Below, piece after piece: positions 1-64,000 of a stretch of DNA of 64,000 nt. The translations under genes and the position numbers were made by a program. The stretch is taken from contig CALVBC010000006.1 in assembly GCA_944325685.1 (NCBI GenBank), positions 1-64,000 on the forward strand, in the 5' to 3' direction. The stretch is from an uncultured Erysipelotrichaceae bacterium (GTDB taxonomy: Bacteria > Bacillota_I > Bacilli_A > Erysipelotrichales > Erysipelotrichaceae). The notes under the pieces were generated by a model that was not told where the DNA came from, made no database searches, and saw only the letters and a list, made by a program, of their open reading frames with translations. Every line of letters begins with the position of its first letter. The stretch's first letter is position 1.

Positions 1-716
1 TTCACCTCGATATCATCGTTGACCGTATGAAGCGTGAATTCAAGGTCGAATGTAATGTCGGTGCTCCGCAAGTTGCCTTCCGTGAAACGATCCGCCAAGC
101 TGCAGATTGTGAAGGTAAATTTGTCAGACAATCTGGTGGTCGTGGTCAATACGGTCATGTTTGGGTCAAGTTTGAACCAAATGAAGAAGGTAAAGGCTTC
201 GAATTCATCGATGCGGTCGTCGGCGGCAGCGTTCCAAGAGAATACATCAAACCAGTTCAAGAAGGTTTGGTTGCCGCTTTACAAAACGGTTTACAAGCTG
301 GCTATCCAGTCGTTGATATCAAGGCTACCCTCTTTGACGGATCTTACCATGAAGTCGACTCTTCAGAAATGGCCTTCAAGATGGCTGCTTCTCTTGCCTT
401 AAAAGAAGCTGCCAAGAAATGTAAGCCAGTTATCTTAGAGCCGATCATGGACGTTGAAGTTATCGCTCCACAAGAATACTTAGGCAGTATCATGGGCGAT
501 GTCACTAAGCGTCGTGGTCAGATCCGCGATCAGGAAGAAAGAGGTAACGCGATCGTCGTCAGAGCCTACGTTCCATTATCAGAAATGTTCGGTTATGCCA
601 CTGACCTTCGCTCTTTCACTCAAGGCCGTGGAACATATGTCATGCAGATGGATCACTACTCAGAAGTACCTAAGTCCATTGCAGAGGACATTATCAAAAA
701 GAACGCCAAGAATTAA
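1..716 (+). CDS. fusA: Elongation factor G, C-terminal part (5' end outside window)
   Basis: Translocase of the ribosome elongation cycle. The reading frame is open from base 3 with no stop, so the gene starts upstream of the window; what remains is domain III/IV/V. Recognisable EF-G segments are [40 protein letters not shown] and, near the end, [11 protein letters not shown] and [15 protein letters not shown] (domain V). The protein ends KKNAKN. The tuf gene follows 59 bases downstream on the same strand, the usual str-operon order. Identification is certain; only the N-terminal GTPase half is missing because of the window edge. Confidence 0.97.
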
Positions 717-775
717 TTGAATTTTAAGGGCGTTTATCATAAAATATAAAAGAATTATAGGAGGATTACTTTTAA

Positions 776-1960
776 ATGGCTAAAGCTAAATTTGATAGAT
801 CCAAGACACATGTTAATATTGGAACTATCGGTCACGTTGACCATGGTAAAACTACCTTAACAGCTGCTATTACAAAGCGCTTAGCTGAAAAGGGACAAGC
901 TGAATTCAGAGCTTACGATCAAATCGATGGTGCTCCTGAAGAAAAAGCTCGTGGTATCACTATCAACACTGCTCACGTTGAGTACCAAACTGAACACCGT
1001 CACTACGCACACGTTGACTGCCCCGGACATGCTGACTATGTCAAGAACATGATCACCGGTGCTGCCCAAATGGATGGTGCGATCCTAGTTGTTGCTGCAA
1101 CTGATGGACCAATGCCTCAAACTCGTGAGCACATCCTGCTTGCTCGTCAGGTTGGTGTTCCTTACATCGTTGTCTTCTTAAATAAGTGCGATATGGTCGA
1201 TGATGAAGAATTAGTCGATCTAGTTGAAATGGAAGTTCGTGAACTATTAAGCGAATATGGCTTCGATGGTGAAAACGCTCCTGTTATCCGTGGTTCAGCT
1301 CTAAAGGCTCTTGAAGGTGATCCTGCTTGGGTCGAAAAGATCGATGAACTAATGGATGCAGTCGATTCATACATCCCTGACCCAACTCGTGAAGTTGATA
1401 AGCCATTCTTGATGTCTGTCGAAGACGTATTCACAATTTCAGGTCGTGGTACAGTTGCAACAGGTCGTGTTGAACGTGGTGTTGCTCACTTAAACGATGA
1501 AGTTGAGATCGTCGGTATCAAACCAACACGTAAAACAGTTGTTACTGGTCTAGAAATGTTCCACAAACAATTAGACGAAGCTGAAGCTGGTGACAACATC
1601 GGTGCTCTATTAAGAGGTGTTAACCGTGATGAAGTTGAAAGAGGTCAAGTATTAGCTAAACCTGGTACAGTTACTCCTCATACAAACTTCAAAGCTCAAG
1701 TCTATATCTTAACGAAAGAAGAAGGTGGTCGTCATACTCCATTCGTAAGTAACTACCGTCCACAATTCTACTTCCGTACAACAGACGTTACTGGCGTCAT
1801 CACTCTACCAGAAGGTACAGAGATGGTCATGCCTGGTGACCACGTTGAAATGACTGTTGAACTTATCGCACCTATCGCTATCGAAAACGGTACAAAGTTC
1901 TCTATCCGTGAAGGTGGTAGAACTGTAGGTTCAGGTAACGTTACATCTGTCATTAAGTAA
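776..1960 (+). CDS. tuf: Elongation factor Tu
   Basis: GTPase that delivers aminoacyl-tRNA to the ribosome. Full length at 394 aa. Visible GTPase motifs are GHVDHGKT (G1, about residues 19-26), DCPGH (G3, about 81) and NKCD (G4, about 136), followed by the two beta-barrel domains and a typical end ([14 protein letters not shown]). The start is fixed by AGGAGG at 759-764, 11 bases before the ATG. It follows fusA and is closed by a strong hairpin terminator at 1983. Codon choice looks highly optimised, as expected for a very highly expressed gene. Confidence 0.99.
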
Positions 1961-1982
1961 GATAGTTAAACACTAAAACACT

Positions 1983-2009
1983 AAAGCCACTCATATGGGT
2001 GGCTTTTTT
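1983..2009 (+). terminator. Rho-independent terminator of fusA-tuf
   Basis: Perfect 8-bp stem AAAGCCAC/GTGGCTTT with an 8-base loop, followed by TTTTTT. It lies 23 bases after the tuf stop codon. Confidence 0.95.
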
Positions 2010-2013
2010 ATGT

Positions 2014-2259
2014 TTAAAGTTTAAGAAAATTCATCACCAATCTGATCATGATCTCTTTATCTGAGGTAGCCCATTTTCTAATGGCAATACCTCTTTTTGA
2101 TCTACGCGATATCCTGCAGAGATTATGACATCTAAATTGTAGTGCATCGCTGGATTATCAGCTTTAGTGACTTCTGTCGAAAATTTCGACAAAAGTATCT
2201 CTTTCTAACTCGCCTTCTTTAAAAATATTGCCGATATGATATGCAAACAGTATCGACAT
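2014..2259 (-). pseudogene. Decayed RhuM-family (virulence RhuM) gene fragment
   Basis: Translating the minus strand across at least two frameshifts gives segments typical of the RhuM family: YHIGNIFKEGELERDT, then (new frame) TKADNPAMHYNLDVIISAGY, then (new frame) GIAIRKWATS. These match the family signature of HIxNIFxEGEL...YNLDxIISxGYRV...RGxxFRxWAT in the right order. Stops and frameshifts rule out an intact protein. RhuM genes are often mobile-island cargo, so this is probably a remnant of an old insertion. Function unknown. A second relic of the same family lies at 15767-16235 on the other strand. Confidence 0.65.
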
Positions 2260-2477
2260 CTTATATCTCATCAATCTCTTCGCATCTATATAAATGGCTG
2301 TTTAATTATTATCTTTGAATTGAACTGTCGAGGATTTCTCGGTAGTTATGCTGATAAACATCCAAACTTCCAACATGTGCGTTTTCCGCACTTGTTGATA
2401 TTTCATCTAATTCCCCATCATTGATCTTTTCGACCTCTTCATATCTATATAAGTGGCTATTTTTAATAAATCTCGGC
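2260..2477 (-). other. Relic region with a diverged 28-bp direct repeat
   Basis: Between the RhuM relic and the next operon there is no intact gene. The 28-bp segments 2276-2303 and 2435-2462 (CTCTTC..ATCTATATAA.TGGCT.TTT on the plus strand) match at 24 of 28 bases and, on the minus strand, both read as NSHLYR(Y/C)EE(V/I), so the repeat was probably once coding. I do not recognise the protein family. Confidence 0.4.
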
Positions 2478-2478
2478 A

Positions 2479-2503
2479 TTAAAAAAGCTTCATCTAAGAA
2501 GCC
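2479..2503 (-). terminator. Terminator of the 8.7-2.5 kb minus-strand operon
   Basis: On the minus strand GGCTTC-TTAGAT-GAAGC is followed by TTTTTT (A-run 2481-2486 on the plus strand). It sits directly behind the acetyltransferase stop codon. Confidence 0.85.
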
Positions 2504-2943
2504 TAATAATAGATAAGATGATGATTTTTGATCTCAATACCTGCTTTATTGACGATATTCTCATTAAGATAAGTAAAGCCTAGCTTAGTAAAGAAAGGCA
2601 AGGCTGTATTTGAGGCGTATACTTCGATCGGCTTTGGATAGTAATCCATAATGAATTTTACTAATTCTCTACCGATGCCCTTTTTGGTATGGTCCTTATC
2701 GACGTATAAAAGATCAATAAGACCATTATCATAAGTTATATAACCGACGATCTCATCGTTGAGATAAGCGATATAAGCATCCTGCATCTTAAAGATAGCC
2801 ATAAAGCGATCTTTATCGACATATGCCCAAGCCTTTAATTGATCATATGTATAATCATCTTTAGCTGTCGTATAGATCGTCTCTTTAAATAGTTTGATCA
2901 ATAGATCGATATCTTCATGATCATACCTTTTGATTTTTACCAT
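2503..2943 (-). CDS. GNAT-family N-acetyltransferase
   Basis: Predicted acetyl-CoA-dependent acetyltransferase of 146 aa. The family fold is visible: an N-terminal helix region (HEDIDLLIKLFKETIY), central strands ending VGYITYDNGLIDLLYVDKDH, and the acetyl-CoA pyrophosphate-binding loop KKGIGRELV (about residues 95-103), then an ENIVNKAGIEIKNHHLIY C-terminus typical of YjaB/PhnO-like members. The substrate cannot be told from sequence. Its start overlaps the 3' end of the hydrolase gene by 23 bases, so the two are translationally coupled; it is the last gene of the operon, followed by a terminator. Confidence 0.85.
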   Translation of the reverse strand: MVKIKRYDHEDIDLLIKLFKETIYTTAKDDYTYDQLKAWAYVDKDRFMAIFKMQDAYIAYLNDEIVGYITYDNGLIDLLYVDKDHTKKGIGRELVKFIMDYYPKPIEVYASNTALPFFTKLGFTYLNENIVNKAGIEIKNHHLIYY

Positions 2944-3631
2944 CTAGTCTCCCTTCGATAAAATCATCGATCAAAGCTAAGGTGATCGGTCCATCGACTT
3001 CATCATCGAGGATACGATGTTGGCCATCGGCTAAGATGACACACTTCTTATCCTTGATCTTCATCTTCTTATAGTACTTTAAAGACACGGTATAAGGGAT
3101 GAGTTCATCATTCATGCAGGCGATAAATAAGGTCGGACAAGTGACCTTCTCGATCCCTTTCTTGCAATTGTTCACGACATCGATAAAGGTCGCAGTGAAT
3201 TCACTAGGTAAAGGGACATATTTCGTCGCCTCTTCGGGCCTTTTAGGGCCAAAGGCATAGCCTTTAGCGGTCGTTGCGCTTAGATATTCAAAAGCTGGTG
3301 CAAGTAAGATCAGCTTTTGGATCTTAAATTTACTGGCCAGATATGATGCGATGACACCACCCATACTAAAGCCGATGAGGATGATCTCCTGTTGGTCGTT
3401 TTTCGCCTTGATGATCTCTTCTTCTGCTCTTGTGACCCAGTTATACCAGATATTATCCGATGGATATCTTTGATCAAAAAGCGCAGGTGCAATGATCTTA
3501 TAACGCTCATCAAAGTATTTGAAAAGCGGCAGATATTCATCGGTCTTACGCTTACCAAAACCATGGATCGCAATGATCACCGGTTTAGTATCTTTCTTTG
3601 GTTTTCTTTTAAATATCTTGAATAGATCCAT
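2921..3631 (-). CDS. Alpha/beta-fold hydrolase (esterase-like)
   Basis: Predicted serine hydrolase of about 236 aa. IIAIHGFGKRK near the N-terminus provides the oxyanion-hole strand-loop, GFSMGG (about residue 95) is the nucleophile elbow, LFIACMNDELIP carries the acid and DGQHRILDDE the catalytic His. The substrate is unknown; monoacylglycerol lipase or carboxylesterase-like activity is possible. I chose the ATG at 3631, one base after the stop of the upstream gene and preceded by AGGTAG; an upstream ATG at 3646 (five more residues) is possible. No signal peptide, so cytoplasmic. Confidence 0.85.
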   Translation of the reverse strand: MDLFKIFKRKPKKDTKPVIIAIHGFGKRKTDEYLPLFKYFDERYKIIAPALFDQRYPSDNIWYNWVTRAEEEIIKAKNDQQEIILIGFSMGGVIASYLASKFKIQKLILLAPAFEYLSATTAKGYAFGPKRPEEATKYVPLPSEFTATFIDVVNNCKKGIEKVTCPTLFIACMNDELIPYTVSLKYYKKMKIKDKKCVILADGQHRILDDEVDGPITLALIDDFIEGRLDGKNQKV

Positions 3632-3632
3632 A

Positions 3633-4823
3633 CTACCTACTTTCATAGCGCTCTTTCGCTAAGTTGAATATCTCCATCATCGTATCACTATCTAAAGCAC
3701 CGCTTTGATAACCGATATAGGTCCCATCAGGCCCGATATAGGCGATCGTTGGAAATGACGATATCCCTAGATAATTAAACATCGTGTCATCATCATGCAA
3801 GACCGGTACTTCGATACCGTACTCTTCGATGAATTCATCAGTCGTCATATCACTTCGTTGACTATTCACATTATCGCTCATGACATATAAAGCGACAACT
3901 TCATCTTCATCTAAACTATCCGCAAAAGCCTTGTAGTCATCGATCTCACTTATACAATAGGTACACCATGAAGCCACAAAGTTAAGGGCGACATATTTAC
4001 CTTCATAGTCGCTTAATGTATGGACATTACCATATTGGTCATATAGTTCAAACTCATACATCGATACTGTATCTTGGCTTGATGTATCCTCTTGAGTATT
4101 ACTAGAACTAGCTAATAACTTCTCATAGGCGACTTTAGTATTATAGATATTTACACTTGCATCATAAACCATATATACACCAAATAGGATGATGATGACT
4201 GCAGCGACTTTTGATATCTTGATGATGATACCTTGGTGTTTCTTGATAAAAGATAAAGCTAGATCATAGAAGATACCTAATAATAAAAATGGTATCGTAA
4301 AACCTAAGGCATAAAATAAGATCAATAGATTACCGACTATCGCTTCACTGGTGCTCGCTAAGATCAGGACATTAGCCATCATCGGCCCAATACAAGGTGT
4401 CCAAGCAAAGGAGAAGACAAAGCCTAATAAGAAGGCCTTTAAGAAGTTCATCCCACTTGTATCAAACTTATCCCTGAAGCTGTATTCCTTGTTGAAGGCC
4501 TTGATATCGATGATACCTAATTGGTATAAAGCGATGACGATCATGATGATGCCACCGATGATCATGACGATATCACTGATATCGGTGATCACATCTCTGA
4601 TGACATCAGAGGCGATCGCTAAGATAAAGTATACAGTTGATATACCTAAGGTAAAAAAGAAGGTCGTGATAAAGATCCTGATGCGTCTTTTGACATTATT
4701 ACCATCTCCTGTATCAGTACCAGCGATATAAGCCATATACAGCGGTATCAGTGGCAAGATACAAGGTGACATAAAAGATGCTAGGCCTTCGATAAAGACC
4801 CCGATATAAGTCATGATATCCAT
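3633..4823 (-). CDS. CcdA-like thiol transporter fused to a thioredoxin-like domain
   Basis: Membrane thiol-disulfide exchange protein (396 aa). The N-terminal ~220 residues are a six-helix CcdA/DsbD-type electron carrier with the paired motifs SPCILPLIPLY (about residue 18) and AWTPCIGPM (about 140). A further membrane segment (about 197-219) links to an extracytoplasmic TlpA/thioredoxin-like domain with WCTYC (about 284), the redox-active CxxC, and FPTIAYIGPDG with the cis-Pro. This gives a single-chain relay from cytoplasmic thioredoxin to the cell surface, where it probably reduces surface disulfides or methionine sulfoxide reductase. ATG at 4823; uppP ends 1 base upstream. Confidence 0.9.
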   Translation of the reverse strand: MDIMTYIGVFIEGLASFMSPCILPLIPLYMAYIAGTDTGDGNNVKRRIRIFITTFFFTLGISTVYFILAIASDVIRDVITDISDIVMIIGGIIMIVIALYQLGIIDIKAFNKEYSFRDKFDTSGMNFLKAFLLGFVFSFAWTPCIGPMMANVLILASTSEAIVGNLLILFYALGFTIPFLLLGIFYDLALSFIKKHQGIIIKISKVAAVIIILFGVYMVYDASVNIYNTKVAYEKLLASSSNTQEDTSSQDTVSMYEFELYDQYGNVHTLSDYEGKYVALNFVASWCTYCISEIDDYKAFADSLDEDEVVALYVMSDNVNSQRSDMTTDEFIEEYGIEVPVLHDDDTMFNYLGISSFPTIAYIGPDGTYIGYQSGALDSDTMMEIFNLAKERYESR

Positions 4824-4824
4824 A

Positions 4825-5655
4825 TTAGAATAACCAGAAATACAATAAGACGATCACACCTAAGATGATGCGATAGTAACCAAACACTTTGAAGTCGTGT
4901 TTTTTGATATAGTTAAGCAAGAATTTGATGACGATGATCGATACGATAAAGGCACTGATCATACCGACAAGTAAGATCATATATTCCATCAAAGAAAAAC
5001 TAAGACCGATCTTGATGACCTTCAATAAGCTTGCCCCAAACATGACCGGGATCGCTAAAAAGAAGGTGAATTCCGTCGCTACGGTCCTATTGACACCGAT
5101 CATAAGCGAACCTAAAATGGTCGCCCCAGATCTAGATGTACCAGGAAAGATCGCCGCGATGAGTTGGAATAGACCGATATAGATCGCATCTTTATAGGAT
5201 AATTCCTTTAAGGTATTGACTCTAAAGTCCTTCCTTTTTTTATTTTCGATAAGGATAAAACCAACACCGAATATGATAAGCATCAAAGCTACGACATAGC
5301 TGTTATATAGATACTTCTCTAATATGTCATCAAACAAGATCCCCACGATCGCCGCTGGGATACAAGCCACTAAGATCTTGCCCCATAAATTAAGGGTCGA
5401 TAACTTGATCCTAACGCCCTTTTCTTTACTGTAGACAAAAGGCCAGATCTTATCAAACATCAAGATGACCACCGCTAAGATAGCCCCTAATTGGATGACC
5501 ACCAAAAAGAGGTTCCAGAAATCATCTGAAACATCAAGTGTGATCAGATCTTCTAAGATGATCATATGGCCAGTTGAAGAGATCGGTAACCACTCTGTTA
5601 TCCCTTCAACGATACCAAACAAGATCCCTTTTAATACTTCGATGAACATTTCCAT
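4825..5655 (-). CDS. uppP: Undecaprenyl-diphosphatase UppP (BacA family)
   Basis: Integral membrane phosphatase that recycles undecaprenyl pyrophosphate to the lipid carrier for peptidoglycan and wall polymers; homologues raise bacitracin tolerance. At 276 aa it has normal length and the two diagnostic motifs: EGITEWLPISSTGH (about residues 18-31) and PGTSRSGATI (about 171-180), with multiple hydrophobic segments. One base separates it from the next gene on each side, so it is in the middle of a tight operon. Assignment is secure. Confidence 0.97.
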   Translation of the reverse strand: MEMFIEVLKGILFGIVEGITEWLPISSTGHMIILEDLITLDVSDDFWNLFLVVIQLGAILAVVILMFDKIWPFVYSKEKGVRIKLSTLNLWGKILVACIPAAIVGILFDDILEKYLYNSYVVALMLIIFGVGFILIENKKRKDFRVNTLKELSYKDAIYIGLFQLIAAIFPGTSRSGATILGSLMIGVNRTVATEFTFFLAIPVMFGASLLKVIKIGLSFSLMEYMILLVGMISAFIVSIIVIKFLLNYIKKHDFKVFGYYRIILGVIVLLYFWLF

Positions 5656-5656
5656 A

Positions 5657-6598
5657 CTAATTGAATGTCACCAACTCTTCCTTTGGTGTCTCTCCTTTAC
5701 TAACGTCATTCACATATAATAAGCAGGTCTTATACCCGTCTTCCGCATCTACTAAATGGATGATCCCATCAAGCTTGTAGTAAGTGTCCTTTTGGATCTT
5801 AGTCTTATCGATCCCAACGACCGTGATCCCGATATCAGCGATATCCTCACTACAACAGACCATCGCCCTTCTACCCATGATACAGGCTTTATCATATTCC
5901 TTGAGATCTTCGATCAATTTGACATTGATCACAAGGTGTTTATTCTCATACTTCTCAGGCGCATTGGCGGCATCCATGTACCAAAGACCATAGTCATTGT
6001 CATTTATAACTATAGGATCCTTACTTAGATCAAAGATATCATCACCTTCAAATTCGACGATATTGTGGTCGATATCTTCAAAGATGAGCTCTACCTTCGG
6101 ATTGATGGCTTTGAGGTTGTTGCGGATGAAGAGATAGTCTTCATCATTGCTGAAGCGATTGAAGATCGCTACTTCAGAGATCTTGATATGATCGTAGATG
6201 AACTGCTTGAGGTTTATTAGCTGCATCCTAAAGCTTGAGGCATCGACGACGGTCAAGATCTGGGCGATCTCCCAATTGTTGATAAGACCGTAGTTTTTAA
6301 GATATTCGGCTTCATTTTGTAGACCATTGCATTCCATGATGATCCGATCATAAGTATAGGTCCTTTCAAGATCGCGCATCTTTTCGATCGTGAGATCTTG
6401 AAGTTTATCCAAATAGATGACAAAAGAGTTGGTATCAGCTAAAAATGCCTCATCATACTCTTCATCACCTTCTTCGAAAGCGATGATAAGTGTCCTTTCA
6501 TCGACCGTAAAGCCCGGATCTAATAAAGTCTCCTTTATAACTGAGGTCTTACCACTATCTAATAGACCATTAAAGATATATAGCGGTTTTGTGATCAC
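5657..6598 (-). CDS. CobW/HypB/UreG-like GTP-binding protein, variant
   Basis: 313-aa P-loop protein related to the CobW/COG0523 metallochaperone GTPases. The Walker A is FNGLLDSGKTS (about residues 9-19), a variant of the usual GFLGAGKTT, and RIIMECNGLQ (about 107) replaces the usual EPSG loop. It lacks the CxCC metal motif of classic family members. A separate C-terminal domain (about 205-300) contains RRAMVCC and DKTKIQKDTYYKLDGI. It overlaps by 4 bases (ATGA) the more canonical CobW protein at 6595, so the two are probably made together and may act as a pair in metal handling. Confidence 0.8.
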   Translation of the reverse strand: MITKPLYIFNGLLDSGKTSVIKETLLDPGFTVDERTLIIAFEEGDEEYDEAFLADTNSFVIYLDKLQDLTIEKMRDLERTYTYDRIIMECNGLQNEAEYLKNYGLINNWEIAQILTVVDASSFRMQLINLKQFIYDHIKISEVAIFNRFSNDEDYLFIRNNLKAINPKVELIFEDIDHNIVEFEGDDIFDLSKDPIVINDNDYGLWYMDAANAPEKYENKHLVINVKLIEDLKEYDKACIMGRRAMVCCSEDIADIGITVVGIDKTKIQKDTYYKLDGIIHLVDAEDGYKTCLLYVNDVSKGETPKEELVTFN

Positions 6599-7563
6599 TT
6601 AAATAGCCCTTCCATAAATTCCTTATCGACTTCAGTGCCGATGACGACGATAGTACCAGCCCTTGTGGCATCAGCCCTTGACACCATGATATCATCACCG
6701 CTTTTGTCAAAGTATAGGTAGCGCTCATCACCTTTGACGATGCCCTTGATCCTGACGATCGTCTCTGGCATCTTCTTTAAGATATCGATAAGCTCATCCT
6801 TTGCGAATACGCGCTCGGTATTGATCGCGATCGAAGTGAAGATCTCATCGGCATCATGATGATGATGGTGACCACACTCATGGTCATGATCGTGATGACA
6901 GTCATGATCATGGTGATCATGGCAATGACAGTGCTCCTCGATCTCTTCTTCTTGCATACAACCAGTGCATTCTTCACAATCACAAACACCTTCGGTCATG
7001 AGTTTGAATAATTCACTAACTTCCATATCCATATATGGCTTATCTAAGATCAGCACTTCATCATTGAGCTCACTTAACATCTCTTTTGTTTCTTCTAGTC
7101 TTTTACTATCGACGGTATCAAGTTTTGATAGTACGATCGCATTTGCGGCGATGACTTGATCATCGAAGAACTCCTTGAAATTGCGATGATAAGATAGCGC
7201 TTTTTTGGCATCGACCATCGCGATATGGCTAGCTAAACGGAAGTCATCATCCTGCATGATGGTCATCATGATCTCCGATAATTTACCAACGCCACTAGGC
7301 TCGATCAGCAAGCTATCGATATCCATGCCTTTGATCTCATCTAAGGCATCTACTAGATCGCCCTTTAAACTACAACAAATACAGCCGCTGTTGATCTCTT
7401 TGACCTTTAATGCACTATCAAATAGGCTACCATCGATCCCGACTTCACCAAATTCATTCTCAATGAGCATTGCCTTTTTAAAGACACCACCTTCTAATAA
7501 CTTCTTGATGAAGGTCGTCTTACCAGCACCTAAAAAACCTGAAACGATATATACATTTATCAT
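6595..7563 (-). CDS. CobW-family GTPase with His-rich metal-binding loop
   Basis: Predicted zinc/cobalt metallochaperone or metal-sensing GTPase (322 aa). Canonical COG0523 features: Walker A SGFLGAGKTTF (about residues 8-18), metal motif GCICC (about 60-64), LIEPSG (Walker B region), and LSKLD (guanine specificity). After a Cys-rich patch (CDCEECTGC, about 193-201) there is a loop of roughly 30 residues in which about half are His, alternating with Asp and Cys (about 212-240), then the CobW C-terminal domain. The extra ligands suggest zinc loading or storage. No Zur box was recognised upstream, so regulation is unclear. Confidence 0.92.
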   Translation of the reverse strand: MINVYIVSGFLGAGKTTFIKKLLEGGVFKKAMLIENEFGEVGIDGSLFDSALKVKEINSGCICCSLKGDLVDALDEIKGMDIDSLLIEPSGVGKLSEIMMTIMQDDDFRLASHIAMVDAKKALSYHRNFKEFFDDQVIAANAIVLSKLDTVDSKRLEETKEMLSELNDEVLILDKPYMDMEVSELFKLMTEGVCDCEECTGCMQEEEIEEHCHCHDHHDHDCHHDHDHECGHHHHHDADEIFTSIAINTERVFAKDELIDILKKMPETIVRIKGIVKGDERYLYFDKSGDDIMVSRADATRAGTIVVIGTEVDKEFMEGLFK

Positions 7564-8009
7564 AATGCCTTTTCCCTCCTAACTTGCTTGATCATATCCT
7601 TGATCTCTGTCTCTTTATCTAAACTTGTAAATAAGAATAAGGTCCGATTTTTAAAGGTGAAACTGATCTCGATATCCTTCTCTTTTTTCGCATATGTTAG
7701 ATCATCGATCTTGGTATAGGGAAAACTCCTCCCTAAGACGATGAATTCCTTATGGCCAAAACCACTAGGGGTGATCATGAATGCCCCACCACAGATGACC
7801 AAAACGATAAAGACGACAAGCGAGACGATGTCATAATAGCGGATATAAGCTAATAGACCACACACAAAAAACAAGACCGGGATGATAAATCGTGACCCAC
7901 TCTTGCACTCATAGATGACCCTTTTGCCTTTGATAAGGCAGAAGATCGTCGTAAATAAGGCAAAGCCGATCAAGAAGATATCAGCGCCATAAGCTAGTAA
8001 GAACTCCAT
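7560..8009 (-). CDS. Hypothetical membrane protein
   Basis: 149-aa protein with four predicted membrane segments in its first ~85 residues (around 7-27, 40-57, 60-77 and a Gly-rich stretch), then a soluble tail (about 95-149) reading FPYTKIDDLTYAKKEKDIEIS, a short strand-rich segment like those of small bacterial PH-type membrane proteins. No family recognised with confidence. It overlaps the CobW gene by 4 bases and the upstream small membrane protein by one base. Confidence 0.7.
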   Translation of the reverse strand: MEFLLAYGADIFLIGFALFTTIFCLIKGKRVIYECKSGSRFIIPVLFFVCGLLAYIRYYDIVSLVVFIVLVICGGAFMITPSGFGHKEFIVLGRSFPYTKIDDLTYAKKEKDIEISFTFKNRTLFLFTSLDKETEIKDMIKQVRREKAL

Positions 8010-8290
8010 TATCTGACCACCCTTTTAAATATCGCCCGGGCAATATATTTGAAGATCAAACTCAAAAGGGCTAAACAGATGACCACAAATAAGATATCCG
8101 TAAGGATCCCACTTGAGCCGATCATCGGTGCCACATTGACCGATACACCGATGGTGACGACGATACATATCTCATATATCAGTAATAGCTTTTTACAGAC
8201 CTGTCTTAAACCCTCTGATACCTTATAGGTGATTCCATTGATCTCGATCTCCGTCCGATATCCTTTCGCGATATTGATCACTTCATTCAT
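8009..8290 (-). CDS. Hypothetical small membrane protein
   Basis: 93-aa protein: a short soluble N-terminus (about 1-30), then two hydrophobic segments (about 33-53 and 60-80) and a basic C-terminal tail (FKRVVR). It overlaps the upstream PPC-domain gene by 8 bases and the downstream membrane protein by one, so it is translationally coupled in the same operon. Function unknown. Confidence 0.65.
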   Translation of the reverse strand: MNEVINIAKGYRTEIEINGITYKVSEGLRQVCKKLLLIYEICIVVTIGVSVNVAPMIGSSGILTDILFVVICLALLSLIFKYIARAIFKRVVR

Positions 8291-8687
8291 CTTGCACCTC
8301 TTTAAAGACTATCTCATCATAGCCTGTCTTTTCATCATATTCACGTATACTGCTATAACCTTTTAGTTCACCTAAGACTAGCTCACATGTCGTATCGATG
8401 ATACAACCATTCATCAGATGACCACCAAGACAATGACCCTTATCATCACTGGCGCCGATATGAAGATGAGCTTCACCATTTGATATCGTGCCATTTAAAG
8501 CGATGATCTCAAAGTGATCAGCTATCTCTAAATAGTCGATCGCTTTTGCCAAGCGGACCTTAAAGTGTTTGATACAACCGACACTGGATAAGATGACGAC
8601 GGTATCTAGTCCTTTTTCCTTACAAAAACCTTCGATCTTCTCTTTTAGATCATCACCATTTACTAGTCTTAAACAGTATATACGCAT
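8283..8687 (-). CDS. PPC/DUF296-domain protein
   Basis: 134-aa protein consisting of a single PPC (DUF296) domain, the trimeric fold also found in plant AT-hook proteins. The signature GEAHLHIGASDDKGHCLGGH (about residues 83-102) includes the His residues that bind metal in bacterial homologues. There is no AT-hook. Biological role of bacterial PPC proteins is poorly known. The ATG has no Shine-Dalgarno; a -10 box lies exactly 6 bases upstream, so the transcript is probably leaderless. First gene of the 8.7-2.5 kb operon. Confidence 0.85.
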   Translation of the reverse strand: MRIYCLRLVNGDDLKEKIEGFCKEKGLDTVVILSSVGCIKHFKVRLAKAIDYLEIADHFEIIALNGTISNGEAHLHIGASDDKGHCLGGHLMNGCIIDTTCELVLGELKGYSSIREYDEKTGYDEIVFKEVQDE

Positions 8688-8693
8688 GCCTAT

Positions 8694-8723
8694 ATTTTAA
8701 TACAAAGCCATCATAATCGCCAA
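8694..8723 (-). promoter_or_regulatory. Promoter of the 8.7-2.5 kb operon (leaderless start)
   Basis: On the minus strand TTGGCG - 18 bases - TAAAAT, then only 6 bases to the ATG at 8687. The predicted +1 is the A of the start codon. Confidence 0.5.
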
Positions 8724-8737
8724 TCAAGTGCACGTTT

Positions 8738-8767
8738 AAAAAAGCCACCTAGCTTAATAAGTGGCTT
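8738..8767 (-). terminator. Terminator overlapping the end of the isomerase gene
   Basis: On the minus strand AAGCCAC...GTGGCTTTTTT. The 5' arm of the stem is coding sequence of the gene at 8749, so the hairpin forms across the stop codon. Confidence 0.85.
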
Positions 8768-9591
8768 ATGAGCTTATGGATATAGTCAAGCTTATCTTCC
8801 TTGACTTTTAAAGGGCAGCGTGATTCACCAGGGATCTCTAAATCAAAGAGCCCATCATAACCGATCGCTTTTAAAGCTTCGATGACCTTTGGCCATTTGA
8901 TCGTCCCTCTTTCATAAGGCATAAGATGCATATCGCTGTATCCTTCATTATCGGCGATATGCAAAGCCTTTAATTTATCCTTGACTTTTAAGATGAACAT
9001 ATCATGATCATCATAGAAGAGGTTGTAGTGACCGGTATCAAAGCAGATGGCTAAATGAGGGTCATCTACTAAGGTGAAGATCCTTTCAAATTCTTCATAG
9101 GTGACAACTTGTGGATATATCTTACCATCATATTCTTCAAAGAGGTTTTCAAGACATAAGTAGATATCCCGATCACCGATATGATCACAAAGCTCCTTTA
9201 ATGCGCTGACCCTTAAAGGTAGTAGCTCTTCAAATGAGCGCTCTATTAGATCGTAATTGACACGATCACCACCTGGATGGATGACCATATTCCTTATCCC
9301 GATCGCATCATATAGGTCGATCCAATCCTTTAATTCAGCGATCTCTTTATCACGGTCTTTTGCGCAGATATCGGCATTCAACTTAAGGTGACCTTGGATA
9401 TAGCTAAAGCCTTTATCATCACAATACTCTTTAAAAGCTTTACCGACTTCTTTGATGTCACCTCTTTTGAGTAGGATGAGACCATGTTCATCAGCGAGCT
9501 CACCATACTTAAAGCCGTGTTTTACAAATAGATCAGTAGCTTCTTCTGGTGATGACTCATGGAAGTAATTTGACCAAACACTGTACTTCAT
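8749..9591 (-). CDS. Sugar phosphate isomerase/epimerase-like TIM-barrel protein
   Basis: 280-aa member of the xylose isomerase-like/AP endonuclease 2 superfamily. Seen: LVIHPGG-type strand (MVIHPGGDRVN, about residue 104), LCLENLFEEYDGK (metal-ligand Glu), ICFDTGHYNLFYDD (Asp and His ligands, about 198-210), LHIADNEGYSDMHLMP and a final FDLEIPGES. The exact substrate is unknown; homologues act on sugars, myo-inositol derivatives or hydroxypyruvate. The annotated start is the internal ATG at 9591, one base after the upstream stop, rather than an ATG at 9630 inside the previous gene, because the fold begins MKYSVWSNYF. Last gene of its operon. Confidence 0.85.
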   Translation of the reverse strand: MKYSVWSNYFHESSPEEATDLFVKHGFKYGELADEHGLILLKRGDIKEVGKAFKEYCDDKGFSYIQGHLKLNADICAKDRDKEIAELKDWIDLYDAIGIRNMVIHPGGDRVNYDLIERSFEELLPLRVSALKELCDHIGDRDIYLCLENLFEEYDGKIYPQVVTYEEFERIFTLVDDPHLAICFDTGHYNLFYDDHDMFILKVKDKLKALHIADNEGYSDMHLMPYERGTIKWPKVIEALKAIGYDGLFDLEIPGESRCPLKVKEDKLDYIHKLISHLLS

Positions 9592-9592
9592 A

Positions 9593-10420
9593 CTAATCCC
9601 TGTACTCATTGAGCTTGATATCAGTCGCAACGCGATCGATGATCCCCATGACGATCTTTTCGATCTTGGACCCTTTAGAATAATCAGCCTTGGCCATAAA
9701 GGTAGCCCTTTTATCTTCGTATAGTTCCTTAGCGAGATTCAAAGCGGTCTTGTCCTTTTTATCTTGACCATAGACCGCGATCGATGTACCCCCAAAACCG
9801 GTGACGACCTTCATACTAGGGACATCAGTAAGCCCATCGCCAAAGTAGATCATCCTATCGTAAGGGATGTATTTGTCTTCATCTTTGGTCGACTTATTGA
9901 GGTCGATATCGTTGGTCTCATCTAAGACCCCTTTATTGATCCTGAAGATATATTGTGTTTTGGTCGTGTAGTTGACGACCCTCGTCGGCCATTTGATATG
10001 ACCATCTTCATCATAGTAGTAACTACATGCGTAGATCTTTTTGAATTTACTGGCGATCGATGTCCCTAAGATGATCTCTTTTAGACCACTTGAGATGATG
10101 TAGTGTTCGATCTCGATACCTTGGCTTTTACCATATTCATTGATCCGATCAAACCAAGTATCGACTCCTTTAAAGTACTCGATATAAGAGCCTTCTCTGA
10201 ATAGGATGTCCTTAGTGATAGTTGGATCTTCCTTAGCGATATTGTACATATAAGCCAAGATACCATCCATATTGGTAGCTTTAGATAAGGCATTGCATTT
10301 TTGCCAAAAAGACTCTGGATCTTTATAACCTAAGTGATCTAATAGATGGAATTCTTGCATATCCTTAGGTGCTAAGGTCTTATCAAAGTCATATATCAGA
10401 GCCATCTTGACCTTATCCAT
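9593..10420 (-). CDS. HAD-superfamily hydrolase
   Basis: About 275-aa HAD phosphatase. Motif I is IYDFDKTLAP near the N-terminus, motif II likely IISSGLKE (about 107), and motif IV MIYFGDGLTDVPS (about 210-222). The helical cap is inserted after motif I (C1 type). Substrate unknown; resembles phosphoserine phosphatase-like haloacid dehalogenases of unassigned function. The ATG at 10420 overlaps the pepV stop codon (ATGGATAA) and has GAGGTG upstream; the ATG at 10432 is less well placed. Confidence 0.88.
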   Translation of the reverse strand: MDKVKMALIYDFDKTLAPKDMQEFHLLDHLGYKDPESFWQKCNALSKATNMDGILAYMYNIAKEDPTITKDILFREGSYIEYFKGVDTWFDRINEYGKSQGIEIEHYIISSGLKEIILGTSIASKFKKIYACSYYYDEDGHIKWPTRVVNYTTKTQYIFRINKGVLDETNDIDLNKSTKDEDKYIPYDRMIYFGDGLTDVPSMKVVTGFGGTSIAVYGQDKKDKTALNLAKELYEDKRATFMAKADYSKGSKIEKIVMGIIDRVATDIKLNEYRD

Positions 10421-11768
10421 GGCACACCTCATCGAGCTCTTTGATCGCTTCGATATAGATCATGATCTGCTTATATAAGCTATCGATCGCTAAGCATTCA
10501 TTGGCGTCATGGATATGGTTATCTTCACCACTAAACTCACAACCAAAGGCGATACAATTAGCCATCGCCTTAGCATAAGTCCCACCACCTATAGCTTCCA
10601 TCTCCGTCTTTTCATCACCCGTGACCTTCGTATAAGCCCTTTTTAAAGCCTTGATCATCGGTAATTCCTTATCAAAAAACAGTGGTTCAACTAAAGACTT
10701 CTTTACAAAGTGGATATGTTCTTTATCTAGTCCTTTATCTAAGACCTTGACCACTTCAGCCGTTGTCCTTGTGACTGGGAAACGGATATCGACACTGATC
10801 TTTATCGTATCATCGACTTTATCGATGACCCCGAGATTTAAAGTAAGGTCACTGTGTTCATCATATAGAGCTTCACAACCGATCATCTTGCCATGATTAT
10901 CAAGGCCGATATAGTCATGTATATAAGAAACCAACTCATCTTCAAGGCCAGCTTCATATAAGCCACTAAAGAGATGATTGATCGCATTGACACCGAGATC
11001 TGGTGTTGATGCATGAGCCGCGACCCCTTTTAAGGTGATGTCATAATGATCATCATTATATTCGATCATATATTCAAGATCATAGCGATCAAAATAGCGC
11101 TTTAAAGCTTCGATATCAAGATCATTAGTGACCTTAGCATTTACTTCTTTACAGACGACATTAGATACTGTGCCACCTTTGATAGCTAAGATCTTGTCAC
11201 TTTTAGCTTCGATATATCCGGATACCATTCCCTTTTCAGCATATATGCCTGGGAAATTCGCATCTGGCGTAAAGCCCATATCGATCGATCCTTCTTTTTC
11301 GACATAGTGAGCGATACATTTAGAACCGGTCTCTTCATTACACCCGACGATCAACCTAACGCGGTTTTTAAACTTGTAGCCTGTATCGATGAGATATTTA
11401 AGGGCATAGGCACTAGCGATGACCGCCCCTTTGTCATCTGATACACCACGACCATAGATCTTGTCATCTTTGATGGTCATCTTAAAGGGATCTGTATCCC
11501 ATCCATCACCAGCTGGTACGATATCAAGGTGCGCTAAGATACCGATGACTTTATCACCTTCACCTACTTCGCCATAACCACAATAGCCATCAAGATCCTT
11601 GGTCTTTAGACCGATCTTATCAAAGATAGCTAGGGCATCATTTAAGACTGCTCTATTCTCTTTACCAAATGGCAACATATCATCACTGTTGACTGAGTTA
11701 TGACTGACTAATACAGCTAGATCATTTAAGATCGCTTCTCTATTATTATCGATATATCCTTTTACCAT
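10413..11768 (-). CDS. pepV: Dipeptidase PepV (M20 family, Sapep type)
   Basis: Zinc dipeptidase of about 451 aa that finishes degradation of imported or intracellular peptides. M20 metal site residues are visible: LAHLDIVPAGDGWDTDPF (His and Asp, with the PepV/Sapep-specific continuation), bridging GRGVSDDKG, CNEETGSKC (catalytic Glu) and DNHIHDANE (last His ligand). An internal dimerisation/lid domain accounts for residues ~180-360. The start at 11768 has a perfect AGGAGG 6 bases upstream; an upstream in-frame ATG (11807) lies within xth and is rejected. Confidence 0.95.
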   Translation of the reverse strand: MVKGYIDNNREAILNDLAVLVSHNSVNSDDMLPFGKENRAVLNDALAIFDKIGLKTKDLDGYCGYGEVGEGDKVIGILAHLDIVPAGDGWDTDPFKMTIKDDKIYGRGVSDDKGAVIASAYALKYLIDTGYKFKNRVRLIVGCNEETGSKCIAHYVEKEGSIDMGFTPDANFPGIYAEKGMVSGYIEAKSDKILAIKGGTVSNVVCKEVNAKVTNDLDIEALKRYFDRYDLEYMIEYNDDHYDITLKGVAAHASTPDLGVNAINHLFSGLYEAGLEDELVSYIHDYIGLDNHGKMIGCEALYDEHSDLTLNLGVIDKVDDTIKISVDIRFPVTRTTAEVVKVLDKGLDKEHIHFVKKSLVEPLFFDKELPMIKALKRAYTKVTGDEKTEMEAIGGGTYAKAMANCIAFGCEFSGEDNHIHDANECLAIDSLYKQIMIYIEAIKELDEVCHG

Positions 11769-11776
11769 ATGTCCTC

Positions 11777-12529
11777 CTATAGATCGATGATCAAACCCAC
11801 TGGGCAATGATCAGAACCAAACACATCATCTAAGATCAAAGAATCCTTGACCTTAGGCATCAAACGATCGGATACGACAAAGTAGTCGATCCGCCAACCT
11901 ACTCCCTTTTCGCGTGCCCTCATCCGATATGACCACCAACTGTACTTGACCGTATCAGGATATAAAGCCCTAAAAGTATCGGTGAATCCAGAAGCTAGTA
12001 ACTTTGTAAATTCAGCTCTTTCTTCATCCGAGAAACCGGCGTTGAAGTGATTAGTATCCGGATTTTTAAGATCGATCTCATTGTGAGCGACATTGAGATC
12101 ACCCGTATAGATGACCGGTTTATCCTTGTCTAATTTGATCAGATGCTTTCTTAAGTCTTCTTCCCAATGGACACGATAAGGAAGCCGTAATAGACCATCC
12201 TTGGAATTAGGCACATAAGCACAGACAAAGTAGTAGTCAGGATATTCTAAAGTGATGACCCTTCCTTCTTTGGGATGATCTTCTCCTTCGATATCAAAGG
12301 AAACACTTAGCGGCTCCTTCTTAGTTAATACCATGGTGCCACTATAGCCTTTTCTTTCAGCGCTATTCATATACATATGATAGCCATCAAAGCTGACGGT
12401 CAATTGTTCGGGCTGCATCTTGGTCTCTTCAAAGGCGATGATATCAGGATCTTCTTTGACTATAAAATCCATCAAGCCTTTAGTAAGACAAGCCCTTAAG
12501 CCATTGACATTCCAATTCAATAGTTTCAT
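11777..12529 (-). CDS. xth: Exodeoxyribonuclease III (AP endonuclease)
   Basis: Base-excision repair nuclease of the ExoIII/ExoA family, 250 aa. Diagnostic blocks are all present: NWNVNGLRA (N-terminus), AFEETKMQPEQ (metal Glu), YTGDLNVAHNEIDL (catalytic Asp/Asn), GWRIDYFVVS and GSDHCPVGL (catalytic His) at the C-terminus. Overlaps the pepP start by 4 bases. With ogt three genes upstream, the operon joins two DNA-repair enzymes to peptidases, a grouping that is probably historical rather than functional. Confidence 0.97.
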   Translation of the reverse strand: MKLLNWNVNGLRACLTKGLMDFIVKEDPDIIAFEETKMQPEQLTVSFDGYHMYMNSAERKGYSGTMVLTKKEPLSVSFDIEGEDHPKEGRVITLEYPDYYFVCAYVPNSKDGLLRLPYRVHWEEDLRKHLIKLDKDKPVIYTGDLNVAHNEIDLKNPDTNHFNAGFSDEERAEFTKLLASGFTDTFRALYPDTVKYSWWSYRMRAREKGVGWRIDYFVVSDRLMPKVKDSLILDDVFGSDHCPVGLIIDL

Positions 12530-14274
12530 ATACTTCTGGTCCTCTCTTTTAAGAAGGCCCTTTCTTCATCACTTAGATATGGACTCAATGTCTCATAGAC
12601 CAACTTATGATAAGCATTTAAGGATGCTACTTTATCACCTAGTACCTCTTTATCGATAAGCTCTAAGTCAAATGGTACTAAAGTCAATGGTTCAAAGCGT
12701 AAGAATTGACCATATTCCGTCTTTTGACCTTTCACACAGGTGATCATATTCTCGCATCTGATACCAAATTCACCTTCAAAGTAAACACCTGGCTCATCCG
12801 AGAAGATATGACCTGGCTTTAAAGCTACTTCACTACCACCGCCGATCGTATAGCGAATATTAGGTGGTGTCTCATGGACAGCTAGGATATGACCAACACC
12901 ATGACCAGTACCACAACGATAATCAACACCTAAGGCCCATAAGTCCTTACGTGCTAAGATATCTAATTGATTACCACATAGCCCTTCTAAAAACTGAACA
13001 TCTTCAAGATTGAACATACACTTCAATACTAATGAGAACCAGTACTTGATCTTATCATCGACCTTCCCTAGGGCAAAGGTCCTGGTTATATCGGTGGTCC
13101 CTTCAAAGTACTGACCACCACTATCCACTAATAAGATGCCTTCATTAGCTAACTTGGTATTATTCTCTGCCGTTGGGGAATAATGCATCATTGCCGCATT
13201 GGCATTATAAGCCACGATCGGCTCAAAACTGAGGTCAAAAGCCTTATATTCTAAACGGAAACGGTTGAGTTTTACTTTGACATCATATTCATTCAAAGTC
13301 GTCTTATCGACTTCTTTGAGCCACTTCATAAAGCGGACCATCGCTACTCCATCATAGATATGGGCTAGACGGGCGTTTTTGACTTCGACATTATTCTTAG
13401 TCGCCTTCATGTCTTCGATGACACTGCGCATGTCATAGACGCGGTTAGAGCTTGTATCTAATAGATCATAGGTCTCGTAGTTGATCTTGTTGAGGTCGAT
13501 GAGGATGATCGTATTTTTGATGATCTTGATAAAATCATAATACTCATCATAGTCTTTGATGATGACCCCATCGCGATTTAGATCTTCGATGATGATATCG
13601 GATAGACGTTCTCTATGGACAAAGAAATAGATGTCATTATCATAAAAGACCAAGAAACTCATAAAGACCGGTGTATAAGCGATATCATTGCCTCTTAGAT
13701 TCAAGATATAAGCGATCGATGTTAGGTCACCGGTGATATGGCATTTACCATCAAGGCCTCTTTTGACGATATTGAGCTTCTCTAAACGAGTGAGACCAGT
13801 GTATTTACTGTCGATCTCATAGATCATCTCTTTAGTCAGTTTTGGCCGATCTAGATAGATGTCACTGTAGATATCGATACTGACAATAGATAGACCAGCT
13901 TTCTTTAAACGGTTTACAAGCTTGGCACTTACGACCTTGCCATCAAGACCGATCTTTTTGCCTTTGAAGTTTTCGATCATAAAGGCATCGCTGTTTTTGA
14001 CGCCATCGGTACCTAATTTCATGACCTTGATACCATTTGGTGTACACTGTTTATCCGCTTGTACGTGATAGCGTCCATCCACAAAGATATAAGCCTCATC
14101 AAAGGTGATGACCATCGTCGCCATCGAACCTGTGAAACCACTGAAATAGCGTAGTGTTTTAAAATGTTCAGGGATGTATTCAGAAAGGTGATAATCTTGG
14201 GTATTGAGATAGTATACCTCAAGACCATTCTCATACATCTTCCTTCTTAATTGTGTCAATCTCTCTTTTACCAT
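12526..14274 (-). CDS. pepP: Xaa-Pro aminopeptidase (M24B)
   Basis: Metallopeptidase of 582 aa that removes N-terminal residues before proline. It has the long three-domain architecture with two creatinase-like N-terminal domains (about 1-300) and the pita-bread catalytic domain. Metal ligands: LLVDSGGQYFEGTTDITRTF (two Asp), GTGHGVGHILAVHE (His), SDEPGVYFEGEFGIRCENM (Glu) and a final Glu near EYGQFLRFEPLT. The C-terminal M24_C extension (LSPYLSDEERAFL) is present. ATG at 14274 has SD AGGAGG; 7-base overlap with ogt. Confidence 0.95.
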   Translation of the reverse strand: MVKERLTQLRRKMYENGLEVYYLNTQDYHLSEYIPEHFKTLRYFSGFTGSMATMVITFDEAYIFVDGRYHVQADKQCTPNGIKVMKLGTDGVKNSDAFMIENFKGKKIGLDGKVVSAKLVNRLKKAGLSIVSIDIYSDIYLDRPKLTKEMIYEIDSKYTGLTRLEKLNIVKRGLDGKCHITGDLTSIAYILNLRGNDIAYTPVFMSFLVFYDNDIYFFVHRERLSDIIIEDLNRDGVIIKDYDEYYDFIKIIKNTIILIDLNKINYETYDLLDTSSNRVYDMRSVIEDMKATKNNVEVKNARLAHIYDGVAMVRFMKWLKEVDKTTLNEYDVKVKLNRFRLEYKAFDLSFEPIVAYNANAAMMHYSPTAENNTKLANEGILLVDSGGQYFEGTTDITRTFALGKVDDKIKYWFSLVLKCMFNLEDVQFLEGLCGNQLDILARKDLWALGVDYRCGTGHGVGHILAVHETPPNIRYTIGGGSEVALKPGHIFSDEPGVYFEGEFGIRCENMITCVKGQKTEYGQFLRFEPLTLVPFDLELIDKEVLGDKVASLNAYHKLVYETLSPYLSDEERAFLKERTRSI

Positions 14275-14771
14275 ATGACCTCCTGATTCCTTTCATTCTC
14301 AAGTAATATCTTCTTAGCTTTTAACCCTAGGGCATAACCACCTGGTGTCTTATCACCTCTTATCACCCGATGACAGGGGATATAGATAAGTAAGGGATTA
14401 TGATTTAAGGCATTACCGATCGCTTGGGCTGACATATCATCCTTCATCATTTGGAATTTGACCCTTTGAGCTAGTTCACCATAAGAGATAGTATGACCAA
14501 AAGGGATCTTTCGACATTCTTCTAAGACCACCTTTTGAAAAGGTGAACAGTCAAGTTTATATGGGATATAGATGAGATCATTGATACCATTAAAGTAGTT
14601 ATGCAGAAAACGACAAGTCATCTTTAATACATCTGGAAGATCTTTATAAGCCAAGGCATCTTGTACACGCCAAGTATGGCTTTGATCAGTTGTGATCTCT
14701 AAAAGTTGACCATTTTCTTCAATGATATATAACTCACCGATCGGTGAATAGAACTTGATATAGTCTTTCAT
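14268..14771 (-). CDS. ogt: Methylated-DNA-[protein]-cysteine S-methyltransferase
   Basis: Suicide repair protein removing alkyl groups from O6-guanine, about 167 aa. The active-site motif IPCHRVI with the upstream HTH (SYGELAQRV...AQAIGNALNHNP) is clear. The start is placed at ATG 14771 because the N-terminal domain then begins like the family (MKDYIKFYSPIGELYI) and a textbook promoter ends 6 bases upstream of it. A TTG start at 14858 would add 29 residues upstream of the family fold and would lie upstream of that promoter. No Shine-Dalgarno, so probably leaderless. Head of a six-gene operon. Confidence 0.93.
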   Translation of the reverse strand: MKDYIKFYSPIGELYIIEENGQLLEITTDQSHTWRVQDALAYKDLPDVLKMTCRFLHNYFNGINDLIYIPYKLDCSPFQKVVLEECRKIPFGHTISYGELAQRVKFQMMKDDMSAQAIGNALNHNPLLIYIPCHRVIRGDKTPGGYALGLKAKKILLENERNQEVIW

Positions 14772-14777
14772 GGTTAT

Positions 14778-14806
14778 ATTATCTATCAAGATATGACGAT
14801 TGTAAA
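14778..14806 (-). promoter_or_regulatory. Promoter of the ogt operon (leaderless start)
   Basis: On the minus strand TTTACA - exactly 17 bases - GATAAT, five of six matches in each box, then 6 bases (ATAACC) to the ogt ATG. Predicted +1 is the start codon. Confidence 0.6.
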
Positions 14807-14883
14807 TCGGTTTGATACCGCTATCTTTAATATTCGCTATTTGATCATTTGGTTTCAAAAGTAGATAAACCCTTTAAAATTGA

Positions 14884-14889
14884 TATAAT
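14884..14889 (+). promoter_or_regulatory. -10 box of the HAD gene at 14915
   Basis: TATAAT, 25 bases before the ATG; AGGAGA follows at 14904-14909. No convincing -35 box. Confidence 0.4.
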
Positions 14890-14914
14890 ATGACCGAATA
14901 AAAAGGAGATCGAT

Positions 14915-15682
14915 ATGTGTATAAAGATGATCTGCAGTGACTTAGATGGTACTCTACTTCCCTATGGTGAAGATAGCGTGAGTAAAGAAGCCATAAGCCT
15001 TATCAAAGCTATACAAGATAAAGGGATCTTATTTTGTCCTGCTAGTGGACGTCAATATACAAGCCTCAAAAAGCTCTTTGCGCCAGTGGCTGATAAATGT
15101 GTATTCCTATGTGAAAATGGTGGTGTCATCTATAAGGATGATGAAGTATTAGCTAAAGTCGTCATGCCTAAAGATGTCGCTTTTTGTATCGCAAATGACT
15201 TTTTAGATCGCAGTGATGATAAAGGTGAAGTGATGCTGTCGGGAGCGAATACGAGCTATCTCATCGAAAAAGGGCTAGGCGTACTAAATCGGATCAGTGA
15301 GATCGGCAATAACCTAGTCGTCATCAAAGATCTTGATGAGATAAAAGAGGATATCGTCAAAGTAAGTGTATATCTACCTGATGGCGCAACTAAATACGCT
15401 GACCACTTTATCGATAAATGGCAAGATTATAATGCCGCTATCGCAGGACCATATTGGATCGATACGACACTAGCTAATAAGGGTATCGGTGTCAAAAATA
15501 TATGTGAACTATTAGATATCTCCTTAGATGATGTGATGGCTTTTGGTGATAACTTCAATGATGTGTCGATGTTAGATGGAGTAGGGATGCCTTATATCAT
15601 GGAAGGCGCTGATGAAAAATTGCGCATACGCTATCCAAACAAAGCTAAACGCCCTGAAGATATCCTTAAGACCCTTATTTAA
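14915..15682 (+). CDS. Cof-type HAD-IIB phosphatase
   Basis: 255-aa sugar-phosphate-type phosphatase. Motif I ICSDLDGTLLP (residues ~6-16), motif II FCPASGRQYTSL, motif III Lys in the NKGIGVKNICELL region, and motif IV VMAFGDNFNDVSML (about 208-221). The C2B cap lies between. Substrate unknown; related proteins dephosphorylate hexose phosphates, FMN or PLP. It stands alone on the plus strand with its own RBS (AGGAGA) and terminator, divergent from the ogt operon. Confidence 0.92.
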   Translation: MCIKMICSDLDGTLLPYGEDSVSKEAISLIKAIQDKGILFCPASGRQYTSLKKLFAPVADKCVFLCENGGVIYKDDEVLAKVVMPKDVAFCIANDFLDRSDDKGEVMLSGANTSYLIEKGLGVLNRISEIGNNLVVIKDLDEIKEDIVKVSVYLPDGATKYADHFIDKWQDYNAAIAGPYWIDTTLANKGIGVKNICELLDISLDDVMAFGDNFNDVSMLDGVGMPYIMEGADEKLRIRYPNKAKRPEDILKTLI

Positions 15683-15710
15683 GACATCAAGATGGCAGAT
15701 GTCTTTTTTT
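15681..15710 (+). terminator. Terminator of the plus-strand HAD gene
   Basis: AAGACATC, 9-base loop, GATGTC followed by seven T. The stem begins at the stop codon. Confidence 0.9.
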
Positions 15711-15807
15711 ATTCTATATCTCAAGATCATCAGCTGATAATTGATCATTAGATGACAGAAAATTGAATGGTAAAAATAGATACAACAAAGGAATTAGACG
15801 AAGAGTC

Positions 15808-15854
15808 AACTATTGAATTTTTTTCAATAGTTCAAACCAAATAGTTCAAACCAA
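15808..15854. repeat. 10-bp inverted repeat and 14-bp tandem duplication in relic DNA
   Basis: AACTATTGAA (15808-15817) and TTCAATAGTT (15823-15832) form a perfect inverted repeat; ATAGTTCAAACCAA occurs twice in tandem (15827-15840, 15841-15854). The duplication is a visible inactivating event in the RhuM relic. Confidence 0.85.
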
Positions 15855-16091
15855 GAGTAAAACACAAGTTACTAGAAAGATCAAACACTATTATCTCGGC
15901 ACCATTCATTATTGAGTTAGTTTATCATACAAATTCTAAAAAGCTACCAAAAATAAATAGTAACCAACAAAGGCTTTATATTGGATGATGGTATGCCAAA
16001 AATGGTAGATCTTTTAAAAAGGACTGCTTCGAAGAATTATTCAAAAAGAAACATACCTATACAATGGTAGGAAAATATGACATTAATATAC

Positions 16092-16118
16092 CAACTATTT
16101 CCAAAATGGAAATAGTTG
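16092..16118. repeat. Perfect 11-bp inverted repeat
   Basis: CAACTATTTCC (16092-16102), 5-base spacer, GGAAATAGTTG (16108-16118). There is no T-run, so it is not an evident terminator. It shares AACTATT/AATAGTT with the inverted repeat at 15808. Confidence 0.85.
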
Positions 16119-16231
16119 CTTAAGATGGCAAAAGAAAAAGCCGGATCAGAATATGATGTCTTTAATAAGACACGAGTGATTGGATCCGACTTTGATAAAC
16201 TAATTAAAAAGCTAAAGGATGAAGGTGATCT

Positions 16232-18055
16232 TTAAGATATCTTAAAGCTATTATCATTAAGATCGATATAGACCTTAGTGCCATCAGAAAAAGTACTCTC
16301 TTGGACTTTACCTTCTTTATCTAAGATCTTATGATCGATAAGCTCTTCAAATGCGACCTTTTGATGTAGGTCACATACGACCCTACACCTTTTGGCATCT
16401 TCATCAAAAGATCCACTAAGGCCAAAGGCCCCATCGACATCAGGATAAGCCCCTTCTCTTATAAGATATGGTAGACCACCATTGATCAAGGCATAAAGCA
16501 TGAAGTCTTCACCTTCGACGATATCCATCATCCATGGCAAGATGATACATTCATGATATACAAGATCAAATAGCGGGATCGGGATCCCCATCTTCTTGCA
16601 TCCTGGCTTTTTCAGCATGAATTCATAAGGTCCATAGTGACATGATACAAGTGTATCCAAAGCCCAATCTGTACACTCTTCACTAGTTGGGATGATATCT
16701 TTACTGATGAGATATTTAAAGGTCGCTTTACGATATCTGGCACAATCAGATCTTGACATCATATGCCTTTCATCATTGCATTCATCCATCTCATTGCAGG
16801 TAAAGACATCAAGATATGAAGCGTTAGGATAGATATCATCCGTAAAGAGATAACTAAAGTTCCTTTTGACATAGTCCAAAGCCAATGATGCACATAGATA
16901 ATCTTGGACTCCTCCTGCCCATCTTGCGTGGCTATAGATATGACCATCGACATCCTTGATGGAATTATCCACATTATAGCTACCGGCTTTATGATAGTAG
17001 TCACGATATTGATCATGCAAGGCAATGAGATCACCTTGATCTTTTAGATAGTCGACTAATTCCTTTAGATCTTTAGCGCCACCGGCTTCTTTGCATACCG
17101 GAAAGTAGTCAGGATGTTTGTTGTCATAACCAGGCTCAGCCCAGCCATCGACATGGACATATAGACGATGTGGGTATTCCGCTTTGATCAGTTTGAGCTC
17201 TTCTAAGCGCTTTTTAAAAGGGATGATGACATCCTTATCATTATCAGGATCATAGAAGCTTGAAGCTTCATCGGTATGTGATTTGATCCCAAAGTGGATA
17301 AAGGAAGCGCCGACCATATCGTCGATCTTAGGTAGGGTCATAGCTTTTTCTTTGAGCGTTTTAAAGTGACCTTTTTCGATCATCAACTCACGGTAATATT
17401 TAGCCGCTTTTACATAGTCAAGGTCTTTAGCGAAATGATAACGGATATTCCGCTTATAAGTAAGCTTACCAAAACTGGCGATATGTCTAAGACCAATAGT
17501 CGTTCCTATCACATCAGCTTTATGAAGTACTTGATATTTAGTATCCGGATTATCGATGATCACCATATAGCCATGATCTTTTTCTTTTTGCATAAGAAAG
17601 GATACATAGGCATCGTGACTATAGAAGAAACCATCAAAGTCGAGTTTTTGATAGTCATAGTCATAATCATTTGGTAATAAGACTCCTTGCATGATCGGTA
17701 AAGCACTATAGCCATCGATATCTTTAGAGCTAAAATAGCCAGGCCATACGACTTCATCGATATCGGCATCATTTATCGGGATAAGTTCAAAACATATATC
17801 ACCACTAATATCAAAATAGACCATCGTCTCGATGATGAGGTCATCGCTAAAGACATATTCCGCTAAGATACAAGGTGTGATCTTTGCCTTATAGTACTCT
17901 TCTTTGACTAAAGCATCCTCAAAGTAAAGTATCTGATCTTTCACCTTGATATATGGCTTGATCTTTTGATCCATTTGCCAGATGTGATCTTGATCGATCA
18001 CCTTATAATATTCACCAACTTTTTTGACTTTAAGATCTTTATATACTATTTCCAT
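16232..18055 (-). CDS. Glycoside hydrolase-like protein (GH101/GH129-related, tentative)
   Basis: 607-aa cytoplasmic protein (no signal peptide). An N-terminal beta-rich part (about 1-230) resembles the supersandwich domain of large alpha-glycosidases; the middle (about 240-520) looks like a TIM barrel with RLYVHVDGWAEPGYDNKHPD (about 297-316), ALHDQYRDYYH and LFTDDIYPNASYLDVF, acidic residues placed as in GH101/GH129 endo/exo-alpha-N-acetylgalactosaminidases. Size fits GH129. The family call is from pattern recognition only. Last gene of the amino-sugar operon, so a role in releasing GalNAc/GlcNAc from imported glycans is likely. Confidence 0.6.
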   Translation of the reverse strand: MEIVYKDLKVKKVGEYYKVIDQDHIWQMDQKIKPYIKVKDQILYFEDALVKEEYYKAKITPCILAEYVFSDDLIIETMVYFDISGDICFELIPINDADIDEVVWPGYFSSKDIDGYSALPIMQGVLLPNDYDYDYQKLDFDGFFYSHDAYVSFLMQKEKDHGYMVIIDNPDTKYQVLHKADVIGTTIGLRHIASFGKLTYKRNIRYHFAKDLDYVKAAKYYRELMIEKGHFKTLKEKAMTLPKIDDMVGASFIHFGIKSHTDEASSFYDPDNDKDVIIPFKKRLEELKLIKAEYPHRLYVHVDGWAEPGYDNKHPDYFPVCKEAGGAKDLKELVDYLKDQGDLIALHDQYRDYYHKAGSYNVDNSIKDVDGHIYSHARWAGGVQDYLCASLALDYVKRNFSYLFTDDIYPNASYLDVFTCNEMDECNDERHMMSRSDCARYRKATFKYLISKDIIPTSEECTDWALDTLVSCHYGPYEFMLKKPGCKKMGIPIPLFDLVYHECIILPWMMDIVEGEDFMLYALINGGLPYLIREGAYPDVDGAFGLSGSFDEDAKRCRVVCDLHQKVAFEELIDHKILDKEGKVQESTFSDGTKVYIDLNDNSFKIS

Positions 18056-19395
18056 TAATTAAGTAACCCCTTATGTTTGATGATATAGTAGACAAAATAA
18101 CCACTTGAGATAAACCAAGTGAGTGGATAACACCAGTAGACAAATGCGATGTCATTATAAAGCATACCGGTGATCGTCAAGAACGATACTCTGATGACAC
18201 ACCATGAGATCGCCATATTCATCATCGGTACGATCGGCTTACCAAGCCCTCTTAGTACTGCACCATAGGCATGAGTAAAGGCGCAAAGGAAAAAGAAGAT
18301 ACCGGCAACGACTGCTCTTTGCGTACCATAATAGATGACATCAGGATCATCCGCAAATAAGCCGATCAGCTCTGGCGCAAAGACGACGGTCAATAGACCA
18401 ATAGCTTCAGCTAGGATGACACAGGTCAATAAGCCAAAGATCGTTCCCTTTTTCGCCCTTTCCTTTTGACCGGCACCCATATTTTGCCCAACGAAAGTCG
18501 TAAGGGCTAAGTTAAAGGAAGTCACTGGTAAAAAGGCAAAGCCTTCGACCTTAGAATAAGCCCCACATCCAGCCATCGCTAGATTGCCGAAAGCGTTGAT
18601 GTTGGATTGGACGACGACATTAGCGATACCGATGATCGAGTTTTGGATCCCACTAGGGATGCCATTTTTAAGGATATTTAATGTCATATCACGATCGACC
18701 CTTATCGCTTTATAGTCAAGACGATAGGAAGCTTTTAGCCGATGTAAGAGGCGCATACATAATATCGCACTGATGAATTGCGAGAAGATGGTCGCAAACG
18801 CCGCTGCTTCAACACCCATATCAAAATAAGCGATGAGGACATAGTCTAAGACGATATTGGTAAGACTTGAGATGATGAGATAGTAAAGTGGATGTTTACT
18901 ATCGCCTAGTGATTGTAAAATACCGGTAAAGATATTGTACATGACAAGACCTAAAGAACCATAGAAGTAGATCTTTAGATAGGTGATCGAATCAGGCATG
19001 ACACTAGCTGGTGTCCCCATGAGCTCTAAGATGATCGGTGTCAAGATGACCCCGACGACAGTCATGATGACACCCATGATAAGACCAATGGCGACATCAG
19101 TATGGATAGCTCTTTTTAATTCATCTTCTCTTTTAGCGCCGAAATTTCTCGCGACGACAACACCGGCACCCATAGCGATCCCATTGAAAAAACCGATGAG
19201 CATTTGGATGAGATTGCCACTGCTCGATACCGCTGCTAGGGCATCATTGCCCAAAAAATAACCGACGATAAGAGAGTCGGCTGAGTTGTATAGTTGTTGG
19301 AAAAGGTTGGAGATAAGGATCGGTAGGGCAAAGATGATGAGGCTTTTGTATATCGATCCTTGGGTCATCGACTTTGTATCATCCATTAGCTTCAC
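18055..19395 (-). CDS. MATE-family multidrug/metabolite exporter
   Basis: 446-aa, 12-helix MATE transporter. Family hallmarks: PILISNLFQQLYNSADSLIVG near the N-terminus, YNIFTGILQSLGDSKHPLYYL after helix 4, and the repeat-half NLALTTFVGQNMGAGQ with GAVLRGLGKPIVP. It ejects cationic compounds in exchange for Na+ or H+. It shares its first base with the start of the glycosidase-like gene downstream and overlaps the MFS gene by 17 bases, so it belongs to the amino-sugar operon. Similar in layout to the second MATE at 38511. Confidence 0.93.
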   Translation of the reverse strand: MKLMDDTKSMTQGSIYKSLIIFALPILISNLFQQLYNSADSLIVGYFLGNDALAAVSSSGNLIQMLIGFFNGIAMGAGVVVARNFGAKREDELKRAIHTDVAIGLIMGVIMTVVGVILTPIILELMGTPASVMPDSITYLKIYFYGSLGLVMYNIFTGILQSLGDSKHPLYYLIISSLTNIVLDYVLIAYFDMGVEAAAFATIFSQFISAILCMRLLHRLKASYRLDYKAIRVDRDMTLNILKNGIPSGIQNSIIGIANVVVQSNINAFGNLAMAGCGAYSKVEGFAFLPVTSFNLALTTFVGQNMGAGQKERAKKGTIFGLLTCVILAEAIGLLTVVFAPELIGLFADDPDVIYYGTQRAVVAGIFFFLCAFTHAYGAVLRGLGKPIVPMMNMAISWCVIRVSFLTITGMLYNDIAFVYWCYPLTWFISSGYFVYYIIKHKGLLN

Positions 19396-20596
19396 TTCCT
19401 TTATAGAATTTCTTGATCAGTAAATATACTAAGATCGGTGTAAGGGAACAGATCGTTACAGCGATCTGCATATAATACGCTTCACCGACTAAAAAGTAGA
19501 ATAAGACGATCATCGCCATACCAGCACATCTTCCCACAGACATCGCTGTCTCTTTGGCGATGACTCGACCAGTGACATTCTCTTTTTTGTCATATACCGC
19601 GATCGCATTTAACATCGCTAAACTATATGGATTACCATATAAGGCTACACCTAAGGCATTGGCTAGACCAAAGTAGATAGCCCCAAAGACATTCTCCATA
19701 TAGACAAGCACAAGACATGAGGTCACGATAAAGAAAAGACCGATCTTAAAAAAGGTATACATATTTTTATCGTTCATCCTCTTACGCATGAGATAGAAGC
19801 TGACGATCGCAGCGATCGAAAAGACCACCAAAAGATTGGAATACAAGCTATCCGAACCACCAGTCGCCTCATAGATCATGAGGTTAGTGAGGGTCAAACT
19901 CAAGGAGTTTTGAAAGCCATAAAAGAAGGTCGCACTTTGGATCATGACCCAGTTCATATCCTTGAAGTTAAAGCTCTCCTTTAAACAATGTAAGACTGAG
20001 AAATTGCTTGACTCCTTATTTTCGATCTTAAGGCCTAAAGATATCCCGATAATAACGACATAAAAGATGATGACTAAGGCAAAGATCACATAGTAACCGA
20101 TCGTTTGACTTGCGATAAAGCTCAAGATAAAGCTTGATACTAGTGGTGCTAAGATACTGGTGACATTATTGAAGATACCGATATTAGCTAGATATAAGCC
20201 CCTATGATCTGGTAAAGGAGCGACTTGGTTTGAGTTATTGACGCTAAACCAGTATAGACCTTCACCAATGCCATAGAAGGTAGCTGCGATATAGACATAA
20301 TTGGCATTTTGCACAAAGAGATCTTGACCTAGTAGGATGAAGATCATCATCACCACTAAAAAGAATAAGCCACTAGTGAAGGTGACTGAATAAGGTAGTT
20401 TCCTGACTAATTTACCACCGATGGTAAAGAAGAAAGGAAATAACCCGATCCTGATGATCGTATAGATCGACATCATCACTAGTGACTGTGTATATGTATA
20501 GATAAAAACACTGACAAAGGATGTAGATAAAACATTAGCGAAATTGAATAGACCGTTGATAAGAACTAATCTGAACTCGCTTTTTGTCATAAACAT
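19379..20596 (-). CDS. Major facilitator superfamily transporter
   Basis: 405-aa protein with 12 predicted membrane segments. Consistent with MFS: an internal repeat of six-helix halves, LYWFSVNNSNQVAPLPDHRGLYLANIGIFNNV between helices 4 and 5 and YLMRKRMNDKN before the second half. Members of this YcxA/YtbD-like group are of unassigned specificity. Its place between nagA and the MATE gene inside the amino-sugar operon suggests a sugar, peptidoglycan fragment or metabolite substrate. Confidence 0.8.
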   Translation of the reverse strand: MFMTKSEFRLVLINGLFNFANVLSTSFVSVFIYTYTQSLVMMSIYTIIRIGLFPFFFTIGGKLVRKLPYSVTFTSGLFFLVVMMIFILLGQDLFVQNANYVYIAATFYGIGEGLYWFSVNNSNQVAPLPDHRGLYLANIGIFNNVTSILAPLVSSFILSFIASQTIGYYVIFALVIIFYVVIIGISLGLKIENKESSNFSVLHCLKESFNFKDMNWVMIQSATFFYGFQNSLSLTLTNLMIYEATGGSDSLYSNLLVVFSIAAIVSFYLMRKRMNDKNMYTFFKIGLFFIVTSCLVLVYMENVFGAIYFGLANALGVALYGNPYSLAMLNAIAVYDKKENVTGRVIAKETAMSVGRCAGMAMIVLFYFLVGEAYYMQIAVTICSLTPILVYLLIKKFYKGSEANG

Positions 20597-20601
20597 CCCC
20601 C

Positions 20602-21738
20602 TTAATCTTTAAAGATAACTCCTCCGATATAGACATCTACTGGTTCAAACTCTTCATCAAAGACAGCGATATCGGCATCATAGCCCTTGAAGATAAGACC
20701 CTTATGGTCGATGCCCAACATCCGACATGGATTGATCGTGCAGGCATTTAAAGCTATGACTTTGTCTATTTTGGCGCTTTTGATCGCAAATTGCAAGACC
20801 TTATTGAGCTTATTGCAACTGCCGGCTAAAGTTCCGTTTTCTAAGCGACCAACGCCGTCTTCACCGACGATAGTGACGCGACCATTGCCTTCATATCGAC
20901 CAGGCTTTAAGCCCTTGATGGCCACGCTATCGGTGACCAAGATCAGCTTGTCTTTACCCTTCATCGTGGCTAAGATCTTGGCTGGCTCCTTTTTCACATG
21001 GACGCCATCGCAGATGAGTTCAGCATAGGCCTCTTCAGTAAGCATCGCTGCACTGACGACACCGGGTTCACGATGGTGGATACCACGCATCCCATTGAAG
21101 GTATGGGTAAATGATATCGCGCCATTTTTGATCGCTTCCATCGCGATATCATAAGTAGCACCGGTATGACCCAATGTGACCCTGATCCCTTTTTCGACCA
21201 TATAGCGGATGACATCATAGTCACCATTTAGTTCCTCTGGTGCTAACATGACTAACACCATACGATGACCACAGGCTTCATCAAAGGCATCGATGACCTT
21301 GCGGTCAGGGATGATCTTGCATTCTAAGGATTGAGCTCCTCTAAAATCGGTTGAGATAAATGGTCCTTCGGAATAGACTCCTAAGATATTAGTACCTTCA
21401 TGATCTTCATTTAGATAAGCACCGATATTCTTAAGGCTTTCGATCAGGACATCATATGGGGCACTAGAGATCGTCGATAAGGTCGAAGTGACCCCTTCGC
21501 TTGGCAAATACCTGACCCATTTATCGAGCCATTCTTTGGTGGCATGATTATTATCACCCATATCATAGCCATGATTATGGATATCGATAAGACCTGGCAT
21601 GATCAAGTTATCACCATAGTCTTTATCCGCTTTTAGTAAGCCATAAGGCAAGACATCCTTGATCTTACCATCTTCGATCATGATCGCCTTAGGGACGATC
21701 TTTTCATCATAATAGACACGTGTACTTTGGATTATCAT
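20602..21738 (-). CDS. nagA: N-acetylglucosamine-6-phosphate deacetylase (copy 1)
   Basis: Amidohydrolase converting GlcNAc-6-P to GlcN-6-P, 378 aa. Catalytic residues are intact: GLIDIHNHGYD (HxH), GVYSEGPFISTDFRGAQ (metal-binding Glu), LGHTGATYD (His), FTHTFNGMRGIHHREPG (His) and ILVTDSVAIKG (catalytic Asp). Cytoplasmic. In this operon it lies next to murQ and a SIS protein, so it probably handles GlcNAc-6-P made from MurNAc-6-P. A second nagA (34309) has nagB beside it, and a catalytically dead relative lies at 61426. Confidence 0.95.
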   Translation of the reverse strand: MIIQSTRVYYDEKIVPKAIMIEDGKIKDVLPYGLLKADKDYGDNLIMPGLIDIHNHGYDMGDNNHATKEWLDKWVRYLPSEGVTSTLSTISSAPYDVLIESLKNIGAYLNEDHEGTNILGVYSEGPFISTDFRGAQSLECKIIPDRKVIDAFDEACGHRMVLVMLAPEELNGDYDVIRYMVEKGIRVTLGHTGATYDIAMEAIKNGAISFTHTFNGMRGIHHREPGVVSAAMLTEEAYAELICDGVHVKKEPAKILATMKGKDKLILVTDSVAIKGLKPGRYEGNGRVTIVGEDGVGRLENGTLAGSCNKLNKVLQFAIKSAKIDKVIALNACTINPCRMLGIDHKGLIFKGYDADIAVFDEEFEPVDVYIGGVIFKD

Positions 21739-21747
21739 AAAAACTCC

Positions 21748-22494
21748 TTAAAGATTTCTGATCCGATAGAAGTACTTATCGACCAGTTTATCATTGTGGT
21801 CAGCATATCTCTCATCCATGAAAGCCATGTGACCATTATAGTAGACATCAGGTTCATAGCCCTCTTTGACTAGTATCTCGACCATCTCGACTAAGATGGC
21901 ATTTTGAAGGTAGATATTAGGGATCGTACTACTAGATCCGACCTTCATCGGAAAACCTTCGATCTGACATACCGCATCACCGATGAGAGAACAATTATCC
22001 AAGACGACATCTGCGACGTCCTTTAATTTATAGCCATCCTTGTGTTTGCATGTAAGGTAGTCACTATATTCAACAGCTGTGATGGCGATAACTGGTATCC
22101 CTTTATCCTTAGCGGCTTTAGCTACTTCAACAGGCGCGATATTATTACCGGAATTAGAGATGACGATGAGGCAGTCATTTGTCGTGATCCGATGATAATC
22201 GACGATGATCTTACCTAAGCCATACATATTTTCGATCTGGTAGCTTTTAGTGATCTCCGTATTACCGGTCGCACTCGGCTCAAGTAAAGCACAGTAATTA
22301 GCTGGTGTCGCTGCCCGCCAAAAGGCATCATCGACGACTAAATGTGAATGACCTGTACCAAAGCCATAGATGAGACCATCTTTCTTGGTCGTATCAGCTA
22401 AGATGCGCGCGGCATTTTGGATATTCTCACCTTGGGTATCCTTGATCTTTTGGATGACATCAGCCATCGTATCAAAGTAATTGAGCCATGCCAT
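21748..22494 (-). CDS. SIS-domain sugar-phosphate protein (UPF0309-like)
   Basis: 248-aa single-SIS-domain protein. GFGTGHSHLVVDDAFWRAATPAN (about residues 39-61) is the UPF0309-type phosphate-binding opening, followed by LEPSATGNTEITKSYQ, LIVISNSGNN (the SIS Ser/Thr motif) and VGSSSTIPNIYLQNA. SIS domains bind phosphosugars and act as isomerases, deglycases or regulators. Fewer Gly-Gly features (RAATPAN instead of RAGGL) than its three paralogues. Part of the murQ operon; substrate unknown. Confidence 0.88.
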   Translation of the reverse strand: MAWLNYFDTMADVIQKIKDTQGENIQNAARILADTTKKDGLIYGFGTGHSHLVVDDAFWRAATPANYCALLEPSATGNTEITKSYQIENMYGLGKIIVDYHRITTNDCLIVISNSGNNIAPVEVAKAAKDKGIPVIAITAVEYSDYLTCKHKDGYKLKDVADVVLDNCSLIGDAVCQIEGFPMKVGSSSTIPNIYLQNAILVEMVEILVKEGYEPDVYYNGHMAFMDERYADHNDKLVDKYFYRIRNL

Positions 22495-22496
22495 AA

Positions 22497-23477
22497 CTAA
22501 TCCTCTAAGATCTTGTCATTTAGATCATTACGCCAAGCTAAGAAACCATGGTCTTCACGCGTCGGATGGACTCTGTTTGTAAGCATGACTAAACCTTCAT
22601 GCTTGGCGAAGTCCATGAGGATCGATGTGCCAGTAAAACCGGTGTGATATAAGGTCTTAGCGTGATATTTCTTATCCCAACCATAAGATCTTGCCATGAT
22701 ATCGGTATTGACCATGAGCTCTTTTGTTTCTTTACTTAATAGGCTATTTTCATCATAGAGATATGATCTGACAAATCTGCTGACATCAGCGATACTTGAA
22801 AATAGACCCGCACTTGCACAATCCTTACCTAAGAGATAACCTTTGCGATCATGAGCGACCCCGACGATAAGCCCACGCTCTTTACTGAGCTCCGTCGGTA
22901 CGACATCATCACCAGTCGCTGTAACGAGACTAGAATGATCCATCCCTAAAGGCTCTAAGACTTTTTCCTTATAGATAGTCGCTAGATCTTTATGATCGAT
23001 CGCTTCGATCACAAACCCCAGCATGATAAAGCCGATATCGCTATAAGCCATGACTTCGCCCGGTTTATGGATCAGATCGACAGCGTATAGCCTTTTGACG
23101 ATATTGTCTTTAGTGAGGGTCTCTTTATTCTCTAAGTCACTTGGAAAACCTGCATTATGCAGTAGGAGGTTTTTGATCTTGACTTCAGGGAACCTAAAGT
23201 CAGGAAGGTATTTAGCCACGCTATCTTCAAGATCTAGTTTACCCTCTTCGATAAGTTCAAAGACCCTAGTAGTCGTACAGATGACCTTGGTACAAGAAGC
23301 CATATCGTAGATACTATCGACATTAAGTGGTCTTGTATCATATGGTTTGATGACACCGGCTTTGCCGACGATATAGAAGTCGGTCTCATCTTTTGCGATC
23401 ATAGCTGCCGATATACCTGAAACGACCCCGTTATTAACGGCGTCGTCAATGGCTTTTTTGATGATATCTTTACGCAT
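22497..23477 (-). CDS. Beta-lactamase-family serine hydrolase (AmiE/YbbE-like)
   Basis: 326-aa class C beta-lactamase/DD-peptidase fold enzyme. Active-site motifs: SIYDMASCTKV (SxxK, about residues 55-65), AYSDIGF (YxN equivalent, with Asp in third place) and LYHTGFTG (K/HTG). There is no signal peptide, unlike penicillin-binding proteins, so it acts in the cytoplasm. In Bacillus subtilis a protein of this family sits in the murQ-amiE-nagZ cluster and trims muropeptides; the position next to murQ suggests the same role here. Overlaps murQ by 8 bases. Confidence 0.9.
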   Translation of the reverse strand: MRKDIIKKAIDDAVNNGVVSGISAAMIAKDETDFYIVGKAGVIKPYDTRPLNVDSIYDMASCTKVICTTTRVFELIEEGKLDLEDSVAKYLPDFRFPEVKIKNLLLHNAGFPSDLENKETLTKDNIVKRLYAVDLIHKPGEVMAYSDIGFIMLGFVIEAIDHKDLATIYKEKVLEPLGMDHSSLVTATGDDVVPTELSKERGLIVGVAHDRKGYLLGKDCASAGLFSSIADVSRFVRSYLYDENSLLSKETKELMVNTDIMARSYGWDKKYHAKTLYHTGFTGTSILMDFAKHEGLVMLTNRVHPTREDHGFLAWRNDLNDKILED

Positions 23478-24375
23478 TTAAAGCGTCGATCGTCGGTCTG
23501 ATCATGCCATCGTGTTCAGCGAAGGCTTTCTCGGCTTGATCTTTTGTAACACCAGTCTTGTGCATGATCGTAGCGATCGCTACACTTTGGCCAGATTCAT
23601 TGAATAAGCGTTCCGCTTCTTCATCCGATACTTCATTGATCTTCTTGATCATGTTGATGGAGCGCTTGACTAGCTTTTCATTGGTCGGTTGAACATTGAC
23701 CATCAGGTTACCATAGACCTTGCCTGTCTTGACCATGACCCCCGTTGAGATCATGTTGAGGACCATCTTTTGTGATGTGCCTGCCTTCATCCTCGTTGAA
23801 CCAGAGATGACTTCAGGTCCAACGACTGGGGCGATCGATACCTTAGCGACCTTGGCCATCTCACTATCGGCATTACATGTAACGGCAACGGTGACACAAC
23901 CTAAGCTATTGGCATATTCTAAAGTTGCGATCGTATATGGTGTCCTACCACTAGCAGCAACACCGATGACACTATCTAAAGGCCCTAAGTTGATCTCTTT
24001 CATATCTTTAAGACCTAGCTCTTTTGAATCTTCAGCCCCTTCGACCGCTTTAAACATCGCGCCTTGGCCACCAGCCATGACTCCAAAAGCCCTTTCTGGT
24101 GCTAGACCATAGGTCGGTAATAGTTCTGATGAATCCATGACACCAAGTCTTCCTGATGTCCCCGCACCAGTGTAGATGATACGACCACCTTTTTTGAAAT
24201 TCTCGGTGATCATATCGATCGCTTTAGCGACGTTGTCGAGTTCTTTCTCGATCGCTGGGGCGACCTTTTTGTCTTCATCGTTAATGAGTTTGACCATTTC
24301 TCTCGTTGAAAGGAGGTCGATATTCTTTGTCGCTTCGTTTTGCGTTTCAGTCGTTAATTTTGTGATCTCAGCCAT
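23470..24375 (-). CDS. murQ: N-acetylmuramic acid 6-phosphate etherase
   Basis: Cleaves the lactyl ether of MurNAc-6-P to GlcNAc-6-P and lactate during cell-wall recycling or scavenging. 301 aa, standard length. Family blocks: TETQNEATKNIDLLSTREMVKLIN at the N-terminus, YTGAGTSGRLGVMDSSELLPTYG (contains catalytic Glu), GVAASGRTPY, SGSTRMKAGTSQKMVLNMIST and the C-terminal UBA-like helices VAIATIMHKTGVTKDQAEKAF. It feeds nagA in the same operon. Confidence 0.97.
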   Translation of the reverse strand: MAEITKLTTETQNEATKNIDLLSTREMVKLINDEDKKVAPAIEKELDNVAKAIDMITENFKKGGRIIYTGAGTSGRLGVMDSSELLPTYGLAPERAFGVMAGGQGAMFKAVEGAEDSKELGLKDMKEINLGPLDSVIGVAASGRTPYTIATLEYANSLGCVTVAVTCNADSEMAKVAKVSIAPVVGPEVISGSTRMKAGTSQKMVLNMISTGVMVKTGKVYGNLMVNVQPTNEKLVKRSINMIKKINEVSDEEAERLFNESGQSVAIATIMHKTGVTKDQAEKAFAEHDGMIRPTIDALNA

Positions 24376-24384
24376 GATATCTCC

Positions 24385-25104
24385 TTAGAAATGACGAACA
24401 CGACCATCGAAGTGTTCATAGATCGCATCATTGTTGAAACCGTCGACATTCTGTGATTGGAAAACATAAGGTTTGATACCTTTTTCAACACAGATCTTCA
24501 TCGCTTCCGTGACCGCTTCATTGAGTAGTAACATACTGACGATACTGCTAGCTGGACCAGTCTTGAAGTTACCGATCTGCATCATCGCATCACCATCAGG
24601 AACACAGGTATCTAATACAAGATCTGCACATTCATATAATTTCTTACCACTTGGATGACGGCTTGAAGCAGCCTTTGATTGTGCGACGTTAGTTACCGCT
24701 ACGACAAAGACACCTTCTTTTTGGGAGCGCATCGCCATCTCGATCGGCATCGCATTACGGCCGCTGTTTGATGAGATGATCATGATGTCACCCTTTTCGA
24801 TCTTGTAGCCATCATAGACGATATCGCTGACACCAGTAAGCTTCTCTAATGCACCACTTCTTTGCGCACCATTGGCGGTCAGTGTATCTGGATCTAAGAT
24901 CGCATCGACATTACCTAGACCACCAGCTCTAGCGAATAGTTCGATACCGATCATATGTGAGTGACCTGTACCAAAGGTGTGGATGATCTTATCATTAGCG
25001 ATATTCTCAGCCATCTTCTCAGCTAATTCTTTGATCGCTCCTTCATTGGCTTTTTCTGCCTTTTCCATTACTTCGATTATCTTTTTGCCATATTCAAATT
25101 CCAT
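24385..25104 (-). CDS. SIS-domain sugar-phosphate protein (UPF0309-like)
   Basis: 239-aa SIS protein of the UPF0309 group. HTFGTGHSHMIGIELFARAG (about 43-62) and IMIISSNSGRNAMPIEMAM are typical; SSRHPSGKKLYECADLVLDT and SIVSMLLLNEA complete the fold. Second of three adjacent SIS genes; all three end with a conserved C-terminal pattern (PVL/YVFQSxNxDGxxxxNxAxxxxxxGRxR) suggesting recent paralogy. Substrate unknown, likely a phosphorylated amino sugar. Confidence 0.88.
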   Translation of the reverse strand: MEFEYGKKIIEVMEKAEKANEGAIKELAEKMAENIANDKIIHTFGTGHSHMIGIELFARAGGLGNVDAILDPDTLTANGAQRSGALEKLTGVSDIVYDGYKIEKGDIMIISSNSGRNAMPIEMAMRSQKEGVFVVAVTNVAQSKAASSRHPSGKKLYECADLVLDTCVPDGDAMMQIGNFKTGPASSIVSMLLLNEAVTEAMKICVEKGIKPYVFQSQNVDGFNNDAIYEHFDGRVRHF

Positions 25105-25106
25105 CT

Positions 25107-25835
25107 TTAGATCCTCCCTTTATATTTAGCTCTGACTGCTTCATCATGAGCTTTATCACCAGTTAATACTGGGACTTCTTTACCTTCTTCTACTAATATA
25201 TCGACAACTCTTGCCGCCATCGATTGAGCGATGAGGTTATTACAGATACTGGATACTGAACATACCTTAGCATCCGTACCTGTCTCTAGTAAGGCATCAC
25301 CATGAGGTCCACAGTTATCGACGACGACATCACCGAACATATATAGTTTCTTGCCACTTGGATGTCTACTATCTTCGACCATCGTATGTTTCATACTGGT
25401 GACGATGACGACTTTATGACCGTTTTCTTTCGCTAAACTTGCGATATCGATGACTAGACCATTGATACCAGAGTTAGAGATAACGACGAAGATATCCTCT
25501 TTTTTGATATCGTATAGGTCATATAGCTTCTTAGCGATATTAGGTCTTCTTTCAAAGATATTGACTTTATCGGTGAACTCTTCTAATGAGACGATGCCTT
25601 TAGTGACAAAGTCAGTCGTGCGCATGATATGGATCGGTACTAATGATCCGACACGATCGGTGATATCGATACCGAGACCTACGGAGTGACCTGAACCAAA
25701 GACATGGATAACACCACCACTAGCGATACAGTCAGCAGCGACTCTAGCGAATTTTTCGATATTGTCTTTTTGTGAATCATATAGCTCATCGATGAGCTCG
25801 ATCACTTGATCTTTAAATACTTTTGCGTCGACCAT
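25107..25835 (-). CDS. SIS-domain sugar-phosphate protein (UPF0309-like)
   Basis: 242-aa paralogue of the neighbouring SIS proteins. GVIHVFGSGHSVGLGIDITD replaces the usual FGTGHS; IFVVISNSGINGLVIDIASL is the phosphosugar loop; SRHPSGKKLYMFGDVVVDNC and SSICNNLIAQSMAARVVD follow. Ends GEGKEVPVLTGDKA-like and KYKGRI. Two bases separate it from the next SIS gene; it shares one base with the upstream fusion gene, indicating translational coupling. Confidence 0.88.
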   Translation of the reverse strand: MVDAKVFKDQVIELIDELYDSQKDNIEKFARVAADCIASGGVIHVFGSGHSVGLGIDITDRVGSLVPIHIMRTTDFVTKGIVSLEEFTDKVNIFERRPNIAKKLYDLYDIKKEDIFVVISNSGINGLVIDIASLAKENGHKVVIVTSMKHTMVEDSRHPSGKKLYMFGDVVVDNCGPHGDALLETGTDAKVCSVSSICNNLIAQSMAARVVDILVEEGKEVPVLTGDKAHDEAVRAKYKGRI

Positions 25836-27043
25836 TATCTTACCCTTCCTTCATATACATCTGTCAAAGCGTTATTGTGGACATCAGCGCCCTTGATATT
25901 AGCTGATAGCAATACCGGTGCTTCAAGTCCTCTTTCGATAAAGCAATTGTATACTTCGCCCGTCAACATCTGAGCGATGACATTAGCGATCGTCGATGAT
26001 GTCTGACCGATACGATAGTCACCGATCTTTAAGGCGACATCCGGCTCACTTGCGCCCATATCTAATGACATATCCGCATAGTCTAATAACTTCTTGCCAC
26101 TTTCATGTTTAGCTAGAGCTACTTCATAGCTCTTCATATTGACGACAGCGATGACCTTTTGACCATTGTCATGATAGCGTTTAGCTAATTCAACGACTAG
26201 TGGTTCATTACCGTATTGCGATACGATGATGATCATATCGCGGTCATCTAATTTATATTGGCTTAATAATAGATCAAGATACTTGGTATCATCATATACG
26301 GCATTGGATTCGATGATATCGTGATCTACTAATCCTTTTTCATCTAATATCGAAACATTCATGCCATGGTATGGGGCAAGACCACCAGCTCTGAAGTTTA
26401 GTTCATTGACGAATTCATTAGCGTGTTTTGAACCAAAAAGCTGGACGACACCCTTGTTTACCATCGTGTCACAAATGATGTTGGCGACTTTCTTGAGATC
26501 TGAGCTCTCTTCAAGATAGGCATCATTGATGCTGGCCTTGACTAGAGCGAAGTATTCTTTTTTGACATCCATTTTACTACCCTTCCTCCTTTTGAATGGA
26601 TTGCGAAACACAAGCTTGGTCTCTCTGGATCTTTTCATCCTGACCGCTTGTGTTTCTTTGTCAGCGATATATCTGTTTAAAGCTTTGTTTAGTTTAGCTA
26701 CTTGAAAGGACTCTCTTGTGATCTCTCTACCATCGATCAGTTTGATATAGAGACTATAGGATTTGGTCTTATTGATATTCCATTCGGCGATATCATGATA
26801 ATCGATATCGATCATGATATTACCATGATCATCATAAACGACGATATGGTCACTGTAGACATCAAAGACCTTATAGTCTTTTAGACCAAATTGGACTAAT
26901 AAGCCCGCAGCCACAAAGAAAGCCCCGAGCAAGAAGCCGGGAATATTACGAAAAAAGACGATACAGGCTATTCCGACGATCGTCATGATTATTTGGGGGA
27001 AAGTCGGTTTATAGGATATTTCGATCTTATCTGTATTTGCCAT
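25835..27043 (-). CDS. Membrane/PH-like domain fused to a SIS domain
   Basis: 402-aa protein. Residues ~15-52 form two membrane segments, ~55-125 a strand-rich segment resembling small bacterial PH-type domains (VYSDHIVVYDDHGNIMIDI...), ~126-157 a very basic linker, and ~158-402 a UPF0309-like SIS domain (VQLFGSKHANEFVNELNFRAGG; IIIVSQYGNEPLVVELA). In the linker AAAGGAGG precedes an in-frame ATG at 26570-26572, so a separate 245-aa soluble SIS protein could also be made. In the phosphosugar loop SQYGN replaces SNSG, which may alter catalysis. First SIS gene after the PTS genes. Confidence 0.75.
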   Translation of the reverse strand: MANTDKIEISYKPTFPQIIMTIVGIACIVFFRNIPGFLLGAFFVAAGLLVQFGLKDYKVFDVYSDHIVVYDDHGNIMIDIDYHDIAEWNINKTKSYSLYIKLIDGREITRESFQVAKLNKALNRYIADKETQAVRMKRSRETKLVFRNPFKRRKGSKMDVKKEYFALVKASINDAYLEESSDLKKVANIICDTMVNKGVVQLFGSKHANEFVNELNFRAGGLAPYHGMNVSILDEKGLVDHDIIESNAVYDDTKYLDLLLSQYKLDDRDMIIIVSQYGNEPLVVELAKRYHDNGQKVIAVVNMKSYEVALAKHESGKKLLDYADMSLDMGASEPDVALKIGDYRIGQTSSTIANVIAQMLTGEVYNCFIERGLEAPVLLSANIKGADVHNNALTDVYEGRVR

Positions 27044-27067
27044 ATTTTATACCTCCAAATAAAGATC

Positions 27068-27089
27068 AAGGACCGCGATCGCGGTCCTT
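27068..27089. other. Perfect 22-bp palindrome between PTS IIB and the SIS genes
   Basis: AAGGACCGC-GATC-GCGGTCCTT, a GC-rich 9-bp stem with a GATC loop, far richer in GC than the surroundings. There is no T-run on either strand. It probably stabilises the 3' end of the upstream PTS mRNA segment or tunes expression of the downstream genes. Confidence 0.7.
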
Positions 27090-27107
27090 AGATCAAAGTT
27101 TCTTGTC

Positions 27108-27593
27108 TTAGAGAAGACCTTCCTTCTTCAGCGCCGCCATGACATCTACTGGTTCATTAGCAGGCGTGATACGGGAGTAGACATTACCAAAGTGTGCACA
27201 TAGTTTTTCATAAACTGGGACATCTTCTTTGGTAGCAGCGATCGTTTTCGTAATCATCTTGTAGTCAGTGCCTTGTTGAGGAGCAACTGTACCTACGTTG
27301 AATTCTTTGATATCTAGACCAGCTTCAACTAGTGCTAGAGCATCAGTAATGAATTTGCATATTACGAACAATGTTTCATCTTCATGTGCCTTAGCATAAT
27401 CAATCGTTTCCTGGATCGAGAAGACCTTAACAGGTGTTCCCTTAGCAGCTAAAGGTAGTGCCATCTTTTGGATACGGTCATTAGCTACGACGTCATTACA
27501 GACGATAATTTCATTTGCACCGATATGATTCTTCCAAGTCACTGCTACTTGGCCGTGGATCAAACGGCTATCTACACGCATGTGTTTAATCAT
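27108..27593 (-). CDS. PTS mannose/fructose/sorbose-family enzyme IIB
   Basis: 161-aa cytoplasmic phosphocarrier. The phosphorylation-site region RVDSRLIHGQVAVTW (His about residue 14) is typical of the family, followed by IIVCNDVVANDR and NVGTVAPQQGTDYKMI. It receives the phosphate from IIA (encoded separately at 31473) and passes it to the sugar bound by IIC/IID. SD GAGGTAA precedes the ATG. Confidence 0.96.
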   Translation of the reverse strand: MIKHMRVDSRLIHGQVAVTWKNHIGANEIIVCNDVVANDRIQKMALPLAAKGTPVKVFSIQETIDYAKAHEDETLFVICKFITDALALVEAGLDIKEFNVGTVAPQQGTDYKMITKTIAATKEDVPVYEKLCAHFGNVYSRITPANEPVDVMAALKKEGLL

Positions 27594-27656
27594 TAAATTA
27601 CCTCTTTTCTATAGATGTAACATTGCATCTACTGAATTTAATAGTATCTTGGTAGA

Positions 27657-28490
27657 TTACTTTGTCATGATGCCTAATGCACCAAGTACGAATGTAACAA
27701 GAGCTAGGATCAAGATCGTCTTTAATGGAGAGATCTTGAAGTTCTTGATCATGACATAGCAGATCGCAACAAGAACGATCGGTAGCATGTAAGGTAAGAT
27801 ACCATCTAATGTCTCTTGGATAGAGAATACGTTTGGTACTGTCTCACCTGCTTCGTTGACTGTTTCACCGATCTGGATATCGTTGAAGTGTAGAGCTGAT
27901 AGGATCGAAGGAATGAAACCGCCGATAACAGTGATACCTAAGATACTAGCTGCAGCTTGTAATGTATCGAATGTGCTTGTACCAGCAACATCAGCGATGA
28001 CATCTTCACCTTTACGGTAACCATAGTAGAATAATGGCCAACGGATAACGAATGTTAATAATGAAGGTAGGATAGCAACGACAACACCTAACCAGTTACC
28101 TTCAGCAGCAAGTGAAGCAGCTAAGATGTTTAATGGTGGGTTTAATAGGATAGCTTGGATCGTATCACCGATAGCAGCTAGAGGACCCATCAAAGCGATC
28201 TTTAAGCTGTCAGCAACTTCTGTTTGGTAAGCTTCTTCAAGAGCTAGAGAAGCACCGAATTGAACTGAACCAGCCCATGGGTTAGTGTTATAGAATTGCA
28301 TATGTCTTTCGAGGTTTCTGCAGATCTCGTCGTTATCATCGTACAATTCTTTGAATGCAGGTACCATTGAGTAAGCATAACCAGCACCTTGCATCTTTTC
28401 ATAGTTCCAGCACCATTGTAAGCAGACGTTATAACGGAATGCTGATTTACTTAATGTCTTCTTTGATAATTTCTTATTTGTTCTTGCCAT
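27657..28490 (-). CDS. PTS mannose-family enzyme IID
   Basis: 277-aa membrane subunit. Recognised by YNVCLQWCWNYEKMQGAGYAY near the N-terminus, HMQFYNTNPWAGSVQFGASLALEE, and MGPLAAIGDTIQAILLNPPLN, all hallmarks of IID (PF03613). Forms the sugar translocator with IIC. Shares one base with the IIC gene (ATG/TAA overlap), and a short gap separates it from IIB. Confidence 0.97.
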   Translation of the reverse strand: MARTNKKLSKKTLSKSAFRYNVCLQWCWNYEKMQGAGYAYSMVPAFKELYDDNDEICRNLERHMQFYNTNPWAGSVQFGASLALEEAYQTEVADSLKIALMGPLAAIGDTIQAILLNPPLNILAASLAAEGNWLGVVVAILPSLLTFVIRWPLFYYGYRKGEDVIADVAGTSTFDTLQAAASILGITVIGGFIPSILSALHFNDIQIGETVNEAGETVPNVFSIQETLDGILPYMLPIVLVAICYVMIKNFKISPLKTILILALVTFVLGALGIMTK

Positions 28491-29257
28491 TATTCAGCAC
28501 CTCCAACATATTTGCTCATGAATAGACCACCTAATGCAGCACCGACTAGAGCTAATGAAATTGTGTTCATGCCTAAGTAACCGAAGCCAACATAACCGAT
28601 GATCATGAATGGCCAGTATTTCTTGATGTCCATGTATGATAGTAATAGAGCGAAACCGACAGCTGGTAGAGAAGCACCGACGACGCCTAAACCATTAGCG
28701 ATCCATTGAACACTAGTAACGAAGTCTGTGACTAATGCTAATTGGTCGAGTAATAACATACATACGAATACTGGGATAGCACGTGATAGGAGCCATGGTA
28801 ATGTACCACATAGTGTCCATGTTTCGAACAATTTGATATTGTTCTTAGCAAGAGCACCTTCACCTAAGTGTTGGAATACTGTCGTTGTAGCACGACCTAA
28901 GATATCCATTTGTGACATCAATAATGCGACAGCAGTAGCAACTGGGATACCTTGTGTGACGACAACGTCTTCGACAACAGCTGTTGGATCACCAGCAAGT
29001 GACCTTGCAGCAACGACGGTACCTAATAGAGCGCCTACTGTGTAATCAGGGATAGTAGCACCGCCATATGTGAAGAAGCCTAAGCTCATCAATAAGCATT
29101 GTGCACCAACCGCTAAACCGACATCAGGAGCGCCAACTAGAAGTCCACCGACAACACCTGCCCAAAGGACGTTCTGGATAGACACACCCGAAAGTGCCAT
29201 TACCTGACCGATACCAACGTATAGGCCTAAGATAATTCCTAAAACTAAATTACTCAT
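28490..29257 (-). CDS. PTS mannose-family enzyme IIC
   Basis: 255-aa membrane permease subunit. Typical IIC (PF03609) segments: GVSIQNVLWAGVVGGLLVG, FTYGGATIPDYTVGALLG and AVATAVALLMSQMD-like, with about seven hydrophobic spans. Head gene of the amino-sugar operon; SD AGGAGG at 29267-29272. A cre-overlapped promoter lies just upstream, so the whole 13-gene run to 16232 may be under catabolite control. The sugar is unknown; murQ, nagA and SIS genes suggest an amino sugar. Confidence 0.97.
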   Translation of the reverse strand: MSNLVLGIILGLYVGIGQVMALSGVSIQNVLWAGVVGGLLVGAPDVGLAVGAQCLLMSLGFFTYGGATIPDYTVGALLGTVVAARSLAGDPTAVVEDVVVTQGIPVATAVALLMSQMDILGRATTTVFQHLGEGALAKNNIKLFETWTLCGTLPWLLSRAIPVFVCMLLLDQLALVTDFVTSVQWIANGLGVVGASLPAVGFALLLSYMDIKKYWPFMIIGYVGFGYLGMNTISLALVGAALGGLFMSKYVGGAE

Positions 29258-29278
29258 TTAATTTATCCTCCTGTCTCT

Positions 29279-29307
29279 ATACTAATGTAAACGCTTATAA
29301 TTTTCAA
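29279..29307 (-). promoter_or_regulatory. Promoter of the PTS IIC operon
   Basis: On the minus strand TTGAAA - 17 bases - TAGTAT, starting at 29307. The SD for IIC begins only about 7 bases after the -10 box, so the leader is very short. Confidence 0.5.
29286..29299 (-). promoter_or_regulatory. cre-like catabolite repression site
   Basis: TGTAAACGCTTATA matches the CcpA consensus TGWAARCGNTWWCA at 13 of 14 positions. It lies in the spacer between the -35 and -10 boxes of the PTS promoter, a position that gives repression when CcpA binds. Confidence 0.6.
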
Positions 29308-29464
29308 GCATCTATCCCAAAATTTCCCACAATTTAACCTTGTTTTTCATCTTTTTTTTCAGTTTATTTCCTTGGTAATTTATTTTAGTCGACAGGCTAT
29401 TAAATCGCGAATTAGCTTAAAATGACCTTAACGTGAAAAAATACGCAAGTTTTTCATAACCACT

Positions 29465-29501
29465 AAAAAAGCCGATATCGAGGATATCCTGATATCAGCT
29501 T
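29465..29501 (-). terminator. Terminator of the PTS IIA-malY operon
   Basis: On the minus strand AAGCTGATATC / GATATCGGCTT with an 11-base centre, then TTTTTTAG. Sits 16 bases after the aminotransferase stop. Confidence 0.85.
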
Positions 29502-29516
29502 CATTTTTAGTATGAT

Positions 29517-30689
29517 CTATAGTGCTTTATTGTCTTTTAACCACTTGACTAAACGATCTAGACCTTCTTTTAAGGTATTACGATCGGTTGCGCAGTTGAC
29601 TCTTATGTACTTCGAGTAGTCTTCGCTAAAGGCAGCACCTGGATTGAACTGGACATGACCTTCTTTCATCAAGCGATCGACATAATCTTCTTTTAGATCT
29701 AAGGCATTTAGATCAAGCCAAGCTAGATATGTCGCTTCTGGGATATGGAATTTGACCATCGGCAAGTGCTCTTTAAGATAAGCATCTAAGAATAAGAAGT
29801 TTTGATAGATGTATTCTCTAACTTCCTTTAACCATTCATCACCATAGTGATAGGCAGCCTTTAAAGCTTCAAAGCCAAAGATATTGATACTAGAAAGACC
29901 ACTAGCTTTAGCTTCTTTTCTAAAGTCATCAGCTAACGCCTTGTCTTTAGTTAGACAATATGAGATCTTGAGCCCTGCTAGATTAAAGGTCTTAGTCGGG
30001 GCATTTAAGGTGATGGTCTTTTTATAGCCTGACCTTAAAGCCGAATACTTCTTATAGCCTGGCATCGTGAGATCGCCATGGATCTCATCAGAGATGAGCC
30101 ATAGATCATTTTCTTCACATATCTTGGCGATCTTATCGATCTCCTCCCTTGAATAGCAAGCACCAGTTGGATTATGTGGGTTACATAGGATAAAGCACTT
30201 GATCTTAGGGTCGTTTTCGATCTTGGCTTTAAGATCTTCAAAATCGATATGATAGTGTTCATCCTCATTGATGAGCTTAGAATAGACCACTTCCCTATTT
30301 AGGTGTTTTGGTGTATTGAAAAGCGGTGGATAGATCGGTGGCATCAGGATGATCTTCTCATCTTCCCTCACTAACATTTCCACCAGTGTATATAAGCTAT
30401 ATACGACCCCAGTGCTCAAGATGATATCGTCCTTTTCGATATCGACATCATGATGTCTTTTCTCAAAGGCGATGATCTCATCATATAGGTCATCACCAGG
30501 ATCAGTATAGCCATAGATCATGTGTTCAGCTCTTTTCTTTAATGCTTCACTAACTTCTGGGACGGTATTAAAGTCCATATCCGCGACCCATAAAGCGATC
30601 ACATCATCTAAGCCATAACGGCTCTTATAGCGATCCCATTTAGTACAATCAGTCCCTAAACGGTCGACTTTTTTATCTAGATCAAACAT
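29517..30689 (-). CDS. MalY/PatB-type PLP aminotransferase / C-S lyase
   Basis: 390-aa fold-type I PLP enzyme. The N-terminus (FDLDKKVDRLGTDCTKWDRY) and WVADMDFNTVPEV are characteristic of the MalY/PatB group; ILCNPHNPTG and LISDEIHGDL are PLP-contact motifs, and NAPTKTFNLAGLKIS holds the Schiff-base Lys. MalY proteins are cystathionine beta-lyases/C-S lyases, some with a regulatory side role. Overlaps the HAD gene by 8 bases; last gene of the PTS IIA operon. Confidence 0.93.
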   Translation of the reverse strand: MFDLDKKVDRLGTDCTKWDRYKSRYGLDDVIALWVADMDFNTVPEVSEALKKRAEHMIYGYTDPGDDLYDEIIAFEKRHHDVDIEKDDIILSTGVVYSLYTLVEMLVREDEKIILMPPIYPPLFNTPKHLNREVVYSKLINEDEHYHIDFEDLKAKIENDPKIKCFILCNPHNPTGACYSREEIDKIAKICEENDLWLISDEIHGDLTMPGYKKYSALRSGYKKTITLNAPTKTFNLAGLKISYCLTKDKALADDFRKEAKASGLSSINIFGFEALKAAYHYGDEWLKEVREYIYQNFLFLDAYLKEHLPMVKFHIPEATYLAWLDLNALDLKEDYVDRLMKEGHVQFNPGAAFSEDYSKYIRVNCATDRNTLKEGLDRLVKWLKDNKAL

Positions 30690-31476
30690 TTTCTCCCTCC
30701 AATAAGCTATCGATCGCCTCTTTGACGCTTTTGACGACCTTCTTACTCACCTTTCTTATATCTTCATTAGCTCCTTGCATCGCAAAGCCATAGCCACAAT
30801 TTTTGATCATCTCTTTGTCATTCTCTTCATCACCGATACAGGCAAAAGACTCAGGATCGACATTTAGATGCTCAGCTAAGGCCAAGATACCAGGCCATTT
30901 GCCTGTCCTTTTCATAACGACTTCAAGACACCCTCTATCGGCATGATATGCCTTAAAGTAGCCATCAAAACCACTTTCGATATCTTTAGCTAGCTTATAA
31001 GCCACTTCATCATCTTTACAGATGACAAAAAATTTAAGGATCGGCTCATTATCCCCAAAGAAAGACTTTGGTTCTGATACTATGCCGATATCAGCTGTTC
31101 GCATATGCCTTTTGAAATAGCCGAATTTATCCTTAGCGTAAAAGCCTCTGAAGCGGTAACCATCGATGATATAATCCGTCTCATCATAGTCATCTAAAAA
31201 TTCGACCATCTTTAAAGCATAGTAGTCATTTATCGCCCCTAATACTTCTTCCTTTTTACCATCCGATAATACCGAACCTGTACTCCCTAACATGAATTCC
31301 GGATATACGCCTAATTCATTGAGTTTCCTCATAAAGGATACCGGTCTACCACTAGCGACCACAAAGTGTTTACCACTATTTGTCCACTTTAAAATAGCTT
31401 CAATATCACTTGAAGCTATCGTTTCATCGCTCTTTAATAGTGTACCATCGAGGTCTGAAACAAGGTATTTGATCAT
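30682..31476 (-). CDS. Cof-type HAD-IIB phosphatase
   Basis: 264-aa HAD phosphatase. Motif I VSDLDGTLLKSDE, motif II VVASGRPVSFMRKL, motif IV FACIGDEENDKEMI. C2B cap between. Likely acts on a sugar phosphate, given the overlap (4 bases) with the PTS IIA gene upstream and with malY downstream. Substrate not derivable. Confidence 0.92.
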   Translation of the reverse strand: MIKYLVSDLDGTLLKSDETIASSDIEAILKWTNSGKHFVVASGRPVSFMRKLNELGVYPEFMLGSTGSVLSDGKKEEVLGAINDYYALKMVEFLDDYDETDYIIDGYRFRGFYAKDKFGYFKRHMRTADIGIVSEPKSFFGDNEPILKFFVICKDDEVAYKLAKDIESGFDGYFKAYHADRGCLEVVMKRTGKWPGILALAEHLNVDPESFACIGDEENDKEMIKNCGYGFAMQGANEDIRKVSKKVVKSVKEAIDSLLEGENV

Positions 31477-31877
31477 TGAGCTTGAGCTAGGACCTTCTTG
31501 AGGTCAGCGATGCCATCTTTACCTGTATTCATGAGATTAGCGATATCGACATCACCGAATTCTCTTGAAGTCATGACTTCTAAGACCATTGGTAAGTTCA
31601 TACCGGTGATGACCTCAACGTTGTCACCCATAAAACGTGCCATGCAGTTACATGGACTACCGAATAATAAGTCACAGAATACTAAGACACCATCACCCTC
31701 ATCGACTCTTTCACAAGCTGCCTTTAAGACATCGACGAATTCATCAGGATTGTCTTCTGGTTTTAAGCATACTGCTTCTGCTTGTTTGATGTTGTCACCG
31801 AGGAACAACTTGCATGTCTCTAACATACCATGAGCTAATTCACCATGGCTAGTGATAATTATACCTTTCATCTTCAT
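31473..31877 (-). CDS. PTS mannose-family enzyme IIA
   Basis: 134-aa phosphocarrier (PF03610). IIITSHGELAHGMLE contains the phosphorylated His (about residue 11); CDLLFGSPCNCMARFMGDNVEVITGMNLPMVLE is the conserved second half. It is the only IIA in the window and must serve the IIB-IIC-IID set 2 kb away; it sits in a separate operon under its own cre-like site. SD AGGAGG precedes the ATG. Confidence 0.96.
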   Translation of the reverse strand: MKMKGIIITSHGELAHGMLETCKLFLGDNIKQAEAVCLKPEDNPDEFVDVLKAACERVDEGDGVLVFCDLLFGSPCNCMARFMGDNVEVITGMNLPMVLEVMTSREFGDVDIANLMNTGKDGIADLKKVLAQAQ

Positions 31878-31896
31878 ATCCTCCTTTTAGTATAAT

Positions 31897-32433
31897 CTAT
31901 TTATTGAGCTTCTTTTTCTTTATAAAAGCTCCAATAAGCATAAAGCCAAAGATCGCCACACCAGCGGCTAAAACATAGTTTAAGATCTCGGTGATCTCAT
32001 CATATTCTGATATCTGGACATTGACGACTAATAGTATCGCGATCAAGAAGATCATGATGATCGCGATGATGATCCTTGTATCACTTAATGGCCCGACAAA
32101 GCGCATCATGAATGACTCCTTCGGTCTTTCAAAATTCTTGATCTCCTTTAAGCTCGGTAAGAACTTGACATAGAAATATATCGACATCAAAACATATACC
32201 AAGATCCCACTGATAAGACCAAACCACAACATGTCCAAAAACATGATCACGATAAAACCAAGTGCGATAGATAGTGGTAAACGCGTTTGGAATACCGAGA
32301 ACTTCTTATAATCGGTCTGATCATTGACCCAATAAGCCTTCTTATTGAAGACGTTATAGTAGATCAGTCTTCCTCTTTCATCGTTGTATACATGCAGACC
32401 TAATACTCTGCCTTTTGTCTTTTGATTACTCAT
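31897..32433 (-). CDS. Hypothetical membrane protein
   Basis: 178-aa protein with four predicted membrane segments in two pairs (about 54-70, 73-92 and 122-143, 150-170). The cytoplasmic N-terminus reads GLHVYNDERGRLIYYNVFNKKAYWVNDQ. I do not recognise the family. It overlaps the ceramidase-like gene by 4 bases and lies 19 bases before PTS IIA. Confidence 0.65.
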   Translation of the reverse strand: MSNQKTKGRVLGLHVYNDERGRLIYYNVFNKKAYWVNDQTDYKKFSVFQTRLPLSIALGFIVIMFLDMLWFGLISGILVYVLMSIYFYVKFLPSLKEIKNFERPKESFMMRFVGPLSDTRIIIAIIMIFLIAILLVVNVQISEYDEITEILNYVLAAGVAIFGFMLIGAFIKKKKLNK

Positions 32434-33572
32434 TTTGTCTCCCTTAATACTTCATGTATATACATCTTTGTATCATCATCCAAAGTATCGATAAACATCT
32501 CATAAGTCACATAGGGGAAGTTTATCGGTAATATATATGGACCATATCCATTGGAATAGGATACTAAGATACTGTTATTTATATCGATATCATCTATAAA
32601 TTCAGAAAAGATCTCATTTGGATAAAAGATGAATTTAAATTCACCGAGATCTAATATCCCCATATCAGCCCCTTTATTACTGGTACTAGGATCGATATTA
32701 GCGCGCATGATCTTACCGTATTTGATCGTCTCTAACTCTCTATCGGTAAGATCTTTACGGATCTTGGTCTCATCGATCGGATCATAGTTATGCTTATATG
32801 GGATATATACTTCCTTATAGCTGAGTGTTAGATCTATTAGATCACCATCATCTAATAGGCTATCGACCTTATCAAATAATTTATCACCTAACTCTTTTAG
32901 GCTTTCATAGTCTTGACCTGACCTTGTAAAGCGCGATGATATATCACCCATCGCTCCTGACATATAGGTAAAGAAGATATCACTGTATTTTTCCTTTAGT
33001 TTACTTAATACATAACCTGGAAATTCACTGCTAAAGTATGGCACATTAGCTTGCAATATCGTCGGATGCACATTGTGGACGATAAAGGTCACAAGGGGCT
33101 TATCACTTAAGATCGTGACGACAGTGAGATATTCATTATGTGTCTCATAGCCACTGATACGTGACTTACCAACTTCATCAAAATGAACGGTCTTATAGCG
33201 ATAAGACAGTGTTTGATACTCCCTTATATCGATATCTACTAATTCCCTTTTCAATAGGTCCATTAGATAAGCCTGATATCTTTCATCTTTGACATCATTG
33301 CCATAATGGGTATGGGTAGCTGAAGTGATGAGTTTGACACCCTTATAATATGTATCAAGATAAGTATTGAGCTCTTTTCGATGATCATCATCAAAAGCTA
33401 ATAGATCAAGCGATAAGTGGATGATCTTAGTATCACCATCTTCAAGATAGATCGCCCTAGCATATAGAGGATCATGATAGGTGTCGATCAGATCGACCTG
33501 ACTTAAATGGCCACATTGTCTTGTCGCGAAAGGCGCACTTATGATAAAGCTCTTAGTGCCAAGCTTCTTCAT
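32430..33572 (-). CDS. Neutral ceramidase-like hydrolase
   Basis: 380-aa protein resembling the N-terminal domain of neutral/alkaline ceramidases: DPLYARAIYLEDGDTKIIHLSLD near the N-terminus, TSATHTHYGND (two His, cf. family THTHSGP), VHPTILQAN with another zinc-type His, YMSGAMGDISSRF. No signal peptide, so it appears cytoplasmic. Many bacterial homologues of this size act on unknown carbohydrate or amide substrates. Overlaps both neighbours by 4 bases in the PTS IIA operon, hinting at a sugar-derived substrate. Confidence 0.75.
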   Translation of the reverse strand: MKKLGTKSFIISAPFATRQCGHLSQVDLIDTYHDPLYARAIYLEDGDTKIIHLSLDLLAFDDDHRKELNTYLDTYYKGVKLITSATHTHYGNDVKDERYQAYLMDLLKRELVDIDIREYQTLSYRYKTVHFDEVGKSRISGYETHNEYLTVVTILSDKPLVTFIVHNVHPTILQANVPYFSSEFPGYVLSKLKEKYSDIFFTYMSGAMGDISSRFTRSGQDYESLKELGDKLFDKVDSLLDDGDLIDLTLSYKEVYIPYKHNYDPIDETKIRKDLTDRELETIKYGKIMRANIDPSTSNKGADMGILDLGEFKFIFYPNEIFSEFIDDIDINNSILVSYSNGYGPYILPINFPYVTYEMFIDTLDDDTKMYIHEVLRETK

Positions 33573-34195
33573 TCTTCATTCTCCATATCGACCTCTTTTG
33601 CCTTATTGAGGCTCTTCTTATAGGTCTCGATGACCATACCTTGCATAAAGTAAGCATTCAAATAACGGATATCAGCGATATTGTGTTCGTATTTAGTGAC
33701 GAGCTCCTCTGCACCATCATAGGTCCCCAAAAGCATATTTGGCACCACAAACATCCTCTCTTCGTCATTTGGATCATAGGTGACATAGATATAGCCCTTA
33801 GGCATCTTGGTTTGCGAGGTATTGAATTTATCATACATGACAAGCTCTTTCTTGTTTAAGTCTTTATCATATACATCGACGACCATCCGCCATACCGGAT
33901 ATTTACGATTATTGGAATCCTTGATGATCCTTTCGAATTTGCCATCCTTGATATAAGCTAATGCCACATGACCTTCTTTGACCATCTTGTTGATGATGTG
34001 CTTGTCACAGTTATTCTCATACCATTTGAACCAGATGAGGAATAATGTCGAGATGACGATGATCAAGATGATCACTTCAACACGGCGATTTGACCATGAT
34101 GCATTATTGATGGTCAAATAGATGATAGCTAGTAATAAGACAGCTAAAAAGCCCAAGATGATGATATTATAACGGCGATTAAGTTTAAGTTGCAT
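33569..34195 (-). CDS. Hypothetical membrane protein
   Basis: 208-aa protein: basic N-terminus, two membrane segments (about 10-27 and 38-58), then a soluble domain of about 140 residues rich in strands (GHVALAYIKDGKFERIIKD, YDPNDEERMFVVPNMLLG). Possibly a DUF3592-like domain, but not certain. First gene of the operon containing PTS IIA; a cre-like box lies 46 bases upstream. Confidence 0.65.
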   Translation of the reverse strand: MQLKLNRRYNIIILGFLAVLLLAIIYLTINNASWSNRRVEVIILIIVISTLFLIWFKWYENNCDKHIINKMVKEGHVALAYIKDGKFERIIKDSNNRKYPVWRMVVDVYDKDLNKKELVMYDKFNTSQTKMPKGYIYVTYDPNDEERMFVVPNMLLGTYDGAEELVTKYEHNIADIRYLNAYFMQGMVIETYKKSLNKAKEVDMENEE

Positions 34196-34226
34196 ATCCT
34201 ACCCTCATATTCCTAATTTCTTCATA

Positions 34227-34255
34227 ATGTTACACCATATCATAAACGCTTTCAA
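34227..34255 (-). promoter_or_regulatory. Promoter of the PTS IIA operon
   Basis: On the minus strand TTGAAA (34250-34255) - 17 bases - TAACAT (34227-34232). The -35 box is identical to that of the IIC operon promoter. Confidence 0.45.
34241..34254 (-). promoter_or_regulatory. cre-like site at the PTS IIA operon promoter
   Basis: TGAAAGCGTTTATG on the minus strand matches the CcpA consensus at 12 of 14 positions and overlaps the -35 box. Confidence 0.5.
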
Positions 34256-34261
34256 GGCATT

Positions 34262-34304
34262 AAAAAAAGCTGTGCTTTTTGTCCTAAGACTAAACACAGC
34301 TTTT
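34262..34304 (-). terminator. Terminator of nagB-nagA
   Basis: On the minus strand AAAAGCTGTG ... CACAGCTTTTTTT with a 20-base loop, ending just after the nagA stop. Confidence 0.85.
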
Positions 34305-34308
34305 GATC

Positions 34309-35448
34309 TTATAGTCTTGCGATACCCTTTGTATAGGTTTGGACTACTTCATAGTCATCATCTAAGACGACGATATCGGCATCATAGCCAGCGACGAGTT
34401 TACCCATCCTGTCATCGATACCAAGTAATCTTGCTGGGTTGATCGTACATGAGTTGATCGCATAATCCCATGGTACAAGAGCCTTTTCAACAAGTACTTG
34501 TAGACCCTTATTTACCCTTAGTGTACTACCAGCTAAATTACCAGCTTCAACTAGATGAGCACTGCCATCTGGGAAGAGCTCGATCTCTTGACCACCAAAT
34601 AGGACGCGAGTACCAACTGGTAGACCTTTGACCATCAAAGAGTCAGTGATCATGACTGAATAGTCACGGCCTTTGGTCATAAAGTAGTTATTCAAAGCGG
34701 CTGGTGTTGAGTGGTTACCATCACAGATGATCTCACCGAAGGTATCCCTTAATCTGAAGGCAGCCCCAACTAGACCATTCTTGCGGTGGTTATATGGTGT
34801 CATACCATTATAGACGTGAGTCATACTTCTAGCACCATTGGCGATCGCCATACTAGCTTCTTCATAAGTAGCAGCACTATGACCGATACTGACAACTACT
34901 CCATGATCTGCTAAGTATCTGACAAGCTTAAAGTCTTCATCAGTCTCAGTAGCCATCGTGATGATCTTGATATTGCCATGAGCGGCTTTTTGGAAGCGTT
35001 CGAACTGTTCGATCGTGCCTTTAACGATACATTCTTCTGGTTGAGCCCCTTTGTAGACCATATCTAGATATGGACCTTCAAAGTGGATACCTAAGATCTC
35101 AGCACCTTCATATCCTTCTTCTTTGACCTTAGCGACATTAGCGACTGCTTTGGTCAAGACTTCTTCCGTTTGGGTGATCGTCGTCGGTAAGAAACCACAG
35201 ATACCATCTTTGACGATATTCTTGGTCCAATTCCTTAGACCCTCTTCATTAGCATCATTGGTGTCAAAGCCATAGGCGCCATGCGTATGGACATCGATAA
35301 AGCCAGGGACGATACGCATATCGCCATAGTCTTTGTCGACTTCTTTTTCGCCATAGTTGTAGATACGAGTGATCTTACCATCCTCAAATTCGATCTGAGC
35401 TTCTAAAAATTGACCACAGACCCAAACGCGTTTACTTTGGATGATCAT
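34309..35448 (-). CDS. nagA: N-acetylglucosamine-6-phosphate deacetylase (copy 2)
   Basis: 379-aa amidohydrolase with all catalytic residues: GFIDVHTHGAYGFDTND (HxH), LGIHFEGPYLD (Glu), SIGHSAATYEEA (His), MTHVYNGMTPYNHR (His), VMITDSLMVKG (Asp). Makes GlcN-6-P for NagB, encoded 4 bases upstream. This pair is the housekeeping GlcNAc route to fructose-6-P; the copy at 20602 sits with murQ. Confidence 0.96.
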   Translation of the reverse strand: MIIQSKRVWVCGQFLEAQIEFEDGKITRIYNYGEKEVDKDYGDMRIVPGFIDVHTHGAYGFDTNDANEEGLRNWTKNIVKDGICGFLPTTITQTEEVLTKAVANVAKVKEEGYEGAEILGIHFEGPYLDMVYKGAQPEECIVKGTIEQFERFQKAAHGNIKIITMATETDEDFKLVRYLADHGVVVSIGHSAATYEEASMAIANGARSMTHVYNGMTPYNHRKNGLVGAAFRLRDTFGEIICDGNHSTPAALNNYFMTKGRDYSVMITDSLMVKGLPVGTRVLFGGQEIELFPDGSAHLVEAGNLAGSTLRVNKGLQVLVEKALVPWDYAINSCTINPARLLGIDDRMGKLVAGYDADIVVLDDDYEVVQTYTKGIARL

Positions 35449-35452
35449 TTAC

Positions 35453-36196
35453 TTACCTCTTTTCGTAATCTGTCTCTTCTAACATTGAAGCAGCAGCTTC
35501 ATCAACGACGACAGTAACTGATGGATGTCTTTGTAAGATCGATGCAGGGCAAGCTTCACTCACTTCACCTTTGATCATATCGTGGATGGCTTGGGCTTTA
35601 TTAGCGCCATTGGCGACTAGTAAGACATTCTTAGCGCGCATGATATTAGCTGGACCCATCGTGATCGCTTGATGAGGTACTTCTTCCCCTAGCGGATCAA
35701 AGAAACGGGCATTATCCTTACGTGTTTGTTCAGTTAGTTCAGTAACGTGCGTTGTTTCATCAAATGGTGTATTTGGTTCATTGAATCCGATATGACCATC
35801 AGAACCGATACCAAGTACTTGGATATCAACGACCATCTTATCCATTGCTTCATCATATGCCTTCGCATTAGCTTCTAAGTCACCAAGACCGCTTGGGATA
35901 TGGATATGAGAATCATCGATGTCGATATGATCGAATAGTTGTTTGTGCATGAAAGTCCAATAGCTTTCACTGTGATCTAATGGTAGACCTACATATTCAT
36001 CAAGGTTGAAAGTGTAGATGTTCTTATATGATGTACCATTGGTCTTGTGATCTTCGATCATCCGCTTATATAGACCGATAGGGCTAGAACCAGTAGCTAA
36101 GCCTAATACACTGCCGTCCTTTAAAAACGGTTTCATCGTCTCAAATGCGATATCTGAGACTCTCTCATAATCTTTGACACAAATTACCTTAAACAT
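35453..36196 (-). CDS. nagB: Glucosamine-6-phosphate deaminase
   Basis: 247-aa isomerase/deaminase converting GlcN-6-P to fructose-6-P and ammonia. Motifs: GLATGSSPIGLYKRM (phosphate loop), FNLDEYVGL (catalytic Asp), IGSDGHIGFNEPNTPF. Lacks the long C-terminal allosteric tail of the enterobacterial enzyme. SD AGGAGG 5 bases before the ATG. An inverted repeat immediately upstream may be an operator. Confidence 0.97.
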   Translation of the reverse strand: MFKVICVKDYERVSDIAFETMKPFLKDGSVLGLATGSSPIGLYKRMIEDHKTNGTSYKNIYTFNLDEYVGLPLDHSESYWTFMHKQLFDHIDIDDSHIHIPSGLGDLEANAKAYDEAMDKMVVDIQVLGIGSDGHIGFNEPNTPFDETTHVTELTEQTRKDNARFFDPLGEEVPHQAITMGPANIMRAKNVLLVANGANKAQAIHDMIKGEVSEACPASILQRHPSVTVVVDEAAASMLEETDYEKR

Positions 36197-36208
36197 TCTG
36201 ACCTCCTA

Positions 36209-36228
36209 ATAGATAATTTACTATCTAT
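36209..36228. promoter_or_regulatory. Inverted repeat upstream of nagB
   Basis: ATAGATA - 6 bases - TATCTAT, directly before the SD of nagB, downstream of a TATGAT -10-like box. A repressor operator is plausible; the regulator is unknown. Confidence 0.35.
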
Positions 36229-36280
36229 GGATATCATAATCCTTTTTGTGAAATTTTGGTAGTAATGTGACACGAAAAAC

Positions 36281-37018
36281 CTAAGATATCTTCTCAAAGG
36301 AATCAAAGTAGTATTTACCATCGATATCTTTAAAGATATAACGATATACGCTAGCTACATCGCGATAGTCTTCTAAAAAGGATGCTTCTTCACTTAAAGG
36401 ATGTTCCCTTGTATCTAATAAGGTATTGCCATCAGCACTTAGGATGTCACTTTTTACCATCATATCTTCACTATAGTCATCCGCAAGTGGCTCAGGTCTG
36501 ATCTTTATAACTACTTCATCGATCATCAGTAGGTCATGATCTTTTACTACCTTTTCAATGCCGTATTCATAATAAGGGACAAAAGCGCCACCGACCCCAA
36601 ACGCCAACATATACTTCCCTGTTTCTTCATCATAAGTGCCAAGATCAAAGTCTTCATCGATATGGGTAGCATCAGGTCCAAAGACATCCTTGACTAAGAT
36701 ATCCATTTCTTCTTTAGTCGGGTCTGATAGTACTTGATCATCAGTCGCATGAAAAACGGCGATCGCTAATTTCTTGCCATTATCGATCGTATCAGCGGTG
36801 ATATAGTCACTATTATATAGATATTCACTGACGCCATAGAAGATACTATGGATATTGACCATATCGATAAGATCTTGGTAAATCTTATCATCAGGATCTA
36901 ATTGCATAGGTGTACTAGTTGGCTCAGAAGTCGGTGTAACTTCGATATGATCGTTATTTGTACAACCGCCTAATAATATAAGAAAAGACAAGACTAATAA
37001 GACAAGATATTTAGACAT
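36281..37018 (-). CDS. Lipoprotein of unknown function
   Basis: 245 aa. N-terminal signal ending in the lipobox LLGGC (Cys about residue 19), then a Thr/Pro-rich linker (TPTSEPTSTP). The exposed domain (about 45-245) has KLAIAVFHATDDQVLSD and YFDSFEKIS but no family I can name. Surface-anchored. Monocistronic by spacing. Confidence 0.75.
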   Translation of the reverse strand: MSKYLVLLVLSFLILLGGCTNNDHIEVTPTSEPTSTPMQLDPDDKIYQDLIDMVNIHSIFYGVSEYLYNSDYITADTIDNGKKLAIAVFHATDDQVLSDPTKEEMDILVKDVFGPDATHIDEDFDLGTYDEETGKYMLAFGVGGAFVPYYEYGIEKVVKDHDLLMIDEVVIKIRPEPLADDYSEDMMVKSDILSADGNTLLDTREHPLSEEASFLEDYRDVASVYRYIFKDIDGKYYFDSFEKIS

Positions 37019-37095
37019 ATAAAAGATCTCCTTTATCCCATTATAAAACGCTGATGGTTAGATGGATGTTAGAGATGGTGTATCACTATGCTTAT

Positions 37096-37124
37096 AAAAA
37101 TATGAGCCACTTAGCGGCTCATAT
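37096..37124 (-). terminator. Terminator after the SPFH gene
   Basis: On the minus strand ATATGAGCCGC-taa-GTGGCTCATAT followed by TTTTAT. The stem starts 2 bases after the SPFH stop codon. Confidence 0.9.
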
Positions 37125-37125
37125 C

Positions 37126-38028
37126 TTACTTATCTTTATTGATCTCTAACATCTCCCCGATGACCGTTAGATCACTTGCGGTCTTGGTGAGATCAGTCGG
37201 AACGATGATCTTAGTCGCTTGCCCGTTGCCTAATTTCTCTAATGATTCAAGGGCTTTTAGACTTAAGACACCTTTATCGATATTAGCGGCTTTAAGCCTT
37301 TCAAGACCTTCAGCCTCCGCTTCATAGATCTTTCTTATCGCTTCTGCTTGACCTTCCGCTTTAGCGATCTCCGCATCCCTTTGGGCATTAGCGGCAAGGA
37401 CTAATGCCTTGGCATCACCGTCAGCCTTTTTGATGACTGATTCTTGATGAGCTTCTGCTTGCAGTAGTGCTTCTCTTTTTTCGCGCTCAGCCTTCATCTG
37501 CTTTTCCATGGCGTTTTTGATCTCCGCTGGTGGATCGATATTCTTAAGCTCGACTCTTGATACATTGATGCCCCAAGGATCAGTGGCTTCATCTAAGATC
37601 GCCTTCAGTTTGGCGTTGATCGTATCTCTTGATGTCAAAGCCTCATCTAAAGTGATCTCACCGATCAGGTTACGCAAAGTAGTAGCACTCAAATTCTCTA
37701 ATGCAAATAGTGGATTAGCTGCACCATAGGCGAATAATTTTGCATCGAAGATCTTAAAGTACACGACAGTATCGACACTGATCGTGACATTATCCTTGGT
37801 GATCACACTTTGTGGTTCAAAGTCGGCGCATTGTTCCTTAAAGGATGCCCTTGAGGCGATCCTTTGTAAGACCGGTATCAAGATGTGGATACCTGCCTTC
37901 CATGTCGTTTGGTAGCGACCTAAAAACTCGATGACGTACTCTTCTGTCTGTGGTACGATCTTGACCATTGAAATGATCAGTGCGATGATGATGATCAAGA
38001 TGACCAATACGGTGATTAACGTTCCCAT
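37126..38028 (-). CDS. SPFH/band 7 membrane protein (stomatin/slipin-like)
   Basis: About 300 aa. One N-terminal membrane segment (about 3-24) followed by the SPFH domain (VKIVPQTEEYVIEFLGRYQTTWKAG) and a long helical region rich in Ala/Glu (about 190-260: EKQMKAEREKREALLQAEAHQ...) typical of oligomerising stomatins, here without an NfeD partner next to it. Forms membrane microdomain rings. The start at 38028 has AAGGAGG; the longer frame to 38070 overlaps the neighbour and lacks an SD. Confidence 0.93.
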   Translation of the reverse strand: MGTLITVLVILIIIIALIISMVKIVPQTEEYVIEFLGRYQTTWKAGIHILIPVLQRIASRASFKEQCADFEPQSVITKDNVTISVDTVVYFKIFDAKLFAYGAANPLFALENLSATTLRNLIGEITLDEALTSRDTINAKLKAILDEATDPWGINVSRVELKNIDPPAEIKNAMEKQMKAEREKREALLQAEAHQESVIKKADGDAKALVLAANAQRDAEIAKAEGQAEAIRKIYEAEAEGLERLKAANIDKGVLSLKALESLEKLGNGQATKIIVPTDLTKTASDLTVIGEMLEINKDK

Positions 38029-38038
38029 GATATCCTCC

Positions 38039-38320
38039 TTACAATATTGAAAATACAAAAGCGAATACAAATAATAATATCAACCATAAAATGATGAATA
38101 AAACTACAGCCTTAACGACGATACTAGCTGTACTTTTATCACGCTTGGTCTTTTGCGATGCCATCCTGACAGTACCGATATGGGTACGACTGTATTCTGA
38201 TGTCTTTTTATGCCAGTTACCGTGTTTGACAGCCTTATCCTTTTTAGCACGATCATATCCATATAATGGCTTACCATTTAGGATCGTCGTACTCCTACTA
38301 TTTTGTCCATTTAGATTCAT
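38039..38320 (-). CDS. Small membrane-anchored protein of unknown function
   Basis: About 93 aa: a basic, polar N-terminal two thirds (NLNGQNSRSTTILNGKPLYG, KKTSEYSRTHIGTVRMASQK) and one strongly hydrophobic C-terminal segment (about 70-90), i.e. tail-anchored. The ATG at 38320 has GAGGT upstream and a TGATATAAT extended -10 box at 38337. It ends 10 bases before the SPFH gene, so it may be an accessory of that protein. No family recognised. Confidence 0.65.
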   Translation of the reverse strand: MNLNGQNSRSTTILNGKPLYGYDRAKKDKAVKHGNWHKKTSEYSRTHIGTVRMASQKTKRDKSTASIVVKAVVLFIILWLILLFVFAFVFSIL

Positions 38321-38510
38321 GTTTACCTCTAGCTTGATTATATCATATGTAAATTGCATAAATGGTCATTTTACGTTGTTTTAACATAATAAAGAAGTAC
38401 CCTCCCTAGTATATAGGAAGGGCGAAAGGAAACGTAAATGATAAAGAAAATTGAACTGTCTTTATTATACTTGACGATGATCGATATTACAAGGTCAAAG
38501 CCGATGATAT

Positions 38511-39851
38511 CTAAGCGACACTTAGTTTATTTCGATAGTATAAATAGTAATATAGGATAAAGATGACACCTGTCAAACACCATGATATCGGATATGCCAT
38601 CATGAGTGCTGATAGCTCTTTACCAGCAGCGATAAATAAGGTCCATAATACCCTGACACCAACGATGCCTACTGCTGTTATGACCGTTGGGATAAAGCTA
38701 TTTCCGACACCTCTTAATGCACCAGCCAAGATCTCTACTGGCGTATAGAATAACCAGAATGGCGCTACCGCAAAGATGATGACTGAACCGATACTGATGA
38801 CACTAGGATCATCATTGAAGATGCCGATAAGATATGGGGCAAATAGACAGACGATGGCACTGATCGCTACTGTTATCCCCATCGATGTCATAAACCAACG
38901 GTTAACACCCTTTTTGACACGATCATATTCTTTAGCGCCAAAGTTTTGCCCAACGAAAGTCGTTATTGCAATACCCAAGGCACCGATTGTCTGCCAATAT
39001 AGCTGATCGATCTTACCAAAAGCGGTGAAAGCTGCGATCGAATCAACACCATAGGTATTGATCGCCGCATTGATCACAAGATTACTGATGGAATATAAGA
39101 CCGATTGGATACCAGCTGGTAAGCCGATCTTAAAGATTAGGATGGCAATATGCGTATCTACCTTTAATTCTCTGAGCTCTAGATGCAAGGCATCCTGTGA
39201 CTTGACCAAAGAGATGACGACTAAGGCTGCTGATACCACTTCCGCAATGACAGTAGCGACCGCTGCACCAGCTACACCCATATGGAAGACAGCGATAAAG
39301 ACGATATCTAAGACGGTATTGACGATACTAGCAGCGATCAGATAGTAAAGCGGATGCTTACTATCACCAACTGCCCTCAATATCGAACAACCCATATTGT
39401 ATATGAGTAATGGTATAAGGCCGATAAAGTAGATATTGGTATAGATAAGTGACATCTCTAATATCTCTTCTGGCACGCCAAGGCCAACTAAAGCCATCCG
39501 TGATGTCGCGATACCGACGATCGAGAATAATAGACCGACGATCAAAGATAGAGCCATCCCAGTATGGACGGTCTTTGATACATCACGATAGTCATTAGAG
39601 CCAAAGTATTGCGATATGAGGACTGTTGCCCCTGATGCTAGACCGACGATAAAACCGACATATAAGTTGACATAAGTCCCAGTCGTACCACCGACAGCCG
39701 CTAAAGCCTCTTTACCCAAAAAATTACCGACGACTAAGGCATCGACGGTATTGTATAACTGTTGGAAAAAAGTACCGAATAAGATCGGAAAGAAAAACAT
39801 TAACAGTGGCTTGATAATTGGGCCACTAGTGATCTTCATCGTTGCGCTCAT
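38511..39851 (-). CDS. MATE-family exporter
   Basis: 446-aa, 12-helix MATE protein, paralogous to the one at 18055 (FPILFGTFFQQLYNTVDALVVGNFLGKEALAAVGG; YNMGCSILRAVGDSKHPLYYL; ITTFVGQNFGAKEYDRVKKG). Na+/H+-coupled exporter of unknown substrate. No Shine-Dalgarno precedes the ATG at 39851; a promoter (TTGATT-N16-TAGAAT) ends 8 bases upstream, so this transcript may be leaderless. Confidence 0.93.
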   Translation of the reverse strand: MSATMKITSGPIIKPLLMFFFPILFGTFFQQLYNTVDALVVGNFLGKEALAAVGGTTGTYVNLYVGFIVGLASGATVLISQYFGSNDYRDVSKTVHTGMALSLIVGLLFSIVGIATSRMALVGLGVPEEILEMSLIYTNIYFIGLIPLLIYNMGCSILRAVGDSKHPLYYLIAASIVNTVLDIVFIAVFHMGVAGAAVATVIAEVVSAALVVISLVKSQDALHLELRELKVDTHIAILIFKIGLPAGIQSVLYSISNLVINAAINTYGVDSIAAFTAFGKIDQLYWQTIGALGIAITTFVGQNFGAKEYDRVKKGVNRWFMTSMGITVAISAIVCLFAPYLIGIFNDDPSVISIGSVIIFAVAPFWLFYTPVEILAGALRGVGNSFIPTVITAVGIVGVRVLWTLFIAAGKELSALMMAYPISWCLTGVIFILYYYLYYRNKLSVA

Positions 39852-39859
39852 AGCACATA

Positions 39860-39887
39860 ATTCTACACTTTTTTAAGTTAGAATCAA
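39860..39887 (-). promoter_or_regulatory. Promoter of the MATE gene at 38511
   Basis: On the minus strand TTGATT - 16 bases - TAGAAT, 8 bases before the ATG. It lies over the 3' end of truA. Confidence 0.45.
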
Positions 39888-40618
39888 TAGTATATTTCTA
39901 CAAGATATAACCCACAGGCATCGATATTATATCTTCTGGTATCATCCTTGGTATGATCATCGATCATCCGCTTGACATCTTCGATATCTTTGATCCCTCT
40001 TGCGACATCTATTAGGGTACCGACGATCATCCTGACCATATGCCTTAAAAAGCCATCACCGATGATATCGATATATAAAAGATCATCATGTCTTACGATA
40101 TCTAAGCTCTTGATCATCCTTATTTGATCTTTTGTCACTTCATATGGTGTCGTATTAAAGGCGCTAAAATCGTGTTTACCAATAAATAGCTTCCCACACT
40201 CTAACATCTTCTCAAGATCGATCTTGAAGTAACACTGATAAGCAAACCCATCTAAAAAGGGTGAATATTCACCGATATTGATGATATAGCGATAGTGTTT
40301 ACCTTTAGCCATAAAACGGGGATGAAAATCATCATCTACTATCTCGATATCATTAATATGGATATCCTTAGGTAATAGACCATTCATACTGCCCTTTAAT
40401 CTATAGACGTCAAATACCTTGTCACTATCAAAGGTAAAGACCTGCCCTAAGGCATGGACCTTGGCATCGGTACGCGATGCCATCGTGATCCTTGTATCTT
40501 GACCTAAGATGATCTTGAGCTTAGCTTCGATCACATCTTGGATCGCTATCCCATTGATCTGACTTTGAAAGCCGACGTAGTTATTGCCTTTATAAGCTAC
40601 GGTACATTTATATCTCAT
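39884..40618 (-). CDS. truA: tRNA pseudouridine(38-40) synthase TruA
   Basis: 244 aa. The catalytic motif ASRTDAKVHALGQV (about 47-60) and the N-terminal YKCTVAYKGNNYVGFQSQ are diagnostic; GDGFLRHMVRMIVGTL is conserved near the C-terminus. Modifies the anticodon stem of tRNAs. It is the last gene of the ecfA1-ecfA2-ecfT-truA run, an order common in Firmicutes. Confidence 0.97.
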   Translation of the reverse strand: MRYKCTVAYKGNNYVGFQSQINGIAIQDVIEAKLKIILGQDTRITMASRTDAKVHALGQVFTFDSDKVFDVYRLKGSMNGLLPKDIHINDIEIVDDDFHPRFMAKGKHYRYIINIGEYSPFLDGFAYQCYFKIDLEKMLECGKLFIGKHDFSAFNTTPYEVTKDQIRMIKSLDIVRHDDLLYIDIIGDGFLRHMVRMIVGTLIDVARGIKDIEDVKRMIDDHTKDDTRRYNIDACGLYLVEIYY

Positions 40619-41427
40619 ATGACAAAAGCCAAGATGATCATCATGACTAAGATCGCGATAGCGCCACCTAATAAGACGATATCTCTAAAGGCGTATTTTA
40701 AGCGACGATAACGCGTCCTTTTACCATCAGGGGCATAACCTCTAGCTTCCATGGCATTAGCTAATTCATCAGCCCTTTGTAGGGATACTGAAAATAGTGG
40801 TACGATCAAGGATACGATCGCACTGATCTTCTCACTGAGTTTCCCCTCTTCAAAATCAACACCTCTTGATTTTTGGGCATTCATGATACGCATCGTCTCC
40901 TCAATGATCGTCGGGATAAAACGCAAGGCGATCGAGATCATCATGGCGATCTCATGAGCTGGCACATGGATGACTTTAAAGGGTGTCAAAAGATACTCGA
41001 TCCCTAAAGTAAGATCTAAAGGTTTCGTGGTCATCGTTAGTACCGTTGTGATCATGATCATCAAAAGCAAGCGAACGATGATATAAAGCGTATCAAAGAT
41101 CGCATCAGCATAGATCGTAAAGTCATGACCAAAGATATCAAAGTCGACAAGTACCGTTCCTTCTTTGACACTTAAGATATTGATCACCAGTAAAAAGATC
41201 ATCATAAACATCATCGGTTTAAAAGCCCTTAAGATGACCTTGAATTTGATCTTCGCTAAGATGATGACGATACCGATAGCGATACCGATAAATAGATAAC
41301 CGAGCCAACCAGCTGGTAAGAATATCGCTACAAGCACTACGAGCATTGCTAAGATCTTAGCCCTTGGATCTAAGGCATGGATCGGTGTATCAAGGGGTAT
41401 GTATTTACCAAAGACGATCTTATCCAT
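40615..41427 (-). CDS. ecfT: Energy-coupling factor transporter transmembrane protein EcfT
   Basis: 270-aa membrane scaffold of group II ECF vitamin/metal importers. N-terminus IPLDTPIHALDPRAKIL; the coupling motifs AQKSRG and ANAMEARGY (about 187 and 232) contact the two ATPases. Works with S-components encoded elsewhere. Overlaps ecfA2 by 8 bases and truA by 4. Confidence 0.97.
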   Translation of the reverse strand: MDKIVFGKYIPLDTPIHALDPRAKILAMLVVLVAIFLPAGWLGYLFIGIAIGIVIILAKIKFKVILRAFKPMMFMMIFLLVINILSVKEGTVLVDFDIFGHDFTIYADAIFDTLYIIVRLLLMIMITTVLTMTTKPLDLTLGIEYLLTPFKVIHVPAHEIAMMISIALRFIPTIIEETMRIMNAQKSRGVDFEEGKLSEKISAIVSLIVPLFSVSLQRADELANAMEARGYAPDGKRTRYRRLKYAFRDIVLLGGAIAILVMMIILAFVI

Positions 41428-42265
41428 GTTGCCTCCAATACTTAGCTAAGTCATCGATACTGTGGACATCATCACCGATCGAAGCACCCTTTTTATTTAA
41501 AGCTTCCTTTAAAGCGATGATCTGTGGCCTTAAGATATCGAGCTCATCTAATAAAGCCGTATCTTCAAAGAAAGCCTTAGCTTCCTTCTTTTCGATGATA
41601 TGGCCCTTATCCAATAAGACCACTTCATCAGCGTAGTTATAGACGATCTCATTGTCATGGGTGACTAAGATGATCGTCTTGTGTAGATCTTTATTCAAAC
41701 GATAGAAAAGCTCGATCATCTCTTTAGAACCACGAGGATCAAGACCTGCCGTTGGTTCATCTAAGACGATGATCTCAGGCTCTATAGCCAAGATACCAGC
41801 GATCGCCGCCCTTCTTTTTTGCCCACCACTTACATCTAATGGACTTCTTGTATAGTATGTCTCATCAAGACCGACAAGTTTCAAGGCTTCCTTAGCCTTT
41901 TTGATCGCTTCTTCTTCACTTAGACCGAAGTTCTTTGGTCCAAAAGCGACATCTTTTAAGATCGTCTCTTCAAATAGTTGATATTCACTGAACTGGAAAA
42001 CAAGCCCGACCTTTTTACGCAGGGCCTTTAGATCAGTGGCTTTCTTATCCGCTTCGATCACATGATCTTCGATCACTAACTTCCCTTTAGTCGGTAATAA
42101 TAAAGCGTTCAAATGTTGGATCAGAGTGCTTTTACCACTACCGGTCTTACCGATGATCGCTGTGATCTTACCCTTAGCGATCTCAAGATCGATATCTTCG
42201 ATCGCCGTTGTCGCATAGGGCATATCCTTAGCGTAGATATAACTCAAGCTTTCAAATTTGACCAT
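41420..42265 (-). CDS. ecfA2: Energy-coupling factor ATPase EcfA2
   Basis: 281-aa ABC ATPase. Walker A IIGKTGSGKSTL, Q-loop QFSEYQLFEET (the FPEHQLFE-like stretch typical of A2), signature DVSGGQKRR, Walker B IIVLDEPTAGLDP, switch His in LVTHDNEIV. Pairs with EcfA1 on EcfT. Overlaps both neighbours. Confidence 0.97.
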   Translation of the reverse strand: MVKFESLSYIYAKDMPYATTAIEDIDLEIAKGKITAIIGKTGSGKSTLIQHLNALLLPTKGKLVIEDHVIEADKKATDLKALRKKVGLVFQFSEYQLFEETILKDVAFGPKNFGLSEEEAIKKAKEALKLVGLDETYYTRSPLDVSGGQKRRAAIAGILAIEPEIIVLDEPTAGLDPRGSKEMIELFYRLNKDLHKTIILVTHDNEIVYNYADEVVLLDKGHIIEKKEAKAFFEDTALLDELDILRPQIIALKEALNKKGASIGDDVHSIDDLAKYWRQHG

Positions 42266-43068
42266 AATACCTCCGCTAACTCTTCGATCGTATCGGTATA
42301 AGGGATCTTGATCCCTTCTTTTTCTAGTGCTTCTTTGACTTTATAGGTAAAAGGTATATCAAGACCGATATCCCTTAGGCCTTTAGTATCACTGAATATC
42401 TCATGTGGTTTACCACATTTATAGACCTTCCCTTCGTTCATGACGATGATATAGTCGCTCTTTAAAGCTTCTTCGATATCATGCGTGATCGATAGGATGG
42501 TCCTTTTATCATCGCCGTGTAGATCATAGATGATCTTCTTGATCTCCTCTTTGCCCGTTGGATCTAACATACTAGTGGCTTCATCAAAGATGATGATCGA
42601 AGGATGCATCGCTAAGATACCAGCGATCGCAACTCTTTGTTTCTGACCACCAGATAGATTAGATGGCTCTTTATCAAGGTTTTCCTTCATTCCGACAAGA
42701 CCAGCATATTTATCGATGATATCATCCATCTTCAATGGATCAACACAATAATTCTCTAAGCCAAAGGCGATGTCTTCTCTGACCGATGAAGCGATGAATT
42801 GGTTATCCGGATTTTGAAAGACGATACCGAGCTTCTTACGGATATCAGCGATCGTATCGATGCTTAACTTTTGACCATCGATATAGATCTCACCGCTTTT
42901 GGCTTCTAAAAGGCCAGCGATCAGTTTAGCGATCGTGCTCTTACCTGAGCCATTGTGCCCTAAGATCGTCGTATAAGAGCCTTTTTCAATACTAAAACTG
43001 ACGCCCTTTAAAGCCTCGATATTCTCCTCATAACTAAAATGTAGATCTTTAACTTCAATAATTGCCAT
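42244..43068 (-). CDS. ecfA1: Energy-coupling factor ATPase EcfA1
   Basis: About 274-aa ABC ATPase. Walker A ILGHNGSGKST, Q-loop VFQNPDNQFIASSVREDIAFGLEN (typical of A1), signature NLSGGQKQR, Walker B IIIFDEATSMLDP, switch His ITHDIEEA. Start set at 43068 (MAIIEVKDLHFSY), where the family begins; the longer frame to 43113 adds an unrelated hydrophobic stretch. No clear SD before 43068. Confidence 0.95.
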   Translation of the reverse strand: MAIIEVKDLHFSYEENIEALKGVSFSIEKGSYTTILGHNGSGKSTIAKLIAGLLEAKSGEIYIDGQKLSIDTIADIRKKLGIVFQNPDNQFIASSVREDIAFGLENYCVDPLKMDDIIDKYAGLVGMKENLDKEPSNLSGGQKQRVAIAGILAMHPSIIIFDEATSMLDPTGKEEIKKIIYDLHGDDKRTILSITHDIEEALKSDYIIVMNEGKVYKCGKPHEIFSDTKGLRDIGLDIPFTYKVKEALEKEGIKIPYTDTIEELAEVLWSNLKA

Positions 43069-43139
43069 AACAAAAATGATCAAACCTAAGTTTGCGCATA
43101 TATGATAACACAATAGCCTTTGGTGTTGTATTTTTTGTA

Positions 43140-44489
43140 TTAGTCAAACATGTACTTATCGATGTTGATATCAATATCAACATCATCTTCCTTCAAAAAC
43201 ATCGTCATATAGATAGGAAGATACTTGATCTTGCCTTCTTTTTCAACGTTGTCAAGACTAAAGACGACGGCTTCTTCGATATCTGATACACCACTATATA
43301 AAAGATTATTGAGCGCTGAGTGCCTTTTATAGTCCTTACCACTTTTGACTATGATCGGTAATACCTTATCGCCTTTTTCGATCACTAGATCGACCTCACC
43401 TAGCTTCTTATTCGCATAGTAGTAACAAGCAAACCCATGAGCACATAATTCTTGACTAACGACATCCTCATATATTGCCCCTTTATTGATATCACGATCC
43501 ATATTCATGATCTTGAGTTTGGTAGCTTTGCCATAGATCGTCGTCAACATCCCAACATCTGACAAAAAGAGCTTGAACAATGACCTCTTCTTATTGATGA
43601 GAAGGGGTATCATCGCTTCTTCAACATTGTATACAGGTAAGGCTACACCCGCTTTATCTAACCATAAGAAGCTATCTTCAACTTTTTCATAACGCAGATC
43701 ACGCTTGAGATCACTGATCTTAAAACGCTTATTTTCCTTATTTAATTCGGTTGGTATCAGATCATATGTATCGATCAACCGTAACTTTTTGTCTTCTTTT
43801 TCATATTTGGTGAAATCAAGCTTATATAAAGCGATGATATCACGATGTTCATCCATCACAAGATCGATATCGTTGGTGTTTCGATAGACCTCGATAGCCG
43901 AAGGCATACCGCCGATCAAAAGGTATAAATTGAATATCTGCAGCATCCTCTCGTGGATGATATCATCGACTTTGGTCATATCCTCATATGATCTTCTCAA
44001 TAGATCGATGACCTTGTCATCGATATTGAAGATCTGGATGAATTCTTCTAGATCTAAAGGATACATCTTGAGCGTCTTAAGGTAGCCTACCGGTGCTGAT
44101 CGGATATTATTGATCTCTACGCCAAGAAGTGACCCGCTTAAAACATATCTAAAACGACCATCATCGACTAATGACTTGATCATAGTGGCGATCTCTTTAT
44201 ACTCTTGGATCTCATCGAAGAAGATGATCGTCTTATTAGGGACTAATTTATCTTTTGTATATAGTGATAAACGCAAGATGATATCATCGACACCTTTACT
44301 GTTCTTTAATATATCTAGGACATCTGGTTCATAGATCAGGTTGAATTCAACATAAGGGACACCACTTTCCTTTAAACATTCCCTGATCGAAAAGGTCTTA
44401 CCAGCCTGCCTTACGCCATACACAAGTAGAGCTCTCTTATCATCTTTGATCCATTTAGTGATCTCTTTTTCTATCTTCCTCTTTAGCAT
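43140..44489 (-). CDS. DUF4143-type AAA ATPase (copy 1)
   Basis: 449-aa ATPase of the AAA_14/DUF4143 group. Walker A YGVRQAGKTFSI (about 24-35), Walker B TIIFFDEIQEY (about 97-107), arginine region RYVLSGSLLG; the C-terminal part (LSDVGMLTTIYG; YEDVVSQELCAHGF; KKLGEVDLVIEKGD) is the DUF4143 domain with a nuclease-like DxD...K pattern. Cellular role unknown, widespread in gut Firmicutes. Three 33-bp-spaced repeats lie between this gene and the small-RNA locus, one over its -35 box. A second copy is at 58543. Confidence 0.88.
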   Translation of the reverse strand: MLKRKIEKEITKWIKDDKRALLVYGVRQAGKTFSIRECLKESGVPYVEFNLIYEPDVLDILKNSKGVDDIILRLSLYTKDKLVPNKTIIFFDEIQEYKEIATMIKSLVDDGRFRYVLSGSLLGVEINNIRSAPVGYLKTLKMYPLDLEEFIQIFNIDDKVIDLLRRSYEDMTKVDDIIHERMLQIFNLYLLIGGMPSAIEVYRNTNDIDLVMDEHRDIIALYKLDFTKYEKEDKKLRLIDTYDLIPTELNKENKRFKISDLKRDLRYEKVEDSFLWLDKAGVALPVYNVEEAMIPLLINKKRSLFKLFLSDVGMLTTIYGKATKLKIMNMDRDINKGAIYEDVVSQELCAHGFACYYYANKKLGEVDLVIEKGDKVLPIIVKSGKDYKRHSALNNLLYSGVSDIEEAVVFSLDNVEKEGKIKYLPIYMTMFLKEDDVDIDINIDKYMFD

Positions 44490-44506
44490 ACTTCACGTCC
44501 AACTAT

Positions 44507-44535
44507 ATTTTACTCGATTATATACATTTTTCCAA
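44507..44535 (-). promoter_or_regulatory. Promoter of DUF4143 ATPase copy 1
   Basis: On the minus strand TTGGAA (44530-44535, inside the first repeat) - 17 bases - TAAAAT (44507-44512). The leader before the ATG at 44489 would be about 11 bases. Confidence 0.45.
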
Positions 44536-44603
44536 CCATAAATAGACATAATTTATACACTTTTCCAACCTAAAATATGCTCATTTTATACGTTTTTCCA
44601 ACC
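44521..44603. repeat. Three direct repeats at exact 33-bp spacing
   Basis: TATACATTTTTCCAACC (44521-44537), TATACACTTTTCCAACC (44554-44570) and TATACGTTTTTCCAACC (44587-44603). 15 of 17 positions are invariant. Spacing of three helical turns places all on one DNA face, as for operators or iterons, between the ATPase gene and the small RNA promoter. Confidence 0.9.
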
Positions 44604-44614
44604 TAAATAGATGA

Positions 44615-44620
44615 TATAAT
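44615..44620 (+). promoter_or_regulatory. -10 box of small RNA copy 1
   Basis: TATAAT in the extended form TGATATAAT (44612-44620). The same box precedes the second copy at 45001. Confidence 0.55.
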
Positions 44621-44626
44621 ACTAGT

Positions 44627-44685
44627 GCGAAATCTCGCATGAGAACAGAAAGAAAGGAGTGGCGGCAACCACTCCTTTCATTATG
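44627..44685 (+). ncRNA. Small RNA, candidate antitoxin (copy 1)
   Basis: Predicted ~55-60 nt transcript from the TGATATAAT box. It contains a 5' hairpin (TGCGA-aatc-TCGCA), the direct repeat CTCGCATGAGAACAG (44634-44648) and an 11-bp terminator stem GAAAGGAGTGG/CCACTCCTTTC (44652-44662, 44669-44679). The second copy keeps the 5' stem through a T-A to C-G change, which supports a functional RNA. It is convergent with a small hydrophobic ORF, and the repeat can pair with that mRNA. Confidence 0.6.
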
Positions 44686-44703
44686 CGCCTCGCATGAAAA
44701 CAG
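44634..44703. repeat. 15-bp direct repeats flanking the terminator
   Basis: CTCGCATGAGAACAG (44634-44648) and CTCGCATGAAAACAG (44689-44703), one mismatch that becomes a G-U pair between the opposing RNAs. This is the DRa/DRb arrangement of Fst/par loci. Confidence 0.8.
44652..44679. terminator. Bidirectional terminator shared by small RNA and toxin-like mRNA
   Basis: Perfect 11-bp stem with a 6-base loop; T-rich tracts follow on both strands (TTTCATTAT on plus, CTTTCTTTCT on minus). Confidence 0.75.
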
Positions 44704-44812
44704 TTTTAGACTATCGCTTAGTCAAATGCTTGATGATCACACAAACGATCATCAAGGCGATGACGGATAGGATATCCACCGTCTTTCCTTTCTAACGAAA
44801 GTGCGAGGTGCA
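44684..44812. repeat. 11-bp inverted repeat enclosing the toxin-like ORF
   Basis: TGCGCCTCGCA (44684-44694) and TGCGAGGTGCA (44802-44812) are complementary at 10 of 11 positions. In the minus-strand mRNA they would join the 5' leader to the 3' end, like the fold-back of hok-type mRNAs. Confidence 0.7.
44711..44779 (-). CDS. 22-aa hydrophobic peptide, candidate type I toxin
   Basis: GTG start at 44777-44779 with AAAGGA 6 bases upstream. The product begins MDILSVIALMIVCV and ends KHLTKR: one membrane-spanning hydrophobic stretch with a basic C-terminal tail, the composition of Fst-, Ldr- and TisB-like toxins. It overlaps a better-initiated upstream ORF in another frame, as in hok/mok. Family membership is inferred only from size, composition and architecture. 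Confidence 0.5.
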   Translation of the reverse strand: MDILSVIALMIVCVIIKHLTKR

Positions 44813-44829
44813 ATAAGAAGTAAGCTCAT
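44752..44829 (-). CDS. 25-codon leader ORF overlapping the toxin-like ORF
   Basis: ATG at 44827-44829 with AGGAGG 7 bases upstream; product MSLLLIAPRTFVRKERRWIS and five more residues. Its last 28 bases overlap the toxin-like ORF in a different frame. Likely a translational regulator of the toxin-like ORF rather than a functional protein. Confidence 0.45.
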   Translation of the reverse strand: MSLLLIAPRTFVRKERRWISYPSSP

Positions 44830-44849
44830 AATAAAGCCTCCTTCAAATA

Positions 44850-44876
44850 GTTATAAGGATGATTTTAGTAAAAATC
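44850..44876 (-). promoter_or_regulatory. Putative promoter of the toxin-like mRNA
   Basis: On the minus strand TATAAC (44850-44855) precedes the leader-ORF SD; an imperfect inverted repeat GGAT.ATTTT-agt-AAAAATCC (44857-44876) lies just upstream. No good -35 box. Confidence 0.3.
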
Positions 44877-44879
44877 CTA

Positions 44880-44997
44880 ACTTTTCGACTTCAAAAATAG
44901 GAATTTTGGGTATTTTTCTGCATTATGCTGCCCTAATAGTATCGTTTCGAAAGTAGCTATAAAATGTCCAGCATAAGCTAAACACAAATCAAAATGA
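44880..44997. other. Non-coding spacer between the two small-RNA copies
   Basis: AT-rich; no credible gene. An 8-bp inverted repeat TTATGCTG (44923-44930) / CAGCATAA (44969-44976) is present. I see no second toxin-like ORF. Confidence 0.6.
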
Positions 44998-45012
44998 TGA
45001 TATAATACTAGC

Positions 45013-45070
45013 GCGAAATCTCGCGTAAAGATGGAAAGAAAGGAGTGGGGCCAACCACTCCTTTCATTAT
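45013..45070 (+). ncRNA. Small RNA copy 2 (orphan antitoxin-like)
   Basis: About 80 bp nearly identical to copy 1: TGATATAAT at 44998-45006, hairpin CGCGA-aatc-TCGCG (45012-45025), terminator stem GAAAGGAGTGG/CCACTCCTTTC (45038-45048, 45055-45065). The T-A pair of copy 1 is C-G here. No toxin-like ORF on its right; mgtE ends there and may use this hairpin as terminator. Confidence 0.6.
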
Positions 45071-45100
45071 TGCGCAATGAACATATTAACTATTTTTAGT

Positions 45101-46429
45101 CTATATCCCAAATAATGCAACGGCGACATTGAAATAGATGAGGATCGAACAGGTATCAACGACTGTGGTGATAAGCGGTGATGCCATGATCGCTGGATCC
45201 ATCTTCAACTTCTTTGCAGCTAAAGGTAAGATACAACCGAGTGACTTTGATAAGATGACGGTCAATAATAGTGTGATACCGATAACTAGAGCTAAAAGGA
45301 TATCGTCATATTGGATAGCGATCCTGACTCCATTTACGACCGCTAAGATGATACCGACTAAGATCGCTACGCGGATCTCTTTAAACCAGACTTTAAAGAC
45401 ATCCTTAGTCTCGATCTCACCTGTAGCTAGCCCTCTGATGACCAGTGTCGATGCTTGCGAGCCACAGTTACCACCGGTGTCCATAAGCATCGGGATAAAG
45501 GATACTAAGATCGGGATCGAGGCAAAAGCCTCTTCGTAATGGGTGATGATCGTACCGGTGATCGTCGCACTTAGCATGAGTATAAGTAACCACACGATAC
45601 GGTGTTTGGTATGTTCGATGACACTCATATCGAAGTATGATTCATCACTTGGTGTTACGGCTGCCATGATCTCAAAGTCTTCACTGGCTTCATCTTGCAT
45701 GACATCCATCGCATCATCGACGGTGACGATACCGACAAGCCGATCCTCACTATCGACAACAGGCATCGCTAAGAAGTCGTATTTATCAAACATCTTGGCG
45801 ACATCTTCTTTGTCCATCAAGGTATTGATCTTGATGACGTTGTCTTCTAAGAGTTCTTTGATCTTGGTATCTTTATCAGCTAGTAGTAATTCTTTGACCG
45901 TTATGACACCGACTAACTTCCTTTGATCATCGATGACATATAGCGTATAGATCGTCTCTTTATCCTTACCGATCTTCCTTATCCTGTCAAATGCTTCCAT
46001 GACTGTCATATTCTCTTTGAGATCGACAAATTCAGTGGTCATGATACTACCGGCACTATCTTCAGGATACTTTAGTAGTTCATTGATCGCTGTCCTTTTA
46101 TCGCTTGCGGTATTAGCTAAGATCTTTTTGACTAGGTTTGCCGGCATCTCTTCGACAAGATCGGTCACATCATCAAGATAGAGCTTACTTACGACATCCT
46201 TGACTTCATCATCGGTCATCGCTTCAACAAGTCTCTCCCTTGTATCTGATTCCATCCTCGAGAAGACATCAGCTGCTTCATCCTTGTTCAATAGCCTGAA
46301 GACGATGGCCGCATCTTCTTTGTCTAGTTCATCGATAATCTCAGATATGTCAGCTTGGTTCATATCCGCAAGTAAAAGCTTTAGTTCACTAAAGTTATTT
46401 TGTCTTAATAATTCGATTATTTTTTCCAT
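45101..46429 (-). CDS. mgtE: Magnesium transporter MgtE
   Basis: 442-aa Mg2+ channel. N domain (EKIIELLRQNNFSELKLLL...), two CBS domains (about 135-250; VGVITVKELL, VGIVTVDDAMDVM) and five C-terminal helices with PMLMDTGGNCGSQASTLVIRGLA (pore motif) and LITTVVDTCSILIYF. Mg2+ binding to the CBS/N domains closes the pore. SD AGGAGG before the ATG. A 22-codon leader ORF lies upstream; no M-box was seen. Confidence 0.97.
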   Translation of the reverse strand: MEKIIELLRQNNFSELKLLLADMNQADISEIIDELDKEDAAIVFRLLNKDEAADVFSRMESDTRERLVEAMTDDEVKDVVSKLYLDDVTDLVEEMPANLVKKILANTASDKRTAINELLKYPEDSAGSIMTTEFVDLKENMTVMEAFDRIRKIGKDKETIYTLYVIDDQRKLVGVITVKELLLADKDTKIKELLEDNVIKINTLMDKEDVAKMFDKYDFLAMPVVDSEDRLVGIVTVDDAMDVMQDEASEDFEIMAAVTPSDESYFDMSVIEHTKHRIVWLLILMLSATITGTIITHYEEAFASIPILVSFIPMLMDTGGNCGSQASTLVIRGLATGEIETKDVFKVWFKEIRVAILVGIILAVVNGVRIAIQYDDILLALVIGITLLLTVILSKSLGCILPLAAKKLKMDPAIMASPLITTVVDTCSILIYFNVAVALFGI

Positions 46430-46448
46430 TTTAGACCTCCTTTATATC

Positions 46449-46517
46449 TTAGTTTTTAGAAGGTATATCGAAGCAGTGATATGTACTGATCAATATACTT
46501 CGCGGCCTCTCATCCAT
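46449..46517 (-). CDS. 22-aa leader peptide ORF upstream of mgtE
   Basis: ATG at 46515-46517 with a perfect AGGAGG 7 bases upstream; product begins MDERPRSILISTYHCF and ends PSKN. It stops 19 bases before the mgtE ATG. The acidic/proline N-terminus recalls the Mg2+-sensing MgtL leader of enterobacteria. A weak hairpin GAAG.TATAT...ATATAC.CTTC spans its second half. Confidence 0.5.
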   Translation of the reverse strand: MDERPRSILISTYHCFDIPSKN

Positions 46518-46542
46518 ATCACCACCTCCTTTTGGCTAATCA

Positions 46543-46548
46543 ATTATA
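46543..46548 (-). promoter_or_regulatory. -10 box of the mgtE leader transcript
   Basis: TATAAT on the minus strand (extended as TGTATAAT), about 26 bases before the leader ORF ATG. No clear -35 box. Confidence 0.4.
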
Positions 46549-46575
46549 CACTAATATTTATTAAATCGGTGTTAA

Positions 46576-46584
46576 TGATATAAT
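46576..46584 (+). promoter_or_regulatory. Extended -10 promoter giving a leaderless HAD mRNA
   Basis: TGATATAAT with 6 bases to the ATG at 46591. An in-frame TGA at 46576-46578 rules out an upstream start. Confidence 0.55.
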
Positions 46585-46590
46585 AAATCT

Positions 46591-47385
46591 ATGAGTATAA
46601 GATTAGTAGCTTTCGATATCGATGGTACACTAATACCAAGGAGTACCACAACGATCGATGATATGACCAAAGATGCTATTAGGGAGTTAGAAAAGAAAGG
46701 GATCAAAGTCGTCATCTCCACTGGTCGTATCGTCACCTTCATGCAAAAAGATGTCATCGACACCATCAAGTCTGACTACTGTATCAGTATCAATGGTGGT
46801 GTTATCACAAATGGTGACTATGATATCATCAAGACCTATCCGATGAGTGAAGATAACTTTAATAAGATCATATCATTAGCGGATGAGTATCACTTTGGTA
46901 TCGGCTTTAAATATCCCAAAGAGATAGCGGTCTATAATGAATTTGACCTGTATATGAGCGTCTATGATCCTAAAGGTCTATATACCAAGCTCATAAATGA
47001 CTATACCAAGACTCGCGATTATCATAAAACACATGGCATGCCTGTTGGCTGTTTCTGGATCGGTGACAATGATATCTTAGCTAAAGCCGCTAGTGAGATC
47101 GATATGAATTGTGTCTATTCATATGATAGAGGCCGAGAATGCTTCAACAGTGATGTCTCTAAATCAGAGGCTCTAAGATGGGTAGCTAATAAACTTGGTA
47201 TATCGATGGATGAAGTCATGGCTTTTGGTGATAGTGACAATGATATCGATATGCTTAAAGCCGCAAAGATCGGCGTAGCGATGGGCAATGCCACCAAGAC
47301 TACCAAAGATATCGCTGACTATATCACCGATGATTGTGATAAATATGGTATCCCTAAAGCTTTGAAACACTTTGAGATCATATAG
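46591..47385 (+). CDS. Cof-type HAD-IIB phosphatase
   Basis: 264 aa. Motif I VAFDIDGTLIPRST, motif II VVISTGRIVTFMQ, motif III Lys region NSDVSKSEALRWVANKLG, motif IV VMAFGDSDNDIDMLK. Typical sugar-phosphate/FMN phosphatase size; substrate unknown. Monocistronic on the plus strand, divergent from mgtE; no SD and a -10 box 6 bases before the ATG. Confidence 0.93.
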   Translation: MSIRLVAFDIDGTLIPRSTTTIDDMTKDAIRELEKKGIKVVISTGRIVTFMQKDVIDTIKSDYCISINGGVITNGDYDIIKTYPMSEDNFNKIISLADEYHFGIGFKYPKEIAVYNEFDLYMSVYDPKGLYTKLINDYTKTRDYHKTHGMPVGCFWIGDNDILAKAASEIDMNCVYSYDRGRECFNSDVSKSEALRWVANKLGISMDEVMAFGDSDNDIDMLKAAKIGVAMGNATKTTKDIADYITDDCDKYGIPKALKHFEII

Positions 47386-47389
47386 TAAT

Positions 47390-47428
47390 AAAACTTGTTT
47401 GTTAAATGTAGACAAACAGGTTTTTATT
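47390..47428. terminator. Bidirectional terminator between HAD and transketolase genes
   Basis: AAAACTTGTTTGT - 9 bases - ACAAACAGGTTTT with TTTATTTT after it; T-rich also on the minus strand. Serves two convergent genes. Confidence 0.85.
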
Positions 47429-47470
47429 TTAAATTGTACTTCCCAGCATCGATAGTAAAAAGTGTGCAAA

Positions 47471-48400
47471 TTATTTACCTGCACACTCCATTACGATATT
47501 GACGATATTATCGGCTGTTAAGCCATATTTCTTCATGACTTCATCAGCTTGCCCACTTTCACCAAAGGTATCATTGACCCCGATCGGATAGACAGGGTTT
47601 GATGGATCTTTAGCAACCACTTCACTAACTGCACCATATAGACCACCGATGATATTGTGCTCTTCGATCGTAAAGTTCTTTTTATGTCCTTTGACGATCT
47701 TTAAGATGCCTTCTTCATCGATCGGCTTTAAAGATACTACTTCATATACCCCAGCATCGATACCTTTATCTTTTAAGATATCACTGGCTTTTAAAGCCTC
47801 TTGGGTCATAAGACCAGTAGCGATAAGTGCTACATCATCACCCTCTTTTAATACCTTGACCTTATCAAAATCAAAGGTGCTATCTTCATCATAGATATCA
47901 TCAGATTTCCCTCTTTGTAGTCTCACATAACATGGTCCATCGATACTAGCGACATGTTTGATCAAAGCTTTAGTCTCATAGTAATCAGATGCGACAAAGA
48001 CACGCATATTAGGAAGTGAGCGCATTAAAGCGATATCTTCGATCGCTTGATGGCTTGCGCCATCTTCACCAACACTGAGACCAGCGTGTGTTGCGACTAC
48101 TTTGACATTTAAATGCGGATAAGCGATCGAATTTCTGATGATCTCAAAGGCTCTTCCTGATGCAAAGACGGCAAAGCTTGAGGCAAATGGGATCTTACCG
48201 CTTGCTGCCATACCAGCTGCCATCCCAAGCATATTGCATTCAGCGATCCCGGCATTAAAGTGCCTACTTGGATCAGCCTTCTTTAATTCCGCTGTTTTAG
48301 TCGATTTAGATAAGTCGGCATCAAAGACGACGATATCCTTATTAACCTCTGCAAGCTCCTTTAAAGCTTCACCATAGGCAACCCTTGTCTCGTGTTTCAT
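47471..48400 (-). CDS. Transketolase, C-terminal subunit
   Basis: 309-aa half-enzyme with the pyrimidine-binding and C-terminal domains: FNAGIAECNMLGMAAGMAASG (Glu for TPP activation), THAGLSVGEDGASHQAIEDIALMR, FTIEEHNIIGGLYGAV. Works with the N-terminal subunit encoded one base upstream. Pentose phosphate interconversion, or DXP-synthase-like activity in some split forms. Confidence 0.95.
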   Translation of the reverse strand: MKHETRVAYGEALKELAEVNKDIVVFDADLSKSTKTAELKKADPSRHFNAGIAECNMLGMAAGMAASGKIPFASSFAVFASGRAFEIIRNSIAYPHLNVKVVATHAGLSVGEDGASHQAIEDIALMRSLPNMRVFVASDYYETKALIKHVASIDGPCYVRLQRGKSDDIYDEDSTFDFDKVKVLKEGDDVALIATGLMTQEALKASDILKDKGIDAGVYEVVSLKPIDEEGILKIVKGHKKNFTIEEHNIIGGLYGAVSEVVAKDPSNPVYPIGVNDTFGESGQADEVMKKYGLTADNIVNIVMECAGK

Positions 48401-49219
48401 TTATGCTTCCTCCTTGTCAAGTTCGGCTAGTGCTTGTTTGTACTGGGCTTCATTTGGAGCACTACCATGCCATGATGGATCATTTTCCATGAATGATACA
48501 CCTTTGCCCTTTACAGTATGGGCGATGATCACCTGTGGTCGATCATCTACTTTACTCACTTCAGCAAAGGCCTTCTTGATACTATCAAAGTCATGACCAT
48601 CACATTCAGCTACATAAAGGCCAAAAGCCTCATACTTCTCTTTGAATGGTGTTGGATCCATGACCTTTTCGATCTGACCATCGATCTGTAAGTGATTAAG
48701 GTCTAAGATATAAGTCAAATTATCTAAGTGATAATGGTGAGCTGCCATCATTGCTTCCCACATGATACCTTCTTCACTTTCCCCATCACCTACAAGGCAA
48801 TATATATGATGACCATTTTGATCAAGCTTATTAGCTAGTGCCATACCAACTGCAACTGATGCCCCTTGTCCTAAAGAACCAGTTGACATATCAACGCCCT
48901 TTAGATAGCGCATGCTTGGATGGCCTTGTAGTTTAGAGTCTATCTTTCTAAAGGTATGGATATCTTCATCTAGTAAGCCTTTTTCATCTAATATCGCATA
49001 CAGTAAAGCTGACGCATGACCTTTAGATAAGACAAAACGGTCACGGTCTAAACTACTGACATTATCTTCACTGATATCCATCTTTTCAAAGTACAGGTAA
49101 GTGATGACATCAGTAGCACTTAATGCCCCTCCTGGATGACCACTTTGCGCACTGTAGATCATCTCGATGATCTTCTTACGCACATTTCTAGCGTGTATCT
49201 TTAATTCTCTATTTTCCAT
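48401..49219 (-). CDS. Transketolase, N-terminal subunit
   Basis: About 272-aa TPP-binding half: SAQSGHPGGALSATDVITYLYF, LSKGHASALLYAIL, MSTGSLGQGASVAVGMALANK, LVGDGESEEGIMWEAMMAA (GDG...N-type TPP motif), and VKGKGVSFMENDPSWHG. Start at 49219 has AGAGGT; the longer frame to 49270 has no SD. Confidence 0.95.
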   Translation of the reverse strand: MENRELKIHARNVRKKIIEMIYSAQSGHPGGALSATDVITYLYFEKMDISEDNVSSLDRDRFVLSKGHASALLYAILDEKGLLDEDIHTFRKIDSKLQGHPSMRYLKGVDMSTGSLGQGASVAVGMALANKLDQNGHHIYCLVGDGESEEGIMWEAMMAAHHYHLDNLTYILDLNHLQIDGQIEKVMDPTPFKEKYEAFGLYVAECDGHDFDSIKKAFAEVSKVDDRPQVIIAHTVKGKGVSFMENDPSWHGSAPNEAQYKQALAELDKEEA

Positions 49220-49265
49220 AATATACCTCTCGTATTTATGACCATATATTATCATAAATTGTAAT

Positions 49266-49298
49266 AACACCGGTATTTTTGTTAATTAGATCGGTGTT
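49266..49298. other. Inverted repeat upstream of transketolase genes
   Basis: AACACCG (49266-49272) / CGGTGTT (49292-49298). Could be an operator or the weak terminator of the regulator genes. No promoter boxes recognised with confidence. Confidence 0.3.
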
Positions 49299-49324
49299 TT
49301 GATCAAGATGAGCATGCACGACGT

Positions 49325-49362
49325 GGAATTTCGGCAAATTTTCTATTTTTTGCCGATTTTCC
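49325..49362. other. Hairpin downstream of the MerR/GyrI-like gene
   Basis: GGAA..TCGGCAAA (49325-49338) / TTTGCCGA..TTCC (49349-49362). Long stem without a proper T-run in the minus direction; probable weak transcript end. Confidence 0.4.
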
Positions 49363-49412
49363 ATCTTATGTTTTTATTACGCCCAAACCATTGATATCTT
49401 ATCTTCTTGATA

Positions 49413-49988
49413 TCACTCGATCGGTATCGCAAACTTCGTAAAATAGCGATCAGGATCGATCTCCTTTCCATAGAATGGTCCAATGACCGCTTCTACTCTA
49501 ATAGGCCCTTTAGGACTTATATCAAGCTCTTTGAGCGTCTTATTTATATATCCCCATACCTTAGCATCCTCATCATAATGACCATAGACATAAAAGACTA
49601 AAGCCCTGATCTTCTTTAATACGATCGCATCATTTGGCACTTTCTTATCTTCGATCGGGACACATACATAGGAGATATCTTTATCATGTACAAGATAAAA
49701 GGATATCGGTGCTAGTGATAGACCTCTTTCGATGCATTCATCTAAAAAGTCCGCTGATGCCTTACATGAATCTTTGACATCATGTCGATCAAATGGTTTA
49801 TATACACATAGCACTTCTGGTAACTCTTCGATACGATATGTCATATCAAGGTCTTTAGTATGCCTTTTATTGAAGACCATGAACTGCGTCTTATGTCTTT
49901 CGATCCTTTCTTTTAGATGCATGATGATCTCTTTATCATCGCCACCGCTATCAAAGTAATCGATGATATCGGTATGTGATATCCACAT
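49413..49988 (-). CDS. GyrI-like effector part of a split MerR regulator
   Basis: 191 aa. Residues ~1-35 continue the MerR dimerisation helix (DYFDSGGDDKEIIMHLKERIERH) and ~50-191 form a GyrI-like small-molecule domain ending DPDRYFTKFAIPIE. It is in frame with the HTH upstream, separated by a single TAG. AAGGAG lies 9 bases before the ATG at 49988, so it could be translated by reinitiation as a free ligand-binding domain. Otherwise it is the 3' half of a nonsense-mutated gene. Confidence 0.7.
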   Translation of the reverse strand: MWISHTDIIDYFDSGGDDKEIIMHLKERIERHKTQFMVFNKRHTKDLDMTYRIEELPEVLCVYKPFDRHDVKDSCKASADFLDECIERGLSLAPISFYLVHDKDISYVCVPIEDKKVPNDAIVLKKIRALVFYVYGHYDEDAKVWGYINKTLKELDISPKGPIRVEAVIGPFYGKEIDPDRYFTKFAIPIE

Positions 49989-50015
49989 ATCGACAAACTC
50001 CTTGATCTTGAAGAT

Positions 50016-50168
50016 CTAAAGGACATTGTATATGTCATAGTATCTTCTTTTACTAGAAGGATCGATATAACACGGCTTTAAAAGACCACGCTCTTCATAG
50101 CGCATGATCGTGCTCCTCGACAACTCTGTGACCTTAGCTACTTCACTTATCCGATATAGTTCCTTCAT
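50016..50168 (-). pseudogene. MerR-type HTH interrupted by an in-frame TAG
   Basis: 50-codon N-terminal HTH: MKELYRISEVAKVTELSRST, MRYEERGLLKP and RRYYDIYNVL, then TAG (50016-50018) where the family usually has a Lys codon (..NVLKIFKIKEF), then open in frame into the next entry. A single AAG to TAG change explains it. GGAGA precedes the ATG. It overlaps the end of the GyrI-like gene upstream by 26 bases. Confidence 0.7.
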
Positions 50169-50541
50169 CATTCTCTCCGATCGGTATAGCAACCACCGAA
50201 AAGTAGTTATCAGGATCGATATTTTCCCCTAGGGTCGCCGTTGTGATAGTCGATAGGCGTGGATAGCCTATGACCTTGATATCATTATCTAAGATATAGT
50301 CGACTAGTTTATCTAAAGCTTCTTGCATGACACTATAATCCCCATAGTAAAGCATAAAAATGGCATCATACCCTTTCTCTAATACAGCACCTTTTTGATC
50401 ATAACGACAAGGTATACAGATATCATATGCGAATGGTTCATCATATATCTTCTCTAAATACTTAGACCGATAATCGATCGAAAACGGTGGCTCATCACTC
50501 AATACAATACCTTCTTTAATAAGGTCATGATAAAAGGCCAT
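50143..50541 (-). CDS. GyrI-like small-molecule-binding protein, probably 5'-truncated
   Basis: 132 aa resembling the second half of a GyrI-like domain (AFYHDLIKEGIVLSDEPPFSIDY; DAIFMLYYGDYSVMQEALDKLVDYIL; PDNYFSVVAIPIGE). Upstream sequence in a different frame reads MHDTSLRFRVL, which would continue into GPELMAFYHDL if one base were restored. So this is likely a frameshifted remnant of a longer regulator, possibly another MerR. Confidence 0.5.
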   Translation of the reverse strand: MAFYHDLIKEGIVLSDEPPFSIDYRSKYLEKIYDEPFAYDICIPCRYDQKGAVLEKGYDAIFMLYYGDYSVMQEALDKLVDYILDNDIKVIGYPRLSTITTATLGENIDPDNYFSVVAIPIGENDEGTISDK

Positions 50542-50629
50542 TAGTTCAGGACCCTAAAACGCAAAGATGTATCATGCATATCGTCGATACAAGCGCTAAA
50601 TGATCATATCTAACTCTATAAGACTACTT

Positions 50630-50659
50630 GAGATCCAGCTTATCACTGGATCTCTTTTT
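50630..50659 (+). terminator. Orphan plus-strand terminator
   Basis: GAGATCCAG - 7 bases - CTGGATCTC followed by TTTTT. Perfect 9-bp stem. No plus-strand gene is seen upstream of it, so it ends an unknown short transcript or is a relic. Confidence 0.75.
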
Positions 50660-50710
50660 CATACTATCAGCCATTTTCAAGATGGTGTACTATACAGACC
50701 AATTCAGGCA

Positions 50711-50762
50711 AAAGTAGACTTTGAAAGTAGACTTTAAGTATACTTTGAAGCAGACTTTGAAA
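50711..50762. repeat. Four short tandem repeats, 11-13 bp spacing
   Basis: Core G(T/C)A(G/T)ACTTT at 50714, 50727, 50738 and 50750. The first two lie in AAAGTAGACTTT-type near-palindromes. About one helical turn apart, as in a multi-site operator. Confidence 0.75.
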
Positions 50763-50799
50763 TTTGACCATCAAATCGATCCTATTTTTCACCTATCAT

Positions 50800-51699
50800 C
50801 TACAGAGCTAAATAGTAAAAATAGATATTGCCATTAGGATCTTCTAGACGGTATGGATATCCATCATCCCAATCGACAAACCCCTTCATTTTATCTCTTA
50901 AATCATCGATGCTGACCTCATTATCGCCATCATATATCTTGAGACCATATTCTTGCATATCTCTTTCAAGACTATCTATACTTCCTGTGCTTCTTCTAAG
51001 ATCGTATTCGCCAATACATTCTATGTTGATACTCTCATCGATGTATTTTAGCGGTACATAATACATGCGACTAGCCACGACATTGCTACCAGCATAGTAG
51101 ATATTTTCGTAAGGGATAGAAGTAGCACTCAAAACATCTGAATATATCTCATAAAAGACATTATCATCAACATAATACGCTTTGGTAATGTCGCCCTTAT
51201 AAACATATAGTTCATCGAAATCCTGCATTATATAGGTTGTATCACTCTTATCATCTTCGATATAAAGATAGACATATTGATCATAACCATAAAATTCATC
51301 TTTGAAAGTATCATAATATGTTAATGACTCTGCTTCCTTTTCATCGATAAGACCAACTTCATTAAAGCGACCAATGATATTTCTGATGATATCCTCATTT
51401 TTGATGTCTATACGAAGAAAAGCATTATCATATGCATGATATTTAGTATCATAGCTTACGATAAAAGCCATCTCTTTGATATCACCAAGATCCGTTATCA
51501 CATCACTGACTTTATTGATGCCTTCGGGTAGAGCCTTAGGTGTCGGCATTTCTGATAGCTGATCTGGTAGCTTATTTGATGGCGGAGAAACTGCAGGTTT
51601 CGGTGTAGACGATGGCTTTATTATATCTTCACTTTTATCGCAACCAAACAGGCTTGATATAAGTGCTATGACGACAAAACATTTGATAAGATATCTCAT
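50800..51699 (-). CDS. Lipoprotein of unknown function
   Basis: 299 aa. Signal peptide with lipobox SLFGC (Cys about residue 20), a Pro/Ser-rich linker (KPSSTPKPAVSPPSNKLP), then a ~250-residue surface domain of alternating strands (MAFIVSYDTKYHAYDNAFLRI; YVYLYIEDDKSDTTYIMQDFDELYVYKGD). No known family. SD AGGAGG before the ATG at 51699. It follows the cysteine-protease-like gene on the same strand across a 102-base gap holding a long hairpin. Confidence 0.75.
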   Translation of the reverse strand: MRYLIKCFVVIALISSLFGCDKSEDIIKPSSTPKPAVSPPSNKLPDQLSEMPTPKALPEGINKVSDVITDLGDIKEMAFIVSYDTKYHAYDNAFLRIDIKNEDIIRNIIGRFNEVGLIDEKEAESLTYYDTFKDEFYGYDQYVYLYIEDDKSDTTYIMQDFDELYVYKGDITKAYYVDDNVFYEIYSDVLSATSIPYENIYYAGSNVVASRMYYVPLKYIDESINIECIGEYDLRRSTGSIDSLERDMQEYGLKIYDGDNEVSIDDLRDKMKGFVDWDDGYPYRLEDPNGNIYFYYLAL

Positions 51700-51730
51700 A
51701 ATGAACCTCCTCTATTTTTAATTCAAAATT

Positions 51731-51776
51731 GCAACAAACTTCATCATATGATTTAGTCAATGATGAAGTATGTTGC
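51731..51776. other. Long hairpin between protease-like and lipoprotein genes
   Basis: GCAACAAACTTCATCA / TGATGAAGTATGTTGC, 15 of 16 pairs. TTTT follows on the plus side, AATTTTG on the minus side: a partial terminator or mRNA-stabilising stem. Confidence 0.6.
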
Positions 51777-51801
51777 TTTTATAGTTTGATGTAAATTAAA
51801 T

Positions 51802-52875
51802 TTAACCTATATATACTAGATAGTAACCGTGGATATTAGTTCCATTCCAGGCGATGGTAACATTTGTTGATGAACTACTATTCGGATCTTTTACTATTGT
51901 ATAACTAGAATATAGTATTGCTGGATATTGTGGATTATATGTTATGTAATAACCGACACAAGCAGTTGCATGATTAATAGATGCCAAGATCTCAGCATTA
52001 AACATCATTACCATTGGACAGTTATCGTCAATCTCATCTATGATCGTAAAGAATGTCAAATCGCCCCAAAATCCATCACCTCTTGTTGAGATCTTTGGCG
52101 TTGAATAATTTGAACCAAAGGTGTTTATGGCATTCCTCGCTATTACGTCACCACCATAGCATGGTACATCTCCGTTACACATATAACTATTAATTTTATT
52201 TCTTATTGAATAGATATTGGTCATGCTTAAAGTGATCGTACCAATATTATGAAGATACTTTAAACACATTGCCATCGATGTCGGTATACAATCGCTTTCT
52301 CTTTGTGTTATAAATTCGAACTCAGTATCAAGATCATCGATATAACCATATCTTTCTTCTGTTGGAACAGCTCTTGTTGTTGCATCGGAATATTCCAGAC
52401 CACCAAAGAAATCATAAACATAAAGATCTTCAGGATTTACCGATCTATCAGTAACTATATCTCTAAGATCACCAGTATCAAAGATCGAAAGTAATCCTAT
52501 AGTAGATTCTTTAACATAATAATTTAATGGGCTCGTATAAACGATCTTGCTAGTTTTATCAATTCCTTTATAAGGTGAAGCTTTATCATATGATGCTTCA
52601 GCTACCATTGTATAAGTGCCGTTAGATAAAACAATTCCGTAACCTTCTTTTTGACCATTACTTAGTTCAAAAAGATATCCATGCTCTTCTAGATTCTCAT
52701 CATAAACTTCACGTTGGTCATATATATCAAATCCTAACCAATGTGGGTCAGCGCCATCAATGAAATATTCCATTGTTTGTCTGCACTCTTCCAAACCGAT
52801 ATCATCAGCCTTAACGACAAATCCAGTAGTCAAAATAATCGTAAATACTATTAATAAACTAATGATCTTTTTCAT
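51802..52875 (-). CDS. Secreted papain-like cysteine protease (C39-like)
   Basis: 357 aa. Signal peptide (1-23, ending VVKA), a propeptide-like region (about 24-170, GYGIVLSNGTYTMVAEASY) and a catalytic domain: SDCIPTSMAMCLKYL with Cys196, INHATACVGYY with His302 and VKDPN with Asp330, the Cys-His-Asp order of C39_2/C10-type enzymes. Ile follows the Cys where Gly is usual. Substrate unknown. It lies 12 bases after the small peptide gene and is probably co-transcribed with it. Confidence 0.75.
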   Translation of the reverse strand: MKKIISLLIVFTIILTTGFVVKADDIGLEECRQTMEYFIDGADPHWLGFDIYDQREVYDENLEEHGYLFELSNGQKEGYGIVLSNGTYTMVAEASYDKASPYKGIDKTSKIVYTSPLNYYVKESTIGLLSIFDTGDLRDIVTDRSVNPEDLYVYDFFGGLEYSDATTRAVPTEERYGYIDDLDTEFEFITQRESDCIPTSMAMCLKYLHNIGTITLSMTNIYSIRNKINSYMCNGDVPCYGGDVIARNAINTFGSNYSTPKISTRGDGFWGDLTFFTIIDEIDDNCPMVMMFNAEILASINHATACVGYYITYNPQYPAILYSSYTIVKDPNSSSSTNVTIAWNGTNIHGYYLVYIG

Positions 52876-52887
52876 TTCTTCCTCCTT

Positions 52888-53088
52888 TTAATTAAACCAA
52901 ACGTCAGGGTCTATTAATTCTCTTGTATCAATCTCAATGTCTTTATTATCTTCAAGATCACTATTTGTTATTATCTCAATATGCTCATAGTGGCATTTAT
53001 TATTTTCGCTAAGTACATCATTATCGAGGCATGTTTGATTAGTAAATAATGTAATGACCACATGAGCTACGATCAGTATTTTAAACAT
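52888..53088 (-). CDS. Small secreted peptide, possible pheromone precursor
   Basis: 66 aa: hydrophobic N-terminal signal (MFKILIVAHVVITLFT), a polar acidic middle (NDVLSENNKCHYEHI; SDLEDNKDIEIDTREL) and the C-terminus IDPDVWFN. GGGGGA precedes the ATG. Located between an HTH-TPR regulator and a secreted protease-like gene, the position of a signalling peptide in RRNPP systems. Could equally be a protease inhibitor or propeptide-like partner. Confidence 0.6.
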   Translation of the reverse strand: MFKILIVAHVVITLFTNQTCLDNDVLSENNKCHYEHIEIITNSDLEDNKDIEIDTRELIDPDVWFN

Positions 53089-53111
53089 ATACCATCCCCC
53101 TTTTCGATTCC

Positions 53112-53140
53112 ATGATAAAAATAATCAATGAATGATTCAA
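53112..53140 (-). promoter_or_regulatory. Promoter of the peptide-protease operon
   Basis: On the minus strand TTGAAT (53135-53140) - 17 bases - TATCAT (53112-53117). The spacer holds an AATCA/TGATT inverted repeat (53124-53137), a likely operator. Confidence 0.5.
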
Positions 53141-53205
53141 CAAAACTATAAAAAATCGGCTTTTTACTTTATGGAAGGTCTGAAAAATGCTCAAAATTAA
53201 ACTTT

Positions 53206-54453
53206 TTATAAACTACAAACTTCTTTGAATCTGTGTAGTTTAGAATATGCTTTAGTCTTAGATACAAGATCAGATAGATCATCAAATAAGATCTTTTTTA
53301 CTTCATCACCACCAAAATTAGCAACTTCCACAAGATCGTCTAATATAATGTCTTCAAGATCGTTGTAGTATTTCTTTCCTTTGTGGATAGAATGATACTT
53401 TTCTTTGTAATACTTGGTAACTAATTTTTCATAGTGATTATTGATGGCGTATACATCAATGTCATATAAATACGCTTTTAATTTATCTTTGTGATCTGTC
53501 CTTTCTAATGCATCAAAATACAGGATCATCCTAATACCACGATTATTACCATATTTGATAGATTCGTCAAAAAACGCTATTGCTTTATCATAATCTTTAA
53601 GGCTATACGCGATTATCGCTGCTTGCCCATAAAGATCATTTCTCATCGGGTCACTTATATCGATCCTCTTTGCTATATCTAAGCAACGATCGATATAACT
53701 TTGCGCCTTATCAAACATATTCATATCGGCAAACAACAATGCATAGCAATCATAGATCAAATAACCATGATAAAGCGATCTATTTTGATCTATCTCATTA
53801 AGTTTATCTAATACATACGACAAACTATTTTGGCCATAAAAAAGACGTCTCAATCGCAATGGAAACAAAAATTCTTCATTAGGATATTCATCAAGCGATC
53901 CAAATAGTGACATCCTAACATCCATCAGTTCCTTGAACTGCGACGAAACAGAGATCAGTAAATATAGACATATCATCTTATCTTCTTTAGCCAAATGATC
54001 TTTTAGATAATGATAGACATGGACATTCTCTTTACTAGGATATCTCTTTTCTAATATAAAGATCACGATATCTCGATACATCGAGAGCAACTCTCTCAAA
54101 TAAAGCGTCTTATCGTATGCTTTCAGCTTCTTTTCTATTGCATTTAGATCTTCTTTTAATCTAGTAGCTGATAAATCAGTTATGTCTGTCATTAACTTCT
54201 TACGTAATCTATATAGTTCACTATATTTATCCGCCGCTAAGGTAACATCAAGACCCAGATTCTTTGCTAAACGATAGTAAAAATCGTCCCTTGATGATTT
54301 TCCGCTTTCGATCGATCTCAATGTCGAAAATGTACATATCGCACCATTATCATCATTCATCATTTCTTTGATCGTCATCAGCTTGTTCTTTCGATAGTAG
54401 GCTATAAGTAAGCCAATGGTACCTTTTTCGTAGTTTAGTCTCTCAATCATCAT
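53206..54453 (-). CDS. HTH-XRE regulator with TPR-like C-terminus (RRNPP-type, tentative)
   Basis: About 415 aa. An XRE-type HTH (about 10-65: GLLIAYYRKNKLMTIKEMMN...FSTLRSIESGKSSRDDFYYRLAKNLGLD) is followed by ~340 residues of helical TPR-like repeats (DMNMFDKAQSYIDRCLDIAK; LKDYDKAIAFFDESIKY), the layout of Rgg/PlcR peptide-sensing regulators. Start chosen at 54453 (or 54450); the longer frame reaches into the ABC gene. No SD; an extended -10 box TGTTAAAAT sits 5-8 bases upstream. More AT-rich than its neighbours. Confidence 0.8.
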   Translation of the reverse strand: MMIERLNYEKGTIGLLIAYYRKNKLMTIKEMMNDDNGAICTFSTLRSIESGKSSRDDFYYRLAKNLGLDVTLAADKYSELYRLRKKLMTDITDLSATRLKEDLNAIEKKLKAYDKTLYLRELLSMYRDIVIFILEKRYPSKENVHVYHYLKDHLAKEDKMICLYLLISVSSQFKELMDVRMSLFGSLDEYPNEEFLFPLRLRRLFYGQNSLSYVLDKLNEIDQNRSLYHGYLIYDCYALLFADMNMFDKAQSYIDRCLDIAKRIDISDPMRNDLYGQAAIIAYSLKDYDKAIAFFDESIKYGNNRGIRMILYFDALERTDHKDKLKAYLYDIDVYAINNHYEKLVTKYYKEKYHSIHKGKKYYNDLEDIILDDLVEVANFGGDEVKKILFDDLSDLVSKTKAYSKLHRFKEVCSL

Positions 54454-54458
54454 AATAT

Positions 54459-54467
54459 ATTTTAACA
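54459..54467 (-). promoter_or_regulatory. Extended -10 promoter of the HTH-TPR gene (leaderless)
   Basis: TGTTAAAAT on the minus strand, 5 bases before ATG 54453 and 8 before ATG 54450. Confidence 0.45.
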
Positions 54468-54473
54468 CAGATG

Positions 54474-54510
54474 CCCTAAAGAAAAGGTCGACCTTGCGGT
54501 CTGACCTTTT
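54474..54510 (-). terminator. Terminator of the ABC exporter genes
   Basis: On the minus strand AAAAGGTC...GACCTTTTCTTT, with an inner GACC/GGTC pair. Starts within the stop codon of the gene at 54509. Confidence 0.8.
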
Positions 54511-56320
54511 ACTCTTCAAATTGTGAATTGTATAGTTTAGCGTAGAAGCCATTTTTAGCTAATAGTGTTTCATGATCACCGACTTCAACGATATCACCTT
54601 CATTCAATACGATGATCACATCAGCGTTTTTGATGGTGCTCAATCTATGCGCAATGACAAATGATGTCCTGCCCTTCATCAGAGCTTCCATGCTTTTTTG
54701 GATCAGTTCCTCAGTCCTTGTATCGACTGATGAAGTAGCTTCATCTAAGATCAAGATCTTAGGATCTTTTAGGAAGGCTCTGGCGATCGTAAGGAGTTGC
54801 TTTTGACCTTGAGAGATCGCACTTGACTCCTCATTGATCTCGGTATCATAACCATTATCTAAGGTCCTTATAAAGTGATCGACATGTGCCATCTTACATG
54901 CCTCATAGATCTCATCATCCGTGGCATCAGGACGACCATAGCGGATGTTCTCCTTGATCGTACCACTGTATAACCAAGCATCCTGTAAGACCATCCCAAA
55001 CAGTGACCTTAAGTCATGCCTTGTATAATCCTTGATATCATGACCATCGATATAGATAGTACCACCATTTAATTCATAGAAACGCATGAGCAGTTTTACA
55101 AGCGTTGTCTTACCAGCCCCTGTCGGTCCAACGATCGCGACGTTTTTACCCGGTTCAACATACATGCTGAAGTCATGGATGATGATCTTATCAGGATCAT
55201 AACCAAACCTGACATTCTCAAAGCAGACATTGCCTTTGATCTTGATATCACCATTTTCATCTAATATATCGACTGGATCTTTAGTATCTTCGACTTCTTC
55301 TTCAGCATCTAGTACTTCAAAGATCCTTTCAGCCGCTGCCGTCATCGATTGGATGATATTCAAGATCTGGGCGACTTGCGTGATCGGCTGATTTAATTGT
55401 CTTACGTATTGGACAAAGGCTTGGATATCACCGATCGGCATCCTACCGTTGATGACTTCGATACCACCCACAAGACATACTAAGACATAACCTAGATTGC
55501 CAAGGAAATTAGTGATCGGATGCATGACCGTCGCTAAAAATTGTGACTTATAGGCGGTATTGTATAGTTTATCATTGAGTTCATCAAATTCTCTTATCGA
55601 TGTTTCTTCATAGTTGAAGGTCTTAACGATCGTATGACCGCTATACATCTCTTCGACATGACCATTCACATCACCCAAATAAGCCTGTTGAGCATAGAAG
55701 TACTTCTGGCTCTTTTTGACGATGAAACTCGCAAAGAAGGCGGTAAGTGGTACGATCAGTAATGCGACGACCGTTAAATTGACACTGATACTAAGCATCA
55801 TCCACAAGACACCGACAACAGTGACGATAGAAGATATGATCTGTTGGATGGTGCTATTTAAGTTAGCTGATATATTGTCGACATCATTAGTGACCCTTGA
55901 TAAGATCTCACCATGTGTCTGCTTATCGAAATACTTAAGTGGCAACCTATCGATCTTCTCTGAGATCTTCTTACGTAAGTCATAGGAGACACTTGTCGAA
56001 ATATATGAAGTGATAAAATTGCCCAGGTAATTCAATAAGAAGGACAATAAGTATAGTGACGCTAGTATCGTCAAGATCTTGAATATCCCATCAAAATCGA
56101 TACCACCTGTACCATTAAACTTAGCCACGATACCATCGAATAGTAAGGTCGTAGCACTACCCAAGACCCTTGGTCCGACGATCGATATGATCGTCGCACC
56201 GATCGTAAGCAGTAATACTAAGATGATCCTTACATAGTGCGGGCGCATATAGCTGAAGAGGTATTTGATCGTGCCTTTAAAATCTTTTGGTTTTTCATTA
56301 ACTCTATTTTTCTTAGGCAT
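54509..56320 (-). CDS. ABC exporter half-transporter, catalytically complete subunit
   Basis: 603 aa: six-helix type IV exporter membrane domain (about 25-330) plus nucleotide-binding domain. Walker A GPTGAGKTT, signature AISQGQKQL, Walker B ILILDEATSSVD with catalytic Glu, H-loop IAHRLST. Forms a heterodimer with the 736-aa protein overlapping it by 8 bases. Substrate unknown, likely drugs or lipids/peptides. Confidence 0.95.
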   Translation of the reverse strand: MPKKNRVNEKPKDFKGTIKYLFSYMRPHYVRIILVLLLTIGATIISIVGPRVLGSATTLLFDGIVAKFNGTGGIDFDGIFKILTILASLYLLSFLLNYLGNFITSYISTSVSYDLRKKISEKIDRLPLKYFDKQTHGEILSRVTNDVDNISANLNSTIQQIISSIVTVVGVLWMMLSISVNLTVVALLIVPLTAFFASFIVKKSQKYFYAQQAYLGDVNGHVEEMYSGHTIVKTFNYEETSIREFDELNDKLYNTAYKSQFLATVMHPITNFLGNLGYVLVCLVGGIEVINGRMPIGDIQAFVQYVRQLNQPITQVAQILNIIQSMTAAAERIFEVLDAEEEVEDTKDPVDILDENGDIKIKGNVCFENVRFGYDPDKIIIHDFSMYVEPGKNVAIVGPTGAGKTTLVKLLMRFYELNGGTIYIDGHDIKDYTRHDLRSLFGMVLQDAWLYSGTIKENIRYGRPDATDDEIYEACKMAHVDHFIRTLDNGYDTEINEESSAISQGQKQLLTIARAFLKDPKILILDEATSSVDTRTEELIQKSMEALMKGRTSFVIAHRLSTIKNADVIIVLNEGDIVEVGDHETLLAKNGFYAKLYNSQFEE

Positions 56321-58469
56321 TAGCTAATTCCTCCGCTGAAAGTTGGGATAAAGCGATCTCTTTATATACTTGACAACTTGCTAGTAGTTCACTGTGTGTG
56401 CCGATACCAGCGATCTTACCTTCATCTAATACGACGATCTTATCGGCATCACGGATCGTCGATATCCTTTGGGCAACGATGATGACCGTCGCCTTTTTAG
56501 CACTGGTCATGACATCTAGTGCCTTCCTCAATTTCTTATCCGTCGCATAGTCTAAAGCGCTGAAAGAATCATCGAAGATGTAGATGTTGCTGTCTTTGGC
56601 TAAAGCCCTGGCGATCGACAATCTTTGTCTTTGACCACCAGAGACATTGGTACCACCCTGTACGATCTCTGCATCTAATCCTAAAGCATTCTCTTCGACT
56701 ATTTCTCTAGATTGTGATACATCGATCGCGTTATTTAAGGTCTTATCGTCGATATGGCGACCAAATTCGATATTTGATCTGATCGTACCAGAGAATAAGA
56801 CGGCTTTTTGCGGTACATAACCGATATGTTCACGGATATCCTTTTGTCTAAAGTCACGGATATCAGTACCGTTATAGGTGATCCTACCTTTAGTGACATC
56901 AAATAATCTCAAGATCAATTTGACGATCGTGCTTTTACCACTACCTGTAGAACCGATAAAGGCCACGGTTTCATTAGGCTTGATATCAAAGGTGATATGC
57001 TCTAAGACTGGCTCATCAGCGCCAGGATAGGCAAATGACACATCTTCAAAAGCCAAGACACCAGTGCGCTTTGGCATCTCTTTAGGTACATCTGGATCTA
57101 AGATCGCATCCTTTGTATCTAGTACTTCAAATATCCTACGTACACTGACCAAAGCCCTTGGGATCATGACCCAGATCATCGCCACGATCATAAAGCTCAT
57201 GAGTACCTGCATCGCATATTGGATAAAAGCCATGATCTCACCAACGCTGATCGCATTGAAGTCGACCTGCTTTGAACCAAACCAGACGACAAGTACTGTC
57301 GTCATATTCATGATGAACATCAAAAACGGCATGATCAAAGACATCGCCCTTGATACAAAGAGGTCGGTCTTACGGTATTCATCATTAGCCTCATCAAAAC
57401 GCTTTTCCTCAGCCTTTTGCGAGTTGAAGGCCCTAATAACTAACATACCATCCAAGAACTCACGCATGACCCGATTAAGTCTATCCACTAATCCTTGGAT
57501 CTTGGCAAACCTTGGCATCGCCACGATCAGGGCGATGATCATAACAGCGATGATACAAGCTAAAGCCACACCTAAGATCCATATCAGGTCAGGGTAGCGT
57601 AAGACCTTCGTGATCGATACGATACCCATCATCGGCGCGATGATGATGATCCGACACATCATCTGGACTAACTGTTGGAGTTGAGTGACATCATTAGTGG
57701 TCCTAGTGATAAGACTACTTAAAGAGAACTTATCCATATCACTGGTCGCTAAGCTTTGGACCTTTTTAAAGACATCATGACGCACATTAGCCGCGACTCT
57801 AGCTGCAAGTCTTGTCGCCATATAGGTCGATACGACCTGCGTTAGACCACATAGAGCCGCTATCCCAAGCATCACCATTCCCGTATGCAAGATGTAGTTG
57901 GTCTGAAGCGTATCCATCGCCATCCCAACAGCTTCATATTCATCACCTACATACATGATCGCCATCGTCTCTAGACCACTATCATCGATACCCATCGATG
58001 AACTGATCTCTTCTTCTAAAGAGGTGATCATATCTTCACTCACTAAAGCATCGATATCACTTACACCGCTTGCATATAGACTATAAGTATAGACAAGTGG
58101 TCTTTCTTCGATGCTGGCAAGCTCTTCATCATAGTCTTCATTTAATAAGTAGACATCTTCTTTGAATTCGATGAGTTGATCATCGACGACACCCTGTGTT
58201 CCTTCTTCATAAAGCGTATAAGAAGCTAATACCGTCTCCTTATCCCCTTCTGACATAAATAGCATCATGTCATCTAAAGTGCTCTTTCTGACCACTTCTA
58301 AGGTACTGTCCTCAATTCCGCCGTATTGGATACCATAGGTAACGATATGTGACATGTAGTCAGGCAAAGCCAGATCTAGTTGTACTTGTGTAAAGGTAAG
58401 ACCTAATATCAGTAATAAGATCCACCAAAATGGCTTAAGATAACGCCACGAATTTTTAATAACTTTCAT
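56313..58469 (-). CDS. ABC exporter half-transporter with large extracytoplasmic insert
   Basis: About 718 aa. Membrane segment 1 (about 14-33) is followed by ~150 extracytoplasmic residues (DDMMLFMSEGDKETVLASYT...), then the remaining helices and an NBD: Walker A GSTGSGKST, signature NVSGGQRQR, Walker B IYIFDDSFSALD, where Asp replaces the catalytic Glu, so this is the degenerate site of a BmrC/D-like heterodimer. Start chosen at 58469 (family N-terminus, promoter 8 bases upstream); 58523, with GAGG nearby, would add 18 residues. Confidence 0.93.
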   Translation of the reverse strand: MKVIKNSWRYLKPFWWILLLILGLTFTQVQLDLALPDYMSHIVTYGIQYGGIEDSTLEVVRKSTLDDMMLFMSEGDKETVLASYTLYEEGTQGVVDDQLIEFKEDVYLLNEDYDEELASIEERPLVYTYSLYASGVSDIDALVSEDMITSLEEEISSSMGIDDSGLETMAIMYVGDEYEAVGMAMDTLQTNYILHTGMVMLGIAALCGLTQVVSTYMATRLAARVAANVRHDVFKKVQSLATSDMDKFSLSSLITRTTNDVTQLQQLVQMMCRIIIIAPMMGIVSITKVLRYPDLIWILGVALACIIAVMIIALIVAMPRFAKIQGLVDRLNRVMREFLDGMLVIRAFNSQKAEEKRFDEANDEYRKTDLFVSRAMSLIMPFLMFIMNMTTVLVVWFGSKQVDFNAISVGEIMAFIQYAMQVLMSFMIVAMIWVMIPRALVSVRRIFEVLDTKDAILDPDVPKEMPKRTGVLAFEDVSFAYPGADEPVLEHITFDIKPNETVAFIGSTGSGKSTIVKLILRLFDVTKGRITYNGTDIRDFRQKDIREHIGYVPQKAVLFSGTIRSNIEFGRHIDDKTLNNAIDVSQSREIVEENALGLDAEIVQGGTNVSGGQRQRLSIARALAKDSNIYIFDDSFSALDYATDKKLRKALDVMTSAKKATVIIVAQRISTIRDADKIVVLDEGKIAGIGTHSELLASCQVYKEIALSQLSAEELANA

Positions 58470-58477
58470 AGAGGTAA

Positions 58478-58506
58478 ATTTTACGCTCAAAGATGCCCAA
58501 ATGCAA
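58478..58506 (-). promoter_or_regulatory. Promoter of the ABC exporter (leaderless start)
   Basis: On the minus strand TTGCAT - 17 bases - TAAAAT, then 8 bases to the ATG at 58469. Confidence 0.4.
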
Positions 58507-58542
58507 TAAAGCCAAGATAACATAGCACCTCATTAGCAATTA

Positions 58543-59823
58543 TCAATCCTTTAAACAACCTATCGGTATGACAAGCACACCATCTTCTCTTCGATAACCA
58601 TATTCAGTAGCAGTGATGACGATCTTAAGCGTAGGTACCTCGATCGGTGCTTGTTTTTCTTCTTTGTTATATTCGTTTACCAATCTTTCGATCTTGTTTA
58701 AATGGGTAGCACCGATCTCGATCTCAGTCTGCCCTAATTTCACTTCGATCAAAGCATATCGACCGTCTTCTAGATGCAATACCATATCAGCCTCAAGACC
58801 ATAACGGTCACGATAATATGATAAACTACCACCATTGCCACTGGAATAGACCTTAAGGTCTCTTGCGACCAATGACTCAAACAGAAAACCTAAGGTCTTA
58901 TAGTCTTGACGGAAATAATCTGGTGATATACCTAACGCCGCTGTTGCTAGTGATGGATCGATAATATTGCGCTTTTTTGATGCCCTGATAGCCGTCTTTG
59001 AACGGATAGCTGGACACCATGCTTCAATATCATCAACGATGCACAGATCATTTAAAGCAGACAAATATAGATCATAAGTAGGTTTTGATATACTGCCCTC
59101 TATATTGATATCACCGATGATCGTTTTATCATTTGCCATCGTGCATATATTTCTCGCATATGATCTCATCAATCTTTCTGCCGTCCTAGGGTCCTTTTTG
59201 ATGCCATCGATATTTGAAATATCGACATGACATGTCTGATAAAACAGATCTTTTGTGACTTCAAGCCTTGCTTTATCGCTTTTGATCGATAGTGATCCAG
59301 GCCAACCACCCTGACATATCGCTACCTTGATATCATCGATGTTTATATTTGAGTGGCAGCTAGTAAATGATGATGGATCATTGAATAATCTTCCTAACGA
59401 TACAGTCCCATTAGATATCCCCATCTCATAAAGTGACATCGGATACATCTTCATCTGTGATATCCGCAATGTACCTGTATGTGGGGTCTTGACCTTTCGT
59501 GATGAAGACCCCGTCAAGATATACTGTCCTTTTAAACCTGTATCATCGATATCCTTCCTGATCGCTCCCCAGATCTTAGGTGCATCTTGCCATTCATCAA
59601 ATAGCCTTGGTCTATCACCATACAATAGATCGGATGGCTTAGTATCGGCGATCAATAAGAGGTTATCTCTTTCATCTTCATCTTGGAATTCGACAACACT
59701 TTTAGCGTAACGCTTTGCGCTAGTCGTCTTACCTATACCTTTGGCACCAATGATCGATATTACGCCAAAAGCCTCTAATTTTCGTTCTATCATTTTGTCT
59801 GTGATCCTATTTATATAATCCAT
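58543..59823 (-). CDS. DUF4143-type AAA ATPase (copy 2)
   Basis: 426 aa. Walker A IIGAKGIGKTTSAKRY (about 23-38), Walker B RLFDEWQDAPKIW (about 73-85), sensor LTGSSSRKV, then DUF4143 (LYLSALNDLCIVDD; FLFESLVARDLKVYS; GLEADMVLHLEDGRYALIEVKLG with an E...D...ExK nuclease-like pattern). Only distantly similar to copy 1. AAGGAG 6 bases before the ATG. Its promoter region carries three 23-bp tandem repeats. Function unknown. Confidence 0.88.
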   Translation of the reverse strand: MDYINRITDKMIERKLEAFGVISIIGAKGIGKTTSAKRYAKSVVEFQDEDERDNLLLIADTKPSDLLYGDRPRLFDEWQDAPKIWGAIRKDIDDTGLKGQYILTGSSSRKVKTPHTGTLRISQMKMYPMSLYEMGISNGTVSLGRLFNDPSSFTSCHSNINIDDIKVAICQGGWPGSLSIKSDKARLEVTKDLFYQTCHVDISNIDGIKKDPRTAERLMRSYARNICTMANDKTIIGDINIEGSISKPTYDLYLSALNDLCIVDDIEAWCPAIRSKTAIRASKKRNIIDPSLATAALGISPDYFRQDYKTLGFLFESLVARDLKVYSSGNGGSLSYYRDRYGLEADMVLHLEDGRYALIEVKLGQTEIEIGATHLNKIERLVNEYNKEEKQAPIEVPTLKIVITATEYGYRREDGVLVIPIGCLKD

Positions 59824-59848
59824 GATATACTCCTTATCAATCGACTAT

Positions 59849-59857
59849 ATTATATCA
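59849..59857 (-). promoter_or_regulatory. -10 box of DUF4143 ATPase copy 2
   Basis: TATAAT (59849-59854) in the extended form TGATATAAT; the -35 region would lie inside the first tandem repeat. Confidence 0.5.
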
Positions 59858-59858
59858 A

Positions 59859-59927
59859 ACTTTAACTTTTTGTGGTATTTCACTTTAAACTTTTGCGCTA
59901 TTTTACTTTAATGATTTGTGGTAATTA
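59859..59927. repeat. Three 23-bp tandem repeats
   Basis: Units 59859-59881, 59882-59904 and 59905-59927, each beginning ACTTTAA and containing TTTG.G.TA. Directly upstream of the -10 box of the ATPase gene. Confidence 0.9.
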
Positions 59928-59937
59928 TCTATCCATC

Positions 59938-59963
59938 AAAAAAGACGGTATACTATGACCGCC
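59938..59963 (-). terminator. Terminator of the 64.0-60.1 kb operon
   Basis: On the minus strand GGCGGT-CATAGTAT-ACCGTC then TTTTTT. 6-bp stem with one G-U pair, about 150 bases after the transferase gene stop. Confidence 0.75.
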
Positions 59964-60120
59964 TTCAACCATTTTAATACTCGCACTCAACAGTAGCGAA
60001 TCACTTGATCTTAAGGTAAATGACTACCTTCGCTTATATTATAGACTAATGAGCCTATGTTTTGAATAAACCACAGGTTTAATATCGATCTAATATACCG
60101 ATCATAGTCACTATTAGATG
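59964..60120. other. Non-coding tail of the 64-60 kb operon
   Basis: No gene seen. Contains an inverted repeat AAGGTA-6-TACCTT (60013-60030) without a T-run. Confidence 0.5.
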
Positions 60121-61233
60121 TCATTCCCGATGATCGATCTTGTTGGCTTCAAAGAAAGCGGAATTGCTTTTTTTAGGATGATGGATGGTCCTTCTTAGTA
60201 GACCGATGATAGGATGGAATTTAGGATTGATCATGCCTGTAAGCTCAATAAAGACCCAGGCGATAAGACACAAGATGATCAAAAAGATGAGACCGATACC
60301 TTCATGGAAATAGGTAAGGATCGCATCAAGGCCAAATAAGATCGTGACCACATATAAGACGATGACGGTATTCTTATGACTTAGACCGATCTTATACATG
60401 AGCACATGATGTAAATGTGATTTATCAGCTTGTGATACCTTTTGGCCCTTTAATTTACGCCTGATGATCGCAAGACATGTATCAGCTAGTGGCACAAATA
60501 AGATCACGATCGGAAAGCCCAAGGTGATAAAAGTCGTCGTCTTAAAGCCCAAAAGCCCAAGACATGCGATCATATAACCTAAAAATAGCGCTCCACAATC
60601 ACCCATGAAGATACTAGCTGGATGAAAGTTATAAGGCAAAAAACCACCGATCGCACCAACTAAGATCAGGGCAATGACACAGAGATCTCTTCTTCCCATA
60701 AAAAAGCCGATCAGACCGATGACACACAAGACGATCGCTGATATACCACCCGCAAGCCCATCTAAGCCATCGATGAGGTTGATCGCATTAGCGACACCGA
60801 CGATCCAAATAAAGGACACGAAAAACGATATCGGTTCGATATCGATCGTGATATCAAAGAAATTGATGACGCCAAGTTCGATCCCTCCATAGGTGATCGG
60901 GATCAAGGCAGCCACACATATAAACAGTAATTTGATGATCGGCTTTAGATCAAAGAGGTCATCTAAGACACCGCCGATAAAGATGACAAGTCCTCCTAGC
61001 AAGATCCCATTGATCGTCTGATCAGCATCCACTAAGATAGCCATCGTCACGATAAAGGCGATATAGATCGCTAATCCACCAAATCTGACGATCTTGCCAT
61101 GGTGGACCGTCCTTTGGTTTTCTTGAGCATATATACCTAAGGCAAACCCGATCCTTTTTGCGATCGGGGTCAAAACTAAAGCTAAGATAAAGGCAATGCC
61201 AAAATAAGGCAAAGCACCAAGCACGAGATTCAA
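60121..61233 (-). CDS. TagO/WecA-type undecaprenyl-phosphate sugar-1-phosphate transferase
   Basis: 370-aa, about 11-helix member of the MraY/WecA family. Catalytic motifs: GGVLDDLFDLKP (DD), NAINLIDGLDGLAGG, GDCGALFLGYMIA and HLHHVLMYKIG (His-rich loop). Transfers GlcNAc-1-P to undecaprenyl phosphate to begin teichoic acid or surface polysaccharide synthesis; uses the carrier recycled by UppP. SD GGGGG before the ATG; 4 bases after the DUF1146 gene. Confidence 0.94.
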   Translation of the reverse strand: MNLVLGALPYFGIAFILALVLTPIAKRIGFALGIYAQENQRTVHHGKIVRFGGLAIYIAFIVTMAILVDADQTINGILLGGLVIFIGGVLDDLFDLKPIIKLLFICVAALIPITYGGIELGVINFFDITIDIEPISFFVSFIWIVGVANAINLIDGLDGLAGGISAIVLCVIGLIGFFMGRRDLCVIALILVGAIGGFLPYNFHPASIFMGDCGALFLGYMIACLGLLGFKTTTFITLGFPIVILFVPLADTCLAIIRRKLKGQKVSQADKSHLHHVLMYKIGLSHKNTVIVLYVVTILFGLDAILTYFHEGIGLIFLIILCLIAWVFIELTGMINPKFHPIIGLLRRTIHHPKKSNSAFFEANKIDHRE

Positions 61234-61237
61234 ACCA

Positions 61238-61435
61238 TCACCCCCTTATAAGCACGATGATAAAACCACCTAACAAATAAGCGATGACCATCGCTAAGAT
61301 GATATATAAGACCTGTATCTCCATCACCCTACCCTTGCGCATGAATTTGGCAAAATCGATGCCATTTAAGGCATATAAAGCGATGCCAAAGGATACTAGA
61401 TAGATGATGATATCGATGATACGCTCTATTTCCAT
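61238..61435 (-). CDS. DUF1146-family small membrane protein
   Basis: 65 aa with two membrane segments (about 7-24 and 42-63) around FAKFMRKGRVMEIQVLY, the DUF1146 (YwzB) pattern. These proteins are often encoded beside ATP synthase or wall genes; function unknown. Overlaps the amidohydrolase-like gene by 10 bases. Confidence 0.8.
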   Translation of the reverse strand: MEIERIIDIIIYLVSFGIALYALNGIDFAKFMRKGRVMEIQVLYIILAMVIAYLLGGFIIVLIRG

Positions 61436-62196
61436 ATCTTACCTCGGATAAAACTCAATAGATAGTTACGCTTTTGATCAAGGATGATAAAGCTAGCTTC
61501 ATTGCCCTTCATAAGACGACCATAACGATGACCATGACCTAAAAAGGCATGGGCATTGATATCAAGATAACCGATAAGATCACTCATCGGTATATCGAGC
61601 TTTAATACCCCTAACATATCATCACTTTCGATGATGACTTTATCATGATCTTTATTCTGCAAGGTGAATTTGATCACCTCTTCATCTAAACCATCAGTGT
61701 CTAAGATGACATAGTGATCACTAAATAAAGCCTGGGCGATGATATTAGGATGATACATATCTAATACCCCCATATCCTTATATAGCGGTCCGATCGCATC
61801 AAAGTGATACCTGGCTATATCTTTGATATCAGCCATCCCTAATACGACCTTGATACCATCATCTAATATCATATCTCTATCAACTAGAGCTACTTTGACA
61901 TCCTTTAGGTCACTATCTTCGGTGACATATTTGAATAGCCCTAAGGCATGATCATCCATATGATCGACCCTTAGATAGTCACTGACGCCCTTTTGGACAT
62001 CACCTTTTTCATTCAAGGAAAAGAAACTAGGGATGATCATATTCCCTTTAAGATCGATGATCTTACCTTCGTAATTTTTCTTTACGCCATGATAAATATC
62101 GATGATCTTACCATCATCGATCAGTATACTACCATCGAGGTAGACCTTTCTTTCATCAGTGTATATATCCACATGTGTTAGTAATACTTCACTCAT
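61426..62196 (-). CDS. Degenerate amidohydrolase (NagA-like), probably inactive
   Basis: 256 aa. N-terminal strand pattern (VDIYTDERKVYLDGSILIDDGKI), IIPSFFSLNEKG at the place of the PGFIDxHxHG motif, and a C-terminal LGHGHRYGRLMKGNEASFIILD typical of amidohydrolases. The HxH motif is absent and the middle is shortened (NagA is ~380 aa), so no deacetylase activity is expected. It is in tight coupling with a degenerate DeoC-like gene, so both may have new roles. Confidence 0.6.
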   Translation of the reverse strand: MSEVLLTHVDIYTDERKVYLDGSILIDDGKIIDIYHGVKKNYEGKIIDLKGNMIIPSFFSLNEKGDVQKGVSDYLRVDHMDDHALGLFKYVTEDSDLKDVKVALVDRDMILDDGIKVVLGMADIKDIARYHFDAIGPLYKDMGVLDMYHPNIIAQALFSDHYVILDTDGLDEEVIKFTLQNKDHDKVIIESDDMLGVLKLDIPMSDLIGYLDINAHAFLGHGHRYGRLMKGNEASFIILDQKRNYLLSFIRGKIWK

Positions 62197-62821
62197 ATAA
62201 TCTTCCTATAAAAGCCTCGATATCATTTACGATATACCGTCTTATGCCCTTTTTAGCATAATACATGATATCATCATCGTCCCTAAGATAGATAGCTAAT
62301 CGCATATCATCTAAGACGATCTTGATGGTGATAAGATCGTCTTCACTTACTTGACCATCTTCATATAAAGCTAGTGTATCAAAGCGATAACGCTTCAAAA
62401 AGCGCGTGAAACGACTTAAGGAGTCTTTAGTAAAACCACTTGGTCTGATGATCGGGATGATATCGATATTTCTATTCAAAGCACCGAGCTTTTCTAATTC
62501 GCTTTGGGCTTTATTAAAGTCACGGTCTTTGAATAAGCTTGGTGATATCACCGTATAGATCTCCTTAGCTCCTTTATCGATACAGTGGCTTATCAAAGCG
62601 ATCTTAGTATCGGTATCGATATTACCGATATCTAGTAAAACAGCGAGCTTTATCCCTGTACCGGTCAGATATTTCTTGAACTTTTCGATATAAAGAGGGG
62701 TCGTCAAAAGCGCTCGTGGTCTTAGATGATCGAGCTTTTTGCATATCGCCTTGATATCACTATCGCCAAGATCATCATCAAAGGCACAGACATCGATGAT
62801 CTTGGTCAGATCTTTTAGCAC
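62189..62821 (-). CDS. DeoC-like TIM-barrel protein lacking the catalytic lysine
   Basis: 210 aa resembling deoxyribose-phosphate aldolase: ALLTTPLYIEKFKKYLTGTG, KLAVLLDIGNIDTDTKI and GAKEIYTVISPSLFKDRD follow the DeoC strand-helix order. The catalytic KTSTGF motif is missing (FDTLALYEDG occupies that region), so classical aldolase chemistry is unlikely. Overlaps the amidohydrolase-like gene by 8 bases; the pyrophosphatase gene ends one base upstream. Confidence 0.55.
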   Translation of the reverse strand: MLKDLTKIIDVCAFDDDLGDSDIKAICKKLDHLRPRALLTTPLYIEKFKKYLTGTGIKLAVLLDIGNIDTDTKIALISHCIDKGAKEIYTVISPSLFKDRDFNKAQSELEKLGALNRNIDIIPIIRPSGFTKDSLSRFTRFLKRYRFDTLALYEDGQVSEDDLITIKIVLDDMRLAIYLRDDDDIMYYAKKGIRRYIVNDIEAFIGRLYE

Positions 62822-62822
62822 C

Positions 62823-64000
62823 TTAGATTCCCTTGTCTAAGGTCTCAACGATCCTTGGCAAGACCTGTTTTTTCCGTGAGACGACTTCTGGCGCATAGTC
62901 CTTATCATCGATGATCCCCTGCATCGCCTTTTTGAAGATGTCCTTCTTATTACCATCGTACATGAAATAAGAACCACTACCACTTGCCATCGTAAACATG
63001 ACCACCAAGATATCATACTTGTTCATCATGCACAGTTCATTGAGATATGCTGACATCTTGCCTTTGACCATAGCGTACTCACTGGCATTCTTACATGTCG
63101 TTTGTGATATACCGACTTTGAGCGATGAGATATCAAATTCTTTGAAGTCATTGTATACGATCTCGATATTGCGCTTATTGAGAAGTGACTCACCACTTGC
63201 GACTAGTCCCTCATATAGCTCTTCACCATCGACACCGGCGATCTTCTCTAGGTCTTTGGCGATCGCGATGTCGAGGTCAGTGGTCGTCGGTGACTTGAAA
63301 TTCAATGTATCAGCTAAGATACCACCTAATAATAGACCAGCTAATTTCGGTGAGATATCGATATTGTTTTCCTTGTATTTCAAAGCGACGATCGTACAAG
63401 TAGCTCCGACCTGCATCGTGGTGATATTTATCGGTCCTGAAGTTTCTAAGCCACCAAAGCGGTGATGATCGACGACTTCGATGACTTCCCCATATTCGAT
63501 GTCGTTGATGCTTTGGGAGATCTCATTGTGGTCGACTAGGATGAATTGTTTCTTTTCGTAGTCTAATAGGTGATGTCTTCCTAAAGCACCGGTGATCTGA
63601 CCTTTGTGGTTGATGACCGGATGTGAGCTAAAGTGCGAACTTGTCATCCGATTCTGCGCTTCATCGACGGTATTGCGCGTACTAAAGGTCATGACCTTAT
63701 CACTTGGCGTCATAATCTCTTTGATCGTCGGGGTCTGATAGATGAGCTGTGACACCGCTAAAGGTGAAAGCTTGGTCGTGATGATCGGGATCTTATTGTC
63801 TTTGGCTTTCTTTAAAGTGACATCATCGACCCATTTTTCGCCAACGATGATCATAAGCGCGATCTTTGTATCTAATGCCCTTCTTTGGATCTCAGGGGCA
63901 TTATTGACGATGACGATACTGTGCTTTTTGATCGCTGTTTCAAAATTCGGGAAGAAGATGACTTCCCCATCGGTCAAAAAGTGTTCACCCTCATAGATGA
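62823..64000 (-). CDS. ppaC: CBS/DRTGG-containing manganese-dependent inorganic pyrophosphatase (5' end outside window)
   Basis: Family II (DHH) PPase with regulatory CBS domains. The frame stays open to the right edge, so the N-terminal DHH half and first CBS are missing. Seen: end of the DRTGG region and second CBS (IKEIMTPSDKVMTFSTRNTVDEAQNR...HPVINHKGQITGALGRHHLLD), then FILVDHNEISQ and EVVDHHRFGG (DHH motif), LLGGILADTLNFKSPTTT and the DHHA2 domain with SRKKQVLP near the C-terminus. CBS domains sense adenine nucleotides. First gene seen of the 64-60 kb operon. Confidence 0.93.
   Translation of the reverse strand, partial: IYEGEHFLTDGEVIFFPNFETAIKKHSIVIVNNAPEIQRRALDTKIALMIIVGEKWVDDVTLKKAKDNKIPIITTKLSPLAVSQLIYQTPTIKEIMTPSDKVMTFSTRNTVDEAQNRMTSSHFSSHPVINHKGQITGALGRHHLLDYEKKQFILVDHNEISQSINDIEYGEVIEVVDHHRFGGLETSGPINITTMQVGATCTIVALKYKENNIDISPKLAGLLLGGILADTLNFKSPTTTDLDIAIAKDLEKIAGVDGEELYEGLVASGESLLNKRNIEIVYNDFKEFDISSLKVGISQTTCKNASEYAMVKGKMSAYLNELCMMNKYDILVVMFTMASGSGSYFMYDGNKKDIFKKAMQGIIDDKDYAPEVVSRKKQVLPRIVETLDKGI

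Follow-up and report, generated by a model that had tools for sequence, protein, structure and literature searches.

A putative Mg2+-sensing leader peptide before mgtE in an uncultured Erysipelotrichaceae bacterium, with related acidic leaders before mgtE and corA in other Bacillota

The mgtE locus and its upstream reading frame

We analyzed the region upstream of mgtE in a stretch of 64,000 nt from an uncultured Erysipelotrichaceae bacterium (contig CALVBC010000006.1 of assembly GCA_944325685.1), hereafter the window. The gene encodes a protein with the standard MgtE order of N domain, CBS domains and channel domain in Pfam, and is preceded by a short upstream open reading frame (uORF) that has its own Shine-Dalgarno sequence (SD):

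45101..46429, (-) strand: mgtE, Mg2+ channel of 442 aa (Pfam MgtE, PF01769; MgtE_N, PF03448; CBS)
46435..46443, (-) strand: SD of mgtE (AAAGGAGGT), segment 4 of the leader, read from the sequence and from SD scoring
46449..46517, (-) strand: uORF of 22 codons, MDERPRSILISTYHCFDIPSKN, with Asp2, Glu3 and Pro5
46523..46534, (-) strand: SD of the uORF (AAAAGGAGGTGG), 9 contiguous matches at a spacing of 7
46543..46548, (-) strand: TATAAT, candidate -10 of the leader promoter, read from the sequence

An earlier note on this DNA had described a 22-codon ORF with a strong SD and the start MDERPRS lying between a promoter and mgtE, a description that is borne out by the 9-nt SD match, the TATAAT upstream and the gap of 19 nt between the uORF and mgtE. 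The uORF sits between mgtE and a plausible -10, and a TATAAT occurs at about the same upstream distance in all four mgtE leaders of the genus (L001-L004). Our promoter scan gave the TATAAT at 46543-46548 no score because the -35 is poor, with no good match found. A divergent gene for a HAD hydrolase begins at 46591.

Several other elements lie nearby. A 7-codon ORF, MRGREVY (46490-46513, (-) strand), is found in another frame, starting 4 nt past the uORF start with a worse SD spacing, and genome G003 has an ORF MKDREVY at the equivalent position. Downstream of mgtE, an 80-nt direct repeat (44605-44684 and 44991-45070, 86% identical) ends in both copies in a AAAGGAGTGG..CCACTCCTTT hairpin and is adjoined by three 21-nt units with 33-nt spacing (44517-44603).

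The two transcriptional outputs that we considered find no support. There are no terminator-like sites in 46350-46700, such that the criterion for attenuation by an intrinsic terminator is not met, and this output was rejected. No Rho gene was found in the genome, the highest scores with the Rho model being 41 and 30 bits where the cut-off is 509; an MgtL-type Rho output, therefore, cannot apply. In Bacillota, mgtE-type genes are controlled by Mg2+ through the M-box riboswitch (RF00380, the ykoK leader). The earlier note saw no M-box before mgtE, and our searches agree: no Rfam family is matched in the window at gathering scores or in the mgtE leader at E up to 1, and RF00380 was found neither in the whole genome of the window nor in any further genome of the genus that was searched. 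We rejected an M-box or other overlooked Rfam element on this basis.

Acidic uORFs before mgtE and corA

A chance ORF was rejected from the genome-wide count of SD-ATGGAY sites together with scans of control genes. The 1.36 Mb genome contains 14 sites of the form AGGAGG-N4-9-ATGGAY, 13 of which open ORFs of at least 78 aa, while the mgtE uORF is the sole short ORF. Among mgtE leaders of the Erysipelotrichales, a strongly SD-preceded uORF is present in 61/152, and 58 of these 61 carry at least one Asp or Glu within residues 2-10; of all 152 leaders, 45 have a uORF with an acid among residues 2-4. When the same scan was applied to 279 non-mgtE genes, taken from 20 stretches of 20 kb (the window's genome and relatives) plus the window, strongly SD-preceded short uORFs were found within 300 nt of only six, one of which is the gene for ribosomal protein L34 (rpmH, judged by sequence), and acidic residues at positions 2-4 in 0/279. 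With a stricter control that demands at least 100 nt free upstream, 2/93 remain, namely the window's uORF and the rpmH one.

The mgtE set comprises 229 distinct leaders from 250, after leaving out those with less than 120 nt upstream, duplicates and one startless mgtE hit in L029, the second L029 hit being retained. Also included are the second genes in tandem pairs, for which no separate leader exists. No strong uORF was found in 91 of the 152 leaders from the order and 57 of the 77 wider ones. In a phylum-wide set, where uORFs were inspected in seven loci only, L312 (MDGSPSCC) fits, L322 (MADSKLERD) is acidic early on with its ORF far upstream, L319 is not acidic, and four have none. A 19-aa ORF starting MD in G006 (L176) was rejected as chance, lying inside an apparent ABC transporter gene.

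The acidic character is specific to the reading frame and to its start. Over residues 2-10 of the 81 strong uORFs, Asp and Glu make up 20.6% in frame versus 5.5% and 3.7% in the shifted frames, and Lys and Arg 8.4% versus 16.5% at the N-termini of control genes. An acidic residue stands at position 2 in 47/81 uORFs versus 14/93 control N-termini (Fisher p=4e-9). Past residue 10 the bias is gone (Asp and Glu 9%, Lys and Arg 16-17%). Related uORFs differ at 125, 111 and 225 codon positions 1, 2 and 3, respectively, third-position differences being about twice as frequent as those at the first or second, with the caveat that the pairs are not independent. The presence of the uORF and the frame-specific acidity are direct observations; that the uORF is translated is inferred from its SD, its frame and this codon-position pattern.

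Within the genus, MDERPRSIL is identical in G000 and G003, the closest mgtE-bearing relative, despite two synonymous changes, and after it an indel puts the two in different frames. Other mgtE uORFs of the genus start MDGSPH and MDGHERS. The earlier note had proposed looking for a conserved acidic/Pro start in related mgtE leaders and had counted non-conservation as a refutation; these genus-level starts, and the strong acidic and proline bias confined to the N-terminus across the order, mean that the proposal survives. The in-frame bias at the N-terminus alone, with frame drift after it, indicates that a short acidic start is selected, not the whole peptide. A functional small protein acting on MgtE could likewise account for the conserved presence and frame of the uORF, and we find this highly improbable, given that G000 and G003 share nine residues before entering different frames and that lengths and C-termini of the mgtE uORFs vary freely.

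The uORFs are not uniform in their starts or in their relation to mgtE. Those of Ruminococcus type (L056, L057, L062, L065, L066, L085 and L089) use a GTG start, and at residues 9-15 most of them have a further motif, GCKPRSC, possibly an arrest motif in its own right. The uORF overlaps mgtE in 26/81 leaders (negative gap). Those of the MFYKDNDVPEPS and MNIRIDNEKSEP types (L008, L009, L011, L012, L148, L222, L227, L228, L233, L244 and L251) overlap with the start of mgtE over 22-38 nt, which amounts to another design of the output.

A second, unrelated Mg2+ transporter family is preceded by uORFs of the same kind. In the nine genus genomes (G000-G008), MgtE occurs without CorA in four, including the window's, in which no CorA was found, and CorA without MgtE in another four, with neither found in G007. 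The two are mutually exclusive in the genus, and uORFs of the acidic/Pro kind precede both; the four corA uORFs start MSLDADGH, MSLDSDGH, MSSDPIG and MSSDPLG. In the order, an SD-preceded uORF is present at 22/44 CorA loci and is of the acidic/Pro kind at 21 of the 22, mostly MSPEPE or MSPEPD, with MSSDP and MSLDSD among the others. These 44 are the best-scoring loci rather than all, CorA having been found in 16/26 and 83/148 genomes. Control regions to this set yield an SD-preceded uORF in 7/92, one of them acidic (MRYEERG); this one was discarded as the tail of a 58-aa ORF and not a real short uORF. A search for an SD followed by MSPEP matched in 5/395 genomes of the class, and all five matches lie 162-169 nt before a CorA domain. 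Nothing argues more strongly for a link between the peptide and Mg2+ than the occurrence of one kind of leader peptide before two unrelated families of Mg2+ transporter, and the specificity for such transporters is itself directly observed. On the evidence of sequence, the window's uORF falls within a widely distributed group of leader peptides, short and acidic, before Mg2+ transporters.

The frequency of Pro at residues 2-10 (6.9% versus 1.3% in controls) also raises the question of whether the leader is an attenuator that responds to amino acids or to the general state of translation (charged tRNA, EF-P or starvation) and serves Mg2+ transporters only incidentally. A precedent exists in the Pro-responsive leader of Salmonella mgtCBR, as given in the accessible part of PMC8092293. 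We regard this reading as quite unlikely: no single residue is common to the set, mgtE leaders of the MDVHLC, MDDGSS and MEGHEQ types lack an early Pro, acidity is the feature that they share, and both targets are Mg2+ transporters.

Outside the genus, the acidic uORF occurs both alone and in tandem with an M-box, which is absent from the window's leader. RF00380 is present in 24/196 genomes of the order. Among loci from other clostridia, those picked for their uORF contain an M-box in 3/20 (L055, Clostridium ihumii L106 and C. bovifaecis L107), with the uORF located between the M-box and mgtE in all three, and those picked as lacking a strong uORF contain one in 4/20. With the M-box found both with and without it, the uORF neither excludes nor needs the riboswitch. 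In G038 and G040, both of the order, an M-box is followed by a uORF starting MDEG and then by mgtE; this uORF was missed by our scan rule because its overlap with mgtE is too long. The tandem arrangements of M-box and acidic uORF in the two named Clostridium isolates are those at 1081-1247 of L106 (C. ihumii) and 1012-1173 of L107 (C. bovifaecis). The suggestion that a leader peptide has "replaced or parallels" the riboswitch fits in both senses, there being no M-box here and tandem arrays in other lineages.

Predicted folds of the leader and their response to the ribosome

The window's leader is predicted to form alternative helices from four segments, the last of which is the mgtE SD listed above:

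46515..46528, (-) strand: segment 1, comprising the start codon of the uORF and its SD and supplying the 5' arm of helix 1:2 (MFE, 14 bp; duplex versus shuffles p=0.010)
46490..46498, (-) strand: segment 2, 5' arm of hairpin 2:3, within the loop of 1:2, predicted to form with a ribosome on segment 1
46470..46483, (-) strand: 3' arm of helix 1:2 in the distal uORF, from folding
46463..46471, (-) strand: 3' arm of hairpin 2:3, overlapping the 3' arm of 1:2 and the anti-SD, from folding
46458..46464, (-) strand: segment 3, the anti-SD (ACCUUC type), which pairs with the mgtE SD, from folding

Without a ribosome, 1:2 and 3:4 are formed and the unpaired probability of the mgtE SD is 0.00. With a ribosome masked on codon 2, hairpin 2:3 forms, 1:2 is excluded and 3:4 is weakened. 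The mutual exclusion of these helices and the computed response of the fold to the position of the ribosome are observed directly. Support in this one leader is uneven, with the downstream hairpin borderline against shuffles (p=0.050) and helix 3:4 alone not significant (p=0.17 and 0.30).

Judged by folding each leader independently, equivalent helices occur in other lineages with different primary sequences. When the full set of 81 mgtE leaders was tested initially, mean z values were -1.77 for 1:2, -0.68 for 3:4 and +0.10 for a control segment. Subsequent counts refer to the 42 of these 81 with a gap of -3 to 75 nt and an acidic residue within residues 2-8, and to 21 acidic corA leaders. Helix 1:2 falls below dinucleotide shuffles at p<0.05 in 31/42 mgtE and 19/21 corA leaders, the distal hairpin in 32/42 and 20/21, and helix 3:4 in 12/42 and 17/21. 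Strong and conserved alternative helices are also what would be expected of an as yet unknown Mg2+-binding RNA switch to which the uORF is incidental. We think this very unlikely; no Rfam family is matched, and between lineages it is the reading frame that is kept and not the primary sequence of the helices, unlike what is expected of a metal aptamer.

The computed choice of fold by ribosome position is clear in the corA leaders, weak in the mgtE set and marginal in the window's leader. The corA SD is free with a probability of 0.13 without a ribosome, 0.49 with one at codons 0-3 and 0.14 with one at codons 7-11. Its accessibility with an early ribosome rises in 16/21 leaders and falls in three, with a mean difference of 0.36 versus 0.04 in shuffled leaders. 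For mgtE, 9/42 leaders rise by more than 0.1 and one falls, as compared to 16/210 rising among shuffles, in which the mean leans in the opposite direction (-0.075). In the window's leader, the effect is small: accessibility of the SD is 0.20 and 0.13 at codons 0-1 and close to 0 for most of the codons that follow as far as 13 (0.12 in one case), or 0.08 versus 0.06 for the codons sampled in the test against shuffles, and freeing the SD while a ribosome occupies codon 2 requires about 2 kcal/mol. G005 gives 0.15-0.43 at codons 0-4 versus 0.00.

The SD is predicted to open late in the uORF as well, its accessibility in L001-L004 reaching 0.5-1.0 for a ribosome at codons 14-22. These values, and the gap of 12-30 nt from uORF stop to mgtE start in many leaders, would suit positive translational coupling, in which ribosomes finishing the uORF melt 3:4 and re-initiate on mgtE while the acidic start merely tunes expression down. 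We consider such coupling unlikely, if not to be dismissed. It would shut off an importer under Mg2+ shortage, the terminating ribosome would itself cover the SD, completion of the uORF should block rather than help in the 26/81 leaders in which it overlaps mgtE, and helix 1:2 and hairpin 2:3 would be left unexplained.

A proposed ribosome-based Mg2+ sensor and its known counterparts

We think it likely that the uORF encodes a leader peptide that senses Mg2+ through the stability of the ribosome translating it, and that it acts as a translational attenuator. At low Mg2+, the acidic and proline-containing start (Asp2-Glu3-Arg-Pro5) would destabilize or slow the ribosome within the first few codons, a drop-off rather than a stable pause being an inference, as is Mg2+ as the signal. 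A ribosome that has initiated without advancing would keep segment 1, the uORF start region, occupied; helix 1:2 would then be broken, hairpin 2:3 would form and draw the anti-SD off the mgtE SD, and mgtE would be translated. With ample Mg2+, the ribosome would pass through segment 2, helix 3:4 would close over the mgtE SD and mgtE would be off, with a ribosome at the uORF end also covering that SD. In leaders with overlapping uORFs, a ribosome finishing the uORF would run over the mgtE start. The sign of this regulation in vivo is likewise inferred. Weighing against this reading are the marginal early-codon effect in the window's leader and the weak one in the mgtE set, the leaders without a strong uORF, and the fact that MDERP offers no more than two adjacent acids.

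Chadani 2017 is said to be the founding paper on ribosome destabilization. The principle is already known, sensing of Mg2+ through intrinsic destabilization of the ribosome having been established in enterobacteria. There, the EPDP motif of MgtL leads to ribosome drop-off at low Mg2+ (PMC11282234, accessible portion), and bL31 counters ribosome destabilization (PMC8092293, accessible portion); bL31 is present in the window's genome. According to the accessible text of PMC11282234 and PMC11552253, MgtL of mgtA in E. coli and Salmonella resembles the present leader in being a short uORF with an acidic, proline-containing start before a Mg2+ transporter, in having two exclusive RNA folds with a stem that holds the uORF SD, and in that efficient translation of the uORF represses, as proposed here. 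Unlike MgtL, the uORFs described here precede MgtE and CorA rather than MgtA and have no Rho output available, and no homology to MgtL is evident from sequence.

The closest anatomical match to the mgtE leader is mgtQ before mgtB in Salmonella, where the Asp and Glu codons (Asp2/Glu5) free the mgtB ribosome-binding site (RBS) through 1:2 and 3:4 versus 2:3 (PMC8092293, as far as accessible). Common to both are Asp2 with a second acid near the start, the same set of alternative helices, a transporter RBS within 3:4 and a translational output (same source, same extent), although mgtQ has 8 codons and is intergenic within an operon, in another phylum and before another transporter. The corL leader of corA in E. 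coli and Salmonella also has competing folds and an inverse relation between uORF and corA expression, but the accessible text of PMC11552253 describes it as poorer in Pro and acidic residues and as working by way of Rho, while the corA uORFs found here are rich in both. The pe20 M-box of M. tuberculosis with its uORF2 is alike in uniting a Mg2+ element and uORFs in one leader, and unlike in that uORF2 is the target of the M-box and encodes a mycobacterium-specific peptide (PMC12810186, in its available part). The "mgtE motif" of 2024 is a riboswitch candidate confined to Thioalkalivibrio, according to the available part of PMC11109978. A search of open-licence PMC papers, preprints not included, turned up no such leader peptide upstream of mgtE or corA in firmicutes; as far as we could find, such Mg2+ sensors are known from enterobacteria and not from the Erysipelotrichales group.

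With somewhat less assurance than for the single locus, we favor the broader reading that the Bacillota have a broad, convergent class of leaders in which the ribosome serves as Mg2+ sensor. These would be acidic/Pro peptides before MgtE and CorA, translational without Rho and in some leaders placed after an M-box so as to add a second gate; their output would take two forms, an anti-SD switch and a uORF that overlaps the transporter start. Lineages with an M-box and an acidic uORF in one leader, such as C. ihumii and C. bovifaecis, would reveal the way in which a pair of independent Mg2+ sensors is combined. If sensing of this kind has arisen separately, or persisted, in the Bacillota for other transporters, ribosome stability would be a general bacterial gauge of Mg2+.

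Follow-up and report, generated by a model that had tools for sequence, protein, structure and literature searches.

Peptide-sensing systems of the RRNPP(A) type are recognised by a signature of five criteria, i.e., a propeptide of 10-100 aa, a receptor of 250-500 aa, a peptide-binding TPR domain (mostly with an N-terminal HTH), adjacency within -60 to 400 bp, and a Sec leader or a known alternative (PMC10075063), with the TPR threshold set at 1e-5 in RRNPP_detector (PMC10075063). The described systems closest to the locus reported here are RopB-SIP-SpeB of Streptococcus pyogenes and S. porcinus (PMC10518010), PlcR-PapR-NprB of the Bacillus cereus group (PMC4701985), and the receptors NprR, QssR, and AimR (HTH plus nine TPRs; clans B and C of PMC12700828). 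NprB was reported to be a protease that matures PapR (PMC4701985). SpeB belongs to peptidase family C10, and NprB is a neutral metalloprotease.

The window analysed here, i.e., a whole stretch of 64,000 nucleotides from an uncultured Erysipelotrichaceae bacterium, carries a cluster of four genes (Table 1) that is likely (probability about 0.68) to be an acquired, peptide-responsive regulatory cassette of the RRNPP type; peptide binding, maturation, and the direction of regulation were inferred, without any data on expression, on binding, or on the peptide. Against the RRNPP(A) signature, both protein sizes (66 and 415 aa) and the spacing (the peptide gene starts 117 bp past the regulator gene) were within range, and the TPR domain with N-terminal HTH was met by an AF2 model and Foldseek matches to PlcR, ComR, Rap, and NprR. 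Leaders of the relatives' peptides (41-84 aa) were hydrophobic and clear by a simple rule, which the leader of the window peptide failed. The TPR match of the window regulator (Pfam TPR_2, E-value 1.4e-5) just misses the threshold of RRNPP_detector, which is a possible reason why such systems went unseen.

Table 1. Features of the cassette and of the block that contains it (positions are those of the window)
Feature	Position	Strand	Details
HTH-TPR regulator (putative intracellular peptide receptor)	53206-54453	-	415 aa
Candidate propeptide	52888-53088	-	66 aa; C-terminus IDPDVWFN; supported by position, SD, signal-like N-terminus, co-linearity with protease
Secreted C39-like (papain-fold) cysteine protease, N-terminal pro-region	51802-52875	-	357 aa
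Lipoprotein, family unassigned	50800-51699	-	299 aa; lipobox LFGC
Promoter-like site TTGAAT-N17-TATCAT upstream of peptide gene	53140..53112	-	sequence match
Inverted repeat AATCA-N5-TGATT inside promoter-like site	53137-53123		5-bp arms only
Strong hairpin (terminator or attenuator) between protease and lipoprotein genes	51731..51776	-	-23.1 kcal/mol
5.2-kb block missing from two relatives	49229..54482	not applicable	transketolase/ABC-transporter flanks
MerR-GyrI-type regulator with in-frame TAG	49413..50192	-	inside 5.2-kb block; one stop in otherwise continuous frame

The gene content and order are shown: the initial annotation, made from sequence alone, had listed regulator, peptide, protease, and lipoprotein in this order on the minus strand, and both order and coordinates held. 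All four reading frames were open, the protease ATG lay 12 bp beyond the peptide stop codon, and the peptide gene was preceded by a good Shine-Dalgarno sequence (AGGGGGATGGTAT-ATG). The promoter proposed for the peptide gene held only in part, as the site exists and is not above chance (9-of-12 matches were no commoner than in shuffles, 30 observed versus 27.1); the same applied to the inverted repeat proposed in its spacer, which is present but has very short arms. Among the upstream regions, which are divergent, a shared operator could not be identified. The hairpin behind the protease gene (z -6.9) was matched in strength by none of 200 shuffles and was also found as inverted repeat I7.

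The fold of the regulator was modelled by AF2 from an input alignment of 24 relatives (pLDDT 94.4, pTM 0.89) and consists of an N-terminal HTH followed by a TPR-like superhelix of about nine helix pairs. Searching this model with Foldseek yielded PlcR:PapR7:DNA (3u3w, E-value 2e-4) and ComR (E-value 7e-4) as the only solved structures matching at E < 0.001, with Rap-pheromone complexes and NprR-NprX ranking lower, among generic TPR proteins. TM-scores to RRNPP proteins were modest (about 0.2-0.5), and the match of the predicted fold is therefore taken to back the architecture and not the subfamily. In Pfam, TPRs of the window regulator were visible under the cut-offs and no HTH model was above threshold on the protein itself; the HTH was recovered by profile as HipB-type at positions 14-74. 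The HTH and TPR regulator of the initial annotation thus held by model and profile, and weakly by Pfam. The lack of a TPR groove, which had been named as one of two refuting outcomes, was not met, given the modelled superhelix and best PDB matches to PlcR-PapR-DNA and ComR.

Pfam and NCBIfam barely detected the regulator, and no curated family covers the receptors or the peptides. A single-sequence search of the genome contigs with the window regulator returned no match, and alignment A1 had no conserved stretch usable for scanning; a small alignment led to three loci, among them loci of Traorella massiliensis and of uncultured Erysipelotrichaceae. The regulator profile found 22 core copies (E < 1e-33) in 16 of 273 genomes, these 16 being of Erysipelotrichaceae, plus distant copies.

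Recurrence of the receptor-peptide pair is shown by the 18 core regulators whose flanks lie completely on the contig, of which 14 have a small leader-bearing ORF nearby, either one of their own or one shared within a tandem Traorella pair. The second refuting outcome, i.e., homologous regulators consistently without the small gene, was consequently not met. Most of the relatives' peptides carry a conserved C-terminal Cys pair plus a Trp (e.g., SPECWGV, TPDCWL, KDCTNCWLP). Tails of the core partners include, besides SPECWGV and TPDCWL, TLDCWGND, SPECWGI, IGICW, TNCWLP, and PRSCW as well as GCGFFCE, GCWFNCE, GCMFNCDEG, and CIVDCY; the partners of distant receptors were shorter (CSSPDCMWQ, CSSPDCMFQ, CTAPDCMFG, CSFPECGFGG, CGYPECDFGSY, CILWEC, CLFDECG, DSPECLDID). 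Four core regulators had no adjacent peptide (G212, G006, G214, G116:C104): in genome G212 a peptide-C39-lipoprotein unit sits on another contig (L068), and the regulators of G116:C104 and G214 adjoin truncated M10 remnants. Across 410 kb of loci, 17 intergenic leader-bearing small ORFs with a C-terminal Cys pair were located within 600 bp of a regulator, one overlapped a regulator, and one lay elsewhere, before a C39 protease; this motif test was designed after the first examples had been seen. As a check that does not start from the neighbourhoods of regulators, a profile built from ten peptides was then run on all 273 genomes, where strong matches (E < 1e-8) comprised the known peptides and three new ones, all in regulator-carrying genomes (G002, G004, G240), while the regulator is present in just 7 of the 264 genomes outside profile building. 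The new peptides of G002 and G004 directly precede secreted C39-family proteases. For the three new genomes, the hypergeometric p was about 1.2e-5 (worked by hand); only these were used, as the all-genome p of 6.5e-18 is partly circular (9 of 12 genomes had fed the profile).

The weak point of the signalling reading is the window's own peptide. Its ORF, position, and DPDVWFN tail held as initially described, and its signal-like N-terminus is plausible and imperfect, being interrupted by a His and rejected by the strict filter. It aligns weakly with 11 relatives and did not meet membership of the Cys-pair family (alignment A6; four conserved Cys including the C-terminal pair), as three of the four Cys are missing and one aligned Cys is kept; the P-D-x-W of the tail is retained (IDPDVWFN versus ..TPDCWL and ..SPECWGV). 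The peptide profile did not recognise it: with an E-value of 1 it ranked second among the 1178 ORFs of the window, a score that is reached by about 2% of decoys. A partner peptide without Cys and bearing a Trp also occurs elsewhere (L153, ..GLYGNNWGDH).

The protease matched Pfam Peptidase_C39_2 above the cut-off (E-value 1.7e-6), and Cys196 and His302 were invariant in seven relatives, with Asp330 kept in six of the seven, so that the secreted C39-like protease with these residues, as initially proposed, was confirmed by Pfam and residue conservation; its AF2 model was poor (pLDDT 49). The lipoprotein held by its lipobox and had no Pfam or NCBIfam match. A second full regulator-peptide-protease cassette, of the kind for which a synteny search had been suggested, was present on contig 11 of the same genome (L063) and comprises a regulator, a divergent 74-aa peptide (KDCTNCWLP), a C39-like protease, and a lipoprotein without detectable relationship to that of the window. 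Relatives of the C39-like protease were found in L063, L071, and L068. In the tree, the regulators of the window and L063 fall into different supported clades, and the pairing with a C39 protease was therefore either inherited from a common ancestor or transferred from one clade to another.

Recurrence of protease cargo is likewise shown: in nine loci the peptide gene is followed by one for a secreted protease, which belongs to one of two unrelated families, i.e., C39-like (window, L063, L071, L068, L151, L152) or M10 matrixin (L066, L069, L070, each then followed by a lipoprotein). Lipoproteins lie behind the protease in most protease cassettes and differ in sequence; those of the M10 cassettes are mutually related. 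No protease adjoins the Traorella and G209 pairs. Since the protease is C39-like, M10, or missing, the receptor-peptide pair was considered the core of the system and the proteases exchangeable cargo. C39 matches in G116:C200 and G206 lie inside predicted lipoproteins and were not counted as proteases.

The AT-richness noted in the initial annotation held, with regulator, protease, and lipoprotein (GC 0.33, 0.34, and 0.35) being the three lowest-GC ORFs among the 57 window ORFs of at least 150 aa (mean 0.406, sd 0.028). Insertion of the block is shown by two relatives in which the site is empty, with 168 bp (G007) and about 70 bp (G003) between the transketolase and ABC genes, versus 5.2 kb in the window. 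The ABC proteins share 93% (G007) and 74% (G003) identity with that of the window; because both the nearer and the farther relative lack the block, its gain in the window lineage is the simpler history. Low GC and empty site together support the transfer that had been suggested. The block also contains the broken MerR-GyrI gene, in which Pfam recognised a MerR domain (E-value 5e-10), and a partial second MerR-GyrI copy (repeat D1). The collections of phages and plasmids that were searched did not contain the regulator, and a phage or plasmid origin of the cassette was therefore unsupported.

In the proposed mechanism, which is inferred throughout, the regulator would be a cytoplasmic HTH-TPR receptor made at low level, and the 66-aa protein its cognate propeptide, exported by Sec and processed extracellularly into a short signal from its C-terminus, around IDPDVWFN. 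An oligopeptide permease would take the mature peptide back into the cell, where its binding in the TPR groove would alter receptor activity at the promoter before the peptide gene; as a result, levels of both the peptide and the secreted cysteine protease would increase with cell density. The genome encodes two OppA-like binding proteins, and in G213 (L070) Opp genes lie next to the cassette. The role of the protease may be that of the output (cf. SpeB of RopB) or that of the peptide-maturing enzyme (cf. NprB for PapR), and the lipoprotein, encoded beyond the hairpin, may be a cell-surface partner, i.e., an inhibitor or binding protein. The peptide-controlled protease module of the initial annotation is supported to this extent, with peptide sensing and protease control inferred.

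Among the rival explanations, the one surviving best is a sub-variant of the main reading, in which the true linkage is between peptide and protease, and the protease matures the peptide as NprB does PapR instead of being a regulated output. The position of two unrelated protease families behind the peptide and the NprB precedent (PMC4701985) speak for it; the Traorella and G209 pairs without adjacent protease speak against it, as does the lipoprotein, which it leaves unexplained, and on balance we lean against it. It is unlikely that the peptide is an effector (disulfide-stabilised and bacteriocin-like, or surface-active), with the HTH-TPR protein regulating it on another signal and the proteases processing it or helping to secrete it. 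The four conserved Cys of most relatives form a folded-looking pattern that exceeds the need of a 5-8-residue pheromone, and Trx-like proteins and ABC transporters adjoin some peptides (L020, L069, L151, L152). However, the conserved unit tracks the receptor and not a dedicated exporter, several of the peptides that accompany distant receptors have shrunk to a leader and a short tail as in propeptides (L079, L084, L088, L093), and the fold matches are peptide-sensing receptors. A decaying window copy, with regulator and protease kept and signalling ceased upon loss of the peptide signal with its Cys pair, would fit the three lost Cys, the broken MerR-GyrI genes in the same block, and decay at other loci (G116:C104, G214), but is improbable given four open frames, the kept P-D-x-W tail, and the comparable Cys-less partner in L153.

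Returning to the reading as a peptide-responsive cassette, a bolder version, which we regard as tentative and would not yet favour, holds that Erysipelotrichaceae possess RRNPP-like receptors of a large class that has gone unrecognised and whose pheromones bear a Cys pair at the C-terminus (C-x2-4-C followed by Trp or an acidic/aromatic tail). This pair would probably close to a disulfide ring extracellularly and be sensed intracellularly upon import; secreted proteases would be exchangeable cargo, and the window system would be a Cys-less derivative. In the literature searched, which excluded most subscription journals and preprints, no RRNPP signalling was tied to Erysipelotrichaceae and no Cys-pair pheromone was described for such receptors. 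If true, members of this common gut family would communicate by imported peptides and release proteases on density, and the Cys-bearing tail would represent a novel code read by pheromone receptors in the cytoplasm. Because each receptor comes with a candidate peptide of its own, synthetic peptides allow a direct test of this claim.

Compared to the known systems, the window locus shares with RopB-SIP-SpeB an HTH-TPR regulator, a tiny peptide gene, an adjoining secreted cysteine protease, and the proposed control of the protease by the peptide. SIP, however, is a leaderless peptide of 8 aa, whereas the window encodes a propeptide with signal-like leader, and RopB, a member of the Rgg group, has five TPRs, whereas the window regulator has a longer array; moreover, Pfam returned no C10 match on the window protease, and membership of the RopB/LCP class was not met. 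PlcR is the best fold match and, as proposed for the window system, has an exported propeptide encoded beside the receptor, but it has five TPRs, and beyond the fold there is no sequence match of the window regulator or peptide. NprR, QssR, and AimR resemble the window regulator in their long TPR array, a receptor of ~400 aa, and an adjacent propeptide; they share no recognisable sequence family with it, and the conserved Cys pair of the relatives' peptides was not found described for them. With four criteria of the RRNPP(A) signature met, the leader of the window peptide plausible and imperfect, and peptide import and binding inferred, the cassette was classified as RRNPP-like, and its best reading, in which sensing is inferred, is a new RRNPP-like subfamily with swappable secreted proteases that curated family libraries miss.

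The table collects the features located by coordinates. The hairpin possibly serves as a terminator or attenuator. In the inserted block, the MerR-GyrI-type regulator gene is interrupted by an in-frame TAG, and a partial second GyrI-like copy is also present (68-nt repeat, 71%).

Features with coordinates
Feature	Position	Strand	Context
Strong hairpin	51731-51776		separates protease gene from lipoprotein gene
MerR-GyrI-type regulator and partial GyrI-like copy	49413-50541	-	inside inserted block
Two 40-aa leader peptides	L090 (G200) 497-835		downstream of two tandem HTH-TPR regulators

Both leader peptides at L090, a locus in genome G200, carried the C-terminus SAAIS(H/P)SRIHIKV and represent, as candidates only, a second, Cys-free type of propeptide within Erysipelotrichaceae. 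At loci L020 and L069, secreted thioredoxin-like proteins immediately followed the Cys-bearing peptides; this gene position suggests that they might control the disulfide state of these peptides. In the genus Traorella (loci L018, L019, and L150), the peptide gene was adjoined by a 130-aa XRE protein, and a common upstream ACGAAAAATGGAAAAA-like motif could be an operator. At L151 (G002) and L152 (G004), a single run of genes encoded the peptide, a protease of the C39 family, a small secreted protein, and an ABC transporter.
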